From: Thermoproteota archaeon | Lineage (GTDB): Archaea; Korarchaeota; Korarchaeia; Korarchaeales; Korarchaeaceae | NCBI GenBank assembly: GCA_030130125.1 | Contig: JARZZM010000013.1 | Location: forward strand, 1 to 64,000 | DNA: 64,000 bases | Reading direction: 5' to 3' | Part shown: one piece after another, positions 1 to 64,000 of the stretch | How the letters are laid out: the number at the start of each line of letters is the position of its first letter | Numbering within the stretch: the first letter of the stretch is position 1 | The notes under the pieces: generated by a model | The model's input: only the letters and a program-made list of their open reading frames with translations | Databases searched by the model: none | Told to the model about the DNA's origin: nothing | Made by a program: the position numbers and the translations under genes

Positions 1-747
1 TATAAGAGACAGATGGTGCAGTTCGGCAGGATAACGGTTGAGGGAATCCCTCTCTCAAAGAGGTACATAAGGCCCCTAGTGGAAAGCGGAATCTTGGAGG
101 GATGGGACGATCCTAGGATACCGACCCTTAGAGGGCTATTCAGGAGGGGCATCCTCCCAGAGGCGATAGTGAGGTTATTCCACGAGCTCGGACCAAGTAA
201 GGTGGATGCCACGATCAACATGGACATGTTAGCGGCCATTAACAGGAAGATACTCGATCCCAAGGTACCCCGCTATATGTTCGTCCCGGATCCAGTCAGG
301 GCGGTCATAGACGGGATGGATACCCCTGTAGAGGCGAGGGTGCAGATCCATCCCGATTCAGACGAGTACAGAACCATAATCCTAGAGGAACCCTTAGTTT
401 ACATACCAAAGGGCGATGTGGAGGGTTTGAAGGCCGGAGACGAATTCAGGTTGAGGGGTCTAGCTACAGTGAGGGTGAGGAGCGTGAACCCCGACGAGGT
501 ATCCCTGATCCTCAGCCAGGAGCAGAAGATCAAGGGAGTCAAGATTATGCAGTGGGCGCCGCTCAAAGGGGGTGTTCCAGCAAAGGTATTCGTCCCCCTG
601 TCCCCCTACTCGTACGAGATGCTGGGAGGCTACGGGGAACCCGCATTGGCCGAGATGAGGGAGGGCGAGATGGCCCAGATGTTGAGGATAGGGTTCGTCA
701 GACTGGATAAGCAGAAGCCCCTGACCTTCATCCTCTCACACAGGTAA
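1..747 (+). CDS. gltX: Glutamyl-tRNA synthetase, C-terminal part (5' end cut by the window)
   Basis: This is the C-terminal part of an archaeal glutamyl-tRNA synthetase, which charges tRNA-Glu in the cytoplasm. The frame is open to base 1, so the first visible Met at base 13 is internal. Early in the visible part is LSKR, matching the KMSKS-type catalytic loop, followed by GWDDPRIPTLRGLFRRG, the conserved stretch that follows it in class I GluRS/GlnRS. The last ~150 residues form the anticodon-binding beta-barrels of the archaeal/eukaryotic GlnRS-like type (from about FVPDPVRAVIDG onward). The bacterial-type helical anticodon domain is absent, which fits Archaea. The catalytic Rossmann half lies outside the window. 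Confidence 0.9.
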   Translation, partial: YKRQMVQFGRITVEGIPLSKRYIRPLVESGILEGWDDPRIPTLRGLFRRGILPEAIVRLFHELGPSKVDATINMDMLAAINRKILDPKVPRYMFVPDPVRAVIDGMDTPVEARVQIHPDSDEYRTIILEEPLVYIPKGDVEGLKAGDEFRLRGLATVRVRSVNPDEVSLILSQEQKIKGVKIMQWAPLKGGVPAKVFVPLSPYSYEMLGGYGEPALAEMREGEMAQMLRIGFVRLDKQKPLTFILSHR

Positions 748-831
748 TCATCCTCATCATTTTTCCTCGAGCGGAGGTATTAGGGGCTCGATATCCCCTT
801 CATACAGCACTATTAATTGACGGGAGTTCCA

Positions 832-839
832 TTTAAAAG
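832..839 (+). promoter_or_regulatory. TATA-like box before the beta-propeller membrane protein
   Basis: ATTTAAAA-type AT-rich box about 40 bp before the ATG at 875, in the 127-bp gap after gltX. It would place a transcript start near 860. No other AT-rich box lies closer to the start. Confidence 0.4.
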
Positions 840-874
840 GGGGCAAGCTTGATTATGCTTGAAGGGATGAATGG

Positions 875-3775
875 ATGAGATGGAAACTAGCGGCCCTCCT
901 GGTAGTCCTATCGATTAGCCTTGTCGCCGCTTCTCCTCACGATCTGACACCAACCGAGGTATCAAAGATTAAGGTGTACGATTCCAAGCCTTTATACAGG
1001 ATCCCCCAGCCTGTTATATATGGAGATAGGCTGTACACTATAGGAGGTCAGGGAGACACCTTAATTGCCATGGATCTGAACGGAGAAAAGCTCTGGAGTA
1101 TCAGGATAGGCGCCAGAGTGTCTACCCCCCCACTAGTAATCCCTGACGCCTTCTATGGCTATGCGAAGAAGGAGTCATGGGTCATAGTGACAACGGACTC
1201 ATTCGAGCTGAGGGCTTATAACTCGGTTGCTGGTGAATTGAGGATAGAGAGGCTCAGGTTACCCTCAGCCCCCTCCGGATCCCCCATGGCTTACCTGAAT
1301 GATGGTAGGACAATAGTGGTCCCCCTCACTAGCTCCCTCCAAGCTGTGGACTTGAGATCCAAGTCGACTGGCTGGTCCATGGATTTGGGATTCAGGATAA
1401 GGCATGTGCACTACGTGAATGGTGGTGCCATAATTTATGGAGATGCTCGGATCGCATACGTCGATTTAAATTCCCACAAGCTGGTCTGGGATTTGGAGCT
1501 GGGAGAGAGGATACTCGTTGCCGGTGATGACCCCTCCTTCATCGGGGTGATGCTTCAGAACGGTACTATGATATCCATAAGCACCTCAACAGGCGAACCA
1601 GTGGCTAGGAGGGACATGACCGAAATCCTAGGGTATGAATTCCCCTACGGGATGTTCCCGGTAGTAGACGGAATAGGTGCGCTGACAAGCTCGAAAGAAA
1701 CCATACTCTTCGTCAATCTATCGGATCTCAGCGTATCTAGGCCTATAAAGACGTGGATACCCCCAGCCTCCCAGCCAGTCGCGGCGGGGAAAGCTCTTCT
1801 CTACTTCTCAAAGTCCGGTGAGGTCAGAATCTACCACTACACTCAAAGATTCCTGCTTTCAGAGTTTAAGGTATCTAACCCACCTTTCAGCTTGGTTACG
1901 ATCTCTGAGATAGGTAATCACACAACTTCCGTCTCATACATAGACGGAAACGGCGATCTCCACCTCCTCAGACTGCCCGATCACTGGATAAAGGTCCAGA
2001 AGACTGAGCCCAAGGATGGAGGTTACTTGGTCGAGGGATTCGTCTGCAGCACCGCGCTGAGTGGCGAGAGGAGCAAGATCGTGCTGTACGTTATGTCCCA
2101 GCAGGGAGAGGTGATCGGTGAGAAGACAATCGGTTTCCTAACTCCCGGTCGCTGTGGCGCCAGGTTTTCCACTATGTTAAAGGATAAGGGAGCTCTGGGA
2201 TTGGTAGTAGGAGAGGAGACACTTCCCCCCAACGCCCCTATAGGTCTAACTAGGGAGGAATGGATCTCCCTTAAGGGTGGCGCGCCGGTCACCACCACAA
2301 CCGCGCCCACGACCACGACTACTACAAAACCAGCCGCTCAGCTCAAGCTGGAAGTTCAGGCACCATCCCAGCTGGTTGTGGGGGACGGTTTCAAACTAAA
2401 CGTTTCCGGAATCAACTCGTGGGGCGTAGAAGAACTCACCTTCGTCATCAAGGGACCCACGATTCAGGGTGAGGAGGTCACAGAAAAGTTGGGCCCCGGA
2501 TCTGAGTTCTCAGTGTCTATAGAGGGTCGGGCCCTCAACCCGGGAACGGGTGCAACTCTCTACATAAAACATGGTGATGAGGTGCTCTATGAGAAGGAAA
2601 TACCCGTGAGGGTAGAGCAGGGCAAGGTAATAGAGGAAGTGAGGGCCTCAGAGGAGGCGAAGGTCAACAGCTCCATTATAGTGACGGTGAAGCTCGTCAA
2701 CAGGTTTAGGGATAACGCTCAATTCATCTTAGTCACATCTCTGGATGGCTCCCCTGTTGAGAGGAAGGTCGGCCCCTTGAGGGCGGGGGGAAGTGCTGAG
2801 GTACACGTCAAAGTCATTCCCAGAAAGACGGGCGATCTTCAACTAAGAGTTCAAGCTCTGGCTGGAGGCAAGATCGTCGATGAGAGGACCTCCACGATCA
2901 CGGTGACCGTCACAACACCGTCCACACCACCAATCGTTACAACCCAGCAGCCCGCTCTTCCCATACCACTGGAGTACCTGGTAGGCGGGATAATAGGAGC
3001 AGTACTCATTTTGATTGCAATCGCGCTCTTACTAGGATCTAGAAAGCCCAGAGAGGTGAAAATGGAGGAGATGAAGCCAATTACTGCGCCCACAATAGAG
3101 GAGGCGGCTGTGGAGGAGATCTCGGAGGTCAAATCACCATCTACTATTCCACCAGAGATCGAACAGGAGGAGATGGGGATTGAGGTACCGAAGGTTCGCA
3201 GGATAGAAATGGAAGAGGCTCCTAAGCTGGAGGCGGAGGAAGAAGGAAAGCTAACTCCTCCAGAGATGGAGGAGGAGATCCCGACCATAAAGCCGGAAAT
3301 CATGGAGGAAAGAGTGGTTCCCGAGGAGGTAAGGGAATCTCTAGAGAGGGAGCTGGAGTCCGTGAAGAAGAGGTTGGATGATGTGAGGAGATCCGTATCC
3401 AAGCTGGAGGAGATCGTAGGATTCGAGCTCTCACCCTACAGGCTAGTGGATGCGGAGACCATGCTGGTCTCGGCAGAGCTGAAACTGAAGGAAGGGGATG
3501 TGAGTGAAGCGGAGAGGATAATTAACTCAGTGAAGGAATCGCTTGATGTGCTGGAGGCGGAGGTCTCCGAGGCGGAGAAGGTGTTCCTCGAGAACTGGAG
3601 TGCCGTGGAGAACAGAATAGACATAATGCTCAGGGTCTGGGGTAAGGCTCCCGCTAACATGCTGACCATGGTCCCGGCTGGCTTCAGGATACACGCATTG
3701 GAAAGGTTCAGAAAGCTGCATCCGGATAGAAAATTGGAACTGAGAGGAGACGAGCTCATTTCACTGGAGGAGTGA
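875..3775 (+). CDS. Membrane-anchored extracellular beta-propeller protein with cytoplasmic coiled coil
   Basis: Unrecognised as a named gene; 966 residues with a clear architecture. Residues 1-19 are a signal peptide (RWK then a hydrophobic run ending AAS). Residues ~30-465 carry PQQ-like beta-propeller repeats such as LIAMDLNGEKLWSIRIG and YVDLNSHKLVWDLELG. A Thr-rich linker follows (~471-486), probably a glycosylation zone, then two Ig/CARDB-like beta domains to ~690. One transmembrane helix at ~700-722 is followed by a Glu/Pro-rich cytoplasmic stretch (~730-825) and a coiled coil (~825-905). The sensor-like outside and coiled-coil inside suggest a surface or envelope scaffold or a signalling role; that is inference. 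Its 3' end overlaps rgy tail to tail by 20 bp. Confidence 0.75.
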   Translation: MRWKLAALLVVLSISLVAASPHDLTPTEVSKIKVYDSKPLYRIPQPVIYGDRLYTIGGQGDTLIAMDLNGEKLWSIRIGARVSTPPLVIPDAFYGYAKKESWVIVTTDSFELRAYNSVAGELRIERLRLPSAPSGSPMAYLNDGRTIVVPLTSSLQAVDLRSKSTGWSMDLGFRIRHVHYVNGGAIIYGDARIAYVDLNSHKLVWDLELGERILVAGDDPSFIGVMLQNGTMISISTSTGEPVARRDMTEILGYEFPYGMFPVVDGIGALTSSKETILFVNLSDLSVSRPIKTWIPPASQPVAAGKALLYFSKSGEVRIYHYTQRFLLSEFKVSNPPFSLVTISEIGNHTTSVSYIDGNGDLHLLRLPDHWIKVQKTEPKDGGYLVEGFVCSTALSGERSKIVLYVMSQQGEVIGEKTIGFLTPGRCGARFSTMLKDKGALGLVVGEETLPPNAPIGLTREEWISLKGGAPVTTTTAPTTTTTTKPAAQLKLEVQAPSQLVVGDGFKLNVSGINSWGVEELTFVIKGPTIQGEEVTEKLGPGSEFSVSIEGRALNPGTGATLYIKHGDEVLYEKEIPVRVEQGKVIEEVRASEEAKVNSSIIVTVKLVNRFRDNAQFILVTSLDGSPVERKVGPLRAGGSAEVHVKVIPRKTGDLQLRVQALAGGKIVDERTSTITVTVTTPSTPPIVTTQQPALPIPLEYLVGGIIGAVLILIAIALLLGSRKPREVKMEEMKPITAPTIEEAAVEEISEVKSPSTIPPEIEQEEMGIEVPKVRRIEMEEAPKLEAEEEGKLTPPEMEEEIPTIKPEIMEERVVPEEVRESLERELESVKKRLDDVRRSVSKLEEIVGFELSPYRLVDAETMLVSAELKLKEGDVSEAERIINSVKESLDVLEAEVSEAEKVFLENWSAVENRIDIMLRVWGKAPANMLTMVPAGFRIHALERFRKLHPDRKLELRGDELISLEE

Positions 3776-6700
3776 ACTCCCTACCCATTCTCTTTCCAAC
3801 CACCTTTTCCTGTATCTCATGGTAGAGCTCATCGATCAGCTCTTGATAATCGGTTCTCCCCTCCTCGACTGCCGTCATCTTCTCCTCCAGAACCCTTGTC
3901 CTCTCCTCGCTGATCAGATCCAGGTACTCAGATGTAAGGAAGTCATACACTTGGATGCCCAATTTCGTAGGAATAAGTTTGTTGTTCTTCTCGAGGACGT
4001 ATTTCCTCTGCAGCAGCTTGTCTATAATGGTAGCATAGGTGGAGGGCCTTCCGATACCTTTCTCCTTCATGAGAGCAACGACATCTCCTTGCGTGTACAG
4101 GGGTACGGAGGGGACTTGGAGGTGCTTTATCTCGACTCTGACCGTCCCCACCGAAAGAGGGGCTTCCTTCCTATAGAGAAATGGATATATGAGAGCCCAA
4201 CCCCCTCTGACATCTACAACCCTCTCATCGGTCACCTCATCGCCATTCAAGACCAGCTTGTACCTCTGCTTCACGATGATGCTCTCCTTGGTTTGCGAGG
4301 CCATGAATCTCCTAAATATCAGGTCGTACAGCTTCACATGGTCCTTTGAGAACCCCTCTGGAGCCACTATCAGTCCCTCCCTGACGTAGTCGAGCAACTC
4401 CTTGGCTGACAGGGGCTTGGTAGGCCTTATGCACTCGTGAGCCCCTCCTTCACCCCATCTCCTCGGAACGAAATCGTCACCGAGGACCTCCGCTGCTACT
4501 CTCAGACCGGCGTCGCTCACCCTCACGCTATCCGTCCTGTGGTATGTGATTAGACCGGCTTCGAAGAGGGACTGGGCAATCTCCATCACTCTCTTGGCGC
4601 CCAGCTTCAGCACCCTACTGGCCTCCTTTATCATCTCGTCTGTGGTAAAAGGAGGAGGTGGCTTAACTTCGCCTTCCTCCAATTTTATCGACGAGATTTG
4701 GGCTTCAACGATTCCGGGAGATCCTATTCTACCCTCCACCTTGATGAAGATGCCTTCTCCACTGATTACGGTGAGGTCTTTCTTCTTCTTGTGTCCCTCG
4801 TACCTATCGATTATCCAACCTAGCGTGGGGGTCTGGGCCCTCCCGGCAGACAAGTTCCTCCTGTTGAACTTCCTCTGTACCTCGTAACTCAGCTCGAATC
4901 CTATCCACCTATCCTCTATCCTCCTTACCACCTGAGCCTTCACTCTCGACTCGTTGGTCTCTGAAAGCTCCCTCAGAGCCTCCAAGATCGCCCTTTTGGT
5001 GACCTCATGGAATTCGGCCCTGTATATCTCCTCAGCCGCATCTTTGATCAGCTGATAAATGTCCCAAGCTATCTTCTCCCCCTCCGTGTCAGGATCCGTC
5101 CCTATTATGACCCGGGATGCTTCGAATCCGAGTCTCCTCATGGAGACTATGTTGTTCCTGCTGTCCCTCAGATTGGTGGAACCGCATCTCGGGCACCTCT
5201 CACCATCTGTGAACTGGTAACCGCAGTCCAGACATCTCTTGATGGAAGCGTAAATGGGTATGTAGGTTCTGCGCTCGCCTTCTTCTATGAGAACCCCATG
5301 ATACCCTCCCTGCGTTGAGAGATCCACCACGTGACCCCCACTGGCCATTATCGTCAGCACATAGTCGCCAGTAGTTACCTCGTAAGCGAGCACCCCATTC
5401 ACAACCCTTCTCCCCGGCTTGCCGAAGAACCTAGCTATCGTCCGTGCCTTATTGGGGCTTTCCACTATGAAAAGTGCAGTTTTGAGCAGACCAGCCATCT
5501 CGAAACCCGTCTTGAGTGAGGAGTACCTCTCCCTACTCTCGTCAATCTCCCTCCTCAGGCTCTCCAAATCCACTTCCTCCAGCGGGGACAGTTCTATGTC
5601 GTAAGCGCTGGCCCTCTTTATGAAGGAAGATAGTAGAGGATCTGTGTCCCAGACGAGACTAGCTCCTCTAGTCATTCCCCCAGGATAGAGCCTAGAAGAA
5701 CGTCCAGATCCTTGTATATACGTCCTGACATCGGGGATTATGACTTTACCCTCCTCGGGGATAACCGTTATGTCCCCAGTGCCAGCCAACTCCCTCAGCC
5801 TGCTCTCGCTGGAAAGTAACTCCCTAAGCACCTCTCTAGTCCTCATGATATCCTTCTCCGTTGGTCGCCTCCTCAACCTCATGGCGAACCTCTTAGTCTG
5901 GGGATCTAGGCCCTTGGCCAGCGCGGACAGCATTGCCACAACAGCCCGGTCGCTCATCTCATCCACATCTCTCAAGGTCATCTCGAAGCGGGGAACTCCG
6001 TAGAAGACCACATACCTGATCCTCTGAGGCAGATCCACTCCTCTAACTAGGACTCCGTAGGGCTTAGCGGCTCCAATCAGACCGTCTAGCTCGCCGGACT
6101 TGAAAGCCTCAACCAATTTCTCGTCGTAACCGTGCAACACCTCTACCTCGTAGCCAGCATCCTCCGCCAATGCCCTCGCCTCATCAGCCAGCTCCATCCT
6201 CGGGACGAAGAGGAGGAACCCGTCTCCCATGAACTTCAAGAACTCTTTCAATTGATTTCTCTTCCTCGCGTAGAGGTCAGCTATATTCCTCAACAACTCC
6301 TGCCTCAATACCCCGATATCGAAGCCCAGCAACCTCCTGAATAGGACCGCCCGGGAACCCGGCTTACCGGTTGCAGTTGAGACTATTAGGACGCTATCCG
6401 TGTTCCTAGTCACTTCCCTACCGGCCAAAGCGGCTCTCACATCAGCCTCGGTGAACCCCATGAGGGTGAGAACCCTATCGACGTTCCTCGAGTTCTTGAG
6501 GAAGGAGTCCACATCGTCCACGAATAGGAAGGAGAACTGGCCCACGGAGCGCCTTATCTTCTCGTGGTTCTTCGCGAGGTACTGGGAGGTCGTGATCAAG
6601 ACGTCGAAATCACCGCTCTCCAGCTTATCTAGGAACTCCCTCCTCCGCTTGCTTCCCATTCCGCTCCTGTAGGCCAGAATCCTGAGAGGCTCCCCAGCAG

Positions 6701-7055
6701 ATCTCTCATATTTAGCAAGGGTCTCTACGGCTTGGTCAACGAGGAGCGATGTAGGAAAAAGGAGGTAGGAGCGACCTCTCCTCCTCACGGCGAAGTAATA
6801 GCTGGTAACGAGACCAAAAGCAGTCTTGCCAACCCCTGTGGGAGCTATCGCAGCGAAGCTGCGCCCAGCCAAGGCTCGCCGGGCCCACATCATCTGAATC
6901 TCCCAAGGAGGAGAACCTAGACATGATTTGAAGAATTTAACATAGTCTTTAAACTCAGAACCCACATTAGAGATCTCATCTTCAACACAAGGAGACCTGT
7001 GACGGGTTTCCAAGTCACCTCCGGGACACAGATCCCTGAAAACCGCTGGTATCAT
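3756..7055 (-). CDS. rgy: Reverse gyrase
   Basis: ATP-dependent type IA topoisomerase that puts positive supercoils into DNA; diagnostic of hyperthermophiles. The N-terminal SF2 helicase-like half has Walker A APTGVGKTAFGL and the DEAD-box equivalent FVDDVDSFL. The topoisomerase half starts at the TOPRIM motif FIVESPNKARTIARFFG, has a complete zinc ribbon (CLDCGYQ...CPRCGS), the DTEGEKIAWD acidic motif, and the catalytic Tyr in LITYHRTDSVRVS. At about 1099 residues it is at the short end of the family. The N-terminal zinc finger, normally two CxxC pairs, is reduced to LCPGG and SPCVED with one Cys in each. The ATG at 7055 is preferred over the GTG at 7061 because a GGTGAG ribosome site sits just upstream. 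Confidence 0.95.
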   Translation of the reverse strand: MIPAVFRDLCPGGDLETRHRSPCVEDEISNVGSEFKDYVKFFKSCLGSPPWEIQMMWARRALAGRSFAAIAPTGVGKTAFGLVTSYYFAVRRRGRSYLLFPTSLLVDQAVETLAKYERSAGEPLRILAYRSGMGSKRRREFLDKLESGDFDVLITTSQYLAKNHEKIRRSVGQFSFLFVDDVDSFLKNSRNVDRVLTLMGFTEADVRAALAGREVTRNTDSVLIVSTATGKPGSRAVLFRRLLGFDIGVLRQELLRNIADLYARKRNQLKEFLKFMGDGFLLFVPRMELADEARALAEDAGYEVEVLHGYDEKLVEAFKSGELDGLIGAAKPYGVLVRGVDLPQRIRYVVFYGVPRFEMTLRDVDEMSDRAVVAMLSALAKGLDPQTKRFAMRLRRRPTEKDIMRTREVLRELLSSESRLRELAGTGDITVIPEEGKVIIPDVRTYIQGSGRSSRLYPGGMTRGASLVWDTDPLLSSFIKRASAYDIELSPLEEVDLESLRREIDESRERYSSLKTGFEMAGLLKTALFIVESPNKARTIARFFGKPGRRVVNGVLAYEVTTGDYVLTIMASGGHVVDLSTQGGYHGVLIEEGERRTYIPIYASIKRCLDCGYQFTDGERCPRCGSTNLRDSRNNIVSMRRLGFEASRVIIGTDPDTEGEKIAWDIYQLIKDAAEEIYRAEFHEVTKRAILEALRELSETNESRVKAQVVRRIEDRWIGFELSYEVQRKFNRRNLSAGRAQTPTLGWIIDRYEGHKKKKDLTVISGEGIFIKVEGRIGSPGIVEAQISSIKLEEGEVKPPPPFTTDEMIKEASRVLKLGAKRVMEIAQSLFEAGLITYHRTDSVRVSDAGLRVAAEVLGDDFVPRRWGEGGAHECIRPTKPLSAKELLDYVREGLIVAPEGFSKDHVKLYDLIFRRFMASQTKESIIVKQRYKLVLNGDEVTDERVVDVRGGWALIYPFLYRKEAPLSVGTVRVEIKHLQVPSVPLYTQGDVVALMKEKGIGRPSTYATIIDKLLQRKYVLEKNNKLIPTKLGIQVYDFLTSEYLDLISEERTRVLEEKMTAVEEGRTDYQELIDELYHEIQEKVVGKRMGREFTPPVK

Positions 7056-7110
7056 TCCCACTCACCGCGCATTACCTGGACAATATCTCGATCCAACATG
7101 CAGCCTGGAG

Positions 7111-7120
7111 GCTTTATATC
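7111..7120. promoter_or_regulatory. Shared TATA box between rgy and the NifX-like gene
   Basis: GCTTTATATC is the only TATA-like box in the gap between the divergent genes. Read on the plus strand it predicts a start near 7143, just before the ATG at 7150. Read on the minus strand (GATATAAAGC) it predicts a start about 7089, giving rgy a leader of ~30 nt. Confidence 0.45.
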
Positions 7121-7149
7121 ATTGGGTGAAGGAAAAATACAGGATCGAA

Positions 7150-7521
7150 ATGACTCGGCTAGTCGTCCCTATCGAGGAGACAGACGGAAACGTGAAGTTC
7201 AACCGCATATCAAGGGGCTTCAGCTTGGCTAAAGGGCTAATGGTCATAGACCTGAGTGATTTCGGTGTCGTCATGGACGCCTTCTCCCTAGAAGTTGGTC
7301 AGGTTCAAGGGGAGACCATGCTAGACATACTCGTGGGACTAGAGGCGGACATCGTATTGAGCGAGGACATCGAACCGGAACTTAGTGAGCTCCTGCTGAG
7401 CAACAACGTAAAGGTGGCGCTGACTAAGTCAAAATATGTCAAAGATGCCCTGAGGGACCTCCTCGCGGGAAAGACCTTCGTCATGCCCGGAAAGGAAATG
7501 CCCATAAAGTATGCCAACTAG
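7150..7521 (+). CDS. Dinitrogenase iron-molybdenum cofactor (NifX/NifB-C)-like domain protein
   Basis: Small single-domain protein of ~123 residues. It opens TRLVVPIEE and has RISRGFSLAKGLMVID, then a second half containing LEADIVLSEDIEPELSELLLSNNVKVAL and KDALRDLLAGK. This is the pattern of the NifX/NafY/NifB C-terminal (DiNase_FeMo-co) family, which binds iron-sulfur or iron-molybdenum cluster precursors. No nitrogenase genes are in the window, so its role is probably metal-cluster handling or regulation; the family match is by eye. A longer frame opens with GTG at 7126, but the TATA box at 7111-7120 puts the transcript start after that GTG, so the ATG at 7150 is chosen. Its end overlaps the AbrB-like gene by 11 bp. 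Confidence 0.6.
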   Translation: MTRLVVPIEETDGNVKFNRISRGFSLAKGLMVIDLSDFGVVMDAFSLEVGQVQGETMLDILVGLEADIVLSEDIEPELSELLLSNNVKVALTKSKYVKDALRDLLAGKTFVMPGKEMPIKYAN

Positions 7522-7735
7522 TTATGTTATGCCCTATGTGAAGCTGAGGGTAAAGAGGTGGGAAAGAAACGGGAGGAGGTACCTAAGCTACCAAGTAACC
7601 GCTCCCAAATCATTAGTAGAGGAACTCGGTTGGGAGAAGGGTGACACCTTATACGTATACGTTAGGAATGGGGAACTGGTTTACAGACACAGAGAAAGGC
7701 CCAGAAGGGGAAAACAGACCAGACTAGAACTATAA
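7511..7735 (+). CDS. AbrB/SpoVT-like swapped-hairpin DNA-binding protein
   Basis: Seventy-four residues. The core RRYLSYQVTAPKSLVEELGWEKGDTLYVYV matches the AbrB/MazE-type swapped-hairpin fold (a strand, a PKSL turn, a short helix, then GDTLYVYV). Such proteins are transcriptional regulators or antitoxin DNA-binding domains. It overlaps the NifX-like gene by 11 bp, so the two are very probably co-translated. No toxin-like partner follows; the next gene is convergent. A basic tail (RHRERPRRGKQTR) may contact DNA. Met7 at 7529 is an alternative start. Confidence 0.65.
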   Translation: MPTSYVMPYVKLRVKRWERNGRRYLSYQVTAPKSLVEELGWEKGDTLYVYVRNGELVYRHRERPRRGKQTRLEL

Positions 7736-8899
7736 TCACCCAACTCTCAAGAGGAGGCCCTTGAGGTATCCCGTCCAAGGATGCATGGGATCCATCGGGT
7801 GATCGGGCGAAGCCCCCCTCTCACCAAGGATCGTGATCTCCCGATTGGAGAGGGTAGCTGCTCTGATCACGATCTTTTTGAATTCCTCCTTGGTGATGAA
7901 TTGGCTGCAGCTGCTTGTGAACATGAGGCCGCCACTTACCACCCTCTCCATAGCGGCGGCATTGACTGCTGTGTAGGTCTTCCTAGCTCTGGGGACCATG
8001 TCCCTGCTTGGAGCCAGAGCAGGCGGATCCACGATAACCAGATCGTAGACTGAGGAATCTCCCTCCAGAAACTCCTTTACCCTCGATTGAACGGCCACTA
8101 ACTCGATCGAGTTGAGCCCCGCATTAGATCTCATTTCCGTGACGGCGTACTCCGATTCATCGACAGCAACGACCTCGGCGCCGGAGAGAGCGGCATGTAT
8201 CGCGAAACCGCCTGTGTAGCTGTAGAGATCTAGGACCCTATCACCGGGACCAGCAAGGTAGCCAACTTCAATCCTGTTCAGCCTCTGATCTATGAAGAAG
8301 CCCGTTTTCTGGCCCTTGATCGTGTCCACGTGAAAGAGAGCTCCACCCTCCCTCACTACAGCTCTCGTTTTACTGCCTGAAAGGACCCTCCTCTCCGAAG
8401 GCAGTCCGACTTCCCTTCTCGGCCTACTGTCGTTCTTAAGAACTATGGAACTAGGCCTGAATAGGTCCCCCACCATGGCCGAGATCTCCTCCACACGCTT
8501 ATCCATTCCGATGGAGGTGGAGGAGATGACGACGACATCGTCGTATACGTCAATTATCAGCCCCGGGAGGGCATCAGCCTCACTGTGCACCCATCGAAAG
8601 AAATTGTCCAGCTTGAGTTTCTCCCTCAACCTCAAGGCCTCCTCTAACCTACGATAAAGCAGAGAAAAGGGATCCTCCAGCTCTGTGGAGAGGACCCTCA
8701 CTGCCATAGCCCCTATTCCCTCGAAGAATCCCAAACCCAGTGTATCTCCTTTCTCATCCTTTATTACGACTAAGTCCCCCTTCTCCACGGGTCCCCTCAG
8801 GGAGATGAGCCACTTGACGTAGATATTCCGCTGCCCCTTCCTCAGCCTAGAGACCCCTTCCTCAGCGAGCACGGCTTCCCCAACAGGGCTCCAGAGCAA
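7736..8899 (-). CDS. RlmI/RlmK-like SAM-dependent rRNA methyltransferase with PUA domain
   Basis: Cytoplasmic RNA methyltransferase, likely making 5-methylcytosine in 23S rRNA by family analogy (RlmI). The N-terminal ~75 residues form a PUA-like domain (GDLVVIKDEKGDTLGLGFFE). A central segment (PGLIIDVYDDVVVISSTS) leads to a Rossmann methyltransferase with motif I VLDLYSYTGGFAIHAA, an acidic ribose-binding strand VVAVDESEYAV, motif IV VIVDPPALAPS, and the catalytic Cys region FTSSCSQFI. The frame stays open to 9010, inside the peptidase gene. I place the start at TTG 8899 because a full AGGAGGT ribosome site lies 10 nt upstream and the PUA domain then begins normally. Confidence 0.85.
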   Translation of the reverse strand: MLWSPVGEAVLAEEGVSRLRKGQRNIYVKWLISLRGPVEKGDLVVIKDEKGDTLGLGFFEGIGAMAVRVLSTELEDPFSLLYRRLEEALRLREKLKLDNFFRWVHSEADALPGLIIDVYDDVVVISSTSIGMDKRVEEISAMVGDLFRPSSIVLKNDSRPRREVGLPSERRVLSGSKTRAVVREGGALFHVDTIKGQKTGFFIDQRLNRIEVGYLAGPGDRVLDLYSYTGGFAIHAALSGAEVVAVDESEYAVTEMRSNAGLNSIELVAVQSRVKEFLEGDSSVYDLVIVDPPALAPSRDMVPRARKTYTAVNAAAMERVVSGGLMFTSSCSQFITKEEFKKIVIRAATLSNREITILGERGASPDHPMDPMHPWTGYLKGLLLRVG

Positions 8900-8907
8900 G
8901 GGCCATT

Positions 8908-10035
8908 CTACCTCCTGAGGTAGTCCGGATCCTTGGAGAGCTTCTCGGTGAGGGGAAAGCCTCTGTTCCTCCCGACCACCACGGTGTCTTCTATTCTTAT
9001 GCCTCCCCATCCCCTAATGTAGCTCCCTGGCTCATCAGTCACGGTCATCCCCTCTTGGAGCCTTCCTCCTCTCCCCACTAGGAGCCTGAAGAACTCGTGG
9101 ATGTCGATGCCGATCCCATGCCCCAGAGAGTGAACGAAGTACTCTAAAAGGCCCGATTCCTTCAATACCTTCCTGGCCTCTATATCCGGTCTCTCCATGG
9201 GAACTCCGTCCCTTATGAAATCCAATGCTCTCAACTGTGCGTTGAGAACGGCCTCGTACTTGTCTAAAAAGCCCTCCGGCGGGCTTCCGATGTAGAAGGT
9301 ACGGGTCATATCGCTGCAGTACCCCATGTATCTGGAGCCGAAGTCGACTAGCAATATCTCCCCCTCGCTGATTCTCCTCTCAGTGTTAACGTGATGAGCG
9401 TTGAATGAGTTTGCCCCACTCGCCACTATCGTCGGGAAGCTGGGTCCTTCAGCCCCCAATTCCCTCATCTTGAACTCGAGCAGGTTAGCTATCTCCCTCT
9501 CAGTCATCCCAACCCTTATCTCTAGAGATTCGAAGGCCCTAATCGCTATTGATGCGCTCTCCTTCATGAGTCCCAGCTCATACTCGCTCTTGACGATCCT
9601 CATCCTCTTCAGTTGATCATCCAAGCTCACTATAGCGGCGCTCTTCTTCCCCCTCTTGAACCTCTTCCTCACCTTCTCCACCTGATCCTGCGATGACAGG
9701 AAGTCTACAGCTATCCTCCGAACATCTCCGTGCCTCTCCGCTACCAGATCGTAGACGCTGGGGTTAATCACTTCCTTACCACTGGTCCCATAGAACGGCT
9801 TCTGAACCTCCACGTGATAAGGCGTCTTCTCCTGGGCGATCTCGTCCCCGAAAGCGTATCTCGCGACCAAGTAGGGATCATTGTCTAGGGGAACGACGAG
9901 CAGCTGGGCTTCGGCCGTCCCTGCTAAGTATAGCATGTTGCTTGGGGAGTTCACGAGGGAGAGGTCTATGCCCCTCCTTCCCATCCACCTCTTCAGCCTG
10001 CGGATCCTAGAGTCCAACTCACTCCTTGGATACAT
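8908..10035 (-). CDS. pepQ: M24 family metallopeptidase (Xaa-Pro dipeptidase type)
   Basis: Cytoplasmic dinuclear-metal peptidase that cleaves Xaa-Pro peptides. Residues ~1-135 are the creatinase/prolidase N-terminal domain (LVNSPSNMLYLAGTAEAQLLV). The C-terminal pita-bread domain shows all metal ligands in order: LLVDFGSRYMGYCSDMTRTF (two Asp), HSLGHGIGIDIHE (His), TVTDEPGSYI (Glu) and GGIRIEDTVVV (Glu). At 375 residues it has family length. It lies directly upstream of the RNA methyltransferase, whose ribosome site is inside its 3' end. Prolidases are common in peptide-using archaea and fit the Opp importer in this window. Confidence 0.9.
   Translation of the reverse strand: MYPRSELDSRIRRLKRWMGRRGIDLSLVNSPSNMLYLAGTAEAQLLVVPLDNDPYLVARYAFGDEIAQEKTPYHVEVQKPFYGTSGKEVINPSVYDLVAERHGDVRRIAVDFLSSQDQVEKVRKRFKRGKKSAAIVSLDDQLKRMRIVKSEYELGLMKESASIAIRAFESLEIRVGMTEREIANLLEFKMRELGAEGPSFPTIVASGANSFNAHHVNTERRISEGEILLVDFGSRYMGYCSDMTRTFYIGSPPEGFLDKYEAVLNAQLRALDFIRDGVPMERPDIEARKVLKESGLLEYFVHSLGHGIGIDIHEFFRLLVGRGGRLQEGMTVTDEPGSYIRGWGGIRIEDTVVVGRNRGFPLTEKLSKDPDYLRR
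8910..8916 (-). promoter_or_regulatory. Ribosome binding site AGGAGGT deciding a TTG start
   Basis: Perfect AGGAGGT on the minus strand, overlapping the last codons of the M24 peptidase gene and ending 10 nt before TTG 8899 of the RNA methyltransferase. It supports an internal non-ATG start and translational coupling of the two genes. Confidence 0.6.
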
Positions 10036-10092
10036 CGCGGGTCACCCAAATGCCGGCATGATAGGCGGGCCAGAGGGGATAAAGTTGAGTCG

Positions 10093-11556
10093 TTAGATGT
10101 TTACGGGCTCCCCGACTTCTGGCAGTAATATCCTATCTCTCATGCCCTTAGGCACGTACAGATCGAATAGATCCGGGTGCTCGGTGTGAATGGGAACGAT
10201 CCTGCTGGGATTAACCCTATCTAGGACGTCAGCTATCTGCTTCGGGGACAGGTGCCCGGACACGTGGATTCGATAGTAACGGTGAACCCCGTATATCAGG
10301 AGCCAGTTCATGAGCCTGTCCATTGAGAGGGCGCTCTCCTCACTGAAGGGCTCGGATCTACTCATCACGAAGTCTATATTGGGTTTAACGCCCAGAGGAA
10401 TCTCGTACAGGAACCTCGTGGCATTACTGGTGACCACGAAGTGAGAGCTCTCGTCTTTGAGTATCTCTCCCCTTAGATCACCCCATATTACGGACCCGGG
10501 TCCTCTCTTATCCTCCACCCTTTCGATGAATTCCACGAGGGGTCTGGGCTCCCTCGCCCCTAGCTTCACCTCCTCCCTCCCTTTCCTCCTCTTCCTTCTC
10601 CACAGCAAGTAATCTCCAGGTGATGGAAGGCCGCTAATCCCCGCACCGCTTAATGCTTCTGCCATGAAACCGATCCTCTCATCGATTACTAGTTCCCTAC
10701 CCATCCTCTCAGCCACCTTGCACACGGTCCTGACCCTGTCGACATCCGTGGACGAGACCTCCACGAGCACGAGTCGGGGGCTGTCCTCTAGGATCTCCAT
10801 CATCCTCTCCCCCACTTCCCTCTCGGAGGAGACCTCGAAGTTCACCCTCTTGGGCGGTTCTCGCTTCCATCTGTACCAGATCCTATTTTCCAGTACCTTG
10901 ACTAGAGAGGCCTCAGGGTCATTCTCGGGCGCCACTTTGGTGGCCTCCATGAGGAGCAGATCAACTCCTTCCTCCGCTAGCATATCTAGGAAATCTATGG
11001 TCATATCACTTCTAGGACCGTGCATCCTAAGATCTCCTGTGTAGGCCATCCTCTTCGAGCAGCATTCGATCAGGAATCCGTAAGCCCCGGGTACGGAGTG
11101 ATCCACGTGAATGGGAATGACCTCCAGGTCCTCCATGTCCAGTACATCCCCTGTCCTGAAGGTGTGCACCTCGAACTTCTCTAGGACCGACAGGTCCTTG
11201 AACCCCATGGACCTGTACGCCTCCAATATCACTTTACTGGCCTCTCCCAAGTGGACGGCTATCTCCCTGTGAACTAGGGGGAGGTAACCCCAGTGATCTA
11301 GATGAGCGTGACTTATGAGTAGTCCAGTGATGTCGTAGCCCTCCATCCTCCACTCGGGTTCCTGAGAGGGGGGAAGGAGGCCGGTCTTGAAGTAGTCCTC
11401 CGGGAACATTGGGGACATGAAGGGATGCTGGAAGAATGCTTCCTCGCGGGAGAAACTCTTTCCGAAATCGAGCATGATTGCTAGCCTGTCGGGGGAGGAC
11501 ACCAGCACCTTATTGCCTCCGATCTCCCCGATACCACCGAATATCCTGACTTCCAC
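10093..11556 (-). CDS. Metallo-beta-lactamase/beta-CASP nuclease, RNase J-like
   Basis: Predicted zinc-dependent ribonuclease of 487 residues. The metallo-beta-lactamase core shows GIGEIGGNKVLV at the N-terminus, the zinc motif SHAHLDHWGYLPL, a His at IPIHVDHSVPGAYGF, and the Asp in MAYTGDLRMHG. A central insert (~200-400) fits the beta-CASP domain. After it come HVSGHLSPKQIADVL and the final PIHTEHPDLF, the usual pattern of RNase J-type enzymes. It probably acts in RNA turnover or 5'-end processing; substrate preference cannot be read from sequence. It stands alone, divergent from the ferredoxin gene over a 51-bp gap. Confidence 0.8.
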   Translation of the reverse strand: MEVRIFGGIGEIGGNKVLVSSPDRLAIMLDFGKSFSREEAFFQHPFMSPMFPEDYFKTGLLPPSQEPEWRMEGYDITGLLISHAHLDHWGYLPLVHREIAVHLGEASKVILEAYRSMGFKDLSVLEKFEVHTFRTGDVLDMEDLEVIPIHVDHSVPGAYGFLIECCSKRMAYTGDLRMHGPRSDMTIDFLDMLAEEGVDLLLMEATKVAPENDPEASLVKVLENRIWYRWKREPPKRVNFEVSSEREVGERMMEILEDSPRLVLVEVSSTDVDRVRTVCKVAERMGRELVIDERIGFMAEALSGAGISGLPSPGDYLLWRRKRRKGREEVKLGAREPRPLVEFIERVEDKRGPGSVIWGDLRGEILKDESSHFVVTSNATRFLYEIPLGVKPNIDFVMSRSEPFSEESALSMDRLMNWLLIYGVHRYYRIHVSGHLSPKQIADVLDRVNPSRIVPIHTEHPDLFDLYVPKGMRDRILLPEVGEPVNI

Positions 11557-11607
11557 AGGTCGACTGCCGTGGTTACCTTTATCAATTTTTTATGAGGGGG
11601 GCACCGG

Positions 11608-11847
11608 GTGATCACCCTGGCTGTAGTGCAAGTGGACTTCCATGTGATACTCAATATAGATGAGGCCAAGTGTGTTGGATGCGGCGTCTGCGTGGGTGTC
11701 TGTCCCTCCAACATATGGCACCTCAACGAGAACAAGAAGGCCTATCCAAGGGAGGACTACGAACCAGACTGCTTCATATGTCATGCCTGCGCGGTCTCAT
11801 GTCCGGTGGGAGCAATAGTCGTTCAGGAGGAGGTATGGGAGAAGTAG
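11608..11847 (+). CDS. Small 2[4Fe-4S] ferredoxin-like protein
   Basis: Seventy-nine residues with two cluster motifs: KCVGCGVCVGVCP and DCFICHACAVSCPVGAI, each CxxCxxCxxxCP, the bacterial 2[4Fe-4S] ferredoxin pattern. It should act as a soluble low-potential electron carrier or as a small subunit of an oxidoreductase; no partner is adjacent. The GTG at 11608 is chosen because a G-rich ribosome-site-like run (GAGGGGG) ends 7 nt upstream; a second GTG at 11644 would trim 12 residues without touching the Cys motifs. Confidence 0.85.
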   Translation: MITLAVVQVDFHVILNIDEAKCVGCGVCVGVCPSNIWHLNENKKAYPREDYEPDCFICHACAVSCPVGAIVVQEEVWEK

Positions 11848-11855
11848 TCAAGCGA

Positions 11856-12569
11856 TTATACAACCCATCTATACTCTTCTATCCTATCTTCGGTCCTCCT
11901 GAATAGGAGGAGGGCCCAATTCTCCATTTCCTTCCAGTTCCCATTATCTAAAGGCTCCGATGCTAGAATGACTATCCTCTCCCCCTTCTTCACGTAGAGG
12001 TTGAAGTAATCTGGCCTCTCCTTGGCACCCTTTAGCGCGTAGATCTCATCAGCGCTCACCATCAGGAAGGTCATGGACGACAGACCCTCCCAGAACTCGT
12101 CTCTTATCTCCCTCACGCCCTCCACCAACTTAGAGGGATCGACACCGTTGCGGGTCAGCCTCAACATCATAGCCTCGCTGTCCGTCTTACCTAGAGCGTC
12201 TCCCCCCTCTATCCCCCTGACCGATCCGTTATGGGCGAAGAACCATATCTTGTCCCCGACGACCACCGAGAAGGGGTGGGTGTTCTCGAAGCTGACCTCA
12301 CCTACCGACGCGGCCCTCGCGTGCGCCAAAACGACATCCGCTCCGAAACGAGCGTAAAAGCCCCTCTTCCACATAGGGAAGGTCTCCCTCACGTAGAGGA
12401 CGGGCCTACCCCTGGAGAAGGCGGCCAACCCCCATCCGTGAGGGTGGCCCATCCCGCTCTCCTTGGAGGACCTACCCCGGCTGGCCATGCGAGCCACGGC
12501 TTCTAGGAAATCCTCAACCTCGTAGCCCTTCATCGGCTCCAGAGACATGAAGGCGGCCATTCTGCACAT
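11856..12569 (-). CDS. Class II (Ntn-type) glutamine amidotransferase domain protein
   Basis: Stand-alone glutamine amidotransferase of 237 residues. From the chosen ATG the protein begins MCRMAAF, placing the catalytic Cys at position 2 where Met removal exposes it, as the class requires. Other class II features are HPHGWGLAAF, VLAHARAAS and NTHPFSVVVGDKIWFFAHNGS. There is no synthetase domain, so it resembles the YafJ/GAT type whose acceptor is unknown. The frame extends to 12623, but the promoter box at 12599-12606 lies inside that extension and the Cys rule fixes the start at 12569. Confidence 0.8.
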   Translation of the reverse strand: MCRMAAFMSLEPMKGYEVEDFLEAVARMASRGRSSKESGMGHPHGWGLAAFSRGRPVLYVRETFPMWKRGFYARFGADVVLAHARAASVGEVSFENTHPFSVVVGDKIWFFAHNGSVRGIEGGDALGKTDSEAMMLRLTRNGVDPSKLVEGVREIRDEFWEGLSSMTFLMVSADEIYALKGAKERPDYFNLYVKKGERIVILASEPLDNGNWKEMENWALLLFRRTEDRIEEYRWVV

Positions 12570-12598
12570 GCTAATCCAACTGGAGGAGCGAGCCAACC

Positions 12599-12606
12599 TT
12601 TTTATA
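12599..12606. promoter_or_regulatory. TATA-like box between the amidotransferase gene and tRNA-Asn
   Basis: TTTTATAC is the only AT-rich box in this short gap. On the minus strand it predicts a start near 12575, just before the amidotransferase ATG; on the plus strand it predicts a start near 12630, about a dozen bases before the tRNA. It may serve both. Confidence 0.4.
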
Positions 12607-12642
12607 CTATTTCCAAGTTCCATGTCGTGGCCCGTCGCTAGG

Positions 12643-12719
12643 GGCGGGGTAGCTTAGCCAGGTAGAGCGCCCGGCTGTTAACCGGGAGGTCGTGGGTTCG
12701 AATCCCACCCCCGCCGCCA
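12643..12719 (+). tRNA. tRNA-Asn (GTT)
   Basis: A complete cloverleaf can be drawn by hand. The acceptor stem GGCGGGG (12643-12649) pairs with CCCCGCC (12709-12715). The D arm starts at 12652. The anticodon stem CCCGG/CCGGG encloses the loop CTGTTAA with anticodon GTT at 12677-12679. The T arm is GTGGG-TTCGAAT-CCCAC. The discriminator is G and CCA is encoded (12717-12719). No intron is seen. The GC-rich stems fit a hyperthermophile. Confidence 0.95.
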
Positions 12720-12750
12720 TCTCGATTTTAAGCTCATCCGCGCCCCTTCC

Positions 12751-13956
12751 ATGGTGCCCCTAATGGGAAGGGAGGATGAGTTCTTCGTAGTGTCAGGGAG
12801 GGAGATCAAGGAGGGAAAGGTCACCGACATCTACTTCCTCAGAACCATGAAGGTCCTCGGGGCCAAGGGACTGGCGGACAAACATGTCGTCATGGAGATA
12901 GCGGCCAGATCCCTGCCGAACGGCGTCCCTTGGGGAATACTGGCGGGAGTGGAGGAGGTGGCCAAGCTCCTAGAGGGCAGGAACTTAGATGTGCACGCTC
13001 TCCCCGACGGCAGCCTCTTGAGACCTTGGATACCCATCATGAGGATAGAGGGACCCTACTCGGAGATAGGACCCTTGGAGACCTCGATACTCGGGTTCCT
13101 ATGCAGCCTTTCCGGAGTAGCTACGATGGCGGCTAGAGTGAAGTTCGCGGCCGGGGAGAAGCCAGTGGTCAACTTTGGGATAAGGAGACAGCATCCTGCC
13201 GTAAGTCTGGCGTATGAGAGGGCTAGCCTCATAGGCGGGCTTGACGGATCTTCCGGTATCCTGCTGGAGGAGATCGGTTTCAAACCTGTAGGTACAATGC
13301 CCCACGCTATGATCATACTCTTCGGGGATCAGGTTGCCGCTTGGAAATCATTTGATGAGGTCCTGCCGGATGAGGTCCCCAGAATAGCCTTGGTGGACAC
13401 TTTCTACGATGAGAAGACCGAAGCGATAATGGCGGCGGAGGCACTGAAGGATAGGCTCGAGGGGGTCAGGCTAGACACCCCAAGCTCTAGGAGGGGAAGG
13501 ATGTCCGACATAATCAAGGAGGTGAGATGGGAGCTGGATGTGAGGGGCTTCAAGCACGTGAAGATATTCGTCTCCGGGGGCCTGAACGAATATACTGTTA
13601 AAGAGTACTCTGAGGCGGGTGCCGATGCATTTGGAGTAGGTTCTCACATAATGGGAGCCAAACCAGTCGACTTCGGCATGGATATAGTGGAGGTTGAAGG
13701 GAAACCGAGGGCCAAGAGAGGGATAAAGTCAGGGGCCAAAGATCTCTACATCTGCGAGGAGCATCTCATCTACAAATATGTACCGAAGGGATCCGAACCT
13801 CCAAAGTGTCCCGTCTGCGGTAATGAGATGTCCTACGCCTACAGAAAGATACTGGATGGAGGGAGGCTGGTCTACAGGATAGAAGATCTCAAGACGATCA
13901 ATGAGGCCACCAAGGACCTATTGAGAAAACTCAGGGATTTGGGAGAGGGCCTCTGA
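12751..13956 (+). CDS. pncB: Nicotinate phosphoribosyltransferase (archaeal form)
   Basis: Makes nicotinate mononucleotide from nicotinate and PRPP in NAD salvage. The type II PRTase core shows VNFGIRRQHP, GGLDGSSGILLEEIGFKPVGTMPHAMI and, near the C-terminus, VSGGLNEYTVKEYSEAGADAFGVGSHI (phosphate binding). It ends with a small zinc ribbon (CEEHL...CPVCGNEM), seen in archaeal members. Length of 401 residues is normal. A TTTTAAG box at 12726-12732 lies ~25 bp before the ATG, implying a leaderless transcript. Confidence 0.9.
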   Translation: MVPLMGREDEFFVVSGREIKEGKVTDIYFLRTMKVLGAKGLADKHVVMEIAARSLPNGVPWGILAGVEEVAKLLEGRNLDVHALPDGSLLRPWIPIMRIEGPYSEIGPLETSILGFLCSLSGVATMAARVKFAAGEKPVVNFGIRRQHPAVSLAYERASLIGGLDGSSGILLEEIGFKPVGTMPHAMIILFGDQVAAWKSFDEVLPDEVPRIALVDTFYDEKTEAIMAAEALKDRLEGVRLDTPSSRRGRMSDIIKEVRWELDVRGFKHVKIFVSGGLNEYTVKEYSEAGADAFGVGSHIMGAKPVDFGMDIVEVEGKPRAKRGIKSGAKDLYICEEHLIYKYVPKGSEPPKCPVCGNEMSYAYRKILDGGRLVYRIEDLKTINEATKDLLRKLRDLGEGL

Positions 13957-13960
13957 TGGA

Positions 13961-14926
13961 TTAAATAGGCTCTATCCTCGCCCCCTCCCTAGCGACCCTC
14001 GCTGTGAACACCATCTCGGCGACAGGTTCTAGTTCTCTGATTAGGGAGGATGGTCGAGGATGCAAGATAACGATGCACCCCCCTCCTCCTGCTCCTGATA
14101 ACTTGGCTCCATAGGAGCCACTCTCTCTTGCCTTCCAGACTATTCTCTCTATCTCCCAGCTACTCACCCCTAGGGAGTAGAGCAGCCCTTGATCGACATT
14201 CATGAGGGTTCCTAGGAGCTCGTAATCCTCGGCCATAATAGCCTCCTTTCCTCTGACAACCAGCTCAGATATAGCCCTGACCACGGAGTCCCTCACCCCG
14301 GGCAACATGGATCCCAAGGTGCTCACCCTGTCTATCATCTCCTTGGTCGGGCTGGGCTTCCCGGTGCAGGCCATAACTAGGGGTACATCCTTGAATCCCA
14401 AACTGCTAGCTGTCATAACGTCGCCCGTCCACTCTACCCATATGATCCCGCCCATGACTGCGCATGCCGGTCCCGTCTTGCTGGCCTTGCCGTGTATGAT
14501 CCTTTCAAAGAGATACACGGACTCCAAGAGCTCCTCCTCACTCATTCCCAGCTCAAATAGGCCGTCAAGTGATTTAGAGATGGCTGCCGCTACCGAGGCG
14601 GAGGAAGCCATACCACTCCCGATGGGAACCTCGGATCTTATCTCCAGCTCGACGCCCGACCTAACATTGTATCTCTCTAAGACGCCCTTGACACCCCTTG
14701 CTACCCTCTCCAGTTCAGGACTGCTCACTAGAACGGAACCATTCCTCTCCTCGTAAACCCCTAGGAGGTGAGACTTTATCCTCAGATGCCCTTCATCTAA
14801 CTCCTTAGCGGTAGAGAAGGATCTCCTATCAACGCTCAAGGCTAGAGCGGGTGATCCGTATAACACTGCATGTTCTCCCATTAGGAAAGCTTGGGAGGGG
14901 GCCGATGCTGTTACCGTTCCTCTCAT
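13961..14926 (-). CDS. mvk: Mevalonate kinase
   Basis: GHMP-family kinase that phosphorylates mevalonate for archaeal isoprenoid lipid synthesis. Seen: substrate motif LMGEHAVLYGSPALALSVD near residue 15, the ATP-loop PIGSGMASSASVAAAI around 105, and the C-terminal KLSGAGGGGCIVIL. Its 321 residues match the family. The gene stands alone; its 3' end is 4 bp from the convergent pncB stop. A TTAAAAG box at about 14963-14970 (minus strand) lies ~40 bp upstream of the start. Confidence 0.92.
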   Translation of the reverse strand: MRGTVTASAPSQAFLMGEHAVLYGSPALALSVDRRSFSTAKELDEGHLRIKSHLLGVYEERNGSVLVSSPELERVARGVKGVLERYNVRSGVELEIRSEVPIGSGMASSASVAAAISKSLDGLFELGMSEEELLESVYLFERIIHGKASKTGPACAVMGGIIWVEWTGDVMTASSLGFKDVPLVMACTGKPSPTKEMIDRVSTLGSMLPGVRDSVVRAISELVVRGKEAIMAEDYELLGTLMNVDQGLLYSLGVSSWEIERIVWKARESGSYGAKLSGAGGGGCIVILHPRPSSLIRELEPVAEMVFTARVAREGARIEPI

Positions 14927-15396
14927 CTAGAGAGGAGTCTAGCACATCGTAATTATCGTTACGCTTTTAATGAAAAGTTCAACATTCAACACATAAGACT
15001 GCCCATTGGCCACTTAAATATCTTCGTATTAGCAAAGACTACCACACAAATGGCATTGATAAGGCATTCCCATAACACTTAGAACTTTTCTAAATTTAGA
15101 CGTCTCGAATAAAATTATGTTACAAATGTGCTCACTATAAATCATATAAAGAGATATACGTGATATTATAAATCAATTTTAGTTATATAATTCACAAAAA
15201 CATGTATAAAGATATCGTATTTTTAATTATGTAATGGTATAATAAGAATAATTATTAGCAACTATAGATGCTTATTGATATATCATTTGTATTGTTTGGA
15301 TAAAAACATCTATTTGCCCCAGGAAACGCGGTTAAAGGAGCTAAAATTCCCGATATAGACTTATATTTGCAGGGGGGTGGATAACTGGGTGAGAGA
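14927..15396. other. 470-bp strongly AT-rich intergenic region
   Basis: No coding frame on either strand looks protein-like here. The stretch is clearly richer in A and T than the rest of the window, above all between about 15100 and 15300. It contains repeated TATAAATCA-type words and a short CGTAA/TTACG inverted pair near 14947-14962. It separates the divergent mvk and ino1 genes and must hold both promoters, with a TTATATTT box at 15361-15368 for ino1. The extra length and base bias are unexplained. Confidence 0.6.
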
Positions 15397-16506
15397 ATGC
15401 CGAAGGTAAAAGTGGCAATTGCCGGTGTGGGTAATGTGGCCTCCGCCTTGGTTCAAGGTGTGTTCAAATACAGGGATGTCGACGATGATATGGATGTTCC
15501 CGGGCTGATGCACGTCAGATTTGGACCATACCACATAGCTGACATAGAGTTCGTGGCCGCTTTCGATGTGGATGAGAGGAAGATAGGGAAAGACCTCTCT
15601 GAGGCCATATTCTCCAAGCCCAACAACTTGGAGAAGTTCGCCGAAGTTCCAAGACTCGGAGTCGAGGTTCTGAAGGGACCGGTACTCGACGGCGTGGCTT
15701 CCCACATGAGGGACTTCAGATACGGGGAGGGCTTCCTCGTTGACGACTCTAGGCCGAGCGTAAACGTAGCTGATGTGCTCAAGGAAACTGGTGCTGATGT
15801 CTTGGTTAACCTCATACCCGTAGGCAGCTATGAAGCGAGCAGGGCCTACGCCTCAGCAGCTCTGGAAGCTGGAGTGGGATTCATAAACGGGATCCCTGAG
15901 TTCATCGTCAGCGACCCAGAGTGGGCAGCGAAGTTCAGGGATAGGGGAATACCAGCAGCTGGCGATGACTTCAAGAGCCAGTTAGGGGCCACGATACTGC
16001 ACAGGACCATCGCGAGACTCGCTGTGGAGAGAGGCTTGAGAGTACTCAACACGTATCAGCTCAACATCGGAGGGAACATGGACTTCCTGAACATGATCGA
16101 GGAATCCAGATTGAAGACCAAGAGGGTCAGCAAGACCGAGGCTGTCACGAGCATGGTGCCGTACGAGATCGGTGCTAGGGTGGGGCCGAGCGACTATGTT
16201 CCCTTCTTAGGCGACAGGAAGGTGATGTACATGTTCATGGAGGCGGAACAGTTTGGCGGGTTCAAAGTGTACATAGATGTGAAACTGAGCGTAATGGACT
16301 CGCCTAACGCGGCGGGCGTGGCCATAGACGCGATAAGGGCGGTGAAGCTTGCCAAGGATAGGGGAATAGCGGGTCCTCTCGAAGGGGTCAGCGCGTACTT
16401 CTTCAAGCACCCGCCGAGGCAGCTCCCCGACTATGTGGCCAGGGAACTGGTGGAGGCCTTCATAAGGGGTGAGGAGGTTAAGCTGGAGGAGATTGCTAGA
16501 AAGTAG
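15397..16506 (+). CDS. ino1: Inositol-3-phosphate synthase (archaeal type)
   Basis: NAD-dependent enzyme converting glucose 6-phosphate to inositol 3-phosphate, needed for archaeal inositol phospholipids and, in hyperthermophiles, di-inositol phosphate. The N-terminal Rossmann motif is VAIAGVGNVASALVQG, followed by the conserved DIEFVAAFDVDERKIG. The catalytic domain contains FINGIPEFIVSDPEW, GDDFKSQLGATILHR and NIGGNMDFLNM. Length of 369 residues matches archaeal enzymes. A GGGTGAG ribosome site sits just before ATG 15397. The 3' end overlaps a small convergent gene by 11 bp. Confidence 0.92.
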   Translation: MPKVKVAIAGVGNVASALVQGVFKYRDVDDDMDVPGLMHVRFGPYHIADIEFVAAFDVDERKIGKDLSEAIFSKPNNLEKFAEVPRLGVEVLKGPVLDGVASHMRDFRYGEGFLVDDSRPSVNVADVLKETGADVLVNLIPVGSYEASRAYASAALEAGVGFINGIPEFIVSDPEWAAKFRDRGIPAAGDDFKSQLGATILHRTIARLAVERGLRVLNTYQLNIGGNMDFLNMIEESRLKTKRVSKTEAVTSMVPYEIGARVGPSDYVPFLGDRKVMYMFMEAEQFGGFKVYIDVKLSVMDSPNAAGVAIDAIRAVKLAKDRGIAGPLEGVSAYFFKHPPRQLPDYVARELVEAFIRGEEVKLEEIARK

Positions 16507-16726
16507 AGCTCCTCACCTCATCTAACTTCTCCCTTATTCCCTCTAACGAGAAGAATGCCCTCGCATAGACGGATTTACCTTCTCCCCTCATGTACATCCA
16601 GGAGTTAGTCAATGGATCTATTATCACTCTCTCGTCTTCCAGTTCAGCCTCTACCCTCCCATTCCTATGCCTCTTTATCAGGAATCCTCTCTTCATCAAG
16701 AGATCCACTATGTACTCTATGTCCAT
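16496..16726 (-). CDS. Small hypothetical protein
   Basis: Seventy-six residues, not recognised. It starts MDIEYIVDLLMKRGFLIKRHRNGR, a short helix-turn pattern, followed by a beta-rich stretch (VEAELEDERVIIDPLTNSWMYM) and a final charged helix. A strong GGAGGTGAT ribosome site lies 7-15 nt upstream of the ATG, which supports expression. It overlaps the convergent end of ino1 by 11 bp. Function unknown. Confidence 0.55.
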   Translation of the reverse strand: MDIEYIVDLLMKRGFLIKRHRNGRVEAELEDERVIIDPLTNSWMYMRGEGKSVYARAFFSLEGIREKLDEVRSSTF

Positions 16727-16792
16727 ACATCATCACCTCCGATAGGGGTATTGCGGGGAACCCCGACATTCGGTAAAGAGATCAATAAAGAG

Positions 16793-17326
16793 TTAAGGTA
16801 CTTCGTACTCGCTGTCTCGCTGCGCTCTACTGCCCTCGACCACCTTCTTAGAGAACCACAAGATCGAGAAAGACACCGCTACTAGTGAGGTTATCAGTTG
16901 AGCCACGAGCAACAGGGTGAGGATCTGCAGATCCGCCGAATAGTAGGATAGCACGACCGTACATGTAGTGTCGTTCCCCTTAACTAAGTCCAAGGTCATC
17001 CCATACGACGGACAATCTAGCAGTTTCTCTCCGTGAACCGAGGTTGACGGGCTCCCCTCTACATCCAACCGGCCGATATTATTACTGTTAAAATCGATGA
17101 ACCTTAGTACCATTCTAAAGGAGCCTGAAGAGATGCACGATATATTGTAGTAGACTCTCGGGCTGGTAGGACCCTCGAAGGTCCAAGTCACGGGTTCACC
17201 GACTGAGAGCCTGATAGTCCTGCTAGAATAGGTGAGGGCGGATCGGTAATATAGGGTGCCCACACCCAGGACGAAGGATATTAAGAAAAATAGGAGGCCC
17301 AGGAGAGCCAGTCTTCTATGCGTCAT
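16793..17326 (-). CDS. Hypothetical two-pass membrane protein at the end of the opp operon
   Basis: About 177 residues: an N-terminal membrane helix (LALLGLLFFLISFVLGVG), an external beta-rich domain of ~95 residues with several Cys (YYNISCISSG, LLDCPSYG, NDTTCTVVL) that could form disulphides, and a C-terminal helix (LLLVAQLITSLVAVSFSI) with a short charged tail. Its ATG overlaps the oppF stop as ATGA, so it is translated with the importer; a longer start at 17341 is less likely. Its role is unknown; it may be an accessory or stabilising subunit of the transporter. Confidence 0.6.
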   Translation of the reverse strand: MTHRRLALLGLLFFLISFVLGVGTLYYRSALTYSSRTIRLSVGEPVTWTFEGPTSPRVYYNISCISSGSFRMVLRFIDFNSNNIGRLDVEGSPSTSVHGEKLLDCPSYGMTLDLVKGNDTTCTVVLSYYSADLQILTLLLVAQLITSLVAVSFSILWFSKKVVEGSRAQRDSEYEVP

Positions 17327-18282
17327 TGTGCATACCAGCACTTAACGAAATGACCTGGAGAGATCTCCACCTCTGGCGGCTCTTCATCGCATTTGTCGGT
17401 TGCTATCGGGCATCTGGGCTTAAACCTGCACCCCTTCGGTGGGTTCACTAGGCTGGGTGGCTCTCCAGGCGGGACTTCCCTGAACTTGAATCTGTTGTCG
17501 GGGTCTGGATCGGGAATGGCCTCAAGGAGCGCCTTCGTGTAGGGATGAGCTGGGTTCCTCAGGAGCTCCTTAGTGGGTGCCCTCTCAACCAAGTGACCTG
17601 CGTACATTATGAATATCTTGTCGGAGAAGTACCTAGTCGTAGAAAGGTCGTGCGTAATGTAGATAATGCTCATACCGTGCTTCTCCTGTATCTCCTCGAA
17701 CAAGTTCAATATCTCCACCCTAACCGAAGCGTCAAGCATGGAGACAGGCTCATCAGCTATAACGAGCTTGGGATTCATGATTATGGCCCTAGCGATGGCC
17801 ACCCTCTGCAACTGACCACCGCTCAGCATGTGGGGGTACTTGAAGGCAAATTCCTCTGGAGATAGCTGCACTTCCCTCAGGATATTGTAGACAATCTCCC
17901 TCCTCTTCTCTCTCGCGCCTACCTTGTTCACTATGAGGGGCTCCTCCAGTATCTTGAATATTGTGAAATGAGGCACCATCGATCCGAAGGGATTCTGCTG
18001 AACGAGACCGGTCTCCTTCCTGTACCACCTAAGCTCCTTCTCGGTGAGATGAGTAATGTCCTTTCCATCGAACTCTATCCTCCCACTGGTCGGATCGTAG
18101 AGTCTCAATATGGTCTTACCTAGGGTGGTCTTACCGCTCCCCGATTCACCCACAAGTGATATGGACTCTCCCCTATCTATCTCGAAGGTCACGTTCTCAA
18201 CTGCCCTGACGTAGTAAGTCTTCCCGAAGATCCCCTTCTTCATGGGGAAGAACTTACTCAGATTCTCTACCTTAAGCAGCAT
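17323..18282 (-). CDS. oppF: Oligopeptide-type ABC transporter ATP-binding protein (OppF/DppF)
   Basis: ATPase of an Opp/Dpp-family importer. It shows Walker A GESGSGKTTLGK, Q-loop QQNPFGSMVP, signature LSGGQLQRVAIARAI, Walker B LVIADEPVSMLD and switch His in YITHDLSTT. The C-terminal extension with GCRFKPRCPIATDKC is the oligopeptide/dipeptide ATPase tail, whose Cys residues bind a cluster in some homologues. The gene follows oppD with stop and start touching and precedes the small membrane protein by an ATGA overlap. Confidence 0.9.
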   Translation of the reverse strand: MLLKVENLSKFFPMKKGIFGKTYYVRAVENVTFEIDRGESISLVGESGSGKTTLGKTILRLYDPTSGRIEFDGKDITHLTEKELRWYRKETGLVQQNPFGSMVPHFTIFKILEEPLIVNKVGAREKRREIVYNILREVQLSPEEFAFKYPHMLSGGQLQRVAIARAIIMNPKLVIADEPVSMLDASVRVEILNLFEEIQEKHGMSIIYITHDLSTTRYFSDKIFIMYAGHLVERAPTKELLRNPAHPYTKALLEAIPDPDPDNRFKFREVPPGEPPSLVNPPKGCRFKPRCPIATDKCDEEPPEVEISPGHFVKCWYAQ

Positions 18283-19239
18283 TCACTCCTCACCCCTATA
18301 TAGCCAGCATTTAACCCTATGCCCATCTAGGTTAAACATCGGAGGCTCCTCCTCGCATATCTCCATGGCTTTATCGCATCTCGGTCTGAACCTGCAGCCG
18401 ACCGGTGGGTTCAGCAGGTTGGGCGGCGTTCCGGGGATAGAGATTATTTCCTTATCCTCCCTGAGGGTCGGAACGCTTCCCAGCAGCTTCTGCGTGTAGG
18501 GATGTAGGGGTTTGCCAAAGTAGGACTCGGAATCAGCCAACTCTATTATCTGCCCGGCGTACATGGTCGCCATCTTGTCGGCCAACTCGCTCGCGAGGGC
18601 TATGTCGTGCGTTATGAATATGTAGGTAAGATCCCTCTCCTTCTTCAACCTCTTGAGGAGGTTCATCACGTTTGCCTGGGTTATAACGTCCAACGCTGAT
18701 GTGGGCTCGTCCAGTATCACTAGATCTGGGTCGGTAATGAGCGCCATGGCGATTACGATCCTCTGCCTCATTCCTCCACTGAGCTCGAAAGGATACCTGT
18801 CCACGAAGGCTTCAGCAATTCCCACCTGCTTGATCATCTTTCTGGCCTCGTTCAAAGCCTCCTTCTTATCCATGCCCATATGTATGACCAGCGGCTCCGC
18901 CACTTGTTCTCCGACCTTCAGAACTGGGTTGAGAGCGTTGAGGGCGCCTTGGAATACCATTGAGATCTTCCTCCACCTTACCTCCTTCCTGAACTGTTCC
19001 TCGCCCAGCTCCATGATGTTAGTACCGTTGAGGAAGACTTTTCCCTCGTAGACTTCCACATTCCGGGGAAGAAGCCTTATTATGGCCCTAGATAGGGAGC
19101 TCTTCCCACAGCCAGACTCTCCAACTATGGCTAGGGTCTCCCCTTTCTCTATCTCGAAGCTGACGTGGTCTACAGCCTTCACGGTTCCCTTACGGGTTCT
19201 GTAATACATGACCAGATCATCTACCTTAAGTAACGCCAT
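18283..19239 (-). CDS. oppD: Oligopeptide-type ABC transporter ATP-binding protein (OppD/DppD)
   Basis: Partner ATPase of OppF. Seen: Walker A GESGCGKSSLSR, Q-loop FQGALNALNPV, signature LSGGMRQRIVIAMAL, Walker B LVILDEPTSALD, switch FITHDIALAS, and the C-terminal Cys-rich tail GCRFRPRCDKAMEIC. The frame opens with GTG at 19248, but a GAGGTGA ribosome site fits ATG 19239 better. It lies 10 bp after oppC. Confidence 0.9.
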   Translation of the reverse strand: MALLKVDDLVMYYRTRKGTVKAVDHVSFEIEKGETLAIVGESGCGKSSLSRAIIRLLPRNVEVYEGKVFLNGTNIMELGEEQFRKEVRWRKISMVFQGALNALNPVLKVGEQVAEPLVIHMGMDKKEALNEARKMIKQVGIAEAFVDRYPFELSGGMRQRIVIAMALITDPDLVILDEPTSALDVITQANVMNLLKRLKKERDLTYIFITHDIALASELADKMATMYAGQIIELADSESYFGKPLHPYTQKLLGSVPTLREDKEIISIPGTPPNLLNPPVGCRFRPRCDKAMEICEEEPPMFNLDGHRVKCWLYRGEE

Positions 19240-19249
19240 GCCGTTCACC

Positions 19250-20632
19250 TCACATCTCCTTCAACTTCGGGTTCACTATCCTGTCCAGCGCTATACCTAT
19301 GAGGGCGAAGGAGATCGCAGTGATTACGAGCATTAATGAAGGCATGAGCACCCAATGATAGTATCCCTTGTACAAAGCCCCCTCGCTGAACGCCTCCTCC
19401 ACTATCCTGCCCCAAGTCACTATGTTCACATCGCTTAGTCCTAGGAAGGCTAGGGCAGCCTCCAAGAACACGTATCCTGGGACGGCAAGCACCAAGCTCG
19501 GGATCGTCGGGGGTATCAGCCTAGGCAGTATGTAGAGGAATATTATCCTCATGTTGCTAGCTCCGTAGGCCCTCGCGGCCTCGACGTATGGATAGCTCTT
19601 CAGCTGCATGACCCATACTCTATAAGTCTTCACGGATGTCCCGAATATACTCAGGATTATCAGGAGCAGAAGCAGCCTCCAGAGGTTCATTCCGTAGAGC
19701 AGCTGCACTAGGACGAGCATTGGAAGGAAGGGCAGTATCATGTATATCTCTGTCAATCTCTGTATCACCGCATCGACCTTACCTCCGTAGTACCCGCTGA
19801 TGGCCGAAATTATGAGCTGTATGAAGGTGATTGAGAGAGAGGCCACAAGTCCGAATGCTAGGGCTATCGGTGCGCCCCACAACAGCCCCAAGTGCAAGGG
19901 CCTCCTCTTATCGTCCGTTCCCGCCAGTCCATAAACCTTCCCGTATACTATACCCTGCCATTCAACCTTATCCGTCTCGTTCTTCACCAAGACGTCCAGC
20001 CTCACGGTGTACGTTCCTTTCAAGATCCCTCCAGTTTTGAAATTTCTGAACAGTATATCCTCAAGGGTCAAGGATTTGTTTATCTTCTTGCCCAGCTCCT
20101 CCTCTATCTTCTCTTGGAGATCGGATACTAAGCGCAGGTTATTTGATAGGTATATGCTGGTGCCTCCTTTTCTAATTTTGTAGGTTCCTAGCGAGAGGTT
20201 TTCTCCGTCGGGCTTTATCCAAAGTATGCTGACCTTCGGGCGCAGCTTCTCGTAACTCGTGTTGAAGAAGAATATGATCTCCGATGGCGTATCATCGTAG
20301 CTGAATGAGAACTTCGAGATATACGTCCTCTTTATCCTAGTACCTTCCTTAGACACATTTACTGGCTTGCTCATGTTCACATAGATGTTTTCTGGGAGCT
20401 TCTTACCGGAGAAGAGATTCGTCCACTCAGGAGCCGCTGTCCTCGGGTACTTGAGCCACACCTGTTGATCATTCCAGAGTGCACCGCTTTGCGCGAAGGG
20501 CGTGAATAAAACGGCGTATATGGACAGGATTATCAGTCCAGCGAGTATTATGAGCCCTAGGATTGCGCTTTTATAAGATAAGAGCTCCTTGATCACTCCC
20601 TTAAGGGATAGCTCCTCAGACACGACGCTCAT
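19250..20632 (-). CDS. oppC: Opp-type ABC transporter permease (OppC) with large external insert
   Basis: Inner membrane-spanning subunit. The first helix is at ~28-48 (ILGLIILAGLIILSIYAVLF). A large external domain of ~180 residues follows (YPRTAAPEWTNLF to about GTYTVRLDVLVKN), then the standard BPD permease core with five helices and the EAA loop EAARAYGASNMRIIFLYILP. Such a first-loop insert is typical of archaeal OppC and probably meets the binding protein. Its ATG overlaps the oppB stop (ATGA). Confidence 0.88.
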   Translation of the reverse strand: MSVVSEELSLKGVIKELLSYKSAILGLIILAGLIILSIYAVLFTPFAQSGALWNDQQVWLKYPRTAAPEWTNLFSGKKLPENIYVNMSKPVNVSKEGTRIKRTYISKFSFSYDDTPSEIIFFFNTSYEKLRPKVSILWIKPDGENLSLGTYKIRKGGTSIYLSNNLRLVSDLQEKIEEELGKKINKSLTLEDILFRNFKTGGILKGTYTVRLDVLVKNETDKVEWQGIVYGKVYGLAGTDDKRRPLHLGLLWGAPIALAFGLVASLSITFIQLIISAISGYYGGKVDAVIQRLTEIYMILPFLPMLVLVQLLYGMNLWRLLLLLIILSIFGTSVKTYRVWVMQLKSYPYVEAARAYGASNMRIIFLYILPRLIPPTIPSLVLAVPGYVFLEAALAFLGLSDVNIVTWGRIVEEAFSEGALYKGYYHWVLMPSLMLVITAISFALIGIALDRIVNPKLKEM

Positions 20633-21702
20633 AGTGCCTCACCCATTCCAGCCTTTATTCTAGGATCAACCAACCCGTACAAGATGTCTAGGATGAACAC
20701 TGTGGCGGCTATGAGGTAGCCGAACACCACCGTGATTCCCACTATCACCGGCACGTCCACGAGGTTAATGGCCTGGTAGTAGGTCAGGCCGAGCCCCGGC
20801 CAGTTGAAGACGGTCTCTGTAATTATGGCCCCGCTCCATGAGAACACGACGGCGAAGGCGAAAGTCGTTATTATTGGGGGCAGGGCGGGCCTGAGGATGT
20901 ACCTCCTCTCTATCTGACCTGGCGGAAGTCCCTTCGCCTTGGCCACCTCCACGTAATCTTCGGTTGAATAGAGCAGGAAGAACGTCCTGTTACTGTATAT
21001 CCCTATGAAGAAGCTGGAGACTATCCAAGAGAGTAGGGGAAGTATCATATGTTTTAGAACGCTCAGGACGTAGCCCACTGGATCCGGGGGTGGCGGGTAG
21101 TCCACCAAGCCTCCTGGGGGGAGCACGTGCAGCCATGTATAGAAGATCATGATCAGGAATATCCCGTAGAACCATCCAGGTATGGCGGAGGTTGGTGATA
21201 GGTAGATCACGAGCCTATCTAGGAATGAACCGAATTTCCTCGATAGGGACAGCCCCCCGAACAGGCCGATAAAGAAGTTGATTACCGTAGCGGTTGTGAA
21301 TAGAAGTATGGTTTGAGGCAGCCTCTCTAGGATGATTACTTTGACGGAACGGGAGCCTGAATCGCTGGTCATCTTCTCTGCCCTGCCTAGGTCCAATGTT
21401 ATTGCATCCCATAGATACCGGAAACTTCTTATGATGAATGGTTGATCTAAACCTTGCCGCTTTATCTCCACCTGTGCTAGCTTCTTGATAAGCGCGGTTT
21501 TCTCTGTGGGGGAGAGGTCTTTATACTGAGGGTTGTTCTGTACTGCTTGAGCCACCTGGAACTCTATCTCCTTCTTCTTGAGTTCATCTATGTATCCTCC
21601 AACGTTAGCGACTAGTATAGTGATGTAGGTAGCTATGAGGACTATTACGAATAGTATGAGCGCTCGCTTTACGAGTACCTTAACTACAGGCGGCACCTTC
21701 AT
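20629..21702 (-). CDS. oppB: Opp-type ABC transporter permease (OppB)
   Basis: Membrane subunit of the importer. It has an N-terminal helix (ALILFVIVLIATYITILVAN), an external loop of ~70 residues, and the BPD permease core with helices and the coupling loop EVAKAKGLPPGQIERRYILRPALPP, ending in the usual LVDPRIKAG. It lies 88 bp after oppA, with its own TATA-like box in the gap. Confidence 0.9.
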   Translation of the reverse strand: MKVPPVVKVLVKRALILFVIVLIATYITILVANVGGYIDELKKKEIEFQVAQAVQNNPQYKDLSPTEKTALIKKLAQVEIKRQGLDQPFIIRSFRYLWDAITLDLGRAEKMTSDSGSRSVKVIILERLPQTILLFTTATVINFFIGLFGGLSLSRKFGSFLDRLVIYLSPTSAIPGWFYGIFLIMIFYTWLHVLPPGGLVDYPPPPDPVGYVLSVLKHMILPLLSWIVSSFFIGIYSNRTFFLLYSTEDYVEVAKAKGLPPGQIERRYILRPALPPIITTFAFAVVFSWSGAIITETVFNWPGLGLTYYQAINLVDVPVIVGITVVFGYLIAATVFILDILYGLVDPRIKAGMGEAL

Positions 21703-21731
21703 CCTCTTCGCCGAGGGATGTCCTTCCGCAT

Positions 21732-21744
21732 GAATATAAAAAAG
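21732..21744 (-). promoter_or_regulatory. Internal promoter for oppBCDF
   Basis: On the minus strand the oppA-oppB gap contains CTTTTTTATATTC, a good TATA box about 30-40 bp before the oppB ATG (21702). It is preceded, just after the oppA stop, by a pyrimidine-rich run ending TTTATTTTTGGG that could end the oppA transcript. This fits separate, stronger expression of the binding protein. Confidence 0.45.
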
Positions 21745-21790
21745 TTGATCTAGGGCGCTAAGACATTCCCAAAAATAAAGAGAGGAGAGT

Positions 21791-24379
21791 TCAGAGCTTC
21801 TCGAATACGGCAGTTATCTCGTCCAGATCCACCTGCCCGTTGCCGTTCTTGTCCTCCCACTTGACTATGGCGAGTGCCTTATTGAGCTTGTGCTCCTTAA
21901 CGAACAGCAGTGCGGCCTCGGTACCGAATCTCGTTATTCCAGCGACGTACAGGTTGTCTCCTATCAGGATGGCTATCCCATGGTCCATCTTGGCCCATCT
22001 GGCCTCATAGGTACCGGCGCCGGGCACTACCATCTTATTGCCCTCGAACTTGATGCCAGCCTCCTCGAAGGCCACCTTGGTGTGTATGTTGACCCTGGGA
22101 CCTCCCACGACGAGGCTGACTCCCTCAGGACCGGACTTTATGTCAGCGGCCGGATAGTACTTCCAGACTATGCTCTTGTCGAATCCGAAGGCCACTATCT
22201 CGAACGGGTATATCATGAACTCGCTGAGGAACCTAGCGGGCTTCTCTATGGTGTACGGCAGGAGCCTCACCGCCTTCAAGAGTGCAGTGTGAGCGACGGC
22301 GTCTACCTTCTCGAGGTAGTACGGTCCATCACCGACCCAGAAGTGACCGTACTTCTCGTAGAACTCCTTGTAGAGCTTGTACCTCCTCTTCGCCTCGGCG
22401 GTGGTCACGTACTTCTCCATGAAGTTCTTGAACGGTATGTATCCCTCATCGTAAGCCTCGTTCAAATACTTCTCGAGTATCTTCAGGCTCGGTCCGGCTA
22501 TGTAGTTCATCCACTCTACGTCGAGCTTGTCGGCCTTGGAGGAGGAGAACGCGGCCTCTCTATTCTTCTCAGCGAGCATACCGATAGCTATCGTGTGCCA
22601 AGGCATGTCGGGCCACAGGGTGTAGTCGGCGGCGATTATCTCGGCATCCAGCTGCACCTCATTCACGTAGTACTCTATCTTGAGAGGCTCGAGGCCCACT
22701 ATCCTCCATGCAACGAAGTTCTCCCTGTACACCTCGAAGTTGGGCACGGACGACTCGTCGTACCACGGGCTCTTGGGATCGGCCCTTTCGAACTGTAGGA
22801 TCCAAGGTATTATGAAATCAGCGAGGGTCCTCTTGGTACCGTCGTGGTATACCGTCCTGTTCAGCACATCTCCATAGTCCACGATGAACTTCACATTGGC
22901 CGTAGTGACGCCAGCATCCTTAGCAGTGACGATCTTCTGGTTCTCGACATCCCATCCGTACCAGGCATCAGGAGGCACGGTCACCTCGTCCACAAACGTC
23001 AGGTTGAACCAATCCTTGGTCTCCTCGTTAGCGGAGGTTAGCAGACCTTTCTTAGCCCACATCTGGACGGTCTTGACGTTTATCGGTATCGGAAGTCCGG
23101 TCTTCGGGTGCAGTGAGAACGCAGCCTCGGTCACACCGTAATCGTAGAGCATAGTATCATATATTGCGTCGGACGGGGCTATGGGATTCCAAGGATCGGA
23201 TATAACCTCAGCGCTAGCTATCCTAGCGGTACCGCCCATTTTCTCGTCTCTGTTCATCGTCAGAGCCCATATGGGAGTCGGGTAACCTCCAGCGTAGTCG
23301 GCTATGAGGAAGAGGCCCTTTCTCCTCACCCAGACGGCGGTCTGGTCTACGAGCCATACCCTCACAGAGTCCTTGAGTGAGAGCTCGATGGCATTCCTCA
23401 TGAGTTCGTTTCTCTCCTCCATGCTCTTGAACTGCCTGTAGGCGAGCTTCTTGGCAACGTCGTAGAACTCAGGAGCGGGCTTGTAGGCGTCCCAGAGCGG
23501 GAACCCAGGCAGACCCTCGGGCGTGTAGAAGAACAGGAAGTTGTCAGAGTCGTCCCTGGTAACAGCGGTGGTTATCCATCCGCCGGTGTAGAGGTCCCAC
23601 TGGCCCTCAGCAGGATCACCCCATATCCAATACCTAGCGGCCTCCCTGAAGGTCATGTACATCCTTTCAACAGTGAAACCGAGCTTCTCCAGCTGGGTCG
23701 ATACGTAATCTCCTATGGGCTTCCTAGCGTCCTCTACCCTTATTATGAACTTGATCTTAACAGGCTCCCCGTTGTAGTACCACTTATCACCAACTAAGGT
23801 CGCTCCAAGCTTCCTCATCTCAGCATCTATTATGGCCTTGCCCTTCTCAAAGTCGTAGGAGTACATGTCTTCTATCTCATCGAGTACATCTATGTATCTC
23901 TGGCCCTCGGGCAGCGCCTTCACCAAACAAGTAAACTTGGGCACCGCTAACCCGCCCATTATCTCATTTACTATGTAATCCCTATCTATGACGTAGTTGA
24001 TGGCCTCCCTTATCCTAGGAACGCTAAAGGGGTTAAGCCTCCCGTCTTTGTAGGTGGGGCCGACCGGATTGAAAGTGAGCTCGTAGTACAAACCATAAGA
24101 GAAGTCGTACTCTAGCTGTGGAGATTCCTTGATCTTCTTGAAGGCCACTGGGTCAGAGATGTCTATGAAGTAAGCATCCATATCTCCCTTTATGAGCATG
24201 TCAAGAGCCTTGTCCCTGCTTGGCTCGGAGAAGAAAACCACTTGGTCGAACCATCCGTACTTGTTAAAGGGGAGCTTCTCCTCAGGTTCAGCCAGCAAAG
24301 GCGAAGCCGATGGTAGGAGTAGAAGTGCCACCATTAGTGCGAAGATCGCTACACTAACACCATTCATTCCATTCCGCAT
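21791..24379 (-). CDS. oppA: Extracellular solute-binding protein of the Opp importer (SBP_bac_5), with C-terminal EF-hand
   Basis: Secreted substrate-binding subunit. It has a signal peptide (VSVAIFALMVALLLLPSASPLLAEP) and an SBP_bac_5 fold with typical motifs: INYVIDRDYIVNEIMGG, KFIIRVEDARKPIGDYVSTQLEKLGF and a later second lobe. At 862 residues it is about half as long again as most family members, with an internal duplication-like extension. The last 20 residues hold a textbook EF-hand calcium loop, DKNGNGQVDLDE (843-854). No lipobox and no C-terminal membrane helix are seen. In archaea this family binds peptides or oligosaccharides; substrate cannot be told. GGGGTGAG lies 5 nt before the ATG. 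Confidence 0.9.
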   Translation of the reverse strand: MRNGMNGVSVAIFALMVALLLLPSASPLLAEPEEKLPFNKYGWFDQVVFFSEPSRDKALDMLIKGDMDAYFIDISDPVAFKKIKESPQLEYDFSYGLYYELTFNPVGPTYKDGRLNPFSVPRIREAINYVIDRDYIVNEIMGGLAVPKFTCLVKALPEGQRYIDVLDEIEDMYSYDFEKGKAIIDAEMRKLGATLVGDKWYYNGEPVKIKFIIRVEDARKPIGDYVSTQLEKLGFTVERMYMTFREAARYWIWGDPAEGQWDLYTGGWITTAVTRDDSDNFLFFYTPEGLPGFPLWDAYKPAPEFYDVAKKLAYRQFKSMEERNELMRNAIELSLKDSVRVWLVDQTAVWVRRKGLFLIADYAGGYPTPIWALTMNRDEKMGGTARIASAEVISDPWNPIAPSDAIYDTMLYDYGVTEAAFSLHPKTGLPIPINVKTVQMWAKKGLLTSANEETKDWFNLTFVDEVTVPPDAWYGWDVENQKIVTAKDAGVTTANVKFIVDYGDVLNRTVYHDGTKRTLADFIIPWILQFERADPKSPWYDESSVPNFEVYRENFVAWRIVGLEPLKIEYYVNEVQLDAEIIAADYTLWPDMPWHTIAIGMLAEKNREAAFSSSKADKLDVEWMNYIAGPSLKILEKYLNEAYDEGYIPFKNFMEKYVTTAEAKRRYKLYKEFYEKYGHFWVGDGPYYLEKVDAVAHTALLKAVRLLPYTIEKPARFLSEFMIYPFEIVAFGFDKSIVWKYYPAADIKSGPEGVSLVVGGPRVNIHTKVAFEEAGIKFEGNKMVVPGAGTYEARWAKMDHGIAILIGDNLYVAGITRFGTEAALLFVKEHKLNKALAIVKWEDKNGNGQVDLDEITAVFEKL

Positions 24380-24425
24380 AGACTCACCCCATTGTAGGGC
24401 TGTCTGTATGCTCCTCCCCCCATTA

Positions 24426-24436
24426 TTAAATATAAA
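24426..24436 (-). promoter_or_regulatory. oppA: oppA promoter TATA box
   Basis: CGTTTATATTTAA on the minus strand (box 24426-24436) predicts a transcript start near 24405 and a ~26-nt leader that includes the GGGGTGAG ribosome site of oppA. Confidence 0.5.
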
Positions 24437-24610
24437 CGTTGTAGTGTGAGAAAAGAGGGGTCAAGAAATACATTTCTCCAAAAAAAGACTAGATGGCATA
24501 CTCTTATATTGCCTCAACCTACTTCAATCGTTCAACATATTGGCTCGCTCGTCTAGTCAATGGTCTTCTGACTTGGCATGATCAAAACGACATTATAACC
24601 CCGTTTATAA

Positions 24611-24624
24611 CCGGTATTTACCGG
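24611..24624. promoter_or_regulatory. Perfect 6-2-6 inverted repeat, possible operator
   Basis: CCGGTA-TT-TACCGG, placed between the two divergent promoters and next to a TTTATAA word at 24603-24609. Size and symmetry fit a dimeric repressor site for the aminotransferase or the opp operon; no regulator is identified. Confidence 0.35.
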
Positions 24625-24742
24625 GAGGAACGGGAGAACCCACAGTCCTCCCAGCTTAGATCCCTTACGCCTCGATCAGCGCTAAAAGTTTGCTTAGGGT
24701 AATTTTTTTAACAAATAGGATCGAATGTCGTAGGGTGGTGCC

Positions 24743-26077
24743 ATGGATGTACCTAGGATAGTCGTCACTCCCCCAGGCCCAAAGGCTAGGGAGATTTTGG
24801 AGAGGGATTCCAAGGTGATATCCCCCTCCTATGTGCGGTTCTACCCCCTTGTTGTGGAGAGAGGTGAAGGATCTCTCCTCTACGACGTGGATGGCAATGT
24901 GTACATAGACCTCAACTCGGGTCTGGGAGTAATGAATGTAGGACACGCCCATCCTGAGGTGGTCAAGGCCATAAAAAGGCAGGCGGAGAAGCTCCTCCAC
25001 TACTCGAACACTGACTTCTACTACGAGGAATCTGTAAAATTTGCCGAGAAACTAGTCTCTATTGCCCCCGGTAACTTTGGAAAGAAGGTTTTCTTCTCTA
25101 ACAGCGGAACAGAGTCGGTCGAGGCGGCAATAAAGCTAGCTAGATGGAGGACCAAGAGGCAGTACATAATCGGATTCATTGGCTCATTCCACGGAAGGAC
25201 TTACGGATCTCTCAGCATAACCTCGAGCAAGCCGGTGCAGAGAGCCGGTTTTTCCCCATTAGTCCCAGGGATAGTGCATGTCCCGTACCCTTACTCCTAT
25301 AGATGTCCGTTTGGAGCATCACCCGACGATCCGGAGGAGTGTGCCAACAGAACAATAGCCTTCATAGAGGATTGGGTCTTCGGGAAGTTCGTCCCGCCCG
25401 AGGAGGTGGCCGCTTTCATATTCGAACCAATTCAAGGTGAGGGAGGTTATATCGTTCCTCCAGAAAACTTCATTCCCCAGCTGAGGAAGCTCGCTGATGA
25501 GCATGGGATACTGCTGATAGATGACGAGGTTCAGGCCGGAATGGGCAGGACTGGGAAGTGGTGGGCCATCCAGCACTTCGGAGTTGATCCCGACATCCTT
25601 ACCAGTGCTAAGGCCTTGGGTGGTGGGCTCCCAATAGGGGCCACGATAGCGAGGGAGGAGGTGATGACATGGCCCGGAGGATCCCACGCCTCCACATTCG
25701 GAGGTAACCCAGTATCCTGCGCCTCCGGCTTAGCCACAATAAATGTGATAGAGAGAGAAAAGCTGGTGGAAAGGGCCGCAGTACTGGGTAAGAAGGTGAT
25801 GACGCTGCTTAACGAGTGGAAGGAGAAGTACGAGATAGTTGGCGATGTGAGAGGCAAGGGCCTCATGATAGGGATTGAGATAGTGGAGGACAAAGCCAGC
25901 AGGAAGAAGGCCCCGGACTTGGCTCACGAGATAATGATGAGGGCTTGGAAATCGGGTGTGGCGATAATAACGGCAGGGGTGAACGCTCTCAGGGTATTCC
26001 CACCGCTGAACATAGAGGAGGAGTACCTGTTCAGAGCCTTGGAGATAGTAGAGGACAAGATAAAGGAGATCTCTTAA
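24743..26077 (+). CDS. Class III PLP aminotransferase (GABA/ornithine aminotransferase family)
   Basis: Pyridoxal-phosphate enzyme of 444 residues. The fold-type I core shows FSNSGTESVEAAIKLAR, IGFIGSFHGRTYGSLSIT, FIFEPIQGEGGYIVPP, LIDDEVQAGMGRTG and the PLP lysine in TSAKALGGGLPIGA; the last part has VRGKGLMIGIEIV. This subgroup in archaea includes 4-aminobutyrate and ornithine aminotransferases and broad-specificity amino-acid racemases, which cannot be separated by eye. It diverges from the peptide/sugar importer, so a link to amino-acid use is possible. Confidence 0.85.
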   Translation: MDVPRIVVTPPGPKAREILERDSKVISPSYVRFYPLVVERGEGSLLYDVDGNVYIDLNSGLGVMNVGHAHPEVVKAIKRQAEKLLHYSNTDFYYEESVKFAEKLVSIAPGNFGKKVFFSNSGTESVEAAIKLARWRTKRQYIIGFIGSFHGRTYGSLSITSSKPVQRAGFSPLVPGIVHVPYPYSYRCPFGASPDDPEECANRTIAFIEDWVFGKFVPPEEVAAFIFEPIQGEGGYIVPPENFIPQLRKLADEHGILLIDDEVQAGMGRTGKWWAIQHFGVDPDILTSAKALGGGLPIGATIAREEVMTWPGGSHASTFGGNPVSCASGLATINVIEREKLVERAAVLGKKVMTLLNEWKEKYEIVGDVRGKGLMIGIEIVEDKASRKKAPDLAHEIMMRAWKSGVAIITAGVNALRVFPPLNIEEEYLFRALEIVEDKIKEIS

Positions 26078-26116
26078 TTACCTTATGCCCTTTATTCCCT
26101 TTCTCCTTCCCTCCCT

Positions 26117-26545
26117 TCATTCTCCACTGGATCCTTGGAGCAGTTTATTGACTACATTCCTGAGCTCTCCCTTCTCTCTGGGGATATCGTATTCCATGCA
26201 CATCAGATCAGCGGCTTCCGCGTACTTTCCTTGGATCCTCATGCCCGACTTGCAGTAGATCCTCTTCTTCCTAGCTTGGTAGCATATCTCACAGATGAGG
26301 ATGGAAAGGTCCTTCTTCGTGAGGTCCTTGTTTATCAGCCCAGTAGCTATCCTGTTGACTATCCTCATGATCTCCTTGTCATTCCTCAGATCTATTATGT
26401 TGCCCCTTGCCCCCCTCAGGTACTGGCTTATGGCCGCTTGGGTAACCCCAAGCATCTTAGCCACGTCTATCTGTCTGAGCTTGTACTTAGTTATGAGTTC
26501 CTTGGCTACGAGGGCCCTTACAGACGGAATGAGCGTCTTAACCAC
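26117..26545 (-). CDS. HTH (XRE-like) regulator with four conserved-looking cysteines
   Basis: About 142 residues. Residues ~18-47 form a helix-turn-helix (KYKLRQIDVAKMLGVTQAAISQYLRG). The C-terminal part has Cys85, Cys88, Cys98 and Cys116 (ICEICYQARKKRIYCKSG, then LMCMEY), which could bind an iron-sulfur cluster or zinc. It resembles the archaeal COG2522-type predicted regulators; that assignment is from memory of the family. GTG at 26545 is the first start after an in-frame stop. Two palindromes lie in its promoter region, pointing to autoregulation. Confidence 0.7.
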   Translation of the reverse strand: MVKTLIPSVRALVAKELITKYKLRQIDVAKMLGVTQAAISQYLRGARGNIIDLRNDKEIMRIVNRIATGLINKDLTKKDLSILICEICYQARKKRIYCKSGMRIQGKYAEAADLMCMEYDIPREKGELRNVVNKLLQGSSGE

Positions 26546-26583
26546 GAGTTCGCACGGCTGTATCGTTCTCTATCACCTACTAT

Positions 26584-26609
26584 AACATATGTTTTCGTTA
26601 TATATAACG
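26584..26609. promoter_or_regulatory. Promoter with two adjacent perfect palindromes
   Basis: Two palindromes stand side by side: AACATATGTT (26584-26593) and CGTTATATATAACG (26596-26609). The second contains the TATA box for the HTH gene (start codon at 26545). Both share GTTAT/ATAAC-like arms, as expected for a dimeric regulator that blocks its own TATA box. Confidence 0.5.
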
Positions 26610-26666
26610 GTATGCGTTCGGTAAAACGGGACCTTTTGCTATTTATACCTCACGTCATAAAAAAGA

Positions 26667-27773
26667 TTAGGATGAGGAAACGATCACCTTATTATTCTTC
26701 TCGAGATCCCTCACCATTTGGGGCATTACCGCCCAAGTGCTATGAACGACTACCTCTCCCCATCCCGATCCAATCAATTCCCTCGACAGACTGAACATGA
26801 GCAGTTTGTCGAAATCGCTCTCGTTAGAGAGGGCCCTCTCATCACTGAGCAGCTTAATCATTGTCGCTGCCACTAGGGAATCCTCCAGCCTCTCAGCGAG
26901 CTTGCCTTTACCCTTGGGATCTGCTGGAAGCCTAGCATTCCTGACGAGCTCCCTATCTATCTCCCTCACGACCTCGCTAGCAATTAGGGACAATTTAGCC
27001 TCCGTTTCCTTGAGAGCGAGCCTTTCCTCATCTATGGGCAACTCCTTAGCAACTACTTCGGCTTCTCTGTCTAAAAGTTCTTGGATCTCAGCTCTCCTGA
27101 TGTCTATATAGTCCAATGCCTCCAGCTTGACCTCGTTGAATGTCCTCCACCTCAGGAGGTTCACCGGCTCCTCCGGCACTATCTCATTCGGATCATATCT
27201 GACCTCCTCCGTGGAGAGCATCGCATCCAAGATCTCATCCAGATCAAAGAATACGCTGGCCTCCCTTACAGCGGCTGCGGGATCGTCCGCGGCGTGTATG
27301 ATGTTGAGCACCCTGTTGGTACCCTTCAGGTCATACCTCAGGTTCCCCGGTTTACCAGCATCCGGAGTTGTCGGGCCGATTATGTCCCTCAGCTTGGCGC
27401 TCAGGTGCTCGAACTCCCCGGGGTCCCCAATTAGGATCATCGGGATCACCGGGGCCTGGCTGAATACCTTGGGCATAATCCACCAAGAATCGAAGTACTT
27501 CTGCTTCACGAACATGTAGAGCTCATCTATGAGGGTCTCGTCCATCTCGGTGACCTTCATTGCTACGGGAATAAGTCCGGATTCTTTCAGCCTGCTTATG
27601 ACCTCTGGAGCGAGGCCTCGCACGAACGCATCAGGCTTCACCATGGCGAAGGTCATCTTGGGTAGCGAGGAGATGTGCTCCTCGTCGGCCTCGGAGGTGA
27701 ACTTATCCTTGAGCTCCGCGAAGACGGGCCTCTCGACCTCGTCTTCCCTTTCGAAGTAGCTTAGTGGATCCAT
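26667..27773 (-). CDS. Nucleoside diphosphate kinase domain fused to an unknown C-terminal domain
   Basis: Residues ~38-185 form an NDP kinase: MTFAMVKPDAFVRGL (substrate Lys), then GPTTPDAGKPGNLRYDL and the active-site His in LNIIHAADDPAAAVREASVFF (usual form IHGSDS). The kinase would equalise NTP pools. The remaining ~180 residues (from about VRYDPNEIVPEEP) are mostly helical and charged, with a Leu-rich end, and are not recognised. Typical NDP kinases are ~150 residues, so this 368-residue protein is unusual. The ATG at 27773 is chosen: it follows a GGGGTGAT ribosome site, 4 bp after the aglB stop. Confidence 0.75.
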   Translation of the reverse strand: MDPLSYFEREDEVERPVFAELKDKFTSEADEEHISSLPKMTFAMVKPDAFVRGLAPEVISRLKESGLIPVAMKVTEMDETLIDELYMFVKQKYFDSWWIMPKVFSQAPVIPMILIGDPGEFEHLSAKLRDIIGPTTPDAGKPGNLRYDLKGTNRVLNIIHAADDPAAAVREASVFFDLDEILDAMLSTEEVRYDPNEIVPEEPVNLLRWRTFNEVKLEALDYIDIRRAEIQELLDREAEVVAKELPIDEERLALKETEAKLSLIASEVVREIDRELVRNARLPADPKGKGKLAERLEDSLVAATMIKLLSDERALSNESDFDKLLMFSLSRELIGSGWGEVVVHSTWAVMPQMVRDLEKNNKVIVSSS

Positions 27774-27777
27774 TAGA

Positions 27778-29802
27778 TCACCCCTTGACCTTGAAGATGG
27801 CCACCTCGACATACCCTTTATTCTTACCCACGTGAACCAAGTCGAAGTAGTTCAGCTTGGCTCCACCTATCGCGTTGAGGGCCATCTTGTATAAAGTGGT
27901 ATTCAGCGTGTAATCCGTAGGAAGAGAGCGCCCCGTGGTTTTATCGTAGATGAAGAACTTCTGGAGGTCTTGAGCGAACCACTTCCTAGCCTCATCAGGT
28001 CTGTAGGGGCTGTGTTGGAACTCTCCAGCTATCCAAGCCATGGCTACCCACTTACCACCTCCCGAGAACTGTCCCACCTCTCTGGGCACATCAACGACGA
28101 CGTAGGTGGCGTTGAATCTGCTTGCTAGGTCTAACATCCTCTCCTCGGGACCTATAAAGGCCTTGGCCACGAGCCTTATCTGGGTGGAGTTTATGGTGAG
28201 CCCGTCAACAATCGTTATCTTCCCCGCTCCGGTCTGCATCCAGTAACCGTAGTCCCACCAGGAGATTACGACCTCATCGGGCTTTGTATTATGCTTTAAC
28301 CACTCCAACGCATCCTTCCATCCCTCAGTGAAGCCGAGCGGGTACTCCATGGCCTCTTGGAAGGTGAGGACGTACTCGGAGTGTCCAGCCCCGTAATTCC
28401 TTATGTGACCTTGGAAGGCGACTGGAAGCACCACCAAGAGGATCATTATCGTGATGGGAACCTTCATCATCACCAGCTTCTTGGATATGGGGAGACTACC
28501 GCCTCTCTTCTTCTTAGCCCTCTCTAGGGATCTCACCTTCTTCATGTAAGGCTCCGAGAACACCACTATCCTGTAAGCGAAGAAACCCGACACGAGCGCC
28601 ACGAATGGCGCGGCTAAGGGGGGCAGCCTCACTATACTTGTGGCGAAGTAGAGGGATATCAGGGTCATGAGGCTTATCATGAGCTCGTCGTCGTTCCTCC
28701 ATCCCTCCACCAGAAGGAAGAAGAGGCCCAGCACTCCAGGTATTAGGAGCGTGGTCAGGGTCTCCACAGTCGCTCCAGCACCATGCTCAGCCACGGTTTC
28801 GACGACATTTCCCTGTGGAAGCTTTACTGAGGGGAATAGAACCCTCATCAGCCTGCCCGTAAGGGGCTGGTATATGCCCAAGGCGAAGAACGCAACGAGC
28901 AGGATCAGCCCGACCCCAACGGATACAATCCTCCTCCGCTCGCTCAGGGCCCTCACGTTGATCTTTGGGAGGGAGATGTAGACTAGAGCCGCCAGTAAAG
29001 AGGCCCAGACGAGCGTGCTCTCCACGCTTATGTAGAGCTTCCTGTAAGCTTGGTTGGAGAGGAATCCGAAGCTGGCCAGTAACACATAGAGGGGGGGCAA
29101 CCCCAATGCCAGACCCTCACGCCAGTCCAGCCTATTCAGTAAGAGGAGGATCATGAGGAGCAATGCGTAGCCGTCGTAGAGCGCCTTGAATCCCGCCCAT
29201 ACCCCTGCTGAGTAAACTAGGAAGAGACCGCTAAGTCCGGAGTAAGCCAGCACCTTCCATTCCTCCTCACTCCCCATGGCCTTTATCGTGAAGTACATGG
29301 AGGTCATGAGCAGGGGAATGGCGAATTGCTCGTGCCTGTACCATCCTGCTAGGGACCTGTTTATGTAGGCCCAAGATAGGGAGATGGCAAATGCAGACGT
29401 TACGGCCGCCGACCTACCCCACAGCTCCTTAGCCAGCAGGTAGACTGGTATGACCACCAGCGGAGCGAATACCACTGGAATGTACACCACAACAGTGTAA
29501 AGGTCGTTGAAACCGAAGAGAGATGCGATCTTGTAGATCGTGGCACCAGTGTAGTAGTGAAGTATGGGCAGCACCTCGCTAGGATTATAGCTCCAGGGAT
29601 GCCAAGCTAGGGGATCGAAGGTCGGCAGGTGCCCCGTCTTCACTAGGTACTCCGTTATCCTGTAGTGCAGCAACGGGTCGTCAGCGGTTAGGTGGGCCCC
29701 GTACTTGAAGGTGGGGAGGACCCTTATGAAAGCGCCTATGATGTAAGTGACTGCTATGACGAGAACATCGACCAACCCACCCTTCACGCCATCATCGGGC
29801 AA
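27778..29802 (-). CDS. aglB: Oligosaccharyltransferase catalytic subunit (STT3/AglB)
   Basis: Transfers lipid-linked glycan to Asn in secreted proteins. It has about 12 membrane helices; the first external loop carries the acidic motif LTADDPLLHYR, and the soluble domain has the signature SWWDYGYWMQ followed by VDGLTINSTQIRLVAKAF. At 674 residues it is compact compared with many archaeal AglB proteins, with a short C-terminal globular domain. The start is TTG at 29802, supported by an AGGTGA ribosome site 8 nt upstream. It is followed after 4 bp by the NDP-kinase fusion gene. Its likely substrates here include the N-glycosylation-rich beta-propeller protein and OppA. Confidence 0.88.
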   Translation of the reverse strand: MPDDGVKGGLVDVLVIAVTYIIGAFIRVLPTFKYGAHLTADDPLLHYRITEYLVKTGHLPTFDPLAWHPWSYNPSEVLPILHYYTGATIYKIASLFGFNDLYTVVVYIPVVFAPLVVIPVYLLAKELWGRSAAVTSAFAISLSWAYINRSLAGWYRHEQFAIPLLMTSMYFTIKAMGSEEEWKVLAYSGLSGLFLVYSAGVWAGFKALYDGYALLLMILLLLNRLDWREGLALGLPPLYVLLASFGFLSNQAYRKLYISVESTLVWASLLAALVYISLPKINVRALSERRRIVSVGVGLILLVAFFALGIYQPLTGRLMRVLFPSVKLPQGNVVETVAEHGAGATVETLTTLLIPGVLGLFFLLVEGWRNDDELMISLMTLISLYFATSIVRLPPLAAPFVALVSGFFAYRIVVFSEPYMKKVRSLERAKKKRGGSLPISKKLVMMKVPITIMILLVVLPVAFQGHIRNYGAGHSEYVLTFQEAMEYPLGFTEGWKDALEWLKHNTKPDEVVISWWDYGYWMQTGAGKITIVDGLTINSTQIRLVAKAFIGPEERMLDLASRFNATYVVVDVPREVGQFSGGGKWVAMAWIAGEFQHSPYRPDEARKWFAQDLQKFFIYDKTTGRSLPTDYTLNTTLYKMALNAIGGAKLNYFDLVHVGKNKGYVEVAIFKVKG

Positions 29803-29870
29803 ATTAGCTTCACCTTCGGGGATGCCTGACCCCCTCTTATAAAAATTGATCGAGCGCCCGCGGCATCAAT

Positions 29871-29878
29871 GTTATAAG
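29871..29878 (+). promoter_or_regulatory. TATA box for a leaderless DMT transporter gene
   Basis: GTTATAAG lies about 25 bp upstream of ATG 29900, placing the transcript start at or just before the start codon. Confidence 0.45.
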
Positions 29879-29899
29879 ATTGGACCGAGATGAGGCCCA

Positions 29900-30790
29900 A
29901 TGGTGAGATCGGAACCGCCCTTAAACCCGAAACTAGCGCTGGCCGTGGGTATAGCGGCAGTATCCACTGCGAGCATACTGATAAGGTTCAGCGACAGTAA
30001 CCCCCTAATCATAGCAGGTTACAGGATGGCCTTCGCCTCCCTCCTCATGTTAATCCTCTCTGCAAGCTCCCTAAAACAACTAAGAGGTCTCTCCAGCACG
30101 GAAAAAGGGATCCTCCTCTTATCCGGGGTGAGCTTGGCGGCGCACTTTGGTACATGGACGGCCAGCTTGAAGTATACCTCTATAGCTGCAAGCACGGTCA
30201 TAGTGGACTCTTCACCCATATTCGTGGTCCTCCTCTCCTATCTGGCGTTAGGTGAGAGGGTAAACTCTAAGGAGGCGGCGGGCATAGCGATATCCTTTCT
30301 GGGTGCATCGACAATCGCGATGGGCCACATAGATAAGGGGTCCAATCTATTCGGAGATTTCCTCGCACTGATAGGATCTATATCCCTAGCAGCATATTTA
30401 GTGGCTGGGAGGAGGTTGAGGGGGAGGCTCGATCTCGCGCCGTACACGGCATCGGTTTACGGGATATCTGGTATTTCGCTCCTCCTAACAGCTGGAGCTT
30501 TCTGCATCCCCCTCTCTGGCTATCCTCTAAAGGAGTGGGCGATATTCCTAGCGCTGGCTCTCATCCCTAGCGGATTAGGGCATAACTCCTACAACTACGC
30601 CCTAAAGTACCTGAAGGCCTCCATCGTCAGCGTATCCATACTAGGGGAGCCTATTGGCGCATCCATCTTGGCTGCAATCCTGCTGGGTGAGTTACCCCGT
30701 GTCACGACGGTTATTGGGGGCGCCCTAGTTTTAGGTGGGATCTATACAGCCGTCACCTCACAGCGAGGTGCTCCTGATGGGAAGTGTTAG
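29900..30790 (+). CDS. EamA/DMT-family transporter
   Basis: Ten-helix drug/metabolite transporter of 296 residues formed by two EamA repeats. The first repeat begins LALAVGIAAVSTASILIRF and the second SNLFGDFLALIGSISLAAYLVAG; conserved PLI..YRMAFA and LGEPIGASILAAILLGE are seen. Substrate unknown; family members export amino acids, sugars or other small metabolites. It overlaps the MobA gene by 14 bp, so the two are likely cotranscribed. Confidence 0.82.
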   Translation: MVRSEPPLNPKLALAVGIAAVSTASILIRFSDSNPLIIAGYRMAFASLLMLILSASSLKQLRGLSSTEKGILLLSGVSLAAHFGTWTASLKYTSIAASTVIVDSSPIFVVLLSYLALGERVNSKEAAGIAISFLGASTIAMGHIDKGSNLFGDFLALIGSISLAAYLVAGRRLRGRLDLAPYTASVYGISGISLLLTAGAFCIPLSGYPLKEWAIFLALALIPSGLGHNSYNYALKYLKASIVSVSILGEPIGASILAAILLGELPRVTTVIGGALVLGGIYTAVTSQRGAPDGKC

Positions 30791-31583
30791 GGAAGTAGTT
30801 ATCCTAGCCGGGGGGAGGAGCACCAGATTCGGGAGGGATAAACTGACCTACAAAATCGACGGTAAAGAGATAATAGTTATGGTGGCTGAAGCAGCTCGGG
30901 AAATAACGGAGAAAGTCATTCTCTCGGTTAGAAGTGATGAGGATGGCGAGAGACTCTCCAAATTGACTGGGTTGGACTACAGGGTTGATGAACCGCTACC
31001 CTGCACGGGCCCCATCCGGGGAGTGCTCTCCTCGGTCAAAGAGGAGTACACTCTGCTGCTCCCTGCTGACCTGCCTTGGGTGGATGGTGATGTGTTGAAG
31101 TCCTTTCTGGGGATATGCAGGAGCTCCTCAGTCCATATCTGTGGTCTCCTGTGGTCCGCTAAGGGAAGGTACTTGGATCCGATGATCGCTCACATCCGCT
31201 CCTTGGAACCGCTGATCCATGTAAGGAGGGCCTGTCCTCTGAAGAACGTGAGAGTGACCGATATCCATAGGGCCGCTTCCTCCCTCCTGATGATCTCAGC
31301 TGGTCTTCTGGATGACCCTTGGAGGCTCTTAGATGTAGACAGACCCGAAGATCTCACAAGAAGGGAGGGAAAATGGGAAAAAGAACTCCTATACATCGCT
31401 CCCAGAACCTTGGGAGACCCCTACAGGAGGGCCATCGAGGAACTAGAGAGAGGGTCCCTCAGCCGAGCCCGTGAGATGTTTAATTTGGAGCTGCTCGTGT
31501 TTCAAGATGTGGAAAACATCCGCGATCATGTGAGCAGGGACCTGAGATCACTGGGTGGGAAGGATGGAGGTAGTGATAGATAA
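30777..31583 (+). CDS. mobA: MobA-like molybdenum cofactor nucleotidyltransferase
   Basis: NTP-transferase fold that attaches GMP (or CMP) to molybdopterin. The N-terminus has VVILAGGRSTRFGRDKLTYKI, the glycine-rich nucleotide loop with essential Lys, and LLLPADLPWVDGDVL carries the metal-binding Asp. The protein has ~268 residues; the last ~70 (from about REGKWEKELLY) are an extra helical tail that short MobA proteins lack. The ATG at 30777 is preceded by GAGGTG; the longer frame from 30735 lies inside the transporter gene. It complements the moaA/C/D/E genes at 49.5-51.5 kb. Confidence 0.75.
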   Translation: MGSVREVVILAGGRSTRFGRDKLTYKIDGKEIIVMVAEAAREITEKVILSVRSDEDGERLSKLTGLDYRVDEPLPCTGPIRGVLSSVKEEYTLLLPADLPWVDGDVLKSFLGICRSSSVHICGLLWSAKGRYLDPMIAHIRSLEPLIHVRRACPLKNVRVTDIHRAASSLLMISAGLLDDPWRLLDVDRPEDLTRREGKWEKELLYIAPRTLGDPYRRAIEELERGSLSRAREMFNLELLVFQDVENIRDHVSRDLRSLGGKDGGSDR

Positions 31584-32583
31584 GAACGAGACCTTAGAGC
31601 CGGTTGGGAGGTACGACAGGGTCGAGTGCCGTGGGTCAGCTAGGATAAAGGGGACCTTAGAAGCCACCGAGGTCATGTGCAAGGGAAAGCTTGAGGCTGA
31701 GGAGTTGTATGCGGTAAGGGTGGAGGCCAAGGGTCTGAAATGCAGGAAAATCAAGGCAGAAGAGATAATCACGGACTTCCTAGATGCAGGAACGGTGGAA
31801 GTAGAAAAGGCGTACATCCGCGGTTCTGCTAGGGTTAACAGCTCCATCAAGGCGGTTGAGATGAGAGTGGAGGGTTCCCTATCCTGCGCCGCACTAGAGG
31901 TGGAGGAGGCAAGGATCTCAGGCAGTCTCAGAGCCCTGAAAGTAGATGTCAGGCATCTGGAGGTAAAAGGATCCCTTGAGGTAGAAGAGGGGCATATAGA
32001 TCGAGTCTCAGTCGGAGGATCAGCCAAGCTAGGAAGCTGCAAGATACTAGGAATCAGGGTGGGAGGAACCCTAAGAGTAACTGGCAACACTGACATCGGG
32101 GAAGCGGAAACGGGAATGGCTGAGGTGACTGGGCGCTTAACTGGAGGTCTACTGAAAGTAGATGAGGTGCTGAAGGTAAAGGGTGATGTTAGAGTAAGGA
32201 ACTTGAAGGTAAGGGGGGCTCTTAAAGTATCGGGATCACTTTCCGCGGAGGAGGCTCACGTATCCGGGAAGGGTAAGGGTAGATTGGCGGGTGGAAGGGT
32301 CACAGTGGTTGGGGAGGCCACCGAGGTTGAGGGAGAGGAGATCCAACTGATAAACGCCAGAGTCTCGAAGGTGGTCGGAAAGAGGGTGAGGGTAAGGGAT
32401 TCCCGCGTTGGAGTCGTTAATGCAGTGGAGGTCGAAGTGATGGGAAGGTCTAGGGTATCACAAATAGCGGCGGAGAGGGTTTACGTGGCTAGCGGGATGG
32501 TAGAAAAGGTGTACTACACGGAGAAGTTATTTGTATCACCGGAAGCCCAAGTGAAGTGGGAAAAGAAGGTGGCTAGCTTGTGA
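31564..32583 (+). CDS. Bactofilin-like beta-solenoid protein
   Basis: About 339 residues made almost wholly of short strands with a periodic G-x-[VIL]-x-[VA] pattern (for example ARIKGTLEATEVMCKGKLEAEEL, RISGSLRALKV, LEVKGSLEVEEGHI, VRVRNLKVRGALKVSGS). This is the pattern of a right-handed beta-solenoid like bactofilins (polymer-forming cytoskeletal proteins) and DUF342-like proteins. No signal peptide or membrane helix. It overlaps mobA by 20 bp. It could form filaments or a scaffold; function is inference. GTG 31555 is an alternative start. Confidence 0.65.
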   Translation: MEVVIDKNETLEPVGRYDRVECRGSARIKGTLEATEVMCKGKLEAEELYAVRVEAKGLKCRKIKAEEIITDFLDAGTVEVEKAYIRGSARVNSSIKAVEMRVEGSLSCAALEVEEARISGSLRALKVDVRHLEVKGSLEVEEGHIDRVSVGGSAKLGSCKILGIRVGGTLRVTGNTDIGEAETGMAEVTGRLTGGLLKVDEVLKVKGDVRVRNLKVRGALKVSGSLSAEEAHVSGKGKGRLAGGRVTVVGEATEVEGEEIQLINARVSKVVGKRVRVRDSRVGVVNAVEVEVMGRSRVSQIAAERVYVASGMVEKVYYTEKLFVSPEAQVKWEKKVASL

Positions 32584-33051
32584 TCACCCGAGCTTCTCTA
32601 CCGCCTCCTTTAGATTCTTGACAGCCTCCTCTAACAGGCTTGATGCCTTCATCAGAAGCTCCTTGGCTTCATCCAGTCCCTTAACCTTCTTGAGGCCCAA
32701 GATTACACTTAGGGTATCGTCTATCTCCCTCTTCTCCAGCTTCTTGTAAGCCTCCAACACTATCTTGCCTGCCTCGGTCTCACCCTTAAGGTGCTTCTTT
32801 ATGGTGGCCTCGGTCCTTCCAATATCCTCAGCTATTTCAGAAAGGGTCATTCCCGCCTTATCCCTCGCGAGGGCAGCGGCCGCGGTGGCTATGCTATCTA
32901 TCCAAGTCAGCCTGTCCTTGGGATCTCTCAACTGCTCCACAAACTTCGGATCCGTGAGCACTTCGATCAGAGAAGAGATGAGCAGGCTGTACTCCAGCTT
33001 ATGGATCTCCTCCTTGCCCATCGGCTTGAGCGGTATTCCCATCTCGGTCAT
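32584..33051 (-). CDS. Archaeal HTH transcriptional regulator
   Basis: About 155 residues. An N-terminal helical region (KEEIHKLEYSLLISSLIEVL) precedes a helix-turn-helix with TLSEIAEDIGRTEATIKKHLKG, and the C-terminal ~65 residues are a Leu/Lys-rich amphipathic helical region (ELLMKASSLLEEAVKNLKEAVEKL), likely a coiled-coil dimerisation part. ATG 33051 is preferred: GAGGTGG lies 5 nt upstream and a TTTATAAAT box at about 33087-33095 puts the transcript start after the longer start (33069). Target genes unknown. Confidence 0.65.
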   Translation of the reverse strand: MTEMGIPLKPMGKEEIHKLEYSLLISSLIEVLTDPKFVEQLRDPKDRLTWIDSIATAAAALARDKAGMTLSEIAEDIGRTEATIKKHLKGETEAGKIVLEAYKKLEKREIDDTLSVILGLKKVKGLDEAKELLMKASSLLEEAVKNLKEAVEKLG

Positions 33052-33237
33052 GGTACCACCTCTAAGCAAAATATATTCAGTCTAATTTATAAATATTCCA
33101 CTAAATAAATTCTATTAAAGCAGTCTCTCATAAAATAACCAGATATATCTGAAGCGGATATTAATCGTTCTTAATTTAGGAAAAAGCTAACTTAGAAAAA
33201 ATCTTTTATTGGTATACTGCATTACACTAGCGGGGCA

Positions 33238-33528
33238 ATGGCCCGCCTAATGAAAGAGGAAATCGTACTGAGAGGAGGAAAGGCCACAATAATCTGCGTG
33301 GACGAGAAGGAGAGTGGGAAATTCAGGATCTTGTACAGGAAAGACCGCTGGAGGGAAGATGAATGGGTGAGGATAGACTCAGAAGGAGGTGACTCCTACC
33401 TCCAAGTGAGGAGGAGGTTGGGTAAGCTGAAATGCGAGGACCTCAAGCAAGCGCTTGAGGAGATACTTGATAAAGTGGAGGAGCTGGGGGGATTTGGCAG
33501 TGAGGAGTTCGGGGAGAATGAGGACTAA
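33238..33528 (+). CDS. Hypothetical protein upstream of an ArsR-like regulator
   Basis: Ninety-six residues, not recognised. Beta-rich N-terminus (KATIICVDEKESGKFRILYRK) followed by a helix (LKCEDLKQALEEILDKVEEL) and an acidic tail. A CTTTTATT box at about 33203-33210 implies a nearly leaderless transcript. Its end overlaps the HTH gene by 11 bp, so the pair is an operon and this protein may be the regulator's partner. Confidence 0.55.
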   Translation: MARLMKEEIVLRGGKATIICVDEKESGKFRILYRKDRWREDEWVRIDSEGGDSYLQVRRRLGKLKCEDLKQALEEILDKVEELGGFGSEEFGENED

Positions 33529-33988
33529 AAGGAAGGTGGAGGAAGATCTGTCTGAGGCCCCTTTATCCAAGCTATTAAGCGAGATCAGGAAGTTCGAGGA
33601 AAAGTACGGGAAGAGCTTCCAGGAATTCATTTCCTCGTTGAGGGAGGATAGAGCGAGCATGGAGGAACTGGCCGACGGGTTCTTATGGGAGCAGTACGTG
33701 AGCGAGATCCTCAGGAGATCCTCCCTGGGAAGGCTTGAACTGAGCGTTGAGGACGCCAAGAAGCTCACCGAGATCTTCACTCCAGCTAGATTGGAGATAA
33801 TGGGCTACCTAGCCAAGAAGAAGGAGGCCACGGTGTCGGAGATAGCTCGCTCCCTGAGGAGACCTGTTGGTTCAGTGTCCGAGATGTTGAAGATCCTCGA
33901 GTCCAAGGGACTGGTGAAGTCGGAGAGGAGGGGAAAGAGGAAGGTCTATAGCCTGCTGGTGAGGGAGATCTTACTCAGAATGGGATAG
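33518..33988 (+). CDS. Winged-helix (ArsR/MarR-like) regulator
   Basis: About 156 residues. The N-terminal half is helical and charged (RKFEEKYGKSFQEFISSL). The C-terminal half (~85-156) is a winged helix: LTEIFTPARLEIMGYLAKK, TVSEIARSLRRPVGSVSEMLKILESKGLV, then the wing SERRGKRKVYSL. The start at 33518 is the first Met after which the sequence is regulator-like. It is 8 bp upstream of the short UPF0210-like gene, which may be part of the same transcript. Confidence 0.7.
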   Translation: MRTKRKVEEDLSEAPLSKLLSEIRKFEEKYGKSFQEFISSLREDRASMEELADGFLWEQYVSEILRRSSLGRLELSVEDAKKLTEIFTPARLEIMGYLAKKKEATVSEIARSLRRPVGSVSEMLKILESKGLVKSERRGKRKVYSLLVREILLRMG

Positions 33989-33996
33989 GTGCTATC

Positions 33997-35007
33997 ATGA
34001 GGTTCAGGGCAGTTACCCTACATGTGAGGGACCCGGAGGATTACCTCTCCTACTCGGACCTGCTTAAGAAAGTTTCATCCAAGCTGGAGTCCTTCACAAC
34101 TAGGGTAGTATCACCTAGACCGGGAGATGAGCTAGACCTCGATCTTAAAGCGGTATACTCTGGTGAGGGATTAGAGGGTTTCGATAAGGCGTGGGAACTG
34201 CTCAAGGGGGGCTATTTCACCTCCGTGTCCCTGGGGAGAGATCCCTACGCGGCTCATCTAGGGTACACGGCTTCCTTCATAAGGAGGGTGTCCGAGGAGC
34301 TCGGTCCGGAGTACGGAACGATGCTCGCGGTTACGTCAGATCCACCGCCCGAGGGACCTTACTTCCCAGCATCTAGGTCCTCCTCCCTCGGATTGAGCGC
34401 CTCCCTCCTCTACCCCTCGGATCTTTACGGGGCCCTCTACGAGGCGGAGGAGCCAGACACAACAATAAGGCACGTGCTTTCCCTCATATTCAGTGAGGCT
34501 TACGAGGAATTCGTAGATACCGTGGGGGATGAGGCTCCGGTACTTGGTATGGATTACTCTCTCAGTCCATGGATGGATGAGAGCTCGGCTCATGTTGTTA
34601 GCCTCATGGCTAGGGCTCCTTTCATGTCCCCAGGAACGGCAAGAGCAATATTGGAACTCAACAGATCCATAGAGGAGACCTCCAAGGGACTGAAGCCCTT
34701 AGGCTACAACGAGGTAATGCTCCCAATGGCCGAGGACAACCTCCTCAAGCAGATGGCGCTTGAGGGATCCCTCACCGCCAGAGACTTGGTCTCCCTCACT
34801 CCTTACTGTATAGCCGGCTTGGATATGGTCATCCTGCCTAGGTCCACGCCCGACAGGGAGATAGCTGCGCTTATAGGTGACGTCCTGGCTTCGAGCTACG
34901 TTAAAAACAGGGTTCTCGGCGTCAGGATCATTTTAGTGGATGGGGAACCGGGGGAGGAGGTGGAGCTGGGCAGGTTCGGTAAGGTCCCGGTGATGAGGGT
35001 GAACTAG
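33997..35007 (+). CDS. Short, divergent UPF0210 (DUF711)-like protein
   Basis: 336 residues. The C-terminal ~65 residues (YCIAGLDMVILPRSTPDREIAALIGDVLASSY, VLGVRIILVDGEPGEEVELGRFGKVPVM) align clearly with the end of the full-length UPF0210 protein at 36362-37732 (CSTGLDMIVLP, AAIIGDVMALG, LGVRLIPVPGAKEGDEVDFG, GKAPVMPVGR). The N-terminal part is more diverged and ~120 residues shorter. So it is a paralogue inside the same 4-kb neighbourhood. Function unknown. Its stop overlaps the convergent trxB end by 4 bp. Confidence 0.65.
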   Translation: MRFRAVTLHVRDPEDYLSYSDLLKKVSSKLESFTTRVVSPRPGDELDLDLKAVYSGEGLEGFDKAWELLKGGYFTSVSLGRDPYAAHLGYTASFIRRVSEELGPEYGTMLAVTSDPPPEGPYFPASRSSSLGLSASLLYPSDLYGALYEAEEPDTTIRHVLSLIFSEAYEEFVDTVGDEAPVLGMDYSLSPWMDESSAHVVSLMARAPFMSPGTARAILELNRSIEETSKGLKPLGYNEVMLPMAEDNLLKQMALEGSLTARDLVSLTPYCIAGLDMVILPRSTPDREIAALIGDVLASSYVKNRVLGVRIILVDGEPGEEVELGRFGKVPVMRVN

Positions 35008-36026
35008 TCCTCTGGGATGCAGGGAGTGGGATGCCAAGAGGCTTTGGGCTCCCCGTAAGCGCCACCAAATATCCTGTCGTGTATGTCCGTGGCCGCCTTG
35101 ACCCCATCTCCCACAGCCTTGGCTATCTGCATGGGCTCACCCGTAACATCACCCACCGCGTAGACGGCGAAGCAGTTGGTCCTCTGCCAGTAGTCCACCA
35201 AGATGAATCCCTTTTCATCCGTCTTGACGCCAGCCTGCTTGGCGATGTGGCTCTGGGGGATGACTCCCACGAAGATGAAGACGCCATCAACCTCAACCAG
35301 TTCCTCCTCACCACTCTCCAAGTCCCTTATCCTAACCCCTCTCACTCTCTCGTCACCGACTATCTCCACTACCACACTCTTCCACCTGAAATCGACGTTC
35401 GGAAGGCCCATCACCTGATCCACCAGAGCCTGCTCGGCCCTCAACTTGTCCCTTCTATGCACTAAAATCACCTTACTGGCTAGCTTAGCTAGGTAAAGCG
35501 TGGAAACTGCTGCTGTGTTCCCCCCACCGACGACCACTATCTTCTTCCCCTTGAAGAGGGGTCCGTCGCAGACGGCACAGTAGCTCACCCCCTTACCGTA
35601 AAACTCCATCTCCCCAGGAACCTCCAACCTCTTATCCTCGGCACCAGTCGCGATGATCAGGGCCCTAGCTGAGAACTCCTTACCGCTCCTTGTGTACACT
35701 TTCTTCCAATCACCTCTCAGGTCTAGCCTCACCACCTCCTCAGGAAATAGGATCTTAACCCCCGCTTTGCTGGCATGCTCGTGGAATATCTTGGAGAGCT
35801 CCTCTCCCGTGATGTAGGTGAAGCCCGGGTAATTCTCCACCACGGGATTTATGGACACCTTGCCGCCCGGCGTGTCCTTCTCTATGACTAGGGTTCTGAG
35901 TCCATACCTAGCTAGGTATATGCCAGCTGTCAATCCACCGGGCCCGCCACCCACAATTATCACGTCCCAGTCCCGAGGAAGCCCCTCCTCACTCTTGACG
36001 GGCATGAGAAACGCTCCGAAGCTCAT
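35004..36026 (-). CDS. trxB: Thioredoxin reductase
   Basis: FAD/NAD(P)H-dependent disulphide reductase, cytoplasmic, 340 residues. FAD motif VIIVGGGPGGLTAGIYLARYG, redox centre SYCAVCDGPLF (CxxC), nucleotide motif VVVGGGNTAAVSTLYLAK, and the C-terminal FAD stretch CFAVYAVGDVTGEPMQIAKAVGDG. The pyridine-nucleotide-binding domain has HRRDKLRA, with basic residues that favour NADPH. Its ATG overlaps the stop of the ASCH gene as ATGA, so both are translated together. Confidence 0.93.
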   Translation of the reverse strand: MSFGAFLMPVKSEEGLPRDWDVIIVGGGPGGLTAGIYLARYGLRTLVIEKDTPGGKVSINPVVENYPGFTYITGEELSKIFHEHASKAGVKILFPEEVVRLDLRGDWKKVYTRSGKEFSARALIIATGAEDKRLEVPGEMEFYGKGVSYCAVCDGPLFKGKKIVVVGGGNTAAVSTLYLAKLASKVILVHRRDKLRAEQALVDQVMGLPNVDFRWKSVVVEIVGDERVRGVRIRDLESGEEELVEVDGVFIFVGVIPQSHIAKQAGVKTDEKGFILVDYWQRTNCFAVYAVGDVTGEPMQIAKAVGDGVKAATDIHDRIFGGAYGEPKASWHPTPCIPED

Positions 36027-36355
36027 TTTTCTCCCTCCACCTTGGGCCTCATGTCGAACTTTATCAACTTTAGTTTGGTCCCCTTGCTCAGGACATCCTT
36101 CCCATAGATGGAGCTGAGCTCCCTCAACAGCTCTTCTAGGTTGGAAAAACCGTCCTCCCTAGCGTGCTCATCGGTTAGCTCCTCTACTTTAATTTCCGAG
36201 ATCTCCTCGATTATTGCCTCTCCTATTTCCTCCTCACCGGCCTCCACCAAGACCCTATCCCCAGGCCTTAACTTAGTTTCCCGTCTCAATGTGGCCCTCT
36301 TTTCCCCGCTCAATATTCTATCCTTGTACTTCCCCCTAAATTTGAGCTTCTTCAT
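36023..36355 (-). CDS. ASCH domain protein
   Basis: 110 residues. The N-terminal LKFRGKYKDRILSGEKRATLRR followed by LRPGDRVLVEAGEEEIGEAIIEEI is the ASCH (PUA-like) pattern, a small RNA- or nucleotide-binding beta-barrel; some members are N4-acetylcytidine amidohydrolases. It lies between a UPF0210 gene (6 bp upstream) and trxB (4-bp overlap) in one minus-strand run. Confidence 0.75.
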   Translation of the reverse strand: MKKLKFRGKYKDRILSGEKRATLRRETKLRPGDRVLVEAGEEEIGEAIIEEISEIKVEELTDEHAREDGFSNLEELLRELSSIYGKDVLSKGTKLKLIKFDMRPKVEGEK

Positions 36356-36361
36356 GGAAGA

Positions 36362-37732
36362 TCACCCCTTCATCAGCCTAGACACGGTCGGAGGGACTAT
36401 CCCTCCCCTCATCACCAGCGCCTTCGAGGAGAACCTGCCCACCGGCATCACTGGGGCCTTACCCAACAGCCCACCGAAATCCACCTCATCTCCCTCCTTG
36501 GCCCCAGGAACTGGGATCAGCCTCACACCCAAAGACTTATCCAGCACTATGCCTAAGGCCATGACATCCCCTATTATGGCCGCTATCACGTGCTCCTCCA
36601 CATCACCCGGCAGCACTATCATGTCCAAACCGGTGCTACACACCGCTGCCATCGCTTCCAAGGAGCTGAGAGCTAAAGCTCCTCTCCTAACCGCTTTAGC
36701 CATTCCTAAGTCCTCACTCACCGGTATGAAGGCTCCACTTAGCCCTCCGACGGATGAAGTGGCCATCGCACCGCCCTTCTTCACTGCGTCAGTTAGTATG
36801 GCAAGCGCTAGCACGCTACCGGGAGCTCCGGGCTCCTCCACTCCCATGGCCCTCAGCACATCCGCCACGCTATCTCCAACCGCTGGTGAGGGAGCTAGAG
36901 AGAGATCCACGGATCCGAACCTCACTCCTAACCTCTTAGCGACCTCCCTACCTACGAGCTCACCCAGCCTCGTGATTTTGAACGCGGCTCTCTTCATGGC
37001 GTCATGCAACGTCCTCAGATCCGCATCCTCAAGGGATCTGACCACGTTCTCTATCACGCCCGGTCCGCTGACCGCCACATTGATAACGGGATCCTCCTCT
37101 CCCCTCCCATGGTAGGCTCCGGGAACGAATGGGGTGCCCTCGGGCGCGTTGGCGAATACCCCCAATCTCGTGCATCCCCTTCCTTCGGTGAGATCCGCGG
37201 TCCTCTTCACCACCTCTCCCATCTCGTACACCGCGTCCATGTTTATCCCAGCTAGGGTTGAAGCGGCGTTCACCATGGCGGTGATCCTCTCAGTCGAGGA
37301 CAGGGCCTCCGGTATCGATTTCACGACCCCTTTATCGCCAAGAGAGTAGCCAGATTCGACGAACGCGGCATACCCCCCTACATAGTCCACGGCCAGATCT
37401 TCAGCGACCGAATCCAGCGCCTCGGCAATGGAGACCCCCAGTTTGAAGGCCTCTTCCGAGTCTCCTGCCTTGGCATCCAGCAACATGCTGATTGGAGTGA
37501 CAGCTACCCTCTTCGTGACTATCTGCACCCCTAACTTTGATGACACCTCCTCCACGGCATCCCTCAATTCCCCAGCCCTCTCTTTAACTGTCTCGCGCAC
37601 TCCTTCCGCTAAGTCGTCGTATCTTAGAGCCCCCATGATGCTGATACCCATGGTCACAGCCCTGATGTCCAAGTGTTGAAATGACAGCATTTCAATTATT
37701 TCAGCCAGCTCAGAGGCATCGTATTTGGTCAT
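36362..37732 (-). CDS. UPF0210 family protein (DUF711, often labelled PFL family)
   Basis: About 456 residues, full family length. Seen: FQHLDIRAVTMGISI near the start, SIAEALDSVAEDLAVDYVGGYAAFVESG, INVAVSGPGVIENVV, FGSVDLSLAPSPAVGDSVADVL, and the C-terminal STGLDMIVLPGDVEEHVIAAIIGDVMALG. Function not established; the family is strongly linked with the ACT-domain UPF0237 protein, whose gene is just upstream here. ATG 37732 is chosen over GTG 37741, which is within the GGGGTGA ribosome site. Confidence 0.88.
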   Translation of the reverse strand: MTKYDASELAEIIEMLSFQHLDIRAVTMGISIMGALRYDDLAEGVRETVKERAGELRDAVEEVSSKLGVQIVTKRVAVTPISMLLDAKAGDSEEAFKLGVSIAEALDSVAEDLAVDYVGGYAAFVESGYSLGDKGVVKSIPEALSSTERITAMVNAASTLAGINMDAVYEMGEVVKRTADLTEGRGCTRLGVFANAPEGTPFVPGAYHGRGEEDPVINVAVSGPGVIENVVRSLEDADLRTLHDAMKRAAFKITRLGELVGREVAKRLGVRFGSVDLSLAPSPAVGDSVADVLRAMGVEEPGAPGSVLALAILTDAVKKGGAMATSSVGGLSGAFIPVSEDLGMAKAVRRGALALSSLEAMAAVCSTGLDMIVLPGDVEEHVIAAIIGDVMALGIVLDKSLGVRLIPVPGAKEGDEVDFGGLLGKAPVMPVGRFSSKALVMRGGIVPPTVSRLMKG

Positions 37733-37746
37733 TCCCTTCACCCCAG

Positions 37747-38022
37747 TTAAACCTTCTGCATGTATCTGAATACGTCCCCGTGGAGAACCATCACCCTAAC
37801 CCCTATCTCCTTCCCTCTCTCCTCTAAACGGTCCCTGAGCTCGAAAAGATCGGAGGTTGCTTCCGAGATGTCCACCACCATTATCATGGAGAAGAAGCCC
37901 CTCAGTACGGTCATGGATATGTCGACGATGTTCGCCTTGGCCTCGGCAAGTACGGACGATATCGCAGCTACGATGCCCGGCTTATCAGCGCCGACGACCG
38001 TGACGACTATCATCTCCCCCAT
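37747..38022 (-). CDS. ACT domain protein, UPF0237 family
   Basis: About 91 residues forming one ACT domain: VVTVVGADKPGIVAAISSVLAEAKANIVDISMTVLRGFFSMIMVVDIS, then a C-terminal tail ending GVRVMVLHGDVFRYMQ, as in UPF0237. ACT domains bind small ligands, usually amino acids. It lies 14 bp upstream of the UPF0210 gene, a widespread gene pair. A CTTATAGG box at 38052-38059 places the transcript start near 38028, so the transcript is almost leaderless. Confidence 0.88.
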   Translation of the reverse strand: MGEMIVVTVVGADKPGIVAAISSVLAEAKANIVDISMTVLRGFFSMIMVVDISEATSDLFELRDRLEERGKEIGVRVMVLHGDVFRYMQKV

Positions 38023-38082
38023 GGACACACCGAAGGAGTCGGAAGCACCCGCTTATAGGTGTGGCCCTCAGCGAGCACCCCA

Positions 38083-38090
38083 ATTATATA
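38083..38090 (+). promoter_or_regulatory. aroA: TATA box of aroA
   Basis: ATTATATA lies ~25 bp before ATG 38112 and fixes that start. The longer frame from 38061 begins upstream of the box and would not be transcribed from it. Confidence 0.5.
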
Positions 38091-38111
38091 GGCTCACCTC
38101 ATGAAGGATGG

Positions 38112-39389
38112 ATGGTCCTAATAGGCCCCTCGCTGATAGGGGGAAGGCTCAACCCCCCGCCATCAAAGAGCTACTCCCATAGGGCTGTAGCGATCGCCCA
38201 TCTCTCTGATAAACAGTCGGTACTTAGAGGCGTGTCCCTAGCTAGGGATGTGCTTGCCACTTTGAGGGCCGCGGAAATGATGGGCGCTTCCCTCCAAGTA
38301 AGGGACGGCGAAGGGAGAGCGGATATCGTGGTAGAACCTCCAGACCTTCCCACTAATCCGGAGGACGTGATCTACTGCGGGGGATCGGGAACGACCATGA
38401 GATTCTATACTGCCATATCGACTTTAACTGAGAAGGGATATACTGTCCTCACAGGGAATGAGGGACTCAGGAAGAGACCGATGGGCCCTTTGATAGAGGC
38501 CATCAACTCCCTAGGTGGATGGGCCGTCAGCGCCGGACTAAACGGTCTGCCGCCCATCATCGTGAGGGGAGGGGGGCTTAAGGGCGGAGAGGCCGTCTTA
38601 CCGGGCAACGTGAGCTCTCAGTTCTTCTCTGCCCTGCTGATAGCTGGGACCATGTCGGAGGAGGGTCTGAAGCTCAGGTATGAGGGAGAGCTGGTCTCTA
38701 AGCCTTATCTCGAGATGACCGCCTACGCGCTAGGAAGGGCCGGTTCCCGCGTGAGGCTGGGGGATGTCCTCGAGGTCGAACCCACCCGCCCCCAAGGGCT
38801 GGACATGTCCATACCGGGGGATTTCGGTCTTGTAGCCCCGTTCATGGTCATGGCCTCAGTCACAGGAGGTAAACTAGAGGTTGTTGGGTTAGACAGGAAG
38901 ATCCCGCAGGCAGATGAATTAATCGTGGAAATCCTCAGATCCTTCGGAGTCTCAGTTGAGTGGCGGAACGAGTTGCTGGTCGTCGAGGGGAGGCCCACTA
39001 GGCCAGCGATCTTGGATCTGGGGGACGCCCCAGATCTCCTACCCCTCGCCGCGGTATTAGCCGCCTTCGCCAGAGGTAGGAGTGTGATAAGGGGCGTAGC
39101 TCACGCCAGATTGAAGGAAAGCGATAGGATAAGGAACATGAGGGTGGAGCTGGAGAAAGCGGGAGTTGATGTCAAGGAGCTGGAGGACGGTCTGATCGTT
39201 GATGGAATGGGAGGAGTAAGGAGATGCCCTACATTGGAGTCCCACCGCGACCACAGGATTTTCATGGCCCTTACTGCCTTGGCGGCGGCGTCCGAGGAAG
39301 GATGCGAGGTCAGAGGAGAGGAGTGGGTTTCGGACTCCTACCCTAATTTCTTAAAGGATGCTCGAGGTCTCGGCTTGGTGATCTCTTGA
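38112..39389 (+). CDS. aroA: 3-phosphoshikimate 1-carboxyvinyltransferase (EPSP synthase)
   Basis: Sixth step of the shikimate pathway, joining shikimate 3-phosphate and phosphoenolpyruvate. Motifs: PPSKSYSHRAVAIA near the start, CGGSGTTMRFYTA, GNEGLRKRPMGPLIEAI, LPGNVSSQFFSALLIAG and RLKESDRIRNMRVELEKAG. About 425 residues, normal length. No other shikimate gene is in the window. Its stop overlaps the TTG start of the phosphorylase gene. Confidence 0.93.
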   Translation: MVLIGPSLIGGRLNPPPSKSYSHRAVAIAHLSDKQSVLRGVSLARDVLATLRAAEMMGASLQVRDGEGRADIVVEPPDLPTNPEDVIYCGGSGTTMRFYTAISTLTEKGYTVLTGNEGLRKRPMGPLIEAINSLGGWAVSAGLNGLPPIIVRGGGLKGGEAVLPGNVSSQFFSALLIAGTMSEEGLKLRYEGELVSKPYLEMTAYALGRAGSRVRLGDVLEVEPTRPQGLDMSIPGDFGLVAPFMVMASVTGGKLEVVGLDRKIPQADELIVEILRSFGVSVEWRNELLVVEGRPTRPAILDLGDAPDLLPLAAVLAAFARGRSVIRGVAHARLKESDRIRNMRVELEKAGVDVKELEDGLIVDGMGGVRRCPTLESHRDHRIFMALTALAAASEEGCEVRGEEWVSDSYPNFLKDARGLGLVIS

Positions 39390-40135
39390 AGCTCTACCAC
39401 CTAGGGATCTCCAAGGGTACCCTTCCCCCCAGAGTACTCTTGGTGGGATCCCGTAGGAGGGTCTCCCTCATCTCCGAGATTATGAAGGGAAGGTTGATGG
39501 AGGAGGGCAGACAGCTCATAGCGGTAGGTACCTACAATGGAAAGGAGGTCGCAGCTGTTGACACAGGAATGGGTCCATCCTCCACATCGATAATCGTCAG
39601 GGAAGTAATAGAGGCAATGAACCGGGAGGGAATACTCATAAGGGCCGGAACCTGCGGTAGCCTGCAGCCCCACGTTGAGGTGGGACATCTCGTAATATCG
39701 AAGGCTGTGATAGCAGATGAGCAAGTATCCAAGAGGATAGTTGGAGACTTACCACTTATGTCCCACGAAGACGTTGTAAAGGCTCTAGAGACCGCAGCTG
39801 AGGAGCTGGGATATGAGAGAGGCAGGAACCTTCACACAGGGGTAACTCACACTAAGGATGCCCTGTATGAATTTGAGGATCCCGAACTATCTGTAGATCC
39901 AGAATCTGGAAGGAAGAGAATTGAGTTCCTGTCCAAGATGGGCGTCTTGGCTACTGAGATGGAGATGTCCGTGATCCTCGCCCTTACCAACTGGTACAAC
40001 CTAAGGGGAGGGGTATTGAGGGCTGGCGGTCTGTTCCTAGTTGTGTCACCGTTCGTTTCGCGCGGCTTGACCTTCACTCATCCAGATCAAACCGACTTGG
40101 TGAAGATAGCCCTTGCGGCTGTTACCTCCCTCTGA
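39386..40135 (+). CDS. Nucleoside phosphorylase (uridine phosphorylase-like)
   Basis: PNP/UDP-family phosphorylase of 249 residues for nucleoside salvage. Motifs: PRVLLVGSRRRVSLISEIM, VDTGMGPSSTSIIVREVIE, RAGTCGSLQPHVEVGHLVIS, THTKDALYEF and the substrate-binding ATEMEMSVILAL. The start is TTG at 39386 with TTGA overlapping the aroA stop, indicating coupling. Whether it prefers uridine or another nucleoside cannot be told; the ExE-type EMEMS motif fits uridine/purine phosphorylases. Confidence 0.82.
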   Translation: MKLYHLGISKGTLPPRVLLVGSRRRVSLISEIMKGRLMEEGRQLIAVGTYNGKEVAAVDTGMGPSSTSIIVREVIEAMNREGILIRAGTCGSLQPHVEVGHLVISKAVIADEQVSKRIVGDLPLMSHEDVVKALETAAEELGYERGRNLHTGVTHTKDALYEFEDPELSVDPESGRKRIEFLSKMGVLATEMEMSVILALTNWYNLRGGVLRAGGLFLVVSPFVSRGLTFTHPDQTDLVKIALAAVTSL

Positions 40136-40175
40136 TCAGGTATATTCCCTCCAATAATTCAACTTTTCGAGAGTA

Positions 40176-40182
40176 TTTTTTT
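40176..40182 (+). terminator. T-run terminator after the aroA-phosphorylase pair
   Basis: TTTTTTT about 40 bp after the phosphorylase stop; archaeal termination commonly uses such a T-run without a strong hairpin. Confidence 0.45.
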
Positions 40183-40306
40183 CATAGTTTCTCATCTTTA
40201 TCCATAAATATGAAGATGATCAAGAGTAATTAATCGGATTTTAATTTAAATTTCTTCTTGCTCCCTACCTAATCATCTCCGCGCGCGATAAGCAGGCATA
40301 GTCTCT

Positions 40307-40332
40307 TTGCTACTAACCTAAGTTAGTAGCAA
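40307..40332. repeat. Perfect 11-bp inverted repeat (hairpin)
   Basis: TTGCTACTAAC-CTAA-GTTAGTAGCAA: eleven perfect base pairs and a 4-nt loop. No T-run follows, so it is not an ordinary terminator. It could be a protein-binding site, a recombination site or a small RNA hairpin at the island edge. Confidence 0.65.
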
Positions 40333-40544
40333 TCAGTCCAAAGCAGTGCAACTATCCCATTATTCTACCTCCCGAGAAATGCTATCACTTGCCACTATGC
40401 TACCTCTACCATGATCACCATAGTTGTTTGGAGATAGGATGTGTCCTTCGGTTATGATCGCATTTCAGAGTGAGTATTGGGGATATCATAGCTTGGAGAA
40501 TACTCAAATCGCTTGATAAATTCATCTTGTGAGCCTGCAGATAG

Positions 40545-40566
40545 TAGGGTGGGGATAGCATTAGCT
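40545..40566 (+). repeat. Degenerate third copy of the 38-bp repeat
   Basis: TAGGGTGGGGATAGCATTAG resembles the middle of the 38-bp repeat (TAGGGTGGGGTTAATGCTAC) 36 bp downstream, with mismatches in the second half. Confidence 0.4.
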
Positions 40567-40567
40567 C

Positions 40568-40605
40568 GGGTGCATTTCCCTAGGGTGGGGTTAATGCTAC
40601 CACTC
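40568..40605 (+). repeat. 38-bp direct repeat, copy 1
   Basis: Begins GGGTGCATTTCCC and ends TTAATGCTACCACTC. Identical over 38 bp to copy 2 starting 86 bp later. The inner TTAATGCT also pairs with AGCATTAA after copy 2. Confidence 0.8.
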
Positions 40606-40612
40606 GCGGGCC

Positions 40613-40637
40613 GGAAGGAGGGGATCAACCTCCTTCC
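40613..40637. repeat. 9-bp inverted repeat between the direct repeats
   Basis: GGAAGGAGG and CCTCCTTCC pair perfectly around a 7-nt loop inside the 48-bp spacer between the two 38-bp repeats. Confidence 0.65.
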
Positions 40638-40653
40638 CCCGGGATGAACGTCA

Positions 40654-40691
40654 GGGTGCATTTCCCTAGGGTGGGGTTAATGCTACCACTC
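40654..40691 (+). repeat. 38-bp direct repeat, copy 2
   Basis: Identical to copy 1 (40568-40605). It ends 27 bp before the start of the DUF3800 gene, so it may lie in the promoter. Confidence 0.8.
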
Positions 40692-40717
40692 TGGGAAGGC
40701 AAGCATTAATTGTTTCT

Positions 40718-41416
40718 TTGCCCGTTAGGAGCGTGCATTACCTGTTCGTTGATGAGACGGGAGATCTCGGCTTTGACAAGAAATCCACACGGTACTTCGT
40801 TGTGGGATGCGTCTACACAACATCGGCAGCTAGACTGAGGAAGGAGATGCAGAGAATTAGGGAAAAGCTCAGGAGGAAAGGCTATGCCGAAGATGAGATA
40901 AAATTCAGGTTGAGGAGGAAGGCCCAAAGAATAGAAGATGTGGCCAAGCACGTCCTCAAGGAGATAGTTGAGAACGATAGGCTTGGGGATGTGAGGTTCG
41001 GAGGAATTGCATTGAATAAGGCAACAGTAAACGAGGATCTCAGGAGGAAGCCACGGCATGTCCTAAGGAACTACATTCTAGTGCATCATGTGATATGGGG
41101 GTTGTATCGAGACGCCAACCTGAGGATCAAGGAGGGAGACAAATTAGTGATCATATATGACAAATCCATGGGCCCGAAATCCATATGGGAGTTCAATGAA
41201 TATCTGAGGAGCAAGCACAGTTGGACGAAGGATATGCTTCACAAACCTCCAATCCACTTGGAGGTGGAACATGTGGACTCGAAGGCTGAGCTCGGGGTCC
41301 AGCTAGCTGATCTAGTGTCTGGCGCCATATGGCAAGGTTACGAGAAGGGGAACTGGGAGTATTACGAGATCATAAGGGATAAAATCATGTTCTTAAGGTC
41401 CCTCTTTAAGAAGTAG
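40718..41416 (+). CDS. DUF3800 family protein
   Basis: 232 residues. The N-terminus has the DUF3800 hallmark YLFVDETGDLGF (conserved DE..G), and near the C-terminus the second hallmark VQLADLVSGAIWQGYE. A long basic helical segment lies between (LRKEMQRIREKLRRKGYAEDEIKFRLRRKAQR). The family has an RNase H-like fold with acidic residues and is often met in mobile or defence islands; its activity is not established here. TTG 40718 is the first possible start; GTG 40733 is an alternative. It is followed at once by a GC-rich structured segment. Confidence 0.75.
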   Translation: MPVRSVHYLFVDETGDLGFDKKSTRYFVVGCVYTTSAARLRKEMQRIREKLRRKGYAEDEIKFRLRRKAQRIEDVAKHVLKEIVENDRLGDVRFGGIALNKATVNEDLRRKPRHVLRNYILVHHVIWGLYRDANLRIKEGDKLVIIYDKSMGPKSIWEFNEYLRSKHSWTKDMLHKPPIHLEVEHVDSKAELGVQLADLVSGAIWQGYEKGNWEYYEIIRDKIMFLRSLFKK

Positions 41417-41420
41417 CGGA

Positions 41421-41502
41421 CGGCCCGGGTCCCACCCAGGGCTACCCCTGGCATCATCTCCCAGGCCGCTCCCCCCTATGAGGGGGATACCCGCATGTGG
41501 GT
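41421..41502 (+). ncRNA. Candidate structured RNA after the DUF3800 gene
   Basis: Three nested or serial stems can be drawn. The outer stem is CGGCC-c-GGG (41421-41429) with CCC-a-GGCCG (41460-41468), enclosing hairpin CCAGGG-CTAC-CCCTGG (41436-41451). Next is TCCCCC-loop-GGGGGA (41470-41487), then ACCC-loop-GGGT (41489-41502), followed by CAGGCACACA. The A+T-rich sequence right after it (ATAAAATAAAAAT) makes the GC-rich block stand out. The 3' ACA-containing tail resembles H/ACA guide RNAs, but no guide pocket was identified. Strand assigned from the DUF3800 gene; uncertain. Confidence 0.4.
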
Positions 41503-41531
41503 CAGGCACACATAAAATAAAAATCTACAGT

Positions 41532-41933
41532 TCAGATCATTGATTCCTTTTTCAGGCACCTCCTCAGGTTCTCAGGCGTGAATCTCCCTAACCTACCTTT
41601 CCTCCCTGGCTTCACCCAGATCCACGACTTATCTGATTTCATCAGTACATCAGCGCTCTTAGGGTAGCCTAACACTCCTATGACGCAGAAGGGTTCAGGA
41701 TGCTCCCGCCTAAACGCTTGGTTCACTTTCCACTGTAGCCTGTCCTCATCACTCGCTCCTTTAACCTCGATGAAGGCCCTCCTGTCCCCTACGATCAGCT
41801 CGATGTCGTAGGGAGCGCCAGAGTGGACCCTCGTGAGCCTCACGTCTGTTAGCCCTAATATCGCCAAGCTCTCCTCAATAGCTTCCATCACAACGAGCTC
41901 GAGCTTATACCCAGCTCTAGTATAGTAACTCAC
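41532..41933 (-). CDS. PD-(D/E)XK-like nuclease domain protein
   Basis: 133 residues from the first standard start (GTG 41933). The core is a helix (YKLELVVMEAIEESLAILG), then HSGAPYDIELIVGDRRAFIEVKGAS, which fits the PD-(D/E)XK nuclease strand pattern (Asp in YDIEL, then EVK), then WKVNQAFRREHPEPFCVIGVLG. Such domains occur in restriction enzymes, resolvases and island-borne nucleases. The frame remains open ~250 nt upstream with protein-like sequence but no ATG, GTG or TTG, so the true N-terminus is uncertain. The ~30-residue C-terminal tail is basic. Confidence 0.55.
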   Translation of the reverse strand: MSYYTRAGYKLELVVMEAIEESLAILGLTDVRLTRVHSGAPYDIELIVGDRRAFIEVKGASDEDRLQWKVNQAFRREHPEPFCVIGVLGYPKSADVLMKSDKSWIWVKPGRKGRLGRFTPENLRRCLKKESMI

Positions 41934-42168
41934 GACTCGAGGATGTGGGGCATATAATCTCCCTGAGATCAGCTCATAGTAAGCGGAATGGCCCCCTATG
42001 AAGGGTTCTATGGGATGTTCTCGCGCACTATTGCCAACGCGGGCCGATATCTGAGAAATTTCATCAGCTTCAGCAACTTCGATTTGAATGGAGAGGGGAG
42101 GGAGACAGAGAGTGAGTGCGAAAGAAGGGGAATCGCCAGGGGGAAGTGAGGCTTGAAAATCGAGGTCA

Positions 42169-42330
42169 TCAGAATGTACCCACTACCCTGTCGTATTTGG
42201 GTCCATTGGCCTGCATGTGTGCCCTGTATCTAGCCACATCAACTTCACCAAGCAAGTTTCCTTCAGTGTCCTCGAAGAAGCGGAAGCCAGCTATTCTGAG
42301 CTGTGCCCTGTTATTCTTGTTCCTCAGCAT
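42169..42330 (-). CDS. Small hypothetical ORF, probable 3' half of a frame-broken gene
   Basis: 53 residues (starts MLRNKNNRAQLRIAGFRF, ends DRVVGTF). It overlaps the preceding small ORF (42311-42487) by 20 bp in another frame. Joined, the two read smoothly: NELYNLAMKVHA then LRNKNNRAQLRIAG. This suggests one ~105-residue protein split by a frameshift. Not recognised. Confidence 0.35.
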   Translation of the reverse strand: MLRNKNNRAQLRIAGFRFFEDTEGNLLGEVDVARYRAHMQANGPKYDRVVGTF

Positions 42331-42487
42331 GGACCTTCATCGCCAAGTTGTATAGCTCATTACCTACATCGAGCAGCGCATAGTAAGCGCTCCCATTCCG
42401 AAAGAGCACCAGGGTATAACCCTCACCCTGGTAGGAAGCTAGCCTCCTAACATTACGGGGTATGTAGGAGACGTACCTAACCCTCAT
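42311..42487 (-). CDS. Small hypothetical ORF, probable 5' half of a frame-broken gene
   Basis: 58 residues (starts MRVRYVSYIPRNVRRL, contains YTLVLFRNGSAYYALLDVGNELY). Its ATG overlaps the end of the upstream 134-residue gene, so it would be coupled to it. It ends in HAEEQE and a stop 20 bp after the next ORF starts. Too short for family recognition. Confidence 0.4.
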   Translation of the reverse strand: MRVRYVSYIPRNVRRLASYQGEGYTLVLFRNGSAYYALLDVGNELYNLAMKVHAEEQE

Positions 42488-42881
42488 CATTCATCAACCT
42501 CACGGCATATTCCTTCAACCAGTCCTCATACCCGAAGAAGTAGGAGAGAAACATCCTAGTCTCTTTCATGTTCCCAACAAGGGAGAACTGGCTGACCTTG
42601 ATGCTGAAGTTCCTTCTTACCCTATCACCCACTTTGAGAGCTAGGATCTCCTCGAGTGAGCTATCAGCTATGCCAAAACGTCCCTGCTCAGCAATATCGA
42701 CGAGGAACCACGAGGTATCTGGGAGGAAGAGATAGGTGAGCTTTAGCCCCCTATTTTCCTCGAGGAAGTCAAGCCATATGCCCATAGCATAGGGAAGTAG
42801 GAAGGCATAGCCGTAGTGAACTTCCCCTCCATGAGGTAATTTGGGAAGTTCGGTCCTTATGACTGGGAGTTCCGCGCGCAA
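42477..42881 (-). CDS. Hypothetical protein in the accessory island
   Basis: 134 residues, not recognised. It has aromatic-rich segments (YGYAFLLPYAMGIWLDFLEE, LTYLFLPDTSWFLVDIAEQG) and a basic middle (KVGDRVRRNFSIKV), with no signal peptide and no clear membrane helix. TTG at 42881 is the start of the open frame. It precedes the two small ORFs on the same strand with overlap, so the three form one run; all could be remnants of a mobile element. Confidence 0.45.
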   Translation of the reverse strand: MRAELPVIRTELPKLPHGGEVHYGYAFLLPYAMGIWLDFLEENRGLKLTYLFLPDTSWFLVDIAEQGRFGIADSSLEEILALKVGDRVRRNFSIKVSQFSLVGNMKETRMFLSYFFGYEDWLKEYAVRLMNDEG

Positions 42882-42912
42882 TAGAAATACTGGCTGGGAC
42901 TATAAAGACCAA

Positions 42913-43035
42913 AGTCTGGAGAGCAAAAGTAGGGCTAGGGTGGATTACAGACTCTTTTATCTTATAGACGATAAGAACAAGGTTATCTACACATTGAGGT
43001 TTTCACGCGCGAAAGATAAGCCCATCAGATCCTTA
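42913..43035 (+). pseudogene. RelE/ParE-like toxin remnant
   Basis: In one plus-strand frame the 40-residue stretch SRARVDYRLFYLIDDKNKVIYTLRFSRAKDK closely follows the end of archaeal RelE toxins (pattern YRARLGDYRVIYSV...KVIKILKL..R). The N-terminal half of RelE is missing; upstream sequence in this frame is antisense to another ORF. No antitoxin is adjacent. I read it as a decayed toxin gene. The match is by eye only. Confidence 0.35.
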
Positions 43036-43075
43036 ATTTCGTCCTTCTATAGGCTCTCTCCCCTAATTTTACTCT

Positions 43076-43405
43076 TTATGAAATCTCTGGATAACGAGCC
43101 TCTATTGCTAATGGATAAAGCTCTTCTATGCCAATCTCGTAGAGCTGGTTAAAATCTCGGTCTACCTCTGCGCATAAGTCTATGAGTCTCGCTATGTTAT
43201 GTACTTTGTCAAAGTGTTTACTGTGGAATACTAAGTAAGCTTTCAACGCTTTCTCGACAGCTTGTGCGTGGAAAACTATGACCCATGGCTCCTCACCGAT
43301 CCTAAGGAGCTTCTCAGCAATCCTTAGGTCCGTTTGAGCCTTCTTTAACCACTTTTCTGAGACCTTCTCTCCCTCACTCAATGGGCCTTCCCTCCAGCTG
43401 AGCAT
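43076..43405 (-). CDS. HEPN domain protein (partner of MNT), C-terminally short
   Basis: 109 residues. Opens SEKWLKKAQTDLRIAEKLL and has WVIVFHAQAVEKALKAYLVFHSKHFDKVHNIARLIDLC, the standard HEPN helical pattern. It stops straight after AIEARYPEIS, where homologues usually continue 20-30 residues through a last helix, so it is truncated or has a variant end. HEPN proteins act as RNases or toxins paired with MNT. The start overlaps the MNT gene by 32 bp; TTG 43381, preceded by GGAGGGA, is an alternative start. Confidence 0.8.
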   Translation of the reverse strand: MLSWREGPLSEGEKVSEKWLKKAQTDLRIAEKLLRIGEEPWVIVFHAQAVEKALKAYLVFHSKHFDKVHNIARLIDLCAEVDRDFNQLYEIGIEELYPLAIEARYPEIS

Positions 43406-43718
43406 AGTATGCTATCGACCCCACGACGTTTTTATGCTTTGTATAGTATTCCTCATTAACCACTATTACATCACAGTAAACCCTATTTTGTGAGAGCTTT
43501 CTATATACTTCATACTGAAGCTTCCTAATGATTCTCCTATCTGGGAGATCGCTTACGATAATTAGTAAATCCCAGTCGCTATCTTCTCTGTAGTTACCTC
43601 TTGCACGTGAGCCGAAGAGAATAATTTTCTTGACTTCGACCCCCTCACTCCTAGCTGTATTAACGATTATGTCCTTGATTACTCGCGATAAATATTTGAT
43701 CTCGGTGCCTAACATCAT
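43374..43718 (-). CDS. MNT-type nucleotidyltransferase (antitoxin of a HEPN/MNT pair)
   Basis: About 114 residues. The nucleotidyltransferase signature is IILFGSRARGNYREDSDWDLLIIV (GS...DxD), followed later by a third acidic residue in CDVIVVNEE. In known HEPN/MNT modules the MNT enzyme neutralises HEPN, sometimes by AMPylation of it. GTG 43724 and ATG 43715/43718 are possible starts; a GGGTGA site favours ATG 43718. The gene overlaps HEPN by 32 bp. Confidence 0.83.
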   Translation of the reverse strand: MMLGTEIKYLSRVIKDIIVNTARSEGVEVKKIILFGSRARGNYREDSDWDLLIIVSDLPDRRIIRKLQYEVYRKLSQNRVYCDVIVVNEEYYTKHKNVVGSIAYYAQLEGRPIE

Positions 43719-43918
43719 AATCACCCATAGCTGCCCCTTATAACTTCCATCCTCTTAACTCTATTCACCATCTAGTGTAGCGGAATCTCACATCTCTAGG
43801 TTTGATTAGGGACTGTCCTTCGGCAAAGGTTACAGATGACGGAAGCTCAGCTACTCTAGATCGCGCGGCGCGCGTAAGCCCACAAGCCTAGACCCGCAGC
43901 TGAATAAAATACTGACAT

Positions 43919-44245
43919 TTAGGCATATTCTCTCCAAGTGTACCCACATTTGGTACAGGTATATATCCTCGTGGGCGGTTCGTCAGCGGCTCTGGTCTGG
44001 ACTATCTCCAAGTAAGCCTTGTCGTTACCGCACTTGGGACACTTGGCCTCTACTATCGGCGCGGCCAGCTTCTTGCCTCCTTCCGCTATTATCACGCCAT
44101 CGCTGTCTGAGGCGACTTTGGTTACTACGGCCGTTGACTTCCCCGGATTGCCCTTCATCTCGTATCCACAGCTGGGGCAGTAGTAGACGAGCTCCTTGCC
44201 CACTTTCTTTGGCCTCATGAGAGTTCCGCACTTGGGACAGAACAT
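43919..44245 (-). CDS. tfs: Transcription elongation factor TFS (RPB9/TFIIS-like)
   Basis: Archaeal RNA polymerase cleavage factor of 108 residues. N-terminal zinc ribbon FCPKCGTLMRP...YYCPSCGYE, linker, and C-terminal TFIIS-type ribbon CPKCGNDKAYLEIVQTRAADEPPTRIYTCTKCGYTWREY, including the acidic DE pair that reaches the polymerase active site to rescue backtracked complexes. Normal length. It diverges from the NYN gene over a shared TATA-like box. Confidence 0.95.
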   Translation of the reverse strand: MFCPKCGTLMRPKKVGKELVYYCPSCGYEMKGNPGKSTAVVTKVASDSDGVIIAEGGKKLAAPIVEAKCPKCGNDKAYLEIVQTRAADEPPTRIYTCTKCGYTWREYA

Positions 44246-44270
44246 TTGGCCTCAGGGCATGATGGAAGTA

Positions 44271-44281
44271 GTCTATTTAAG
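44271..44281. promoter_or_regulatory. Shared TATA-like box between tfs and the NYN gene
   Basis: TCTATTTAAGT is the only AT-rich box in the 64-bp gap. Read to the left it predicts a start near 44250 (tfs ATG at 44245); read to the right it predicts a start near 44303 (NYN ATG at 44310). Confidence 0.45.
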
Positions 44282-44309
44282 TTATGAGGTGGCGGACCAT
44301 CCGATAGGA

Positions 44310-44798
44310 ATGAAGGTCCTCAGGAGTGTCAGAAGGAAGAAGGGGAAACAGCTGGCGATCATTGTGGATGGCCCCAACATCCTGAGAAAGGAATTGGGAA
44401 TAGATCTTGAGGAGATACGCAGACTGGCCGAGGAGGAGGGGAGGATTCGGGTCGCCACCGTTGTTCTAGATAGGAAGGCGCCCGAGAAGCTGGTGGAGGC
44501 GGTGGTCAACGCGGGATTTAGGGCCATCATATCAACCGGAAAGGTCGAGGTGGACTTCACCATAGCAGCTATGGATGCCGTTTACAACGAGAAGATAGAT
44601 TCGTTGGTACTGGTGGCTAGAAGCGCGGCCTATATGCCCATAGTCCACAGGGCCAAGGAGGAGGGAAAGGAGGTTATCGTGATCGGAGCAGAGCCAGGTT
44701 TCAGCACCGCACTGAAGAAAGCCGCAGATCTATACATATCACTTCCATCCTCTCTCCCTGAAGATCTTACCCAGCCTAAGGGTTATGAAGAACACTGA
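44310..44798 (+). CDS. NYN domain protein (PIN-like nuclease fold)
   Basis: 162 residues. After a basic start (KVLRSVRRKKGKQLA) come the NYN motifs: IIVDGPNILRKELGIDLEE (catalytic Asp), KVEVDFTIAAMDAVY and IDSLVLVARSAAYMPIVHRAKEEGKEVIVIGA. NYN proteins are predicted metal-dependent RNases in RNA processing or decay; next to tfs a role in RNA metabolism is plausible. Longer starts (44196, 44259) lie upstream of the promoter box, so ATG 44310 is chosen. The last 60 bp overlap the convergent DUF373 gene. Confidence 0.75.
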   Translation: MKVLRSVRRKKGKQLAIIVDGPNILRKELGIDLEEIRRLAEEEGRIRVATVVLDRKAPEKLVEAVVNAGFRAIISTGKVEVDFTIAAMDAVYNEKIDSLVLVARSAAYMPIVHRAKEEGKEVIVIGAEPGFSTALKKAADLYISLPSSLPEDLTQPKGYEEH

Positions 44799-45836
44799 TA
44801 TCGCGAATACCAGCGCTCCGAGCTGCATCGCCAAGAATCTGAGAAGGCCTATACTTCCCTCCATGTACTGGCCTATGAAGTAGAAGGACATCCAGAGGGA
44901 GAGCACGAGACCGGCGCCCATCAATTTCTCGAAGGCGTTCACATTTCTGTTGGCGAAACTCTCTATTGCACTGCCGACGAACATCACGGTGAGGGAGAGG
45001 GCGATAAAGCCGCTCACCTCCTGAAAGAGCCTCGCCATTATGAGCTCCAATGGGTAGTTCTGGGCCGCGAGGGAGGTAGCCCTGCTGTAGGAGAAGAAGA
45101 GAGAGATGAAGACACCGAACATCCCCATTATGAAGGAGAGCAGACCCACCTGCTTCCCGAAGTAATTGACCCCCCTCTTGAGTTTATCGGTCAGGTCGAA
45201 TCCCTTATCTAGGAATATCAGCCCGGCCACCACGGTAGCTCCGATGTATAGATACCTCTGCAGGTCCAATAGAGAAAAGACCCCTGCCAAGAGCAGCAGT
45301 GCCCCAGGAAGGCCGAATAAGAGGGCTCTAGAGGTAGGAGACTTCATCAGCTTCTCGAAGTATCTCTTTATGAGTATGTAGGTGTGCTCGATCTCCCTGC
45401 TCTGCTGTACTATCACCCTCCTGACGCTCCTTATGGGGGCATACCTCATTAGGAGGGGAATGACCAACTCGTCGTCAGCGCCATCAGAGACCAGTATTAT
45501 GCTGTCTGGCTTGAATTCTTCCACAACGATCTCTATCTGCTTCTTGATCTCCTCATCAGCCAGGAGCTCGCTCTTGGGATGTCCGGTAATGGTGACCACT
45601 TCGACCTCCGCTGGAGAGTTGGAGAATACCTGCTTTACCTCCTCGTAGACCTTCACAGCCCCAAAGATGGCATTAGCATCCGCCTCCGTTGGATCAGCAA
45701 GGGCCAGCTCAGAGGCCGCCTTTATGTTTGCCTCCTTACCTATGACCGGGCCCTTAATGCCAGCTTTGACGCCCAGATCATCATCTCGGTCCACGCACAC
45801 TACAAGTATTCTTTCAGGGGGCGACTTCTTTTCCAT
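44739..45836 (-). CDS. DUF373 family membrane protein
   Basis: 365 residues. A soluble N-terminal domain (~1-170) opens ILVVCVDRDDDLGVKAGIKGPVIGKEANIKAASELALADPTEADANA, the DUF373 hallmark, with EVVTITGH and SIILVSDGADDELVIPLL. The C-terminal half has about six membrane helices (ALLFGLPGALLLLAGVFSLL and following). The family is archaeal and of unknown function. A CATAAAAAG box at 45861-45869 (minus strand ACTTTTTATG) gives the gene its own promoter. Confidence 0.8.
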   Translation of the reverse strand: MEKKSPPERILVVCVDRDDDLGVKAGIKGPVIGKEANIKAASELALADPTEADANAIFGAVKVYEEVKQVFSNSPAEVEVVTITGHPKSELLADEEIKKQIEIVVEEFKPDSIILVSDGADDELVIPLLMRYAPIRSVRRVIVQQSREIEHTYILIKRYFEKLMKSPTSRALLFGLPGALLLLAGVFSLLDLQRYLYIGATVVAGLIFLDKGFDLTDKLKRGVNYFGKQVGLLSFIMGMFGVFISLFFSYSRATSLAAQNYPLELIMARLFQEVSGFIALSLTVMFVGSAIESFANRNVNAFEKLMGAGLVLSLWMSFYFIGQYMEGSIGLLRFLAMQLGALVFAISVFFITLRLGKIFRERGWK

Positions 45837-45870
45837 CTCCGCGAGAGAGGACCTTCACAACATAAAAAGT

Positions 45871-46776
45871 TCAACTGCTGGCAGGCTTCTCGAGCAGCCC
45901 GAGCTCCATGAGGACTTTCAGCTCCTCAATGGTGAGCTTTTCACCAGCCTTATACTTCTCTAACGCCTCCTCAGCCAGCTTCTCCTTGAGCCTCCTCTCG
46001 ACCTCCTTGTTGCTGGTGACTATCCTCTCGAACCTCTTCTTTATCTCCTCCTGTATCGCCCTCATTTCCTCTCTTATCTTATCCAACTCCTCCTTCATCT
46101 TGTCGACTTCTGAGCTCTTCTCGTTTATTATATTGCTTAACTCGTCTATCTCACTTCTTATCTTATCCAGCTCCTCCTTCTCCTTCGTTATATAGTCATA
46201 GATCTCCTTTAACTGTCCCTTTATTTCCCCTATCTTCTCACCGGAGTCCCTTACAAAGAACCTCCATCTCTCGGCCTCAGCCATTATCTCTATGAACTTC
46301 CTCTTCAGGGACTTGGCTCTATTGAGTTCTTGAAGCATGGCCTCGTACTGGCTTATTTGCATGACTATGTCTCTCTCCTGATCCTTGGTTAGAGGAGAGG
46401 TCTCTATCCTCCTCTCCAACCTCGAGATCCTCCTCCTAAGAACTCTTTCGGGGACACCCACGGAATTAACTATCTCCTCGTACTCCTTCTTTATCCTCAG
46501 GGCTTCGTCTCTCGCCTGCCTGAACCTCTCGAGGGCCTCCTTCCTTTCCTCCCTGAGCTTGGCTAGCTCGCCTTGAAGTTTTCTCTTCTCCTCGATCTTC
46601 TCCCTTAACTTGGCTCTCCTCTCTCTTATCTTCTCAACTAGCTCCAACCTCTTGGATCTCAGCTCTTTAAGCTCTTCTATGAGAGATCTTCTCTGTTCAC
46701 GAAGTTCAGATAATTTCCGCCTCAGCTCCCTTTCCTTTTGTTTTAGGGTACCAATGGCTTCCTCTACTGCGGCCAT
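45871..46776 (-). CDS. Archaeal coiled-coil protein (COG1340-like)
   Basis: About 301 residues, nearly all heptad coiled coil rich in Glu, Lys, Arg and Leu (LKQKERELRRKLSELREQRRSL, LREERKEALERFRQARDEAL, SSEVDKMKEELDKIREEM). It fits the archaeal COG1340-type family of unknown function, possibly structural or linked to RNA or chromosome handling. The frame continues to 46917, but GGAGGAG 5 nt before ATG 46776 and a TATA-like box at about 46840 mark the real start. Confidence 0.75.
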   Translation of the reverse strand: MAAVEEAIGTLKQKERELRRKLSELREQRRSLIEELKELRSKRLELVEKIRERRAKLREKIEEKRKLQGELAKLREERKEALERFRQARDEALRIKKEYEEIVNSVGVPERVLRRRISRLERRIETSPLTKDQERDIVMQISQYEAMLQELNRAKSLKRKFIEIMAEAERWRFFVRDSGEKIGEIKGQLKEIYDYITKEKEELDKIRSEIDELSNIINEKSSEVDKMKEELDKIREEMRAIQEEIKKRFERIVTSNKEVERRLKEKLAEEALEKYKAGEKLTIEELKVLMELGLLEKPASS

Positions 46777-47055
46777 GCGGTCTCCTCCTGCCATTTTTTG
46801 ATGATTAGGCTGATGTCCAACGATCCAACACGATCCCCTACTTAAAAAGTATTCGGTTGCTTTCGATGATTCGGTGACTTCCTGAGAAACTTTATAAGCT
46901 CCATGGGCTGCTCCCATCCTCTAACCCTCGAGCGAAGACGCCCAACCATGCGCTCCTTCTTAGACATCCCTGCAAACAACATTATCTAGAAATGGGAGGA
47001 TTTATTCAAGCACGACCTCCCTCACCCCTCCAACGATCACAGGGTGAGACCATTG

Positions 47056-48159
47056 ATGTGGAGCAGGGTAAAGAGGACAGCGCTGCAAGCGGTAATCTCT
47101 GCGTTCTATGGCCTGGGAGACATCGTGGCAGGTCTAATACTCTGGCTTTACTTTCCTACGGACATCAAATGGGCCGCTCTGCTATATCCTCCCCTGATAG
47201 GGGCTAGAGGAGCTATCTCCGGTTCCGTTGCGGGGAGATTGACCTCGGCTCTGAACTTGGGTACCGTAGAGACTAACTTGAGGAGGGAGAACGAGAAACT
47301 CTGGGAAATACTGTCAACGGGTGTATTCGCCTCCCTCCTTGCATCTGTAATTATTGTGTTCCCTTTCTACCTGACGGAAATCGATGTCGGGTACCTCGAC
47401 CTGCTGGCCATATCGCTCATCACTGTGTGCGGCGTATCTCTCATCCTTCTCCCCCTTAAAATCGCTGTATCATTCGAGTCCTTCAAGAGGGGATTGGATC
47501 CCGATATAGTAGTCTATCCTCTCATTTCCACGGCTGCGGACATAGTGGTCACGGTTCTCTACATATACTCAATCAGGACTGCCGGTACCTTCATCAGCTT
47601 CACACTAGCCTCGGCTGTAGCAGCGATCTCTATCATACTGGTCATGAAATGGTTTTCCAAGGAGTACCTGAGGATACTAGCCGAGGTACTGACTGCAACG
47701 GCCATAGTTATAGCGATAGAGAGCATCGCCGGCATATTCCTCAGCGAAGCGGTTTCCATCTCAGATACCAATCTCTTATTCGTTTATCCGGCGATGCTCA
47801 CAGAGTTGGGAGATGCCAGCTCGATCGTAGGTTCGATTCTCACGACTAGGCTCTTCTTGGGCACCCTCAGGAGGAAGATACCCTTGGCAGACATACTCCC
47901 CGAACTCATCGGCGTGTTTGGGGTCTACTTAGGTTTCTTCTTCCTGATGGGTGGAATGCTCTGGGTCTTGGGAGGTAACCCTTGGGTGAGCGTCCTGACC
48001 TTCCTGATCGCTTTCCCAATAATGCTGGTAGTGACCACATCCGTCGTCCTCCTTGCTAGCAGGAAGCTGGATCCCGACAACTTCACGATTCCCATCGCCA
48101 CATCTACCGCGGATCTGATAACAACCGCTACCGTAGCCCTAGTTCTCAGCCTACTATAA
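47056..48159 (+). CDS. MgtE-type divalent cation transporter, two membrane domains
   Basis: 367 residues with ~10 helices built from two MgtE membrane repeats. Repeat 1: YPPLIGARGAISGSVAGRLTSALNLG, later LDPDIVVYPLISTAADIVV. Repeat 2: YPAMLTELGDASSIVGSILTTRLFLG, later LDPDNFTIPIATSTADLI. The paired P-x-[IL]..D motifs line the magnesium pore in MgtE. No N-domain or CBS regulatory domain is present, so it resembles the SLC41-like stand-alone form. ATG 47056 follows a GGTGAGA site; a TTTATT box lies at about 46999. Confidence 0.75.
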   Translation: MWSRVKRTALQAVISAFYGLGDIVAGLILWLYFPTDIKWAALLYPPLIGARGAISGSVAGRLTSALNLGTVETNLRRENEKLWEILSTGVFASLLASVIIVFPFYLTEIDVGYLDLLAISLITVCGVSLILLPLKIAVSFESFKRGLDPDIVVYPLISTAADIVVTVLYIYSIRTAGTFISFTLASAVAAISIILVMKWFSKEYLRILAEVLTATAIVIAIESIAGIFLSEAVSISDTNLLFVYPAMLTELGDASSIVGSILTTRLFLGTLRRKIPLADILPELIGVFGVYLGFFFLMGGMLWVLGGNPWVSVLTFLIAFPIMLVVTTSVVLLASRKLDPDNFTIPIATSTADLITTATVALVLSLL

Positions 48160-48892
48160 GGCTGGAGATCACGCCGGAAACCTTGTCTGGATCGGGTATT
48201 CCGTACAAGGCAAGGAACGTCCTCGCCCGAGGTACATTCACCCCCCTACCGCCGGCAACTCCTACTTCGAATCTGTTTACCTTCACTGAAGTTCCTGCGA
48301 GGGCCAGATCCTCCCCAACTCCCAGACCTGAGGCTGTAAGCGGGATGACCGTTCCAAAATTGAATATCCTTCCCAGCGGGGGGATCTCCACGACCACATC
48401 GTTTATCTTATTGATCGGAAGCTCCCTCTTTCTAACAGACAAGAACCTCTTCTCCATGACAATTCTCCTGCTGGTTACGTAGTACCTGTGTCCCCTCCTG
48501 TAGAGGTCCACGCTGAGAATTCCCACTAGGCCAAAGGCCACCTCCGGCACCCAAGGAGGATAACCGCTGTAGTTCATGTACGTCGAGATGGCGGCCAGTA
48601 AAACAGAGACGAAGGCCCATCTCCAAGATATCTTGATTATCGAAGCGATTACTAAGGGCACCACCAGCAAAAGCCAGAGCAGCAGCAACTCCCCCTCAAT
48701 CGGGAAGATGTTGGGGAGCTGAATATTGAGAACCTTCGACCAAAGCAGCAAACCCAAGACTAACACGTACCCGTAGATGAGATATAACCCAACGAAAGCT
48801 AGGGGATGCGGCCTAGCGTCGACTAGAAGTTCCTCTCCTCTGGCCAGCTTCATTTCCAATCTCGGCATTTCCCAACCTTCGGATTTAAACAT
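48146..48892 (-). CDS. Membrane protein with bacterial PH-like (DUF304) domain
   Basis: 248 residues. Two to four hydrophobic segments (LAFVGLYLIYGYVLVLGLLL, LLLLWLLLVVPLVIASIIKI, AFVSVLLAAISTYMN, VAFGLVGILSVDLYRRG) precede a C-terminal bPH domain: RYYVTSRRIVMEKRFLSVRKRELPINKINDVVVEIPPLGRIFNFG. Function unknown; such proteins may sense or stabilise membranes. Its end overlaps the MgtE-like gene by 14 bp; the start at 48892 is about 20 bp from the TATA box at 48911, and Met9 (48868) is an alternative. Confidence 0.7.
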   Translation of the reverse strand: MFKSEGWEMPRLEMKLARGEELLVDARPHPLAFVGLYLIYGYVLVLGLLLWSKVLNIQLPNIFPIEGELLLLWLLLVVPLVIASIIKISWRWAFVSVLLAAISTYMNYSGYPPWVPEVAFGLVGILSVDLYRRGHRYYVTSRRIVMEKRFLSVRKRELPINKINDVVVEIPPLGRIFNFGTVIPLTASGLGVGEDLALAGTSVKVNRFEVGVAGGRGVNVPRARTFLALYGIPDPDKVSGVISSLIVG

Positions 48893-48910
48893 AGCTCGAC
48901 AAGACTCACT

Positions 48911-48918
48911 GTTATATT
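48911..48918. promoter_or_regulatory. TATA-like box between the PH-domain and HD genes
   Basis: GTTATATT in the 47-bp divergent gap. On the plus strand it is ~25 bp before ATG 48940 (leaderless HD gene); on the minus strand the predicted start falls near the ATG at 48892. Confidence 0.45.
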
Positions 48919-48939
48919 TCCCATCAACCCTTCCCTACT

Positions 48940-49455
48940 ATGCTCGTGGATCTCGGTATCAGGGTCACTTGGTTGGCGAGAACGGGGTGGATGCAGTCAG
49001 GTATACCGCCCTCTATGGCTGAAACCGTATCTCAACATACGTTCCTAGCCTCTCTCATCGCGTTGGATCTGATGAAGGAGCTCAAGAGAAGAGGAAAGAC
49101 GTTCAGCGAGAATAAAGTGTTGAAGATGGTCCTAATTCACGATATAGCTGAAGGTGTAGTGGGAGATCTGCCTAAATGGACTGGAGACCGCGTGAACAAG
49201 AGTAAGCTTGAGGAGGAGGCGCTCTCAATGGAGGTCACCCAAGCCGACCTCTTGGACCTCTGGAGGGAGTACAGCGAGGGGAGGAGGATGGAGGCAAAGA
49301 TAGCGAGGCTGGCCGATTTAATGGCCACTTGGAGGATGTCCATCTACTACAAGGAACTCGGATTTCCTGTGGACGACATCATGAGATCTACAGAAAGGGA
49401 ATCCTTGAAGCTAGCCGAGGAGCTAGGACTCGTCATAGAAGGGGGAGAGAGTTGA
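48940..49455 (+). CDS. HD domain phosphohydrolase (YfbR/HDDC2-like)
   Basis: 171 residues. Metal-binding HD pattern: AETVSQHTFLASLIAL (His), MVLIHDIAEGVVGDLPKW (His-Asp) and AKIARLADLMATW (Asp). This matches the YfbR/HDDC2 group, which hydrolyses deoxynucleoside 5'-monophosphates; the exact substrate is not shown by sequence. It appears leaderless. Confidence 0.85.
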   Translation: MLVDLGIRVTWLARTGWMQSGIPPSMAETVSQHTFLASLIALDLMKELKRRGKTFSENKVLKMVLIHDIAEGVVGDLPKWTGDRVNKSKLEEEALSMEVTQADLLDLWREYSEGRRMEAKIARLADLMATWRMSIYYKELGFPVDDIMRSTERESLKLAEELGLVIEGGES

Positions 49456-49484
49456 CGTAAGCGAGGGGGAAAGGAAAACACAGT

Positions 49485-50429
49485 TCACAATTCGACTATA
49501 TCGTCATACCTCGGACCGGCCCTAGGAGGTTTGTGGAACGGCTCTCTAAGTCTAACTGCCCTTTTGAAGGCCTCTAAGAGGTCCTCATCTGTCCCTCCGT
49601 TCCTCATTATAGAGAGGAAGTCAACGAGGTTGTCCTCCCTCCTTATGCATGTCTTGAAGAAGCCGTCGGAGGTCACCCTTATCCTGTTGCATCTCATGCA
49701 GAAGAAGGGATTGCCCGTCCCCTTGACTATCTCCACAACGGCTCCACCGTCTAAATAGTAGAGAGGTCTACCGTGGAGCTCCCTTATCTCCTTTTTCAGA
49801 GCCACTTTCTCCAGTTCCTCCTCAAATCCATCGAGGCTATAGTAGTACCTCCTGAGGCCGGGATCCACATCCAAGAGCTCTATGAATTGTATCTTTATCC
49901 CCTTGGATGAGGCGTACCTCACCAGTTCCCAGAGCTCATCATCGTTGTACCCCCTGAGGACAGTCACATTAACCTTCACGGGGATCAATCCGCACTCTAA
50001 GGCAGTATCAACTGCTTTTAACGCCCTATCCAAACCATTTACTCCGGTTATCCTCTCGTAAATGTCCTTTCTCAGCGAATGGAGGCTTATGTTTACCCTA
50101 TCCAGACCGGCCTCCTTCAGGGAGCAGGCCCTCTCTGGGAGGAACCACCCGTTGGTCACCAAGCTTATCTCCTCAATTCCAGCCTCCCGAATGCCTCGCA
50201 CTATCTCCTCCAAGTCACGCCTTATCAGGGGCTCTCCTCCCGTGATCTTGACGGTCCTTATCCCATGCTTCGCTAGCAATTTCACCATGCGGGTTATCTC
50301 GGCGGGAGTCATCTCACCCCCTTCTATCTCATGTCCCTCCTTGTGGCAGAAGAAGCAGTTGTAATTGCAGGAGTTAGTGACGGAAATCCTCAGATTGGTG
50401 ACGGGCCTACCCCACCTATCCAGCAGCAA
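49485..50429 (-). CDS. moaA: GTP 3',8-cyclase (molybdenum cofactor synthesis)
   Basis: Radical SAM enzyme starting molybdopterin synthesis from GTP. N-terminal cluster motif TNSCNYNCFFCHKEGH (CxxxCxxC), followed by KITGGEPLIRRDLEEIV. The C-terminal second cluster is NPFFCMRCNRIRVTSDGFFKTC. 314 residues, normal. Last gene of the moaD-moaE-moaC-moaA run, 1 bp after the moaC stop. Confidence 0.94.
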   Translation of the reverse strand: MLLDRWGRPVTNLRISVTNSCNYNCFFCHKEGHEIEGGEMTPAEITRMVKLLAKHGIRTVKITGGEPLIRRDLEEIVRGIREAGIEEISLVTNGWFLPERACSLKEAGLDRVNISLHSLRKDIYERITGVNGLDRALKAVDTALECGLIPVKVNVTVLRGYNDDELWELVRYASSKGIKIQFIELLDVDPGLRRYYYSLDGFEEELEKVALKKEIRELHGRPLYYLDGGAVVEIVKGTGNPFFCMRCNRIRVTSDGFFKTCIRREDNLVDFLSIMRNGGTDEDLLEAFKRAVRLREPFHKPPRAGPRYDDIVEL

Positions 50430-50430
50430 T

Positions 50431-50862
50431 TCAACCCTCTCCCTTCAACTTCCTGACCACCACCACATTCTCTATCCTCGCTATCGGGTAATTTCCGCTC
50501 TCATCCTTCTCTAGGTATTTCACCATATCCCAGACGGTTAAGAGCGCTGCCGATGCCCCTGTCAGGGCCTCCATCTCTACTCCCGTCTGAGAGGTGGTCC
50601 GAACCGTCACCTCTACCCACACCCTCTCCTCCTCCAGGCCGAAACTGACTTCGACGGCTGTTATGGGGATTGGGTGGCAGTACGGGATTATCCTCGGTGT
50701 GTCCTTGACTGCCTGCACGGCAGCCACCCTCGCCACGGTGAAGACATCACCCTTCTTCACCTTACCCTCCCTTATGGCCTCTATAGTCTCTTTCCGGAGC
50801 CTTATGCTTCCCCTAGCTACAGCCTCCCTGTAAACTTGAGGTTTGCTCGTTATATCGATCAT
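50431..50862 (-). CDS. moaC: Cyclic pyranopterin monophosphate synthase
   Basis: Second step of molybdopterin synthesis. Starting at ATG 50862 (GAGGTGG ribosome site upstream) it has 143 residues: MIDITSKPQVYREAVARGSI, then IPYCHPIPITAVEV, VRTTSQTGVEMEALTGASAALLTVWDMVK and the final ARIENVVVVRK. The catalytic Lys lies in the KYLEKDESGNY segment. The frame extends into moaE upstream but that part is not MoaC-like. Confidence 0.93.
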   Translation of the reverse strand: MIDITSKPQVYREAVARGSIRLRKETIEAIREGKVKKGDVFTVARVAAVQAVKDTPRIIPYCHPIPITAVEVSFGLEEERVWVEVTVRTTSQTGVEMEALTGASAALLTVWDMVKYLEKDESGNYPIARIENVVVVRKLKGEG

Positions 50863-50876
50863 CTGAACCACCTCAA

Positions 50877-51299
50877 TTATCCCTCCTCCACCCAGCGCTC
50901 CTCTCCCCCGATGAAAACCTCCTTCTTCCAGATGGCGGCGCTCCTCTTCACCTCGTCTACCATCCACCTCGCGGCCTCAAAGGCAGCCTCCCTGTGCTCC
51001 GAGGCAGCGATGACGAGGAGGGCCGTCTCACCCACCGGGACCTCCCCCACCCTATGTAGGATGGTGGCATCCACTAAGCCGAACTTCTCTACAGCCTTCC
51101 TCCTTATCTCCTCCAACGCCCTGCCGGCCATCTCAGGGTAGAAATCGTAGTAGAGAAATTTCACCCTTCCATGAGGAGACGTCTCCCGTATCACACCCCT
51201 AAACGTCACGATAGCCCCTACCTCAGTCCTGCCCTCAACCACTGATCTCATCTCGGTCTCCTCGTCTATGGGTCCCTCAACGATGCCGGATCTCCCCAT
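50877..51299 (-). CDS. moaE: Molybdopterin synthase large subunit
   Basis: 140 residues. Adds sulfur from MoaD to the pyranopterin. Motifs: VGAIVTFRGVIRE, LYYDFYPEMAGRALEEI, ILHRVGEVPVGETALLVIAASEHREAAFEAARWMVDEVKRSAAIWKKE. The Lys residues of the KRSAAIWKKE segment are the usual active-site residues. It follows moaD directly and lies 14 bp before moaC. Confidence 0.94.
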   Translation of the reverse strand: MGRSGIVEGPIDEETEMRSVVEGRTEVGAIVTFRGVIRETSPHGRVKFLYYDFYPEMAGRALEEIRRKAVEKFGLVDATILHRVGEVPVGETALLVIAASEHREAAFEAARWMVDEVKRSAAIWKKEVFIGGEERWVEEG

Positions 51300-51536
51300 C
51301 TAACCACCCGAAAATGTGGGTAGTATCGCTATAATATCGTCCCCCGATATCCTCTTGCTTAGATCCCTCTCTAGTGAGTGGTTAACCGCCACCATAACCC
51401 TACCCTTCGAAATAAACTCTACGAGTTCGGCGTTCAGACCATTGAGTAGATCCTCTAACGTACCCTCAAACTCTAGGGACCTCTCCCTCCATCCGAACCT
51501 CTCGGCTACCCACCCGTAGAGCCTCATCCTGACCAT
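51300..51536 (-). CDS. moaD: Molybdopterin synthase sulfur carrier subunit
   Basis: 78 residues, ubiquitin-like fold with the required C-terminal Gly-Gly (IIAILPTFSGG). Beta-grasp start is MRLYGWVAERFGWRERSLEF; the middle has VMVAVNHSLE. In archaea such proteins can also serve as SAMP modifiers. ATG 51536 is preferred to GTG 51539. The gene begins 3 bp after the thiolase stop. Confidence 0.9.
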   Translation of the reverse strand: MVRMRLYGWVAERFGWRERSLEFEGTLEDLLNGLNAELVEFISKGRVMVAVNHSLERDLSKRISGDDIIAILPTFSGG

Positions 51537-51539
51537 CAC

Positions 51540-52724
51540 TCACACCAGCTCTATGGCTATGCTTTGTCCTCCACCACCACCATGGCAGATCGTAGCTAGC
51601 CCCTTCCTTCCACCCTTTATCTGCAGAGCGTTTATCAGCGTAACTACTATCCTGGCCCCACTATCGCCCAAGGGATGTCCTATGGCCACGGCTCCACCGA
51701 ACACATTCAGCTTATCCAGCGGTATGTTCAGACCCCTTGCCACGACGAGGCTGGCCAGTGCGAAGGCCTCGTTATGCTCGTAAAGGTCGAAGTTATCTAC
51801 TCTCATGTTGAGGTTCCTGAGCAGCTTCTGGGTAGCCGGAATAGGGGCCTCAACGAAGTCCCTCGGCTCCACTCCCGCTGAAGCGAATCCAAGGATCCTA
51901 GCTATAGGTTTGAGGCCCTTCTCCTCGACCACATCTCTGTGAGCCAACACTAGGGCTGCAGCACCATCGCTGAGCTGGGAGGCGTTGGCGGCGGTTATGG
52001 TCCCGTCGGGTCTGAATACGGGCTTCAGCCTAGCGACCTTCTCTAGACTTGTGTCCGGCCTTATGCCCTCATCCCTGTCTAAGATCACCTCTTCACCCTT
52101 CCTCACAGGCTCTATCTCCTTGGCGAAGTATCCTTTCTCCGTCGCTTCCGCCGCCTTCATGTGACTGCTAACTGCGAACTCGTCAGCTTCCTCCCTAGTT
52201 ATGCCCCACTTCTCCCCCGTCTCCTCGGCCTCCTCCCCCATGAGAAGCCCAGTGTGAGGATCCGTCAGACCGTCGTGGACCATTATATCCACAAGCTTCT
52301 CCCCGGCGAAGGCGAACTTCACCCCCCACCTCCACTTCGAGGGCAGGGTGTAGGGCGCCATGCTCATGCTCTCCATTCCACCGGCCACCACAACCTTGTT
52401 CTCACCGAAGACTATGCTCTGAGCCGCTAGAGATATGGCCTTCATGCCCGAGGCGCACACCTTGTTGACCGTGAATCCGGGAACGGTGCTCGGTATGCCA
52501 GCGAGTATCGCCGCCTGCCTGGCCGGATTCTGGCCGACCATCGCTTGGAGGACGTTCCCCATTATCACTTCATCTACGTCACTGGGATCGAGGCCCGATC
52601 GCCTGACAGCGGCCTCTATTGCTACGGCCCCGAGCTTCGGGGCCGGCCAAGTCTTCAGACTCCCACCAAACTTGCCTATAGGTGTTCGAGCGATACTAAC
52701 GATGAAGACATCCTCCAAACCCAT
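51540..52724 (-). CDS. Acetyl-CoA C-acetyltransferase (thiolase)
   Basis: Thiolase of ~394 residues that forms or cleaves acetoacyl-CoA. Active-site Cys in TVNKVCASGMKAI, then VAGGMESMSMAPYTL, LYEHNEAFALASL (NEAF), GAVAIGHPLGDSGARIVVTL with the catalytic His, and the second Cys in ATICHGGGGGQSIAIELV. This is the bacterial-type AtoB-like pattern. It ends the fixABC run and touches moaD. With the acyl-CoA dehydrogenase at 56204 it fits a beta-oxidation pathway; it could also feed mevalonate synthesis. ATG 52724 follows GGTGAT. Confidence 0.92.
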   Translation of the reverse strand: MGLEDVFIVSIARTPIGKFGGSLKTWPAPKLGAVAIEAAVRRSGLDPSDVDEVIMGNVLQAMVGQNPARQAAILAGIPSTVPGFTVNKVCASGMKAISLAAQSIVFGENKVVVAGGMESMSMAPYTLPSKWRWGVKFAFAGEKLVDIMVHDGLTDPHTGLLMGEEAEETGEKWGITREEADEFAVSSHMKAAEATEKGYFAKEIEPVRKGEEVILDRDEGIRPDTSLEKVARLKPVFRPDGTITAANASQLSDGAAALVLAHRDVVEEKGLKPIARILGFASAGVEPRDFVEAPIPATQKLLRNLNMRVDNFDLYEHNEAFALASLVVARGLNIPLDKLNVFGGAVAIGHPLGDSGARIVVTLINALQIKGGRKGLATICHGGGGGQSIAIELV

Positions 52725-52747
52725 GGGCATCACCCTATAACCCAAAC

Positions 52748-54046
52748 TCACATACTTCTCAGGGCCTTCCACCCCAGCAGCAAGGCAGACAGAAGGGATA
52801 TCCCCTCATCGGACAGCTCCTTCCTCAGGAAGGAGTAAAGGTTCTCCTTAGGCTTACCATCAACCAAGAAGAGATGTTCCAGAGTTTTCACCGCCATCCT
52901 CGGTATGGAGGAGTAAAGCCTTTCGTCCTCCATTAGATCGACCGCCTTCTTGGCGGTCTCGAACTCCCTTAGCATTCCCTTCGACAGGATCTCCTGATAC
53001 CTGCTCAGGGATCTTGCCGAGGTATCCCCACTCTCTAGGGCGTGATGCACCGCCTCCGCCGCGGCTCTGGCGCTCTCGATGGCGAAGTCCATCCCTCTGA
53101 CTGTCACCCCGTAGTTAATGCAGAAGCCAGCGGCATCGCCGACGACGACCATCCCATCGGTATAGAGCTTGACGCCCCTCATGAACTGAGTCTCGGGTAT
53201 TATGTGGGCAGAGTACTCCACGAGCTTCCCCCCTTCCAAGTATCTCCTGATCATGGGGTGCGACTTAAACTTCTCCGTGATCTCCCACATGGCAGTGGAT
53301 ACCTCGGAGACCTTGGAGGCTAAGGAACCTATCCTCATCACCACACCGAGGGAGACGCTTTCCTTGTTGGTGTAGATGAATCCTCCGCCGATCACTCCCT
53401 CGGTCAGGTCTCCCACGTAGAGCTGAGCCGCACCTTCTTCTTGGGAGAGACCGAACCTATCCTCTATAACCTCCTTGGGTAGTTCTATAACCTCCTTAGC
53501 ACCGACGGCAAAGTCCTCCTTGGATAGTTTCGGCCTGAGACCGGCCTTCTCCGCCATGAAGCTCAGGGCACCATCAGCTGCTATCACGACCTCAGCCCCC
53601 ATCTCCTCGTCGCCCTCTGCCACTATCCCGACCACTCGACCGTCCCTGATGAGGGGCTCCTCCACCTTGAATCCGGATATCACCTCTGCCCCGGCGTCCT
53701 CCGCTTTTTCGGCCAGCCACTGGTCGAACTTGGCCCTGAGTAGGGTGAAGCTCCTCCCCTCGGGCTTGGTGCATAGCCTTATCTCCACCCCCCTATCGCC
53801 ATGGAGGAACCCTAAGACCTCCTTTGTTACCTCCCTCTCTACAGGAGCCTCCTTCCAAAATTCTGGGAAGATCCTCTCTAACGACCAAGAGTAGAGCCGT
53901 CCCCCGAACATGTTCTTTGCTCCAGGCCTCTTCCCCCTCTCCACAGTCAATACGGTGTACCCTCTCTTCGCTAGGAGGTAGGAGGCGACGGAACCAGCTG
54001 GTCCCGCGCCCACCACTATGACGTCGAAGTCCGCCAACTCAGCCAC
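52748..54046 (-). CDS. fixC: ETF:quinone oxidoreductase-like flavoprotein
   Basis: 432 residues. FAD motif DVIVVGAGPAGSVASYLLAKRGYTVLTVERG, a second FAD stretch VVVGDAAGFCINYGVTVRGMDFAIESARAAAEAV, and family segments FPEFWKEAPVERE and GGFIYTNKESVSLGVVMRI. It is the FixC subunit that passes electrons between the FixAB flavoprotein and quinone at the membrane together with FixX. Its start overlaps fixB by 8 bp. Confidence 0.9.
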   Translation of the reverse strand: MAELADFDVIVVGAGPAGSVASYLLAKRGYTVLTVERGKRPGAKNMFGGRLYSWSLERIFPEFWKEAPVEREVTKEVLGFLHGDRGVEIRLCTKPEGRSFTLLRAKFDQWLAEKAEDAGAEVISGFKVEEPLIRDGRVVGIVAEGDEEMGAEVVIAADGALSFMAEKAGLRPKLSKEDFAVGAKEVIELPKEVIEDRFGLSQEEGAAQLYVGDLTEGVIGGGFIYTNKESVSLGVVMRIGSLASKVSEVSTAMWEITEKFKSHPMIRRYLEGGKLVEYSAHIIPETQFMRGVKLYTDGMVVVGDAAGFCINYGVTVRGMDFAIESARAAAEAVHHALESGDTSARSLSRYQEILSKGMLREFETAKKAVDLMEDERLYSSIPRMAVKTLEHLFLVDGKPKENLYSFLRKELSDEGISLLSALLLGWKALRSM

Positions 54047-54953
54047 CCTTAATCTCCTTCAACTTTCTCGTGAGGACGGGGAGGAACTCGTACAGATCCA
54101 TGACGACCCCATAATCAGCCTGTTCGAATATGGGCGCCTTGGAGTCCGTGTTAACCGCGACTACGACCTTGGAATCCATTATACCGGCGGCAAACTGCTG
54201 CTGGCCTGACGCCCCGACCACTATCAGGAGCTTAGGAGCTATCCGGACGCCGCTTATCCCTATCCAGACTTCCTCCTCCATCCACTTCAGGTCCGCGGCT
54301 AGGGGTCTAGTGGCGCCCACCACCCCTCCCAGCACATCAGCCAGCTCGTAAGCTAATTTAAGGTCCTCCTTCTTCCTGAATCCCCTACCTACAGCTACGA
54401 CGATCTCCGCCTTGTCGAGGGGGACACCGACTTTAGGCTTCTCCTTCCTCTCGATGATCTCAATTCTCCTCTCCACTGAGGGAGCACTGATCTCCCTTAC
54501 TGAGGGCTCACCCTCCTCTGGAGGCTTGAACTTACCCTTCTGGACTGATATCACGGCGGGAAGACCCAGCTCCTCCACGGCTATGGCCTTCCCACCGAAG
54601 GTCATCCTTTCGACTACGAGCTTCCCGTCCTCCACGGACAGGGAGGAGACATCTACCGCCGAGGAGCCTCCCAGCCTGTGGGCCACCTGACCCACCAGCT
54701 CCCTGCCCCTCCTATCACTGGCTAGGAGCACGATCTCGTAATCATCCGCAAGCCCGCTTATCAGCTCGACCAACCCCTCCTGATCTCCACTACCCATTCC
54801 CTTGCAGAGCAGGATTTCTTTGGCTCCCTTAACCTCATTGATCCTGCCCTCCTGATCGGAGGTCATGAGAAGGGATACATCTCCCAGCTCCCTACCGGCT
54901 GATATGAGTTCGAGGGCCAGATCCATGGAATGAGAGAACGCTAGGACTTTCAT
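54039..54953 (-). CDS. fixB: Electron transfer flavoprotein alpha subunit
   Basis: About 304 residues. N-terminal domain MKVLAFSHSMDLALELISAG and a C-terminal FAD-binding domain with EIVVAVGRGFRKKEDLKLAYELADVLGGVVGATRPLAADLKW, VWIGISGVRIAPKLLIVVGASGQQQFAAGI, VVVAVNTDSKAPIFEQADYGVVMDLYEFLPVL, the ETF-alpha signature. ATG 54953 (GGGGTGG upstream) is chosen over 54971, which lies 4 bp into fixA. Confidence 0.93.
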   Translation of the reverse strand: MKVLAFSHSMDLALELISAGRELGDVSLLMTSDQEGRINEVKGAKEILLCKGMGSGDQEGLVELISGLADDYEIVLLASDRRGRELVGQVAHRLGGSSAVDVSSLSVEDGKLVVERMTFGGKAIAVEELGLPAVISVQKGKFKPPEEGEPSVREISAPSVERRIEIIERKEKPKVGVPLDKAEIVVAVGRGFRKKEDLKLAYELADVLGGVVGATRPLAADLKWMEEEVWIGISGVRIAPKLLIVVGASGQQQFAAGIMDSKVVVAVNTDSKAPIFEQADYGVVMDLYEFLPVLTRKLKEIKGG

Positions 54954-54967
54954 CCTATCCACCCCCC

Positions 54968-55741
54968 TCACAGGACACCCTCCTCCTTCAGGGCCTGAAT
55001 CAGCTTTTCTGCCGCCTCTTCAACATCTCCTTCTATCACTATCTGCTTCCTCTCGACTTTCGGAACCTTCAACTCCCTAATCACGAGTTTGGGCTCAACA
55101 GGAGGGGAGAAGTCCTTCTGGTCCATGGGCTTCTTCTTGGCCTTGACTATCTCGACCAGCTTAGGTACCCTAGGCTTATTTATCTCTTGAGTAACGCTTA
55201 TCACGGCTGGAAGTTTGACCTTCACCACTTCCTCGAAGTCCTCCAAGCTCCGGGTTACTTTCACGTAATCCCCTTCAACCTCGATGGCGGTTGCATAGGC
55301 TACGTAAGGCCAGCCGAGCTCGGCAGCTAACCTGGCCGGTAACAGGCCTGAGAAATTGTCCTCACTACCCTCAGCTGCCAAGACCAGTCTGAACTTATCC
55401 CTTATCTCCCCAGCTAAGGCCTTGGCTATCACGTATGTGTCACCTTTCTCTGCACCCTCTCCCATGATCAGCACCGCCCCATCTAGCCCCATGGCCAATA
55501 CCCTGGTGAGAGCCTCTCTAGCCTCCTTCTGTCTCTTCCCCGAGGAGCCCCAAGTGGATAGCATTATAGCTATGGCCTTTCCACCGAGCTTCTCCTTCAG
55601 TCTGACGGCCTCCTCCGTAGCATTGAGCTCTATATCCCCCGCCTTCGTGGGAGCATCCTCTATGTAGATTTTTCCGGTATCCTGATCTACTCTGAGCTCC
55701 TGAACGTCAAGAGACTGCTTAACGAGGACGGCTATATCCAT
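54968..55741 (-). CDS. fixA: Electron transfer flavoprotein beta subunit
   Basis: About 257 residues. MDIAVLVKQSLDVQELRVDQDTGKIYIEDAP at the start, AVRLKEKLGG, then GWPYVAYATAIEVEGDYVKVTRSLEDFEEVVKVKLPAVISV, the ETF-beta signature. First gene of the fixABC-thiolase-moa run. ATG 55741 sits behind GGTGG; GTG 55750 is the alternative. Whether this ETF bifurcates electrons (NADH to ferredoxin and quinone) cannot be decided by eye, but fixC and fixX nearby favour it. Confidence 0.93.
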   Translation of the reverse strand: MDIAVLVKQSLDVQELRVDQDTGKIYIEDAPTKAGDIELNATEEAVRLKEKLGGKAIAIMLSTWGSSGKRQKEAREALTRVLAMGLDGAVLIMGEGAEKGDTYVIAKALAGEIRDKFRLVLAAEGSEDNFSGLLPARLAAELGWPYVAYATAIEVEGDYVKVTRSLEDFEEVVKVKLPAVISVTQEINKPRVPKLVEIVKAKKKPMDQKDFSPPVEPKLVIRELKVPKVERKQIVIEGDVEEAAEKLIQALKEEGVL

Positions 55742-55823
55742 AATCGCCACCGCGCTGGCCCGGGAATGGAAATATCAAAAAGTTGATTAGTTAAACGGGA
55801 AGGCTATGTGATGGTGTGGGACA
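55742..55823. promoter_or_regulatory. Divergent fixA / fixX promoter region
   Basis: Between the two starts lie a minus-strand TTTTTGATATTT box (about 55772-55782) for fixA and a plus-strand AGTTAAAC box (about 55790-55796) for fixX. The boxes are side by side, so one regulator could control both directions. Confidence 0.4.
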
Positions 55824-56120
55824 ATGTCCAAGCTCTTTGGCCTCTCCATAGAGGATAAGCTGGCCGCGACTCACTTCGAGGTGGACGACAAGCCTCATAT
55901 ATGGATAAAGGACCAGGAGGTCTGCAGAGAATGTTCGGAAAAGCCCTGTCAGGTAGCCTGTCCGGCTAAACTGTATCAGTGGGACGAGGAGACTAGGGAG
56001 ATGCTGTATAACTATGAGGGCTGCTTGGAGTGCGGTACATGCCTCCTGATATGCCCTCATGATAATGTTCACTGGAGCTACCCTTCGGGAGGGATGGGGG
56101 TAGTCTATAGATTCGGATAA
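55824..56120 (+). CDS. fixX: FixX-type ferredoxin-like protein
   Basis: 98 residues. Cluster motifs VCRECSEKPCQVACPAKLYQ and YEGCLECGTCLLICPHDNVHWSYPSGGMGVVYRFG, the latter being the typical FixX ending. It carries electrons between FixC and its partners. It diverges from fixA and is followed by the acyl-CoA dehydrogenase. Confidence 0.93.
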   Translation: MSKLFGLSIEDKLAATHFEVDDKPHIWIKDQEVCRECSEKPCQVACPAKLYQWDEETREMLYNYEGCLECGTCLLICPHDNVHWSYPSGGMGVVYRFG

Positions 56121-56203
56121 GATATAACATGCTGATATTTTACGAAGAAGAGCTCTCATAATTTTTAAGATTCCCAGCACACCCTAGCCTAGGGTGTAAC
56201 CCT

Positions 56204-57406
56204 TTGGTCGATTTCGGATTCACTGAGGAAGAAGAGGTATTTAGGGAGACTCTTAGGGAACTTCTCTCCGAGGTACTGGCTCCTAAGGCTAGGGAAATAG
56301 ACACGAAGTGTAGGATTCCTGATGAGGTGATAAAGACCCTCGCGGAGAATGGCATTCTCCTCTTGACGGTCAAGCCAGAATACGGTGGTCAGGGAGCTAG
56401 CTGGGTTATGGGAACCATAGCTACTGAGGAACTGGCCCGAGCCGATCCCAGCGTGGCCACAGCCGTGTTCCACTTGGTGGAGGCCTCTTGGGGGAAGATC
56501 GTCGAGAGATACGCGAATCCCGAGCTGGCTAAGGAGGTCTTGAGCAGAGCTGCTAAGGGAGAGGGGTTCGTGGGTATAAACTCCACCGAGCCTCAGAGCG
56601 GCAGCGATGTGGCTGGGTTCAAGACGTTGGCCAAGAAGGAGGACGGTTACTGGGTACTCAACGGCGAGAAGACATTCATAAGCGGAATAGTGGAGGCCAA
56701 GGAGCTAGACGGAGGCTACGTTACCCTCGTAAAGACCAAGCCAGAGGCCGGATCTAGGGGAATGAGTATAGTCTGGCTACCGATAAATCTGCCCGGAATA
56801 GAGACTGGCCTCTTCGAGGATATGGGCAGATGCGGTATAAGCACGGGATGGATGAGACTGAACAACGTCAAGATACCTGAGGATTACATAATAGGGGAGG
56901 TCAACGAGGGCTTCGGCATAGCTATGGAGGGATTCAACAGAGCGAGGGTCTTTGTAGCCGCAGGATGCACCGGGTCTGCAATGGGCATGTTCGATTACAC
57001 AAAGGACTATGTGAAGAACAGGGTAGTGTTCAACAGGTCCCTAGCATCCTTTGAGGGAATACAGTTCCCACTAGTGGACTATTACTCGAAGCTAGAGGCC
57101 ACTAGACTCGTCATATATAAGGCCGCGTGGATGATAGATCAATTCGACCAAGGCAATGTAACCCTTAAGGAGGCTGGGCTCTGGGCGGCCATGGCCAAGC
57201 TGCTGGCTCCAGAGCTTTCCGTTGATGCTATAAAGGAGTTCATGAAGGCCACTGGAGCTTACGGCTACACCAAGGACACACCGCTCGAGATGGCCTTGAG
57301 AGGAGTAATGAGCTACTACGTGGGAGCGGAAGGCGGCCAGAACATAATGAGGCTGATAGTTGGAAGGTTCCTATTCGGAAAGGAGCATCTTCCGTACAAG
57401 AAGTGA
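56204..57406 (+). CDS. Acyl-CoA dehydrogenase
   Basis: 400 residues, FAD enzyme oxidising acyl-CoA to enoyl-CoA and passing electrons to ETF. N-terminal helix FGFTEEEEVFRETLRELLSE, FAD/substrate loop GINSTEPQSGSDVAGFKTLAKKEDGYWVLNGEKTFISG, GFGIAMEGFNRARVFVAAGCTGSAMGMFDYTKDYV, and the C-terminal YVGAEGGQNIMRLIVGRF. The start is TTG 56204; a TTTTAAG box near 56163-56169 supports a separate promoter. Direct electron partner is likely the fixAB product next to it. Confidence 0.9.
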   Translation: MVDFGFTEEEEVFRETLRELLSEVLAPKAREIDTKCRIPDEVIKTLAENGILLLTVKPEYGGQGASWVMGTIATEELARADPSVATAVFHLVEASWGKIVERYANPELAKEVLSRAAKGEGFVGINSTEPQSGSDVAGFKTLAKKEDGYWVLNGEKTFISGIVEAKELDGGYVTLVKTKPEAGSRGMSIVWLPINLPGIETGLFEDMGRCGISTGWMRLNNVKIPEDYIIGEVNEGFGIAMEGFNRARVFVAAGCTGSAMGMFDYTKDYVKNRVVFNRSLASFEGIQFPLVDYYSKLEATRLVIYKAAWMIDQFDQGNVTLKEAGLWAAMAKLLAPELSVDAIKEFMKATGAYGYTKDTPLEMALRGVMSYYVGAEGGQNIMRLIVGRFLFGKEHLPYKK

Positions 57407-57439
57407 GCTGCAGCCACAAGCACTCCATTTATCTCCTCA

Positions 57440-57446
57440 TTTTTTT
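57440..57446 (+). terminator. T-run after the acyl-CoA dehydrogenase gene
   Basis: TTTTTTT 34 bp after the stop. It continues into AAGTTAATTAA, which may act as the TATA box of the next gene. Confidence 0.4.
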
Positions 57447-57497
57447 AAGTTAATTAACTTCAGCGTGCCTTCTCCTAGGTGATCCAAGCTGCTGAGG

Positions 57498-57788
57498 GTG
57501 AGGGAAATCTCCTTAGATGGGATCAGGCTGGTCGGAATAGAGGTGGACCTGCCTGATTCTCCACCTCTCATCTTGATAAGGGGGAATAGGAGCTTCGCCA
57601 TGTGCGGGTTCCTGAACATAGAGGCCGCGGATAGGGCGGGGGTATCGGCCATCATGTCCAGCGGCGTCAATAGCGTGGAAGATCTCTTGGAGTCCCCAGT
57701 TAAAGGAGCTACCTCTAGAGCACTGGAGATGGGTGCAAAGATGGGTGAGAAGGTCTCCGAGTCCCTGAGGAGGATGGAGATGGAGTAG
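57498..57788 (+). CDS. DUF1805 family protein
   Basis: 96 residues. Core PPLILIRGNRSFAMCGFLNIEAADRAGVSAIMSSGVNSVEDLLESPVKGAT matches the DUF1805 (YunC-like) pattern with its conserved CG(F/Y)LN. Function unknown. GTG 57498 is used. It ends 7 bp before the threonine-synthase-like gene, so the two are likely one operon. Confidence 0.8.
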   Translation: MREISLDGIRLVGIEVDLPDSPPLILIRGNRSFAMCGFLNIEAADRAGVSAIMSSGVNSVEDLLESPVKGATSRALEMGAKMGEKVSESLRRMEME

Positions 57789-57795
57789 GTGCGTG

Positions 57796-58911
57796 ATGAA
57801 GTACAGATGTATCAGTTGCGGTTACACGACTTCGAACTTCTCCACTAAGTGCCCGAAATGCGGATCTCCGATGGAGATAGTCTTGGATCGGAGGGAATGG
57901 TCGCTGGACGAGGAGGAACCGTCCATATGGAGGTATAGATATCTACTTCCCGATCCCAAGAGGAGGGTTAGCTTGGGTGAGGGACTCACGCCCCTCAGGA
58001 GGATCGAGGGCATACTCGTGAAGGACGAAACTAGGAACCCCACAGGTTCGTACGTCGACAGGGGATCCTCTGTACTAGCCAGCTGCTCAGATCTACCTGA
58101 GGAGCTGGAGCTCGACTTCTCTCAGGACATAACGGTCTCCATCTCCACATACCTTCTCGAGTCTGGTGTGAAGGTCAGGGTCAGGGTGGATCCCAGCAGC
58201 GTGGAGCTAACGGAGCTGCTTTACCTCTCAAACTTGGATGTGGACATATCCTTCGATGGGGGCGGGGGAAGGGCGTACGAGAGTCCCTTCATGATAGAGG
58301 GCTTCAAAACTATAGCCTTCGAGATATACGAGGCAAAGGGAGGGGCTGATGGTCTAGTCATTCCAGCGGAGTCAGGAGTCTTGGCATACGGGGTATGGAA
58401 GGGATTCTCCGAGCTGGAGGAACTGGGTCTGTCTGGGATCCCCCCCATATACTTAGCTTACCACGGGACCGTCAAGACGGGACTCCTCGAGACCTTGGAG
58501 AGCAGGGGTGTGAGATTGGTTGAAGTGGATGCGGCAAGTGCACTAGAATCGCTGGTCCAGTTGGCGAGAAAGGGAGTGTACATCAAGCCAGTAGCTGCCA
58601 AGGCGTACTCCCTAGCCAAGGAGCTCGGGAGCGATGTGATAGCCGTACTCACAGGGACCGGCCTCAGGAAGTGGGAACACGGGGTGACTGCGAGGCGCCT
58701 CACCGAACTCCAAGCGAGAGTGCTGAATGTCCTCAGGGAGGGTGGTGAGATGACCGCGTACCAGATATGGAGGAGGTTGGATGATGTTTCACTCCAAGGC
58801 GTTTACAAGGCGCTCTCGAAGCTGGTCGAATCGGGTATGGTTGAGAGTAGGAGCGCGATGATGAAGCGGAGGAAGATAAGGCTATATAGGGTCATGGAAT
58901 CCAGTCGTTGA
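57796..58911 (+). CDS. Threonine-synthase-like protein lacking the PLP lysine, fused to a winged helix
   Basis: About 371 residues in three parts. (1) Zinc ribbon with Cys5, Cys8, Cys19, Cys22. (2) Fold-type II PLP-enzyme domain with threonine-synthase marks: GEGLTPLRRIEGILVKDETRNPTGS, GLVIPAESGVLAYGVWKGF, PIYLAYHGTVKTGLLETL and VIAVLTGTGLRKW. The usual SFKDRG motif is SYVDRG, so the PLP lysine is Val87. (3) C-terminal winged helix from ~303: LQARVLNVLREGGEMTAYQIWRRLDDVSLQGVYKALSKLVESGMV. It is therefore probably not an enzyme but a ligand-sensing regulator; that is inference. ATG 57796; GTG 57793 also possible. Confidence 0.7.
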   Translation: MKYRCISCGYTTSNFSTKCPKCGSPMEIVLDRREWSLDEEEPSIWRYRYLLPDPKRRVSLGEGLTPLRRIEGILVKDETRNPTGSYVDRGSSVLASCSDLPEELELDFSQDITVSISTYLLESGVKVRVRVDPSSVELTELLYLSNLDVDISFDGGGGRAYESPFMIEGFKTIAFEIYEAKGGADGLVIPAESGVLAYGVWKGFSELEELGLSGIPPIYLAYHGTVKTGLLETLESRGVRLVEVDAASALESLVQLARKGVYIKPVAAKAYSLAKELGSDVIAVLTGTGLRKWEHGVTARRLTELQARVLNVLREGGEMTAYQIWRRLDDVSLQGVYKALSKLVESGMVESRSAMMKRRKIRLYRVMESSR

Positions 58912-58912
58912 G

Positions 58913-59578
58913 ATGGATCCTAGGGAGAGACTCAAGGAATCCTTAGTGGACTTGGATGAGGATTCCTTCTTCGAAGCGCTTAAGGACCTATTAGCTGGGG
59001 GAGAGGATCCTTGGGACATAATACTCGGTCCCATGAGCGAGGCCATGGATGAGATAGGAAAGCTCTACGAGGAGGGCGAATATTTCATAGCGGAGATGCT
59101 CGTGGCGGCTGATATATTTAAGAAAGCCCTCAAGGAGATGGGTATCGAGGAATCAGATAGCGAGTCTTCCTTGGGAGTAGTGGTCATAGGTACAGTGAAG
59201 GGAGATGTCCACGACATAGGGAAGAGCCTAGTCGCCACGATGCTGAGGGCCTCGGGTTTCAAGGTGATAGATCTGGGGGTTGACGTGGATGCTGACAGAT
59301 TCATCCACGCAGTTAGGGAGCATGACGCAGATATAGTGGCAATGAGCGCCCTGCTAACGACTACTAGGAACTACATGAAGGCCGTGATAGATAGATTGAA
59401 GGAGGAGGGTCTCAGAGACAGAGTGAAGGTGTTGATAGGAGGCCTGTCCACATCTAAGGAGTTTGCTGAGAAGATAGGAGCCGATGGATGGGGTAAAAAC
59501 GCCATAGAAGGAGTAGAAGTAGCTAAGAGGCTTCTCGGCGTGCCAGCTAATGGAGGAAGTGAACGAGAAACGAGTTAA
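58913..59578 (+). CDS. Corrinoid (B12-binding) protein of methyltransferase type
   Basis: 221 residues. The N-terminal helical cap (EDPWDIILGPMSEAMDEIGKLYEEGEYFIAEMLVAADIFKKAL) and Rossmann cobalamin domain with VIGTVKGDVHDIGKSLVATMLRASGFKVIDLGVDV match MtaC/MtbC/MttC-type corrinoid proteins; His100 in DVHDIG is the lower cobalt ligand. The end VLIGGLSTSKEFAEKIGADGWGKNAIEGVEVAKRLLG is usual. No methyltransferase partner lies beside it. It starts 1 bp after the upstream stop, so it is in the same operon as the pseudo-threonine synthase. Confidence 0.88.
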   Translation: MDPRERLKESLVDLDEDSFFEALKDLLAGGEDPWDIILGPMSEAMDEIGKLYEEGEYFIAEMLVAADIFKKALKEMGIEESDSESSLGVVVIGTVKGDVHDIGKSLVATMLRASGFKVIDLGVDVDADRFIHAVREHDADIVAMSALLTTTRNYMKAVIDRLKEEGLRDRVKVLIGGLSTSKEFAEKIGADGWGKNAIEGVEVAKRLLGVPANGGSERETS

Positions 59579-59690
59579 CGTAACTCCCACTTTTCCGAAT
59601 TACGTGATTGATTCCTCCGCACCCTCTATCCCGCAAGGTACATGCGATCTAACGAGGACCCACCAGATCTGGTCATGGACCCGTAAACGA

Positions 59691-59699
59691 CTTTTATAG
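59691..59699 (+). promoter_or_regulatory. TATA box of a leaderless DMT transporter gene
   Basis: CTTTTATAG lies ~25 bp before ATG 59722. The 143-bp gap before it holds no other visible signal. Confidence 0.45.
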
Positions 59700-59721
59700 T
59701 CAGGCGTAAGTTCCGGTTGAC

Positions 59722-60564
59722 ATGCGAGTCAGAGGTAGCGCGGCTGGCACAATAGCTATACTCACCGTGGCGGCCCTGTGGGGAGGGACCTTCACTGCCA
59801 TGAAGTCAGCATTCTACTCGGCGGATCCCATGCCCTTCCTCCTTACTAGGTTCGCCTTGGCCCTCCTGATACTATCCCTTCTCTACTTCATCAGGGGAAT
59901 AAGGCCGAAGCTCTCTCAGATAGGAATGCTAGCTGGTCTTATGGTGTTCCTAGGATTCGCCTTTCAAATGGAGGGCCTTACAGGGATCTCTGCCACAAAA
60001 TCAGCATTTATCACTGGATTGAACGCTCCCCTCGTCCCTTTATTCGAGTTAATCATTTTTCGGAGGAAACCTAAGGCTAGAGCTGTCCTTGCAATATTCT
60101 TGGGGGTCTTGGGACTGGCCCTCTTGACGGAGGTCGTTTACGGAATGCCGCTCGCCACAGGCGACCTCTTAACACTTGGATGCGCTGTGGCGTGGGCCCT
60201 CCAGATAGTGGTAGTCGATAGAGCTTCAAAGATACTCTCACCGGATGATGTAGCCTTCAACGAGTTTCTCGTTACTCTTGTACTTGCTCTAGTGTCCATT
60301 CCGGTGCTGGGAGAATATAGCATACCATTAGATCCTGTGGTAGTCGCAGCAGTCCTATATTCTGGAATCTTGGCCACGGTGGTTGCGTTTTACCTCCAAG
60401 CATGGGCCCAAGAGAGGATCTCGCCCGAGTCAGCTGCCCTAGGCCTCATGGCTGAACCCGTATTCGCATACGCATTTGCCTGGCTCCTGCTGGGTGAGTT
60501 TCTATCCCCACTCCAGCTTATAGGAGCGTTGCTGATCCTCGTGTCGATACCTCTAGCCAGCTAG
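59722..60564 (+). CDS. EamA/DMT-family transporter
   Basis: 280 residues, ten helices in two EamA repeats (IAILTVAALWGGTFTAMKSAF; DLLTLGCAVAWALQIVVVDRAS). Contains AQERISPESAALGLMAEPVFAYAFAWLLLGE, the usual end pattern. It is a second DMT transporter of the window and differs clearly from the one at 29900. Substrate unknown. Confidence 0.82.
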   Translation: MRVRGSAAGTIAILTVAALWGGTFTAMKSAFYSADPMPFLLTRFALALLILSLLYFIRGIRPKLSQIGMLAGLMVFLGFAFQMEGLTGISATKSAFITGLNAPLVPLFELIIFRRKPKARAVLAIFLGVLGLALLTEVVYGMPLATGDLLTLGCAVAWALQIVVVDRASKILSPDDVAFNEFLVTLVLALVSIPVLGEYSIPLDPVVVAAVLYSGILATVVAFYLQAWAQERISPESAALGLMAEPVFAYAFAWLLLGEFLSPLQLIGALLILVSIPLAS

Positions 60565-60613
60565 CTCCCAACAGCATTTATAACGATCCTCACCAACCTG
60601 ACATGGTGCAGTC

Positions 60614-62494
60614 ATGGGTCAGGCCGCGGGGCTATCCAAACTGCTCAGGAAGATAAGATGGGAAATGGACACCTTCTCTTGGTCACAGCTGATCATAGTC
60701 CTAGCCTCATTCACCGCTTTCCTCATAGTCCCCCTAGGACTGGTAGTTGTGAGGTCCTTCTACTCTTCATCCGGCGGTTTCTCCTTCTACTGGCTCCAGA
60801 CGATACTCACAGATCCCTTCTACTTCCCTCTGAGGCTGAAGCTGCTGAATCAATTTCCTTTCATCTCCTTGGAGGGGATAAGGGGAAGCCTCTACGAAGT
60901 GGTGAAGTACCAAACTGCCGCAGGAGAGGAGACGATCGTCCTGCTTACTGGCTGGGACATGGGGGTCATACCGAACTCCCTCGTGGTAGCCACCTCCACA
61001 ACGCTCTTCTCCACCGTTTTGGGCTTTACGCTGGCCTTTGTATTCGCCAAGTACAGGTTCCCCGGATCAGAGGTTCTCAGGATAGTATCCCTGATCCCGC
61101 TGCTCTCCACACCCTTCGTGGGAGCTATAGGCCTTAAGAAGATGATAGTGGCCGACGGTGTCCTCAACGTCCTCTTCTACGACATGTTACACCTTCTCCC
61201 CTTCAAGATAGAGATCACCGGACTCCCTGCGGTTATACTGGTTCAGACTCTCCTGTTCTACCCTATAGTAATGCTGAACTCCTACACCGCCCTGATAAGC
61301 GTCGATCCGACGCTGGAAGAACAGGCTATCAACATGGGAGCGAGCGGCTTCAAGCTTTTCAGGACTGTGACTCTACCGCTTGCCACTCCAGGGGTGGAGG
61401 CCGGTGCCCTTCTCGTATTCATCCTCTCACTTGAGGACTTGGGCACGCCCATAGTTTTCAAGGGGACGACAGCCGAGAAGGTCCTGACCTTTCAGATATT
61501 CAACAGGATCTTCACTCCAGCTGGCCTCATCTCCCAAGAGGCCACCACCTTGGCGATGATTCTCCTCGTCATCTCTGGCTTGGTCTTCGTGGGCGTGAGG
61601 AGATACGTCAGCTTGAAGAAGTACGCGATGCTGAGCAAGGGAGGCACTTGGAGGCCTAGGAGGAAGAAGCTATCGCCTGCGATCACCCTGCTTGTCTACA
61701 TCTTCATACTGGGGGTTCTCTTTTTCGCCACGCTTCCCCACATAGGCGTAGCCCTCCTCGCATTCGCTAAGCAGTGGGGACCCACACTTCTACCGTCCAG
61801 CTTTACCCTAGACAACTTCGCGGCAGTGCTGAGCGATGAGGAGGCCAGCAGATGCATAATGAACAGCCTGATCTACTCCACGATAGCGACCCTCTTTATG
61901 GTCGTGCTTGGGGTGAGCGCCGCCTATTTGGTCTCTAGGAAGAAATCCCTTCCAGGAATAGAGGCCCTAGACCTCCTTGTGACGATACCCATAGCCGTCC
62001 CCGGAATAGCTGTGGCCACCGGACTCTTCCTGACCTATTTGGGTACCCCACTGAGCCCCACCATAAGTGGTGCCCCTTTGTTGATCGCCTCCTATACCGT
62101 CAGGAAGATCCCGTTCACAGTGAGAGCAGTATTCTCAGGATTAGAGCAGACGGATAAAACGCTTGACGAGGTGGCTTGGACCGTGGGGGCCAGTAGAACA
62201 AGGACATTCTTCTCCATAGTCATGCCCATGATCCTCCTAAATGTCCTAGCAGGGGGAATGCTCTCATTCATCTACTCTATGTCGGAGGTCAGCACGGGCA
62301 TAGTCGTCGGGGATGCGAATCACAGGGACGCTCCAATGACTTGGAAGATGTACGACATGCTCTTCCATGGACTGGCGGGTGGCACATTCCAGCCCGCTGC
62401 GCTGGGCTTCCTGCTCATGACCCTCCAATTCATCTTCATAGTGGGAGCGAACCTGCTCCTGAGGAAGAGGGCTACGGCCCTGATAGGTGTGTGA
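60614..62494 (+). CDS. ABC transporter permease with two fused permease domains (FbpB/ThiP type)
   Basis: 626 residues, 12 helices, two BPD permease units in one chain. The first EAA loop is EEQAINMGASGFKLFRTVTLPLATPGVEAG, the second is DEVAWTVGASRTRTFFSIVMPMILLNVLAG. Such fused permeases belong to iron(III), thiamine or 2-aminoethylphosphonate-type importers. It is followed after 9 bp by the ATPase gene. No substrate-binding protein gene lies nearby. A TTTATAA box at about 60575-60581 precedes the start. Confidence 0.85.
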   Translation: MGQAAGLSKLLRKIRWEMDTFSWSQLIIVLASFTAFLIVPLGLVVVRSFYSSSGGFSFYWLQTILTDPFYFPLRLKLLNQFPFISLEGIRGSLYEVVKYQTAAGEETIVLLTGWDMGVIPNSLVVATSTTLFSTVLGFTLAFVFAKYRFPGSEVLRIVSLIPLLSTPFVGAIGLKKMIVADGVLNVLFYDMLHLLPFKIEITGLPAVILVQTLLFYPIVMLNSYTALISVDPTLEEQAINMGASGFKLFRTVTLPLATPGVEAGALLVFILSLEDLGTPIVFKGTTAEKVLTFQIFNRIFTPAGLISQEATTLAMILLVISGLVFVGVRRYVSLKKYAMLSKGGTWRPRRKKLSPAITLLVYIFILGVLFFATLPHIGVALLAFAKQWGPTLLPSSFTLDNFAAVLSDEEASRCIMNSLIYSTIATLFMVVLGVSAAYLVSRKKSLPGIEALDLLVTIPIAVPGIAVATGLFLTYLGTPLSPTISGAPLLIASYTVRKIPFTVRAVFSGLEQTDKTLDEVAWTVGASRTRTFFSIVMPMILLNVLAGGMLSFIYSMSEVSTGIVVGDANHRDAPMTWKMYDMLFHGLAGGTFQPAALGFLLMTLQFIFIVGANLLLRKRATALIGV

Positions 62495-62503
62495 GGTGGT
62501 CTT

Positions 62504-63565
62504 ATGGTGTCGATAAGGACCGTGAATCTTACGAAGGTCTTCGGAGAGGTTGTGGCCGTGGATCACGTCAGCTTGGAGATAAAGCACGGGGAGTTCTTCA
62601 CCCTGCTCGGACCCTCTGGCTGCGGCAAGACCACATTTCTCAGAACGATTGCCGGACTTGAGTTGGCTGACGAAGGCAGTATCTACTTCGATGATCAGGA
62701 CATAACGGACATGCCCGCCCACCTGAGGGGGACGGGGATGGTGTTCCAGAATTACGCCCTGTGGCCCCACATGAATGTCTTCGATAACATCGCGTACGGG
62801 CTGAAGATAAGGAAGGTTCCCAAGGAGGAGATTAGGAGGAGGGTCAAGGAGGTCCTCAAGCTGGTCAAGCTCGAGGGCATGGAGAACAGGACACCGCACC
62901 AACTTTCCGGGGGCCAGCAACAGAGGGTAGCCTTGGCTAGGGCGCTGGTGATAAATCCGAGGGTCCTCCTGTTTGACGAGCCCCTCAGCAATCTGGATGC
63001 CAAGCTGAGGATAGAGATGAGGGCCGAACTCAGAAGATTACAGAGGGAACTCGGGATCACGGCCATCTACGTCACCCATGACCAAGAGGAGGCCATGAGC
63101 ATATCCGATCGAATAGCTGTGATGAACAAGGGCAGGATAATGCAGGTCGGCACGCCCAAGGAGATATACAAGAACCCGAGGAACGAGTTCGTCGCTAGGT
63201 TCATAGGTCAGGGGACCTTCATCACCGGGGAGGTAGTCTCATCCGGTGAGGAGCTGGAGGTGCGACTGGAGAGTGGTAAGGTGGTTAAAGCAGTTCCTTC
63301 CCACCCCGACGTGAGATTGGAGGTTGGAGATAAGACCCTAATCATGATAAGACCCGAGTCCTTTACTCTGGAGCCGGGTAAGAGGTATAACGAGTTCGAG
63401 GTGGAGGTCTACCATATATCCTTCTTGGGCGACTCTCAGATGCTTCAGGCCAGCAATGAGGTTGAGAACTTCATAATAGAGGTAGATCCCGATCTGGATA
63501 TAAATGTGGGGCAGAAGCTGAAAGTCTACGCCCCGCCAAGGCACACCCTCGCTGTCAAGCTCTGA
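62504..63565 (+). CDS. ABC transporter ATP-binding protein with TOBE domain (FbpC/PotA-like)
   Basis: 353 residues. Walker A GPSGCGKTTFLR, Q-loop FQNYALWPHM, signature LSGGQQQRVALARAL, Walker B LLFDEPLSNLDA, switch YVTHDQEEAM. The C-terminal ~110 residues form a TOBE domain (FIGQGTFITGEVVSSGEELEVRLESGK). It powers the fused permease upstream. GAGGTGG lies just before ATG 62504. Convergent overlap of 11 bp with the MFS gene. Confidence 0.9.
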   Translation: MVSIRTVNLTKVFGEVVAVDHVSLEIKHGEFFTLLGPSGCGKTTFLRTIAGLELADEGSIYFDDQDITDMPAHLRGTGMVFQNYALWPHMNVFDNIAYGLKIRKVPKEEIRRRVKEVLKLVKLEGMENRTPHQLSGGQQQRVALARALVINPRVLLFDEPLSNLDAKLRIEMRAELRRLQRELGITAIYVTHDQEEAMSISDRIAVMNKGRIMQVGTPKEIYKNPRNEFVARFIGQGTFITGEVVSSGEELEVRLESGKVVKAVPSHPDVRLEVGDKTLIMIRPESFTLEPGKRYNEFEVEVYHISFLGDSQMLQASNEVENFIIEVDPDLDINVGQKLKVYAPPRHTLAVKL

Positions 63566-64000
63566 CCTCGGGGTCACCACCTTCCCCTTTCCTACCTCGC
63601 AGTCGTATCATCGCCCCCGCAGCTAGGCTGAGGATCGAGCCAGCTATCATGGTCTCCGTCAATCCGAGGAGGCCCATGAGGGTGCCTCCCACGTAGTTCC
63701 CCACAGCCTCCGATATGGAGCCGAGGGACGAGGGAACTGACACGGCCGAGGCCTTCTCCTCTGGAGCTAGCTCCATTGCCAACGCGTTCCTTGAGGAATA
63801 GTGGAAGGGAAATATGGGGATCACCATGAGCAGGGCAAGCAGCGTGAGACCCTCGATGAAAGCGGCGATCGAGAAATAGGTGGAGTAAACGAGGCAGGAA
63901 ACGAGGAAACTCCGCATTCCTCCAAGTCTGTCCGTTAACTTGCCGTAAACGGGTCCGGTCAATGTGCCTAATAGGCCGGCTGCCGCTATCAAGAGACCCA
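63555..64000 (-). CDS. MFS transporter, C-terminal half (cut by the window end)
   Basis: At least 148 residues, open at the window edge so the start is outside. It shows five or six helices, with YGKLTDRLGGMRSFL as the MFS loop between helices 8 and 9 type (G..xDRxG.R), IPIFPFHYSSRNALAMELAPEEKASAVS and the last helix pair ending AGAMIRLRG. Substrate unknown. Confidence 0.75.
   Translation of the reverse strand, partial: GLLIAAAGLLGTLTGPVYGKLTDRLGGMRSFLVSCLVYSTYFSIAAFIEGLTLLALLMVIPIFPFHYSSRNALAMELAPEEKASAVSVPSSLGSISEAVGNYVGGTLMGLLGLTETMIAGSILSLAAGAMIRLRGRKGEGGDPEVRA

Follow-up and report, generated by a model that had tools for sequence, protein, structure and literature searches.

A DUF3800 gene and a predicted convergent RNA gene form a conserved pair carried by a mobile archaeal island

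Here we ask what the GC-rich, foldable DNA at the end of a DUF3800 gene represents in a contig of a Korarchaeaceae archaeon (JARZZM010000013.1; the window, hereafter, is the whole 64,000-nucleotide stretch analysed), and how it relates to that gene. A preliminary description of the window had drawn four helices in a GC-rich segment after the gene, with an AT-rich flank beyond, and both are seen: the segment begins at the DUF3800 stop codon (TAG at 41414-41416), and the DNA beyond it is AT-rich. That description had also envisaged an undescribed protein–RNA pair in which the RNA was a guide, an effector or the autoregulated 3′ end of the mRNA. The only known RNA in the whole window at the Rfam gathering threshold is a tRNA-Asn. 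The positions of all features are collected in Table 1.

Table 1 Features of the island, the DUF3800 gene and the RNA gene (window positions; minus-strand RNA elements are given 5′ to 3′)
Feature	Position	Strand	Basis or remark
Left end repeat of island, 17 bp	40138..40154		Comparison of island ends
Island, 3.8 kb	40155..43920		Absent from genomes G012 and G014
TATA-like element, ~29 nt before the DUF3800 GTG	40704..40712	+	Left edge of conservation; putative promoter
DUF3800 protein gene, 226 aa, GTG start	40736..41416	+	PF12686; type 2 RNase H-like by structural matches
Structured RNA gene, 79 nt (predicted)	41494 to 41416	-	Fold model, covariation, G-U pairs
RNA helix P1, 4 pairs, closes the RNA	41494-41491/41419-41416	-	Comparative fold
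RNA helix P2, hairpin	41487-41481/41476-41470	-	Comparative fold
RNA helix P3, 10 pairs	41469-41460/41429-41420	-	Comparative fold
RNA helix P4, capped by GUAG	41451-41446/41441-41436	-	Comparative fold
Conserved internal loop of RNA	41459-41452/41435-41430	-	Comparative fold
TATA-like promoter element of RNA gene (-31 to -22; predicted)	41516..41525	-	Phylogenetic footprint, five of five copies
Right end repeat of island	43921..43937		At 3′ end of TFIIS-like zinc-ribbon gene

The protein matches PF12686 with 66.1 bits (E 7e-18; the Pfam gathering cut-off is 21). Its start is placed at GTG 40736, which is common to the window gene and to a paralogue on contig C19 of the same genome. The TTG at 40718, given as the start in the preliminary description, is unlikely because an in-frame TAG interrupts the corresponding upstream frame of the C19 copy. 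A Pfam scan gave no RNase HII match in the protein, NCBIfam gave no match, and no sequence relatives were found in the PDB; PADLOC returned weak local matches to DUF3800_VII and to PDC-M04A. The structure was modelled with middling confidence (AlphaFold2 with five homologs as input; pLDDT 61.2, pTM 0.61). The top five Foldseek matches of this model in the PDB are all RNase HII/HIII (best E 2.8e-4). In a VIA structural search, the first 18 rows are all RNase H2/H3 (Z 10.2 to 7.5), led by 1eke_B (Z 10.2, r.m.s.d. 3.2 over 167 residues), and the other rows lie lower, at about 4.5-6.5. Residues D6, E7, D142 and D192 do not vary among the five homologs and follow one another as in the D-E-D-D site of type 2 RNase H. 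The likeness to RNase HII/RNase H2 thus lies in the predicted fold and in these four invariant residues, whereas sequence identity is only about 10% over the aligned part. The model thus resembles type 2 RNase H and suggests a nuclease-like protein, in line with the RNase H-like fold expected beforehand and with the RNase H fold with catalytic rearrangement reported for DUF3800 (PMC10910872).

The foldable segment recurs with the gene. The only other DUF3800 gene of the same genome, that on C19, is followed by a segment 91% identical to the one in the window, and a DNA search of 25 genomes of the order, this one among them, added two true copies, in genomes G011 and G013. Two short matches in G004 were judged to be chance; they sit in GC-rich unrelated sequence. 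A covariance model of these four copies (R1), run over 29 genomes of the phylum, recovered the four and a fifth from another genus (G003:C2:1235-1310; 60 bits, E 7e-10), followed by seven weaker matches (E 0.036 to 0.98). With the fifth copy included (model R2), the five score 82-105 bits over the same 29 genomes and the sole other two listed matches fall below 21 bits; G021:C36, which had reached 25.5 bits with R1, is not among the R2 matches listed. Elsewhere, genome contigs gave one relative, JALSOH010000004.1, which is the same place as G011. In viral contigs, no relatives were found by protein, alignment or RNA pattern.

All five strong copies adjoin DUF3800 sequence, as four full-length genes (window, C19, G011 and G013) and one C-terminal remnant (G003:C2, L047:1235-1310), which agrees with the window protein at 14 of 34 residues in its best stretch. 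Just past that remnant is a ResIII/DEAD helicase gene. In five of five copies, the 3′ end of the modelled RNA abuts or overlaps the DUF3800 stop codon. Viewed from the protein, five DUF3800 genes in the 29 genomes exceed the Pfam cut-off and four of them have the RNA beside them. The fifth, G003:C16, is 34% identical to the window protein and is followed by a GC-rich foldable segment that is the best R2 match in 14 kb, at the expected place and on the expected strand; its score is weak (18.9 bits, with an E of 0.021 for the 14 kb), and an unrelated place there reaches 16.9. Comparison thus shows the putative RNA to be associated exclusively with DUF3800 among the copies found. It is very unlikely that the RNA is an independent structured one which simply shares its islands with DUF3800, as might be read from the copy that survives beside a remnant: the RNA/DUF3800 junction is identical across different chromosomal sites (window/G011, C19, G013 and G003:C2), and R2 found no strong copy without adjoining DUF3800 sequence in the 29 genomes.

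Folding energy by itself is weak and decides neither structure nor strand; comparison is decisive. For the window, z values were -1.47 (plus) and -1.99 (minus) for a 101-nt segment and -2.28 and -2.82 for a trimmed 93-nt segment; the C19, G011 and G013 copies gave -3.23 and -3.66, -0.44 and -1.08, and -3.09 and -1.94, respectively (plus, then minus). Folded alone on the minus strand, each of the four close copies adopts one common architecture; in the G003:C2 copy folded alone, P3 and P4 are recovered, P1 and P2 are not, and another 5′ hairpin is favoured. In a model-fitted alignment of the five copies (A5), 97.8% of 134 cells are paired and both sides change in 11 of 27 pairs, a count reached by none of 500 shuffles. 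A structure-blind MAFFT alignment (A4) has 91.7% paired and 5 of 27 pairs changing on both sides (reached by 1 of 500 shuffles), the difference from A5 coming from gap placement in the fifth copy, and RNAalifold run on A4 returns the same consensus fold. The signal depends on G003:C2: between it and the window, both sides have changed in 9 pairs and 2 pairs are broken, whereas the four close copies by themselves give no significant covariation (2 pairs, reached by 114 of 500 shuffles). One four-helix fold, supported by compensatory changes, is common to the five copies. The loops GAUGAUG, GUAG and UGGGA show almost no variation among copies. By eye only, a kink turn is plausible in the internal loop (a GAU bulge, with GA opposite GA).

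Which strand is transcribed can be judged from the G-U pairs. Over the 27-pair structure, the five copies contain 15 G-U pairs and 3 non-pairs when read on the minus strand; on the plus strand, each of the 15 turns into an A-C mismatch, which leaves 18 non-pairs and no G-U at all. On this count the RNA is assigned to the minus strand, convergent with DUF3800. A plus-strand RNA, as the 3′ end of the mRNA would be, is rejected on this count and on the promoter footprint described below; the proposed autoregulated mRNA end finds no support, for the predicted RNA is convergent and has a promoter footprint of its own. Of the folded segment as first described, the structure proved real; the strand changes from plus to minus, the length becomes 79 nt, and the segment begins at the stop codon itself, where the RNA has its 3′ end. 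The convergence raises the question of a cis-antisense regulator, a minus-strand RNA that would target the DUF3800 mRNA at its 3′ end. The convergent layout, with contact to the stop codon in each of the five copies, would suit such a role; we nevertheless hold it to be quite unlikely, since the modelled RNA overlaps the coding region by one base (the G of the stop codon) and selection keeps a fold, through compensatory changes and conserved loops, that simple antisense pairing does not need.

The RNA gene appears to have its own promoter. When the five copies are laid out gaplessly from the RNA start, the block at -31..-22 has a mean pairwise identity of 0.68, against 0.22-0.30 for the flanking blocks, and an A+T content of 90-100%; the corresponding identities among the three copies that diverge most are 0.67 and 0.07-0.30. 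Archaeal TATA promoters are expected to show fixed spacing, a T-rich block and a variable spacer before the start, and the fit of the block to these features predicts a TATA promoter from which the RNA would start at position 1 (41494). The 3′ end is placed solely by the closing stem. Within the 79 nt, no variable guide segment is seen, the variable ~20 nt lying upstream of the predicted start. A second TATA-like element precedes DUF3800 at the left edge of conservation and may be its promoter; the homology of C19 and G013 with the window starts at 40698-40703. Since the homology between G013 and the window runs from 40698 to 41528, the conserved unit would extend from the TATA-like block before DUF3800 through the TATA block of the RNA. 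Further upstream, a 38-nt exact direct repeat (40568-40605 and 40654-40691, 86 bp apart) lies just before the DUF3800 gene, with one copy in G011 and no further full copy in the own genome.

A transcription terminator, possibly bidirectional, or an insulator might be expected between convergent genes, and the position of the segment is the point in its favour. No T-run longer than 4 lies within 40 nt of either RNA end in any of the five copies, so the segment is not, to judge by its sequence, an intrinsic terminator; with the promoter footprint and the conserved loops also against it, we regard a terminator or insulator as most improbable.

The pair resides on an island. In two genomes (G012 and G014), 40154 is joined to 43921 and the island is missing. 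The 17-bp repeats at its ends differ somewhat between their copies, and a similar repeat occurs in G011, where the same site is used. The repeat coincides with the 3′ terminus of the TFIIS-like zinc-ribbon gene (43919-44245), which would suit an integrase-type insertion. A Phage_integrase gene lies a few kb from the C19 copy, and G003:C16 is also near a TFIIS-like gene, as recognized by eye from the translation. Besides DUF3800 and the RNA, the cargo comprises genes for NOV_C, HEPN and nucleotidyltransferase proteins, and comparison shows the predicted pair to be island cargo. The NOV_C-domain gene (41532-41933) is present in the window and C19 copies and absent beside the RNA in G011; it is not part of the DUF3800–RNA unit because the homology of G011 to the window jumps from 41535 to 43903, and for want of that neighbour in G011 the RNA is not a piece of the NOV_C gene either. 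The HEPN and nucleotidyltransferase genes are adjacent (43076-43724, within the island) and resemble a HEPN-MNT toxin–antitoxin pair. A HerA-like identity considered for L003:1962-3467 was dropped (no Pfam match).

An RNA antitoxin that would restrain a toxic DUF3800 nuclease is the main rival explanation, although an unlikely one. It would be type III-like, but with an opposite-strand, single-copy RNA. The nuclease-like fold, the presence on an island with the HEPN/nucleotidyltransferase pair nearby and the retention of the RNA where only a DUF3800 remnant is left (G003:C2) speak for it; against it stands the accessory place that DUF3800 has in certain CRISPR loci, a DUF3800 nuclease having been reported in some VI-F and V-A2 loci (PMC12669027). 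The family as a whole occurs in phages, on plasmids and within some CRISPR loci.

Among 15 DUF3800 loci from plasmids and phages, which do not constitute a controlled survey, neither Rfam DUF3800 families nor R1 matches were found. The geometry of the archaeal pair, here with a conserved opposite-strand segment that has a sigma-70-type promoter and ends at the DUF3800 stop, returns in four of the 15 loci, two from Streptococcus phages and two enterobacterial. In the phages (L059 and L060), TTGACA-17-TATAAT and TTGACA-18-TATAAT are followed by a conserved stretch reaching to a T-run at the DUF3800 stop (L059:2735-2880 and L060:2747-2890). In the enterobacterial prophage-like loci (L066:2274-2420 and L070:2283-2430), TTGACT-17-TAGATT precedes a conserved stretch ending at the stop. 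Sub-threshold Rfam matches to Spy779816 lie slightly further out in L059/L060, at 2875-2965, and in L066/L070, two pairings drawn by eye, TTTTGGGA/TCCCAAAA and GGCGG/CCGCC, might combine into an interlocked pseudoknot. In Fusobacterium (L057:2651-2830), the DUF3800 stop is instead followed directly, on the gene's own strand, by a perfect TTGACA-17-TATAAT; a possible small RNA comes next, and beyond it Rfam places a cobalamin riboswitch.

On balance, we favour a mobile two-gene cassette, composed of the DUF3800 protein gene and a convergent RNA gene, in which the RNA probably acts as a partner of the DUF3800 nuclease and the ribonucleoprotein serves the island; binding, activity and benefit are parts that we infer. 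The RNA, of ~79 nt, would be transcribed from its own TATA promoter and closed by the terminal stem. DUF3800 might bind it through the conserved internal loop (GAUGAUG/UGGGA), the RNA being either an obligatory cofactor or a restraint of the nuclease, and the complex might then act as an accessory nuclease of the mobile element in defence, competition or maintenance. Against a strict ribonucleoprotein stands G003:C2, which keeps the RNA beside a mere DUF3800 remnant, an arrangement that such a reading need not predict. In its favour are also the like geometry in the four phage and enterobacterial loci and the earlier report of ncRNAs linked to DUF3800. The protein–RNA pair first proposed stands up well as a conserved locus, with five copies at the DUF3800 stop and covariation. 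A bolder and rather doubtful possibility is a minimal archaeal RNA-licensed nuclease, in which DUF3800 activity would depend on a small RNA from the convergent strand and the layout would be shared across bacteria and archaea. If this were true, DUF3800 would be a widespread RNA-dependent nuclease of defence or competition outside CRISPR and OMEGA. In the portions of the literature searched, no established function for DUF3800 was found, and an RNA link is reported without explanation. The archaeal pair is compact, with a defined strand, a predicted 5′ end, a fold and a conserved loop, and would allow a direct test of RNA-dependent DUF3800; it also suggests seeking an RNA on the strand opposite to DUF3800 genes.

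The locus can be compared with three known systems. Like OMEGA/TnpB-type RNA-guided nucleases, it would combine a nuclease of the RNase H superfamily with an RNA at the 3′ end of the gene. Unlike theirs, the archaeal RNA is on the opposite strand and is closed by a terminal stem, and no variable guide joined to a conserved scaffold is found within the modelled 79 nt; DUF3800, compared with TnpB, resembles RNase H2. Type III toxin–antitoxin systems (ToxN/ToxI) likewise pair a ribonuclease-like protein with an adjacent structured RNA on mobile elements. Their RNA repeats precede the toxin gene and run in its direction, a layout that the window locus does not have: here the RNA is single copy, downstream and convergent, with its own promoter footprint, and DUF3800, in contrast to ToxN, has a predicted type 2 RNase H-like fold. 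The closest likeness is to the DUF3800-associated RNA motifs, which are also structured RNAs beside a DUF3800 gene (Weinberg et al. 2017; Rfam DUF3800-I, -IX and others). DUF3800 was earlier found with putative ncRNAs (PMC10910872, citing Weinberg 2017), and the Rfam 15 paper lists RF02969 DUF3800-I and RF02968 DUF3800-IX (PMC11701678), so that the kind of association, thought in the preliminary description to be undescribed, is already on record. The archaeal RNA belongs to this kind, its five strong copies all lying beside DUF3800 or a remnant and showing covariation. Among the Rfam models scanned, it matches none of the DUF3800 families, which are numbered -I to -XI: with E up to 10, scans of the locus and its four relatives gave only chance microRNA models. 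As far as Rfam scans and the literature search reach, it is thus an archaeal RNA family that is itself new and belongs to an association of a known kind.

Follow-up and report, generated by a model that had tools for sequence, protein, structure and literature searches.

The window analysed here, a stretch of 64,000 nucleotides from an archaeon whose genus we take to be Korarchaeum, contains an operon encoding, in order, a DUF1805 protein, a protein that joins a zinc ribbon, a threonine synthase (ThrC) core and a winged helix, and a corrinoid protein (Table 1). Translation of the middle gene was taken to start at an ATG, with an alternative GTG at 57793. A reading frame homologous to the DUF1805 gene is also found upstream in close relatives.

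Two further gene groups lie nearby. Before the operon, at 54968-57406, an acyl-CoA dehydrogenase gene adjoins ORF 54968-55750, whose product resembles by eye an electron-transfer flavoprotein subunit; this upstream arrangement is conserved in much of the genus. Beyond the operon, downstream of a gene for an EamA transporter, positions 60614-63565 encode an ABC transporter composed of a 626-aa double permease and a PotA/PhnT2-like ATPase, and no binding-protein gene for it was recognised within ~8 kb beyond.

Table 1. Features of the operon and its promoter region in the window
Feature	Position	Strand	Basis or remark
DUF1805 protein, first operon gene	57498..57788	+	PF08827, 55.3 bits
Predicted regulator: zinc ribbon, degenerate threonine-synthase core and winged helix, 371 aa	57796..58911	+	
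Zinc ribbon cysteines C5, C8, C19, C22	57808..57861	+	40-member family alignment
Val87 codon, position of the PLP-binding lysine (SYVDRG versus SFKDRG)	58054..58056	+	
C-terminal winged helix, residues 302-366	58699..58893	+	Pfam HTH_20/TrmB/HTH_27; AlphaFold secondary structure
Corrinoid (B12-binding) protein, MtbC/MtgC type	58913..59578	+	PF02310, PF02607, TIGR02370
Perfect palindrome AAGTTAATTAACTT, operon promoter region	57447..57460	.	Candidate autoregulatory site (weak)

A threonine synthase fold with a degenerate core

A preliminary description of the middle gene had reported a zinc ribbon, a ThrC core that was intact save for the lysine that forms the Schiff base with PLP, and an added winged helix. 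The two terminal domains were readily recovered. Amongst 40 family members C5, C8 and C22 are invariant and C19 nearly so, and residues 302-360 match HTH_20, TrmB and HTH_27 above their respective Pfam cut-offs. An AlphaFold model built from 40 family sequences (pLDDT 88) folds the C-terminal region as a winged helix, with helices at residues 304-316, 321-327 and 333-345 followed by strands at 349-356 and 359-366. The core scores 64.6 bits against the Pfam family PALP (cut-off 35), and the top PDB matches found by Foldseek are threonine synthases (6nmx_A, E 1.4e-15; also 2zsj and 1uim). As phmmer aligns 'nptgsyvdrg' of the window protein to 'NPTGSFKDRG' of 1uim, Val87 occupies the Schiff-base lysine position, in agreement with the earlier reading.

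The core itself, however, is not intact. It is shortened between the DRG and EG-KT motifs relative to active enzymes, and throughout the Korarchaeum set Asp stands in for the O3'-binding Asn of the STGN motif and Glu for the first Gly of the phosphate loop; the roles of these residues are taken from the established structural biology of threonine synthase. The protein retains the fold and domain homology of threonine synthase and lacks its Schiff-base lysine, STGN Asn and Gly-rich loop. Each of the 16 genomes in the genus contains an orthologue, in G007 only as two fragments, and every orthologue covering the site has Val, Ile or Ala in place of the lysine. The residue census rules out an active threonine synthase for this ORF; two separate thrC genes with the SFKDRG motif are present elsewhere in the genome.

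A fused archaeal family and its lysine census

Proteins composed of a zinc ribbon, a ThrC core and a winged helix are abundant in Bathyarchaeia, Asgard archaea, Thermococcaceae (our own assignment for family f10), other Korarchaeia and some Thermoprotei, and carry the NCBI label "threonine synthase". We compiled a census of 212 distinct ThrC-like ORFs, comprising 57 solo proteins, 154 that are fused to a winged helix, and one Arg protein left unjudged with its tail masked off. The lysine is kept in all 57 solo proteins and is lost from 134 of the 154 fused ones, where it is replaced by Arg (102 proteins) or by Ile, Val, Leu, Met, Ser or Ala (32 proteins); its loss was found only alongside the winged helix. 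The preliminary description had proposed to check whether the two traits are conserved together in archaeal homologues. Their association is strong, yet it has exceptions: the lysine persists in 20 fused proteins, and a strict coupling of lysine loss to the winged helix is ruled out.

In the phylogenetic tree, all fused proteins fall on one side of a single branch (support 92/93), so that one fusion event suffices to explain them. The window protein, which has all three domains, lies on the fused side, and the Lys-bearing fused proteins form two clades among the Arg-bearing ones. Three elements of the PLP site (Asn, Gly loop and Thr) persist in Arg-type members, a pattern suggesting continued, non-covalent binding of PLP or a derivative. 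Most fused proteins, 18 of the 20 Lys-type members among them, have S[N/D]GN in place of the STGN motif. Lys-type proteins share the linkage to an ECF transporter gene described below, which argues that regulation would not need loss of the lysine. In several Bathyarchaeia loci (L099-L113, e.g. L107:144-1406), an intact SFKDRG thrC gene adjoins the dead fused gene, mostly in divergent orientation.

Linkage to B6 genes and candidate operators

Outside Korarchaeum, 76 of 92 fused loci pair the fused gene with an adjacent PF07155 gene for an ECF transporter S component; contig ends were left out of this count, whose members are not independent, since most linked loci come from related Bathyarchaeia. 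The ECF gene is downstream on the same strand in 59 of these loci, divergent in 10, convergent in 5 and upstream in 2. Known B6 transporters, PdxU and PdxU2/HmpT, belong to the same family (PMC9997740), and a profile of the linked S components gave one credible PDB match, 4hzu_S (E 8.5e-23), which is the L. brevis HmpT/PdxU2 whose substrate was identified as pyridoxamine by mass spectrometry (PMC4860826). Four of the six conserved pocket residues of HmpT are kept (E/Y/N/Q) and two are changed, H84 to K and Q87 to E, so the substrate of the archaeal transporters may differ from pyridoxamine. A gene for an AIR-synthase-like protein (L138:8878-9897, L267:7146-8216; PF00586/PF02769), whose nearest relatives are HypE and ThiL, follows the ECF gene in many Bathyarchaeia, and sequence resemblance indicates the same for Korarchaeum. 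ThiL is a kinase within the AIR-synthase-like superfamily, and we speculate that this protein might be a B6 kinase.

The synthesis genes pdxS and pdxT provide a second connection. An operon in G246 begins with the fused gene and continues with pdxS and pdxT, the latter recognised from sequence. pdxS occurs in none of 19 genomes with a fused-ECF pair (in one, G060, the adjacency is carried over from its congener G038) and in 11 of 12 comparison archaea without a fused gene (p 1.4e-7), a comparison amongst genomes of varying completeness, most >85%, in which related genomes are not independent. Of nine genomes holding Bathyarchaeia and Lokiarchaeota loci, two possess pdxS.

In Thermococcaceae the fused gene adjoins neither the ECF gene nor pdxS, and linkage therefore cannot explain a shared pattern. 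Across 46 Thermococcaceae genomes, 35 contain both the fused and the ECF gene, 5 the ECF gene only, none the fused gene only, and 6 neither (p 4.9e-5). The ECF proteins of the five ECF-only genomes are among the top-scoring PF07155 matches and their genes have upstream regions unlike the rest, which suggests that they may be of another type. All 10 Thermococcaceae genomes that lack pdxS have both the ECF and the fused gene; within this family alone, complementation between pdxS and ECF is suggestive and not significant (fused gene versus pdxS, p 0.09).

A predicted operator, TTCAAGTTNNAACTTGAA, follows the same distribution. Taking at least 13 of 16 matches as presence (the best of several hundred random windows reached 12), we found it before the ECF gene in 25 of 25 genomes with the fused gene (14-16 of 16) and in 0 of 5 without it. 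Before pdxS it matches at 13-16 of 16 positions in 16 of 19 genomes with the fused gene, and at 12 or fewer in all 11 without. A genome-wide scan of 50 genomes returned ~22 exact sites, ~20 of which precede ECF or pdxS; inspection of the two remaining exact sites revealed no obvious B6 gene behind them. The sites lie on or just past a TATA-like box, a position that suggests repression.

Similar sites are present outside Thermococcaceae. In L227 and L231, where the ECF gene adjoins the fused gene, an identical TTCAAGTTNNAACTTGAA site stands before the ECF gene; in Lokiarchaeota-type loci (L139-L141, L221, L223), AAGTTNNAACTT is found before the ECF gene. Together these sites connect operator and fused protein across phyla. 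Members of the Ile/Leu clade have another palindrome, CCTATATATAGG, directly upstream of the fused gene (L145, L225, L228, L229, L230). All five of its exact copies in 2.28 Mb of DNA are upstream of fused genes, two one-mismatch copies also being present, and it constitutes a second candidate operator class, that of the Ile/Leu-type fused genes. No common motif was recognised by eye upstream of the fused genes of Bathyarchaeia, the largest group.

A proposed B6 regulator family and the Korarchaeum offshoot

The explanation that best fits the comparative genomics is that the family regulates B6/PLP in archaea. The fusion of domains, the loss of the lysine, the linkage and co-occurrence of genes and the conservation of the operator were computed, and it is PLP as ligand, repression as outcome and binding as a dimer that we infer. 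In the proposed mechanism, the threonine-synthase domain, a PLP enzyme of fold type II, would act as the sensor that reports PLP or B6 status, and the C-terminal winged helix as the DNA reader. When PLP is plentiful, the winged helix would bind as a dimer to the palindrome, which in Thermococcaceae and some others is TTCAAGTTNNAACTTGAA, on or just past the TATA box of pdxST and of the B6-type ECF gene; B6 synthesis and uptake would thereby be repressed. The proposal that catalysis had given way to transcriptional control is thus well supported, both by lysine loss that accompanies only the winged helix and by the conserved candidate operator and target genes of the relatives. As for the ligand, suggested earlier to be an amino acid, phosphohomoserine or a PLP-like compound, the choice narrows to B6/PLP for the family, but not for the window protein, whose PLP pocket is ruined.

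The Korarchaeum copy has lost further PLP-pocket residues along with the ECF link. In this genus the fused gene shows no linkage to a PF07155 ECF gene or to pdxST; the ECF gene lies elsewhere, adjoining a divergent gene that by eye is of ArsR type (L267). No family palindrome was found upstream of that ECF gene, nor any operator common to it and the DUF1805-regulator-corrinoid operon, and the Thermococcus operator reaches only a background score in the window (9 of 16). A conserved CAACGTTNAATAA...GTTTAACT element is located upstream of the Korarchaeum ECF gene (L258-L265), where the divergent ArsR-type regulator might bind. Within the operon's promoter region, AAGTTAATTAACTT has the AAGTT/AACTT half-sites of the family operator at a spacing of 4 instead of 2; it occurs once in the 64-kb window (0.08 expected), and only the close relatives G015 and G008 share it. 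The Korarchaeum protein is an offshoot with a demolished PLP pocket, closely coupled to the corrinoid gene, which starts 1 bp past the regulator gene. Given this setting and the half-sites, it is probably still a DNA-binding regulator. Its ligand and target have likely changed. Most likely, it autoregulates the DUF1805-regulator-corrinoid operon with a small-molecule ligand that is changed or absent. A B6 role for the window's own protein is unsupported, and we do not claim one.

Other readings of the family were considered. The fused proteins could be bifunctional or still-active threonine synthases whose winged helix is merely autoregulatory, as the model name covering the Thermococcaceae members, the neighbouring thrC genes of several Bathyarchaeia loci, and the 20 proteins with a lysine and a largely preserved PLP pocket might imply. 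We regard this as most unlikely, as 134 of 154 lack the lysine, the STGN motif has changed even in 18 of the 20 that have it, separate SFKDRG thrC genes exist in the genomes, and both the operator and the gene linkages indicate B6 rather than threonine. It is unlikely, too, that the family senses an amino acid (threonine, homoserine or the ECF substrate) instead of PLP: the pdxST operon of G246, the pdxS operator of Thermococcaceae, the absence of pdxS from ECF-linked genomes, and the PLP-site residues retained by Arg-type members all speak for B6, although the conserved K and E of the ECF pocket and the thrC genes adjacent in some Bathyarchaeia would fit such a sensor.

Two readings concern the Korarchaeum protein itself. 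It may partner the downstream corrinoid protein, as a winged-helix regulator of, or acting with, a CarH-like B12 module. The 1-bp spacing, a gene order conserved in 12 of the 14 genomes of the genus (window counted) whose sequence continues past the regulator, and the B12-binding_2 plus B12-binding layout of the corrinoid protein, with its weak similarity to CarH (E 4.6e-11), are consistent with this; yet that protein matches methyltransferase corrinoid proteins far better (TIGR02370, 184.9 bits) and operon position alone is no proof of interaction, leaving such a partnership rather unlikely. That the gene is a functionless, decaying remnant, as its fast divergence and lost pocket residues might suggest, is barely credible when the reading frame is intact in nearly all genus genomes (51-98% identity) and the zinc ribbon and winged helix are conserved.

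We therefore favour regulation. It is quite likely that ORF 57796-58911 encodes a catalytically dead member of an archaeal one-component regulator family and that this family controls B6. The fuller account, in which widespread archaeal regulators derived from dead threonine synthase sense PLP and govern B6 synthesis and uptake, with the Korarchaeum branch having shifted to another ligand and into an operon with a corrinoid protein, seems likely. If so, several hundred archaeal proteins of the kind now named threonine synthase would be regulators, and archaeal B6 control would gain a candidate regulator whose operator and targets are defined. The operator-linked ECF gene would be a candidate archaeal B6 transporter, in a field described as poorly studied; few regulators of the PLP pathway are known, PdxR and PdxR2 amongst them (PMC9997740). 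Thermococcus and Pyrococcus are genetically tractable, which makes the claim directly testable.

In its fold and N-terminal zinc ribbon the window protein resembles archaeal ThrC (1uim, 6nmx, 2zsj), from which it differs by the missing PLP lysine, shortened core and added winged helix. The NCBIfam model NF004170 (PRK05638, 'threonine synthase') shares its domain order. Scores against this model reach 831 bits among Thermococcaceae members; that of the window protein is 131.4, below the curated threshold of 421. Arg occupies the lysine site in each of the 30 Thermococcaceae fused proteins read, and the name is thus probably wrong. Searches of the open-licence literature turned up no regulator with the ThrC fold and no B6 regulon of Thermococcales, nor any report of an archaeal B6 regulator or of a fold-type-II PLP enzyme serving as the sensor of a transcription factor; the family would supply both of the latter if the account is true. 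The closest likeness is to the bacterial MocR/GabR/PdxR regulators, which also combine a PLP-enzyme domain with a winged helix and control genes of PLP metabolism (PMC5320631, PMC4944035). MocR proteins have a fold-type-I aminotransferase domain and an N-terminal winged helix, whereas the archaeal family has a fold-type-II ThrC domain, a C-terminal winged helix and usually no lysine; no GntR or aminotransferase family appears among the Pfam and NCBIfam hits of the window protein. The pairing of a PLP-enzyme domain with a winged helix is therefore known, and the fold, domain order, domain of life and lysine loss are new; if our reading is right, PLP enzymes have been converted to regulators in a second PLP fold besides that of MocR.
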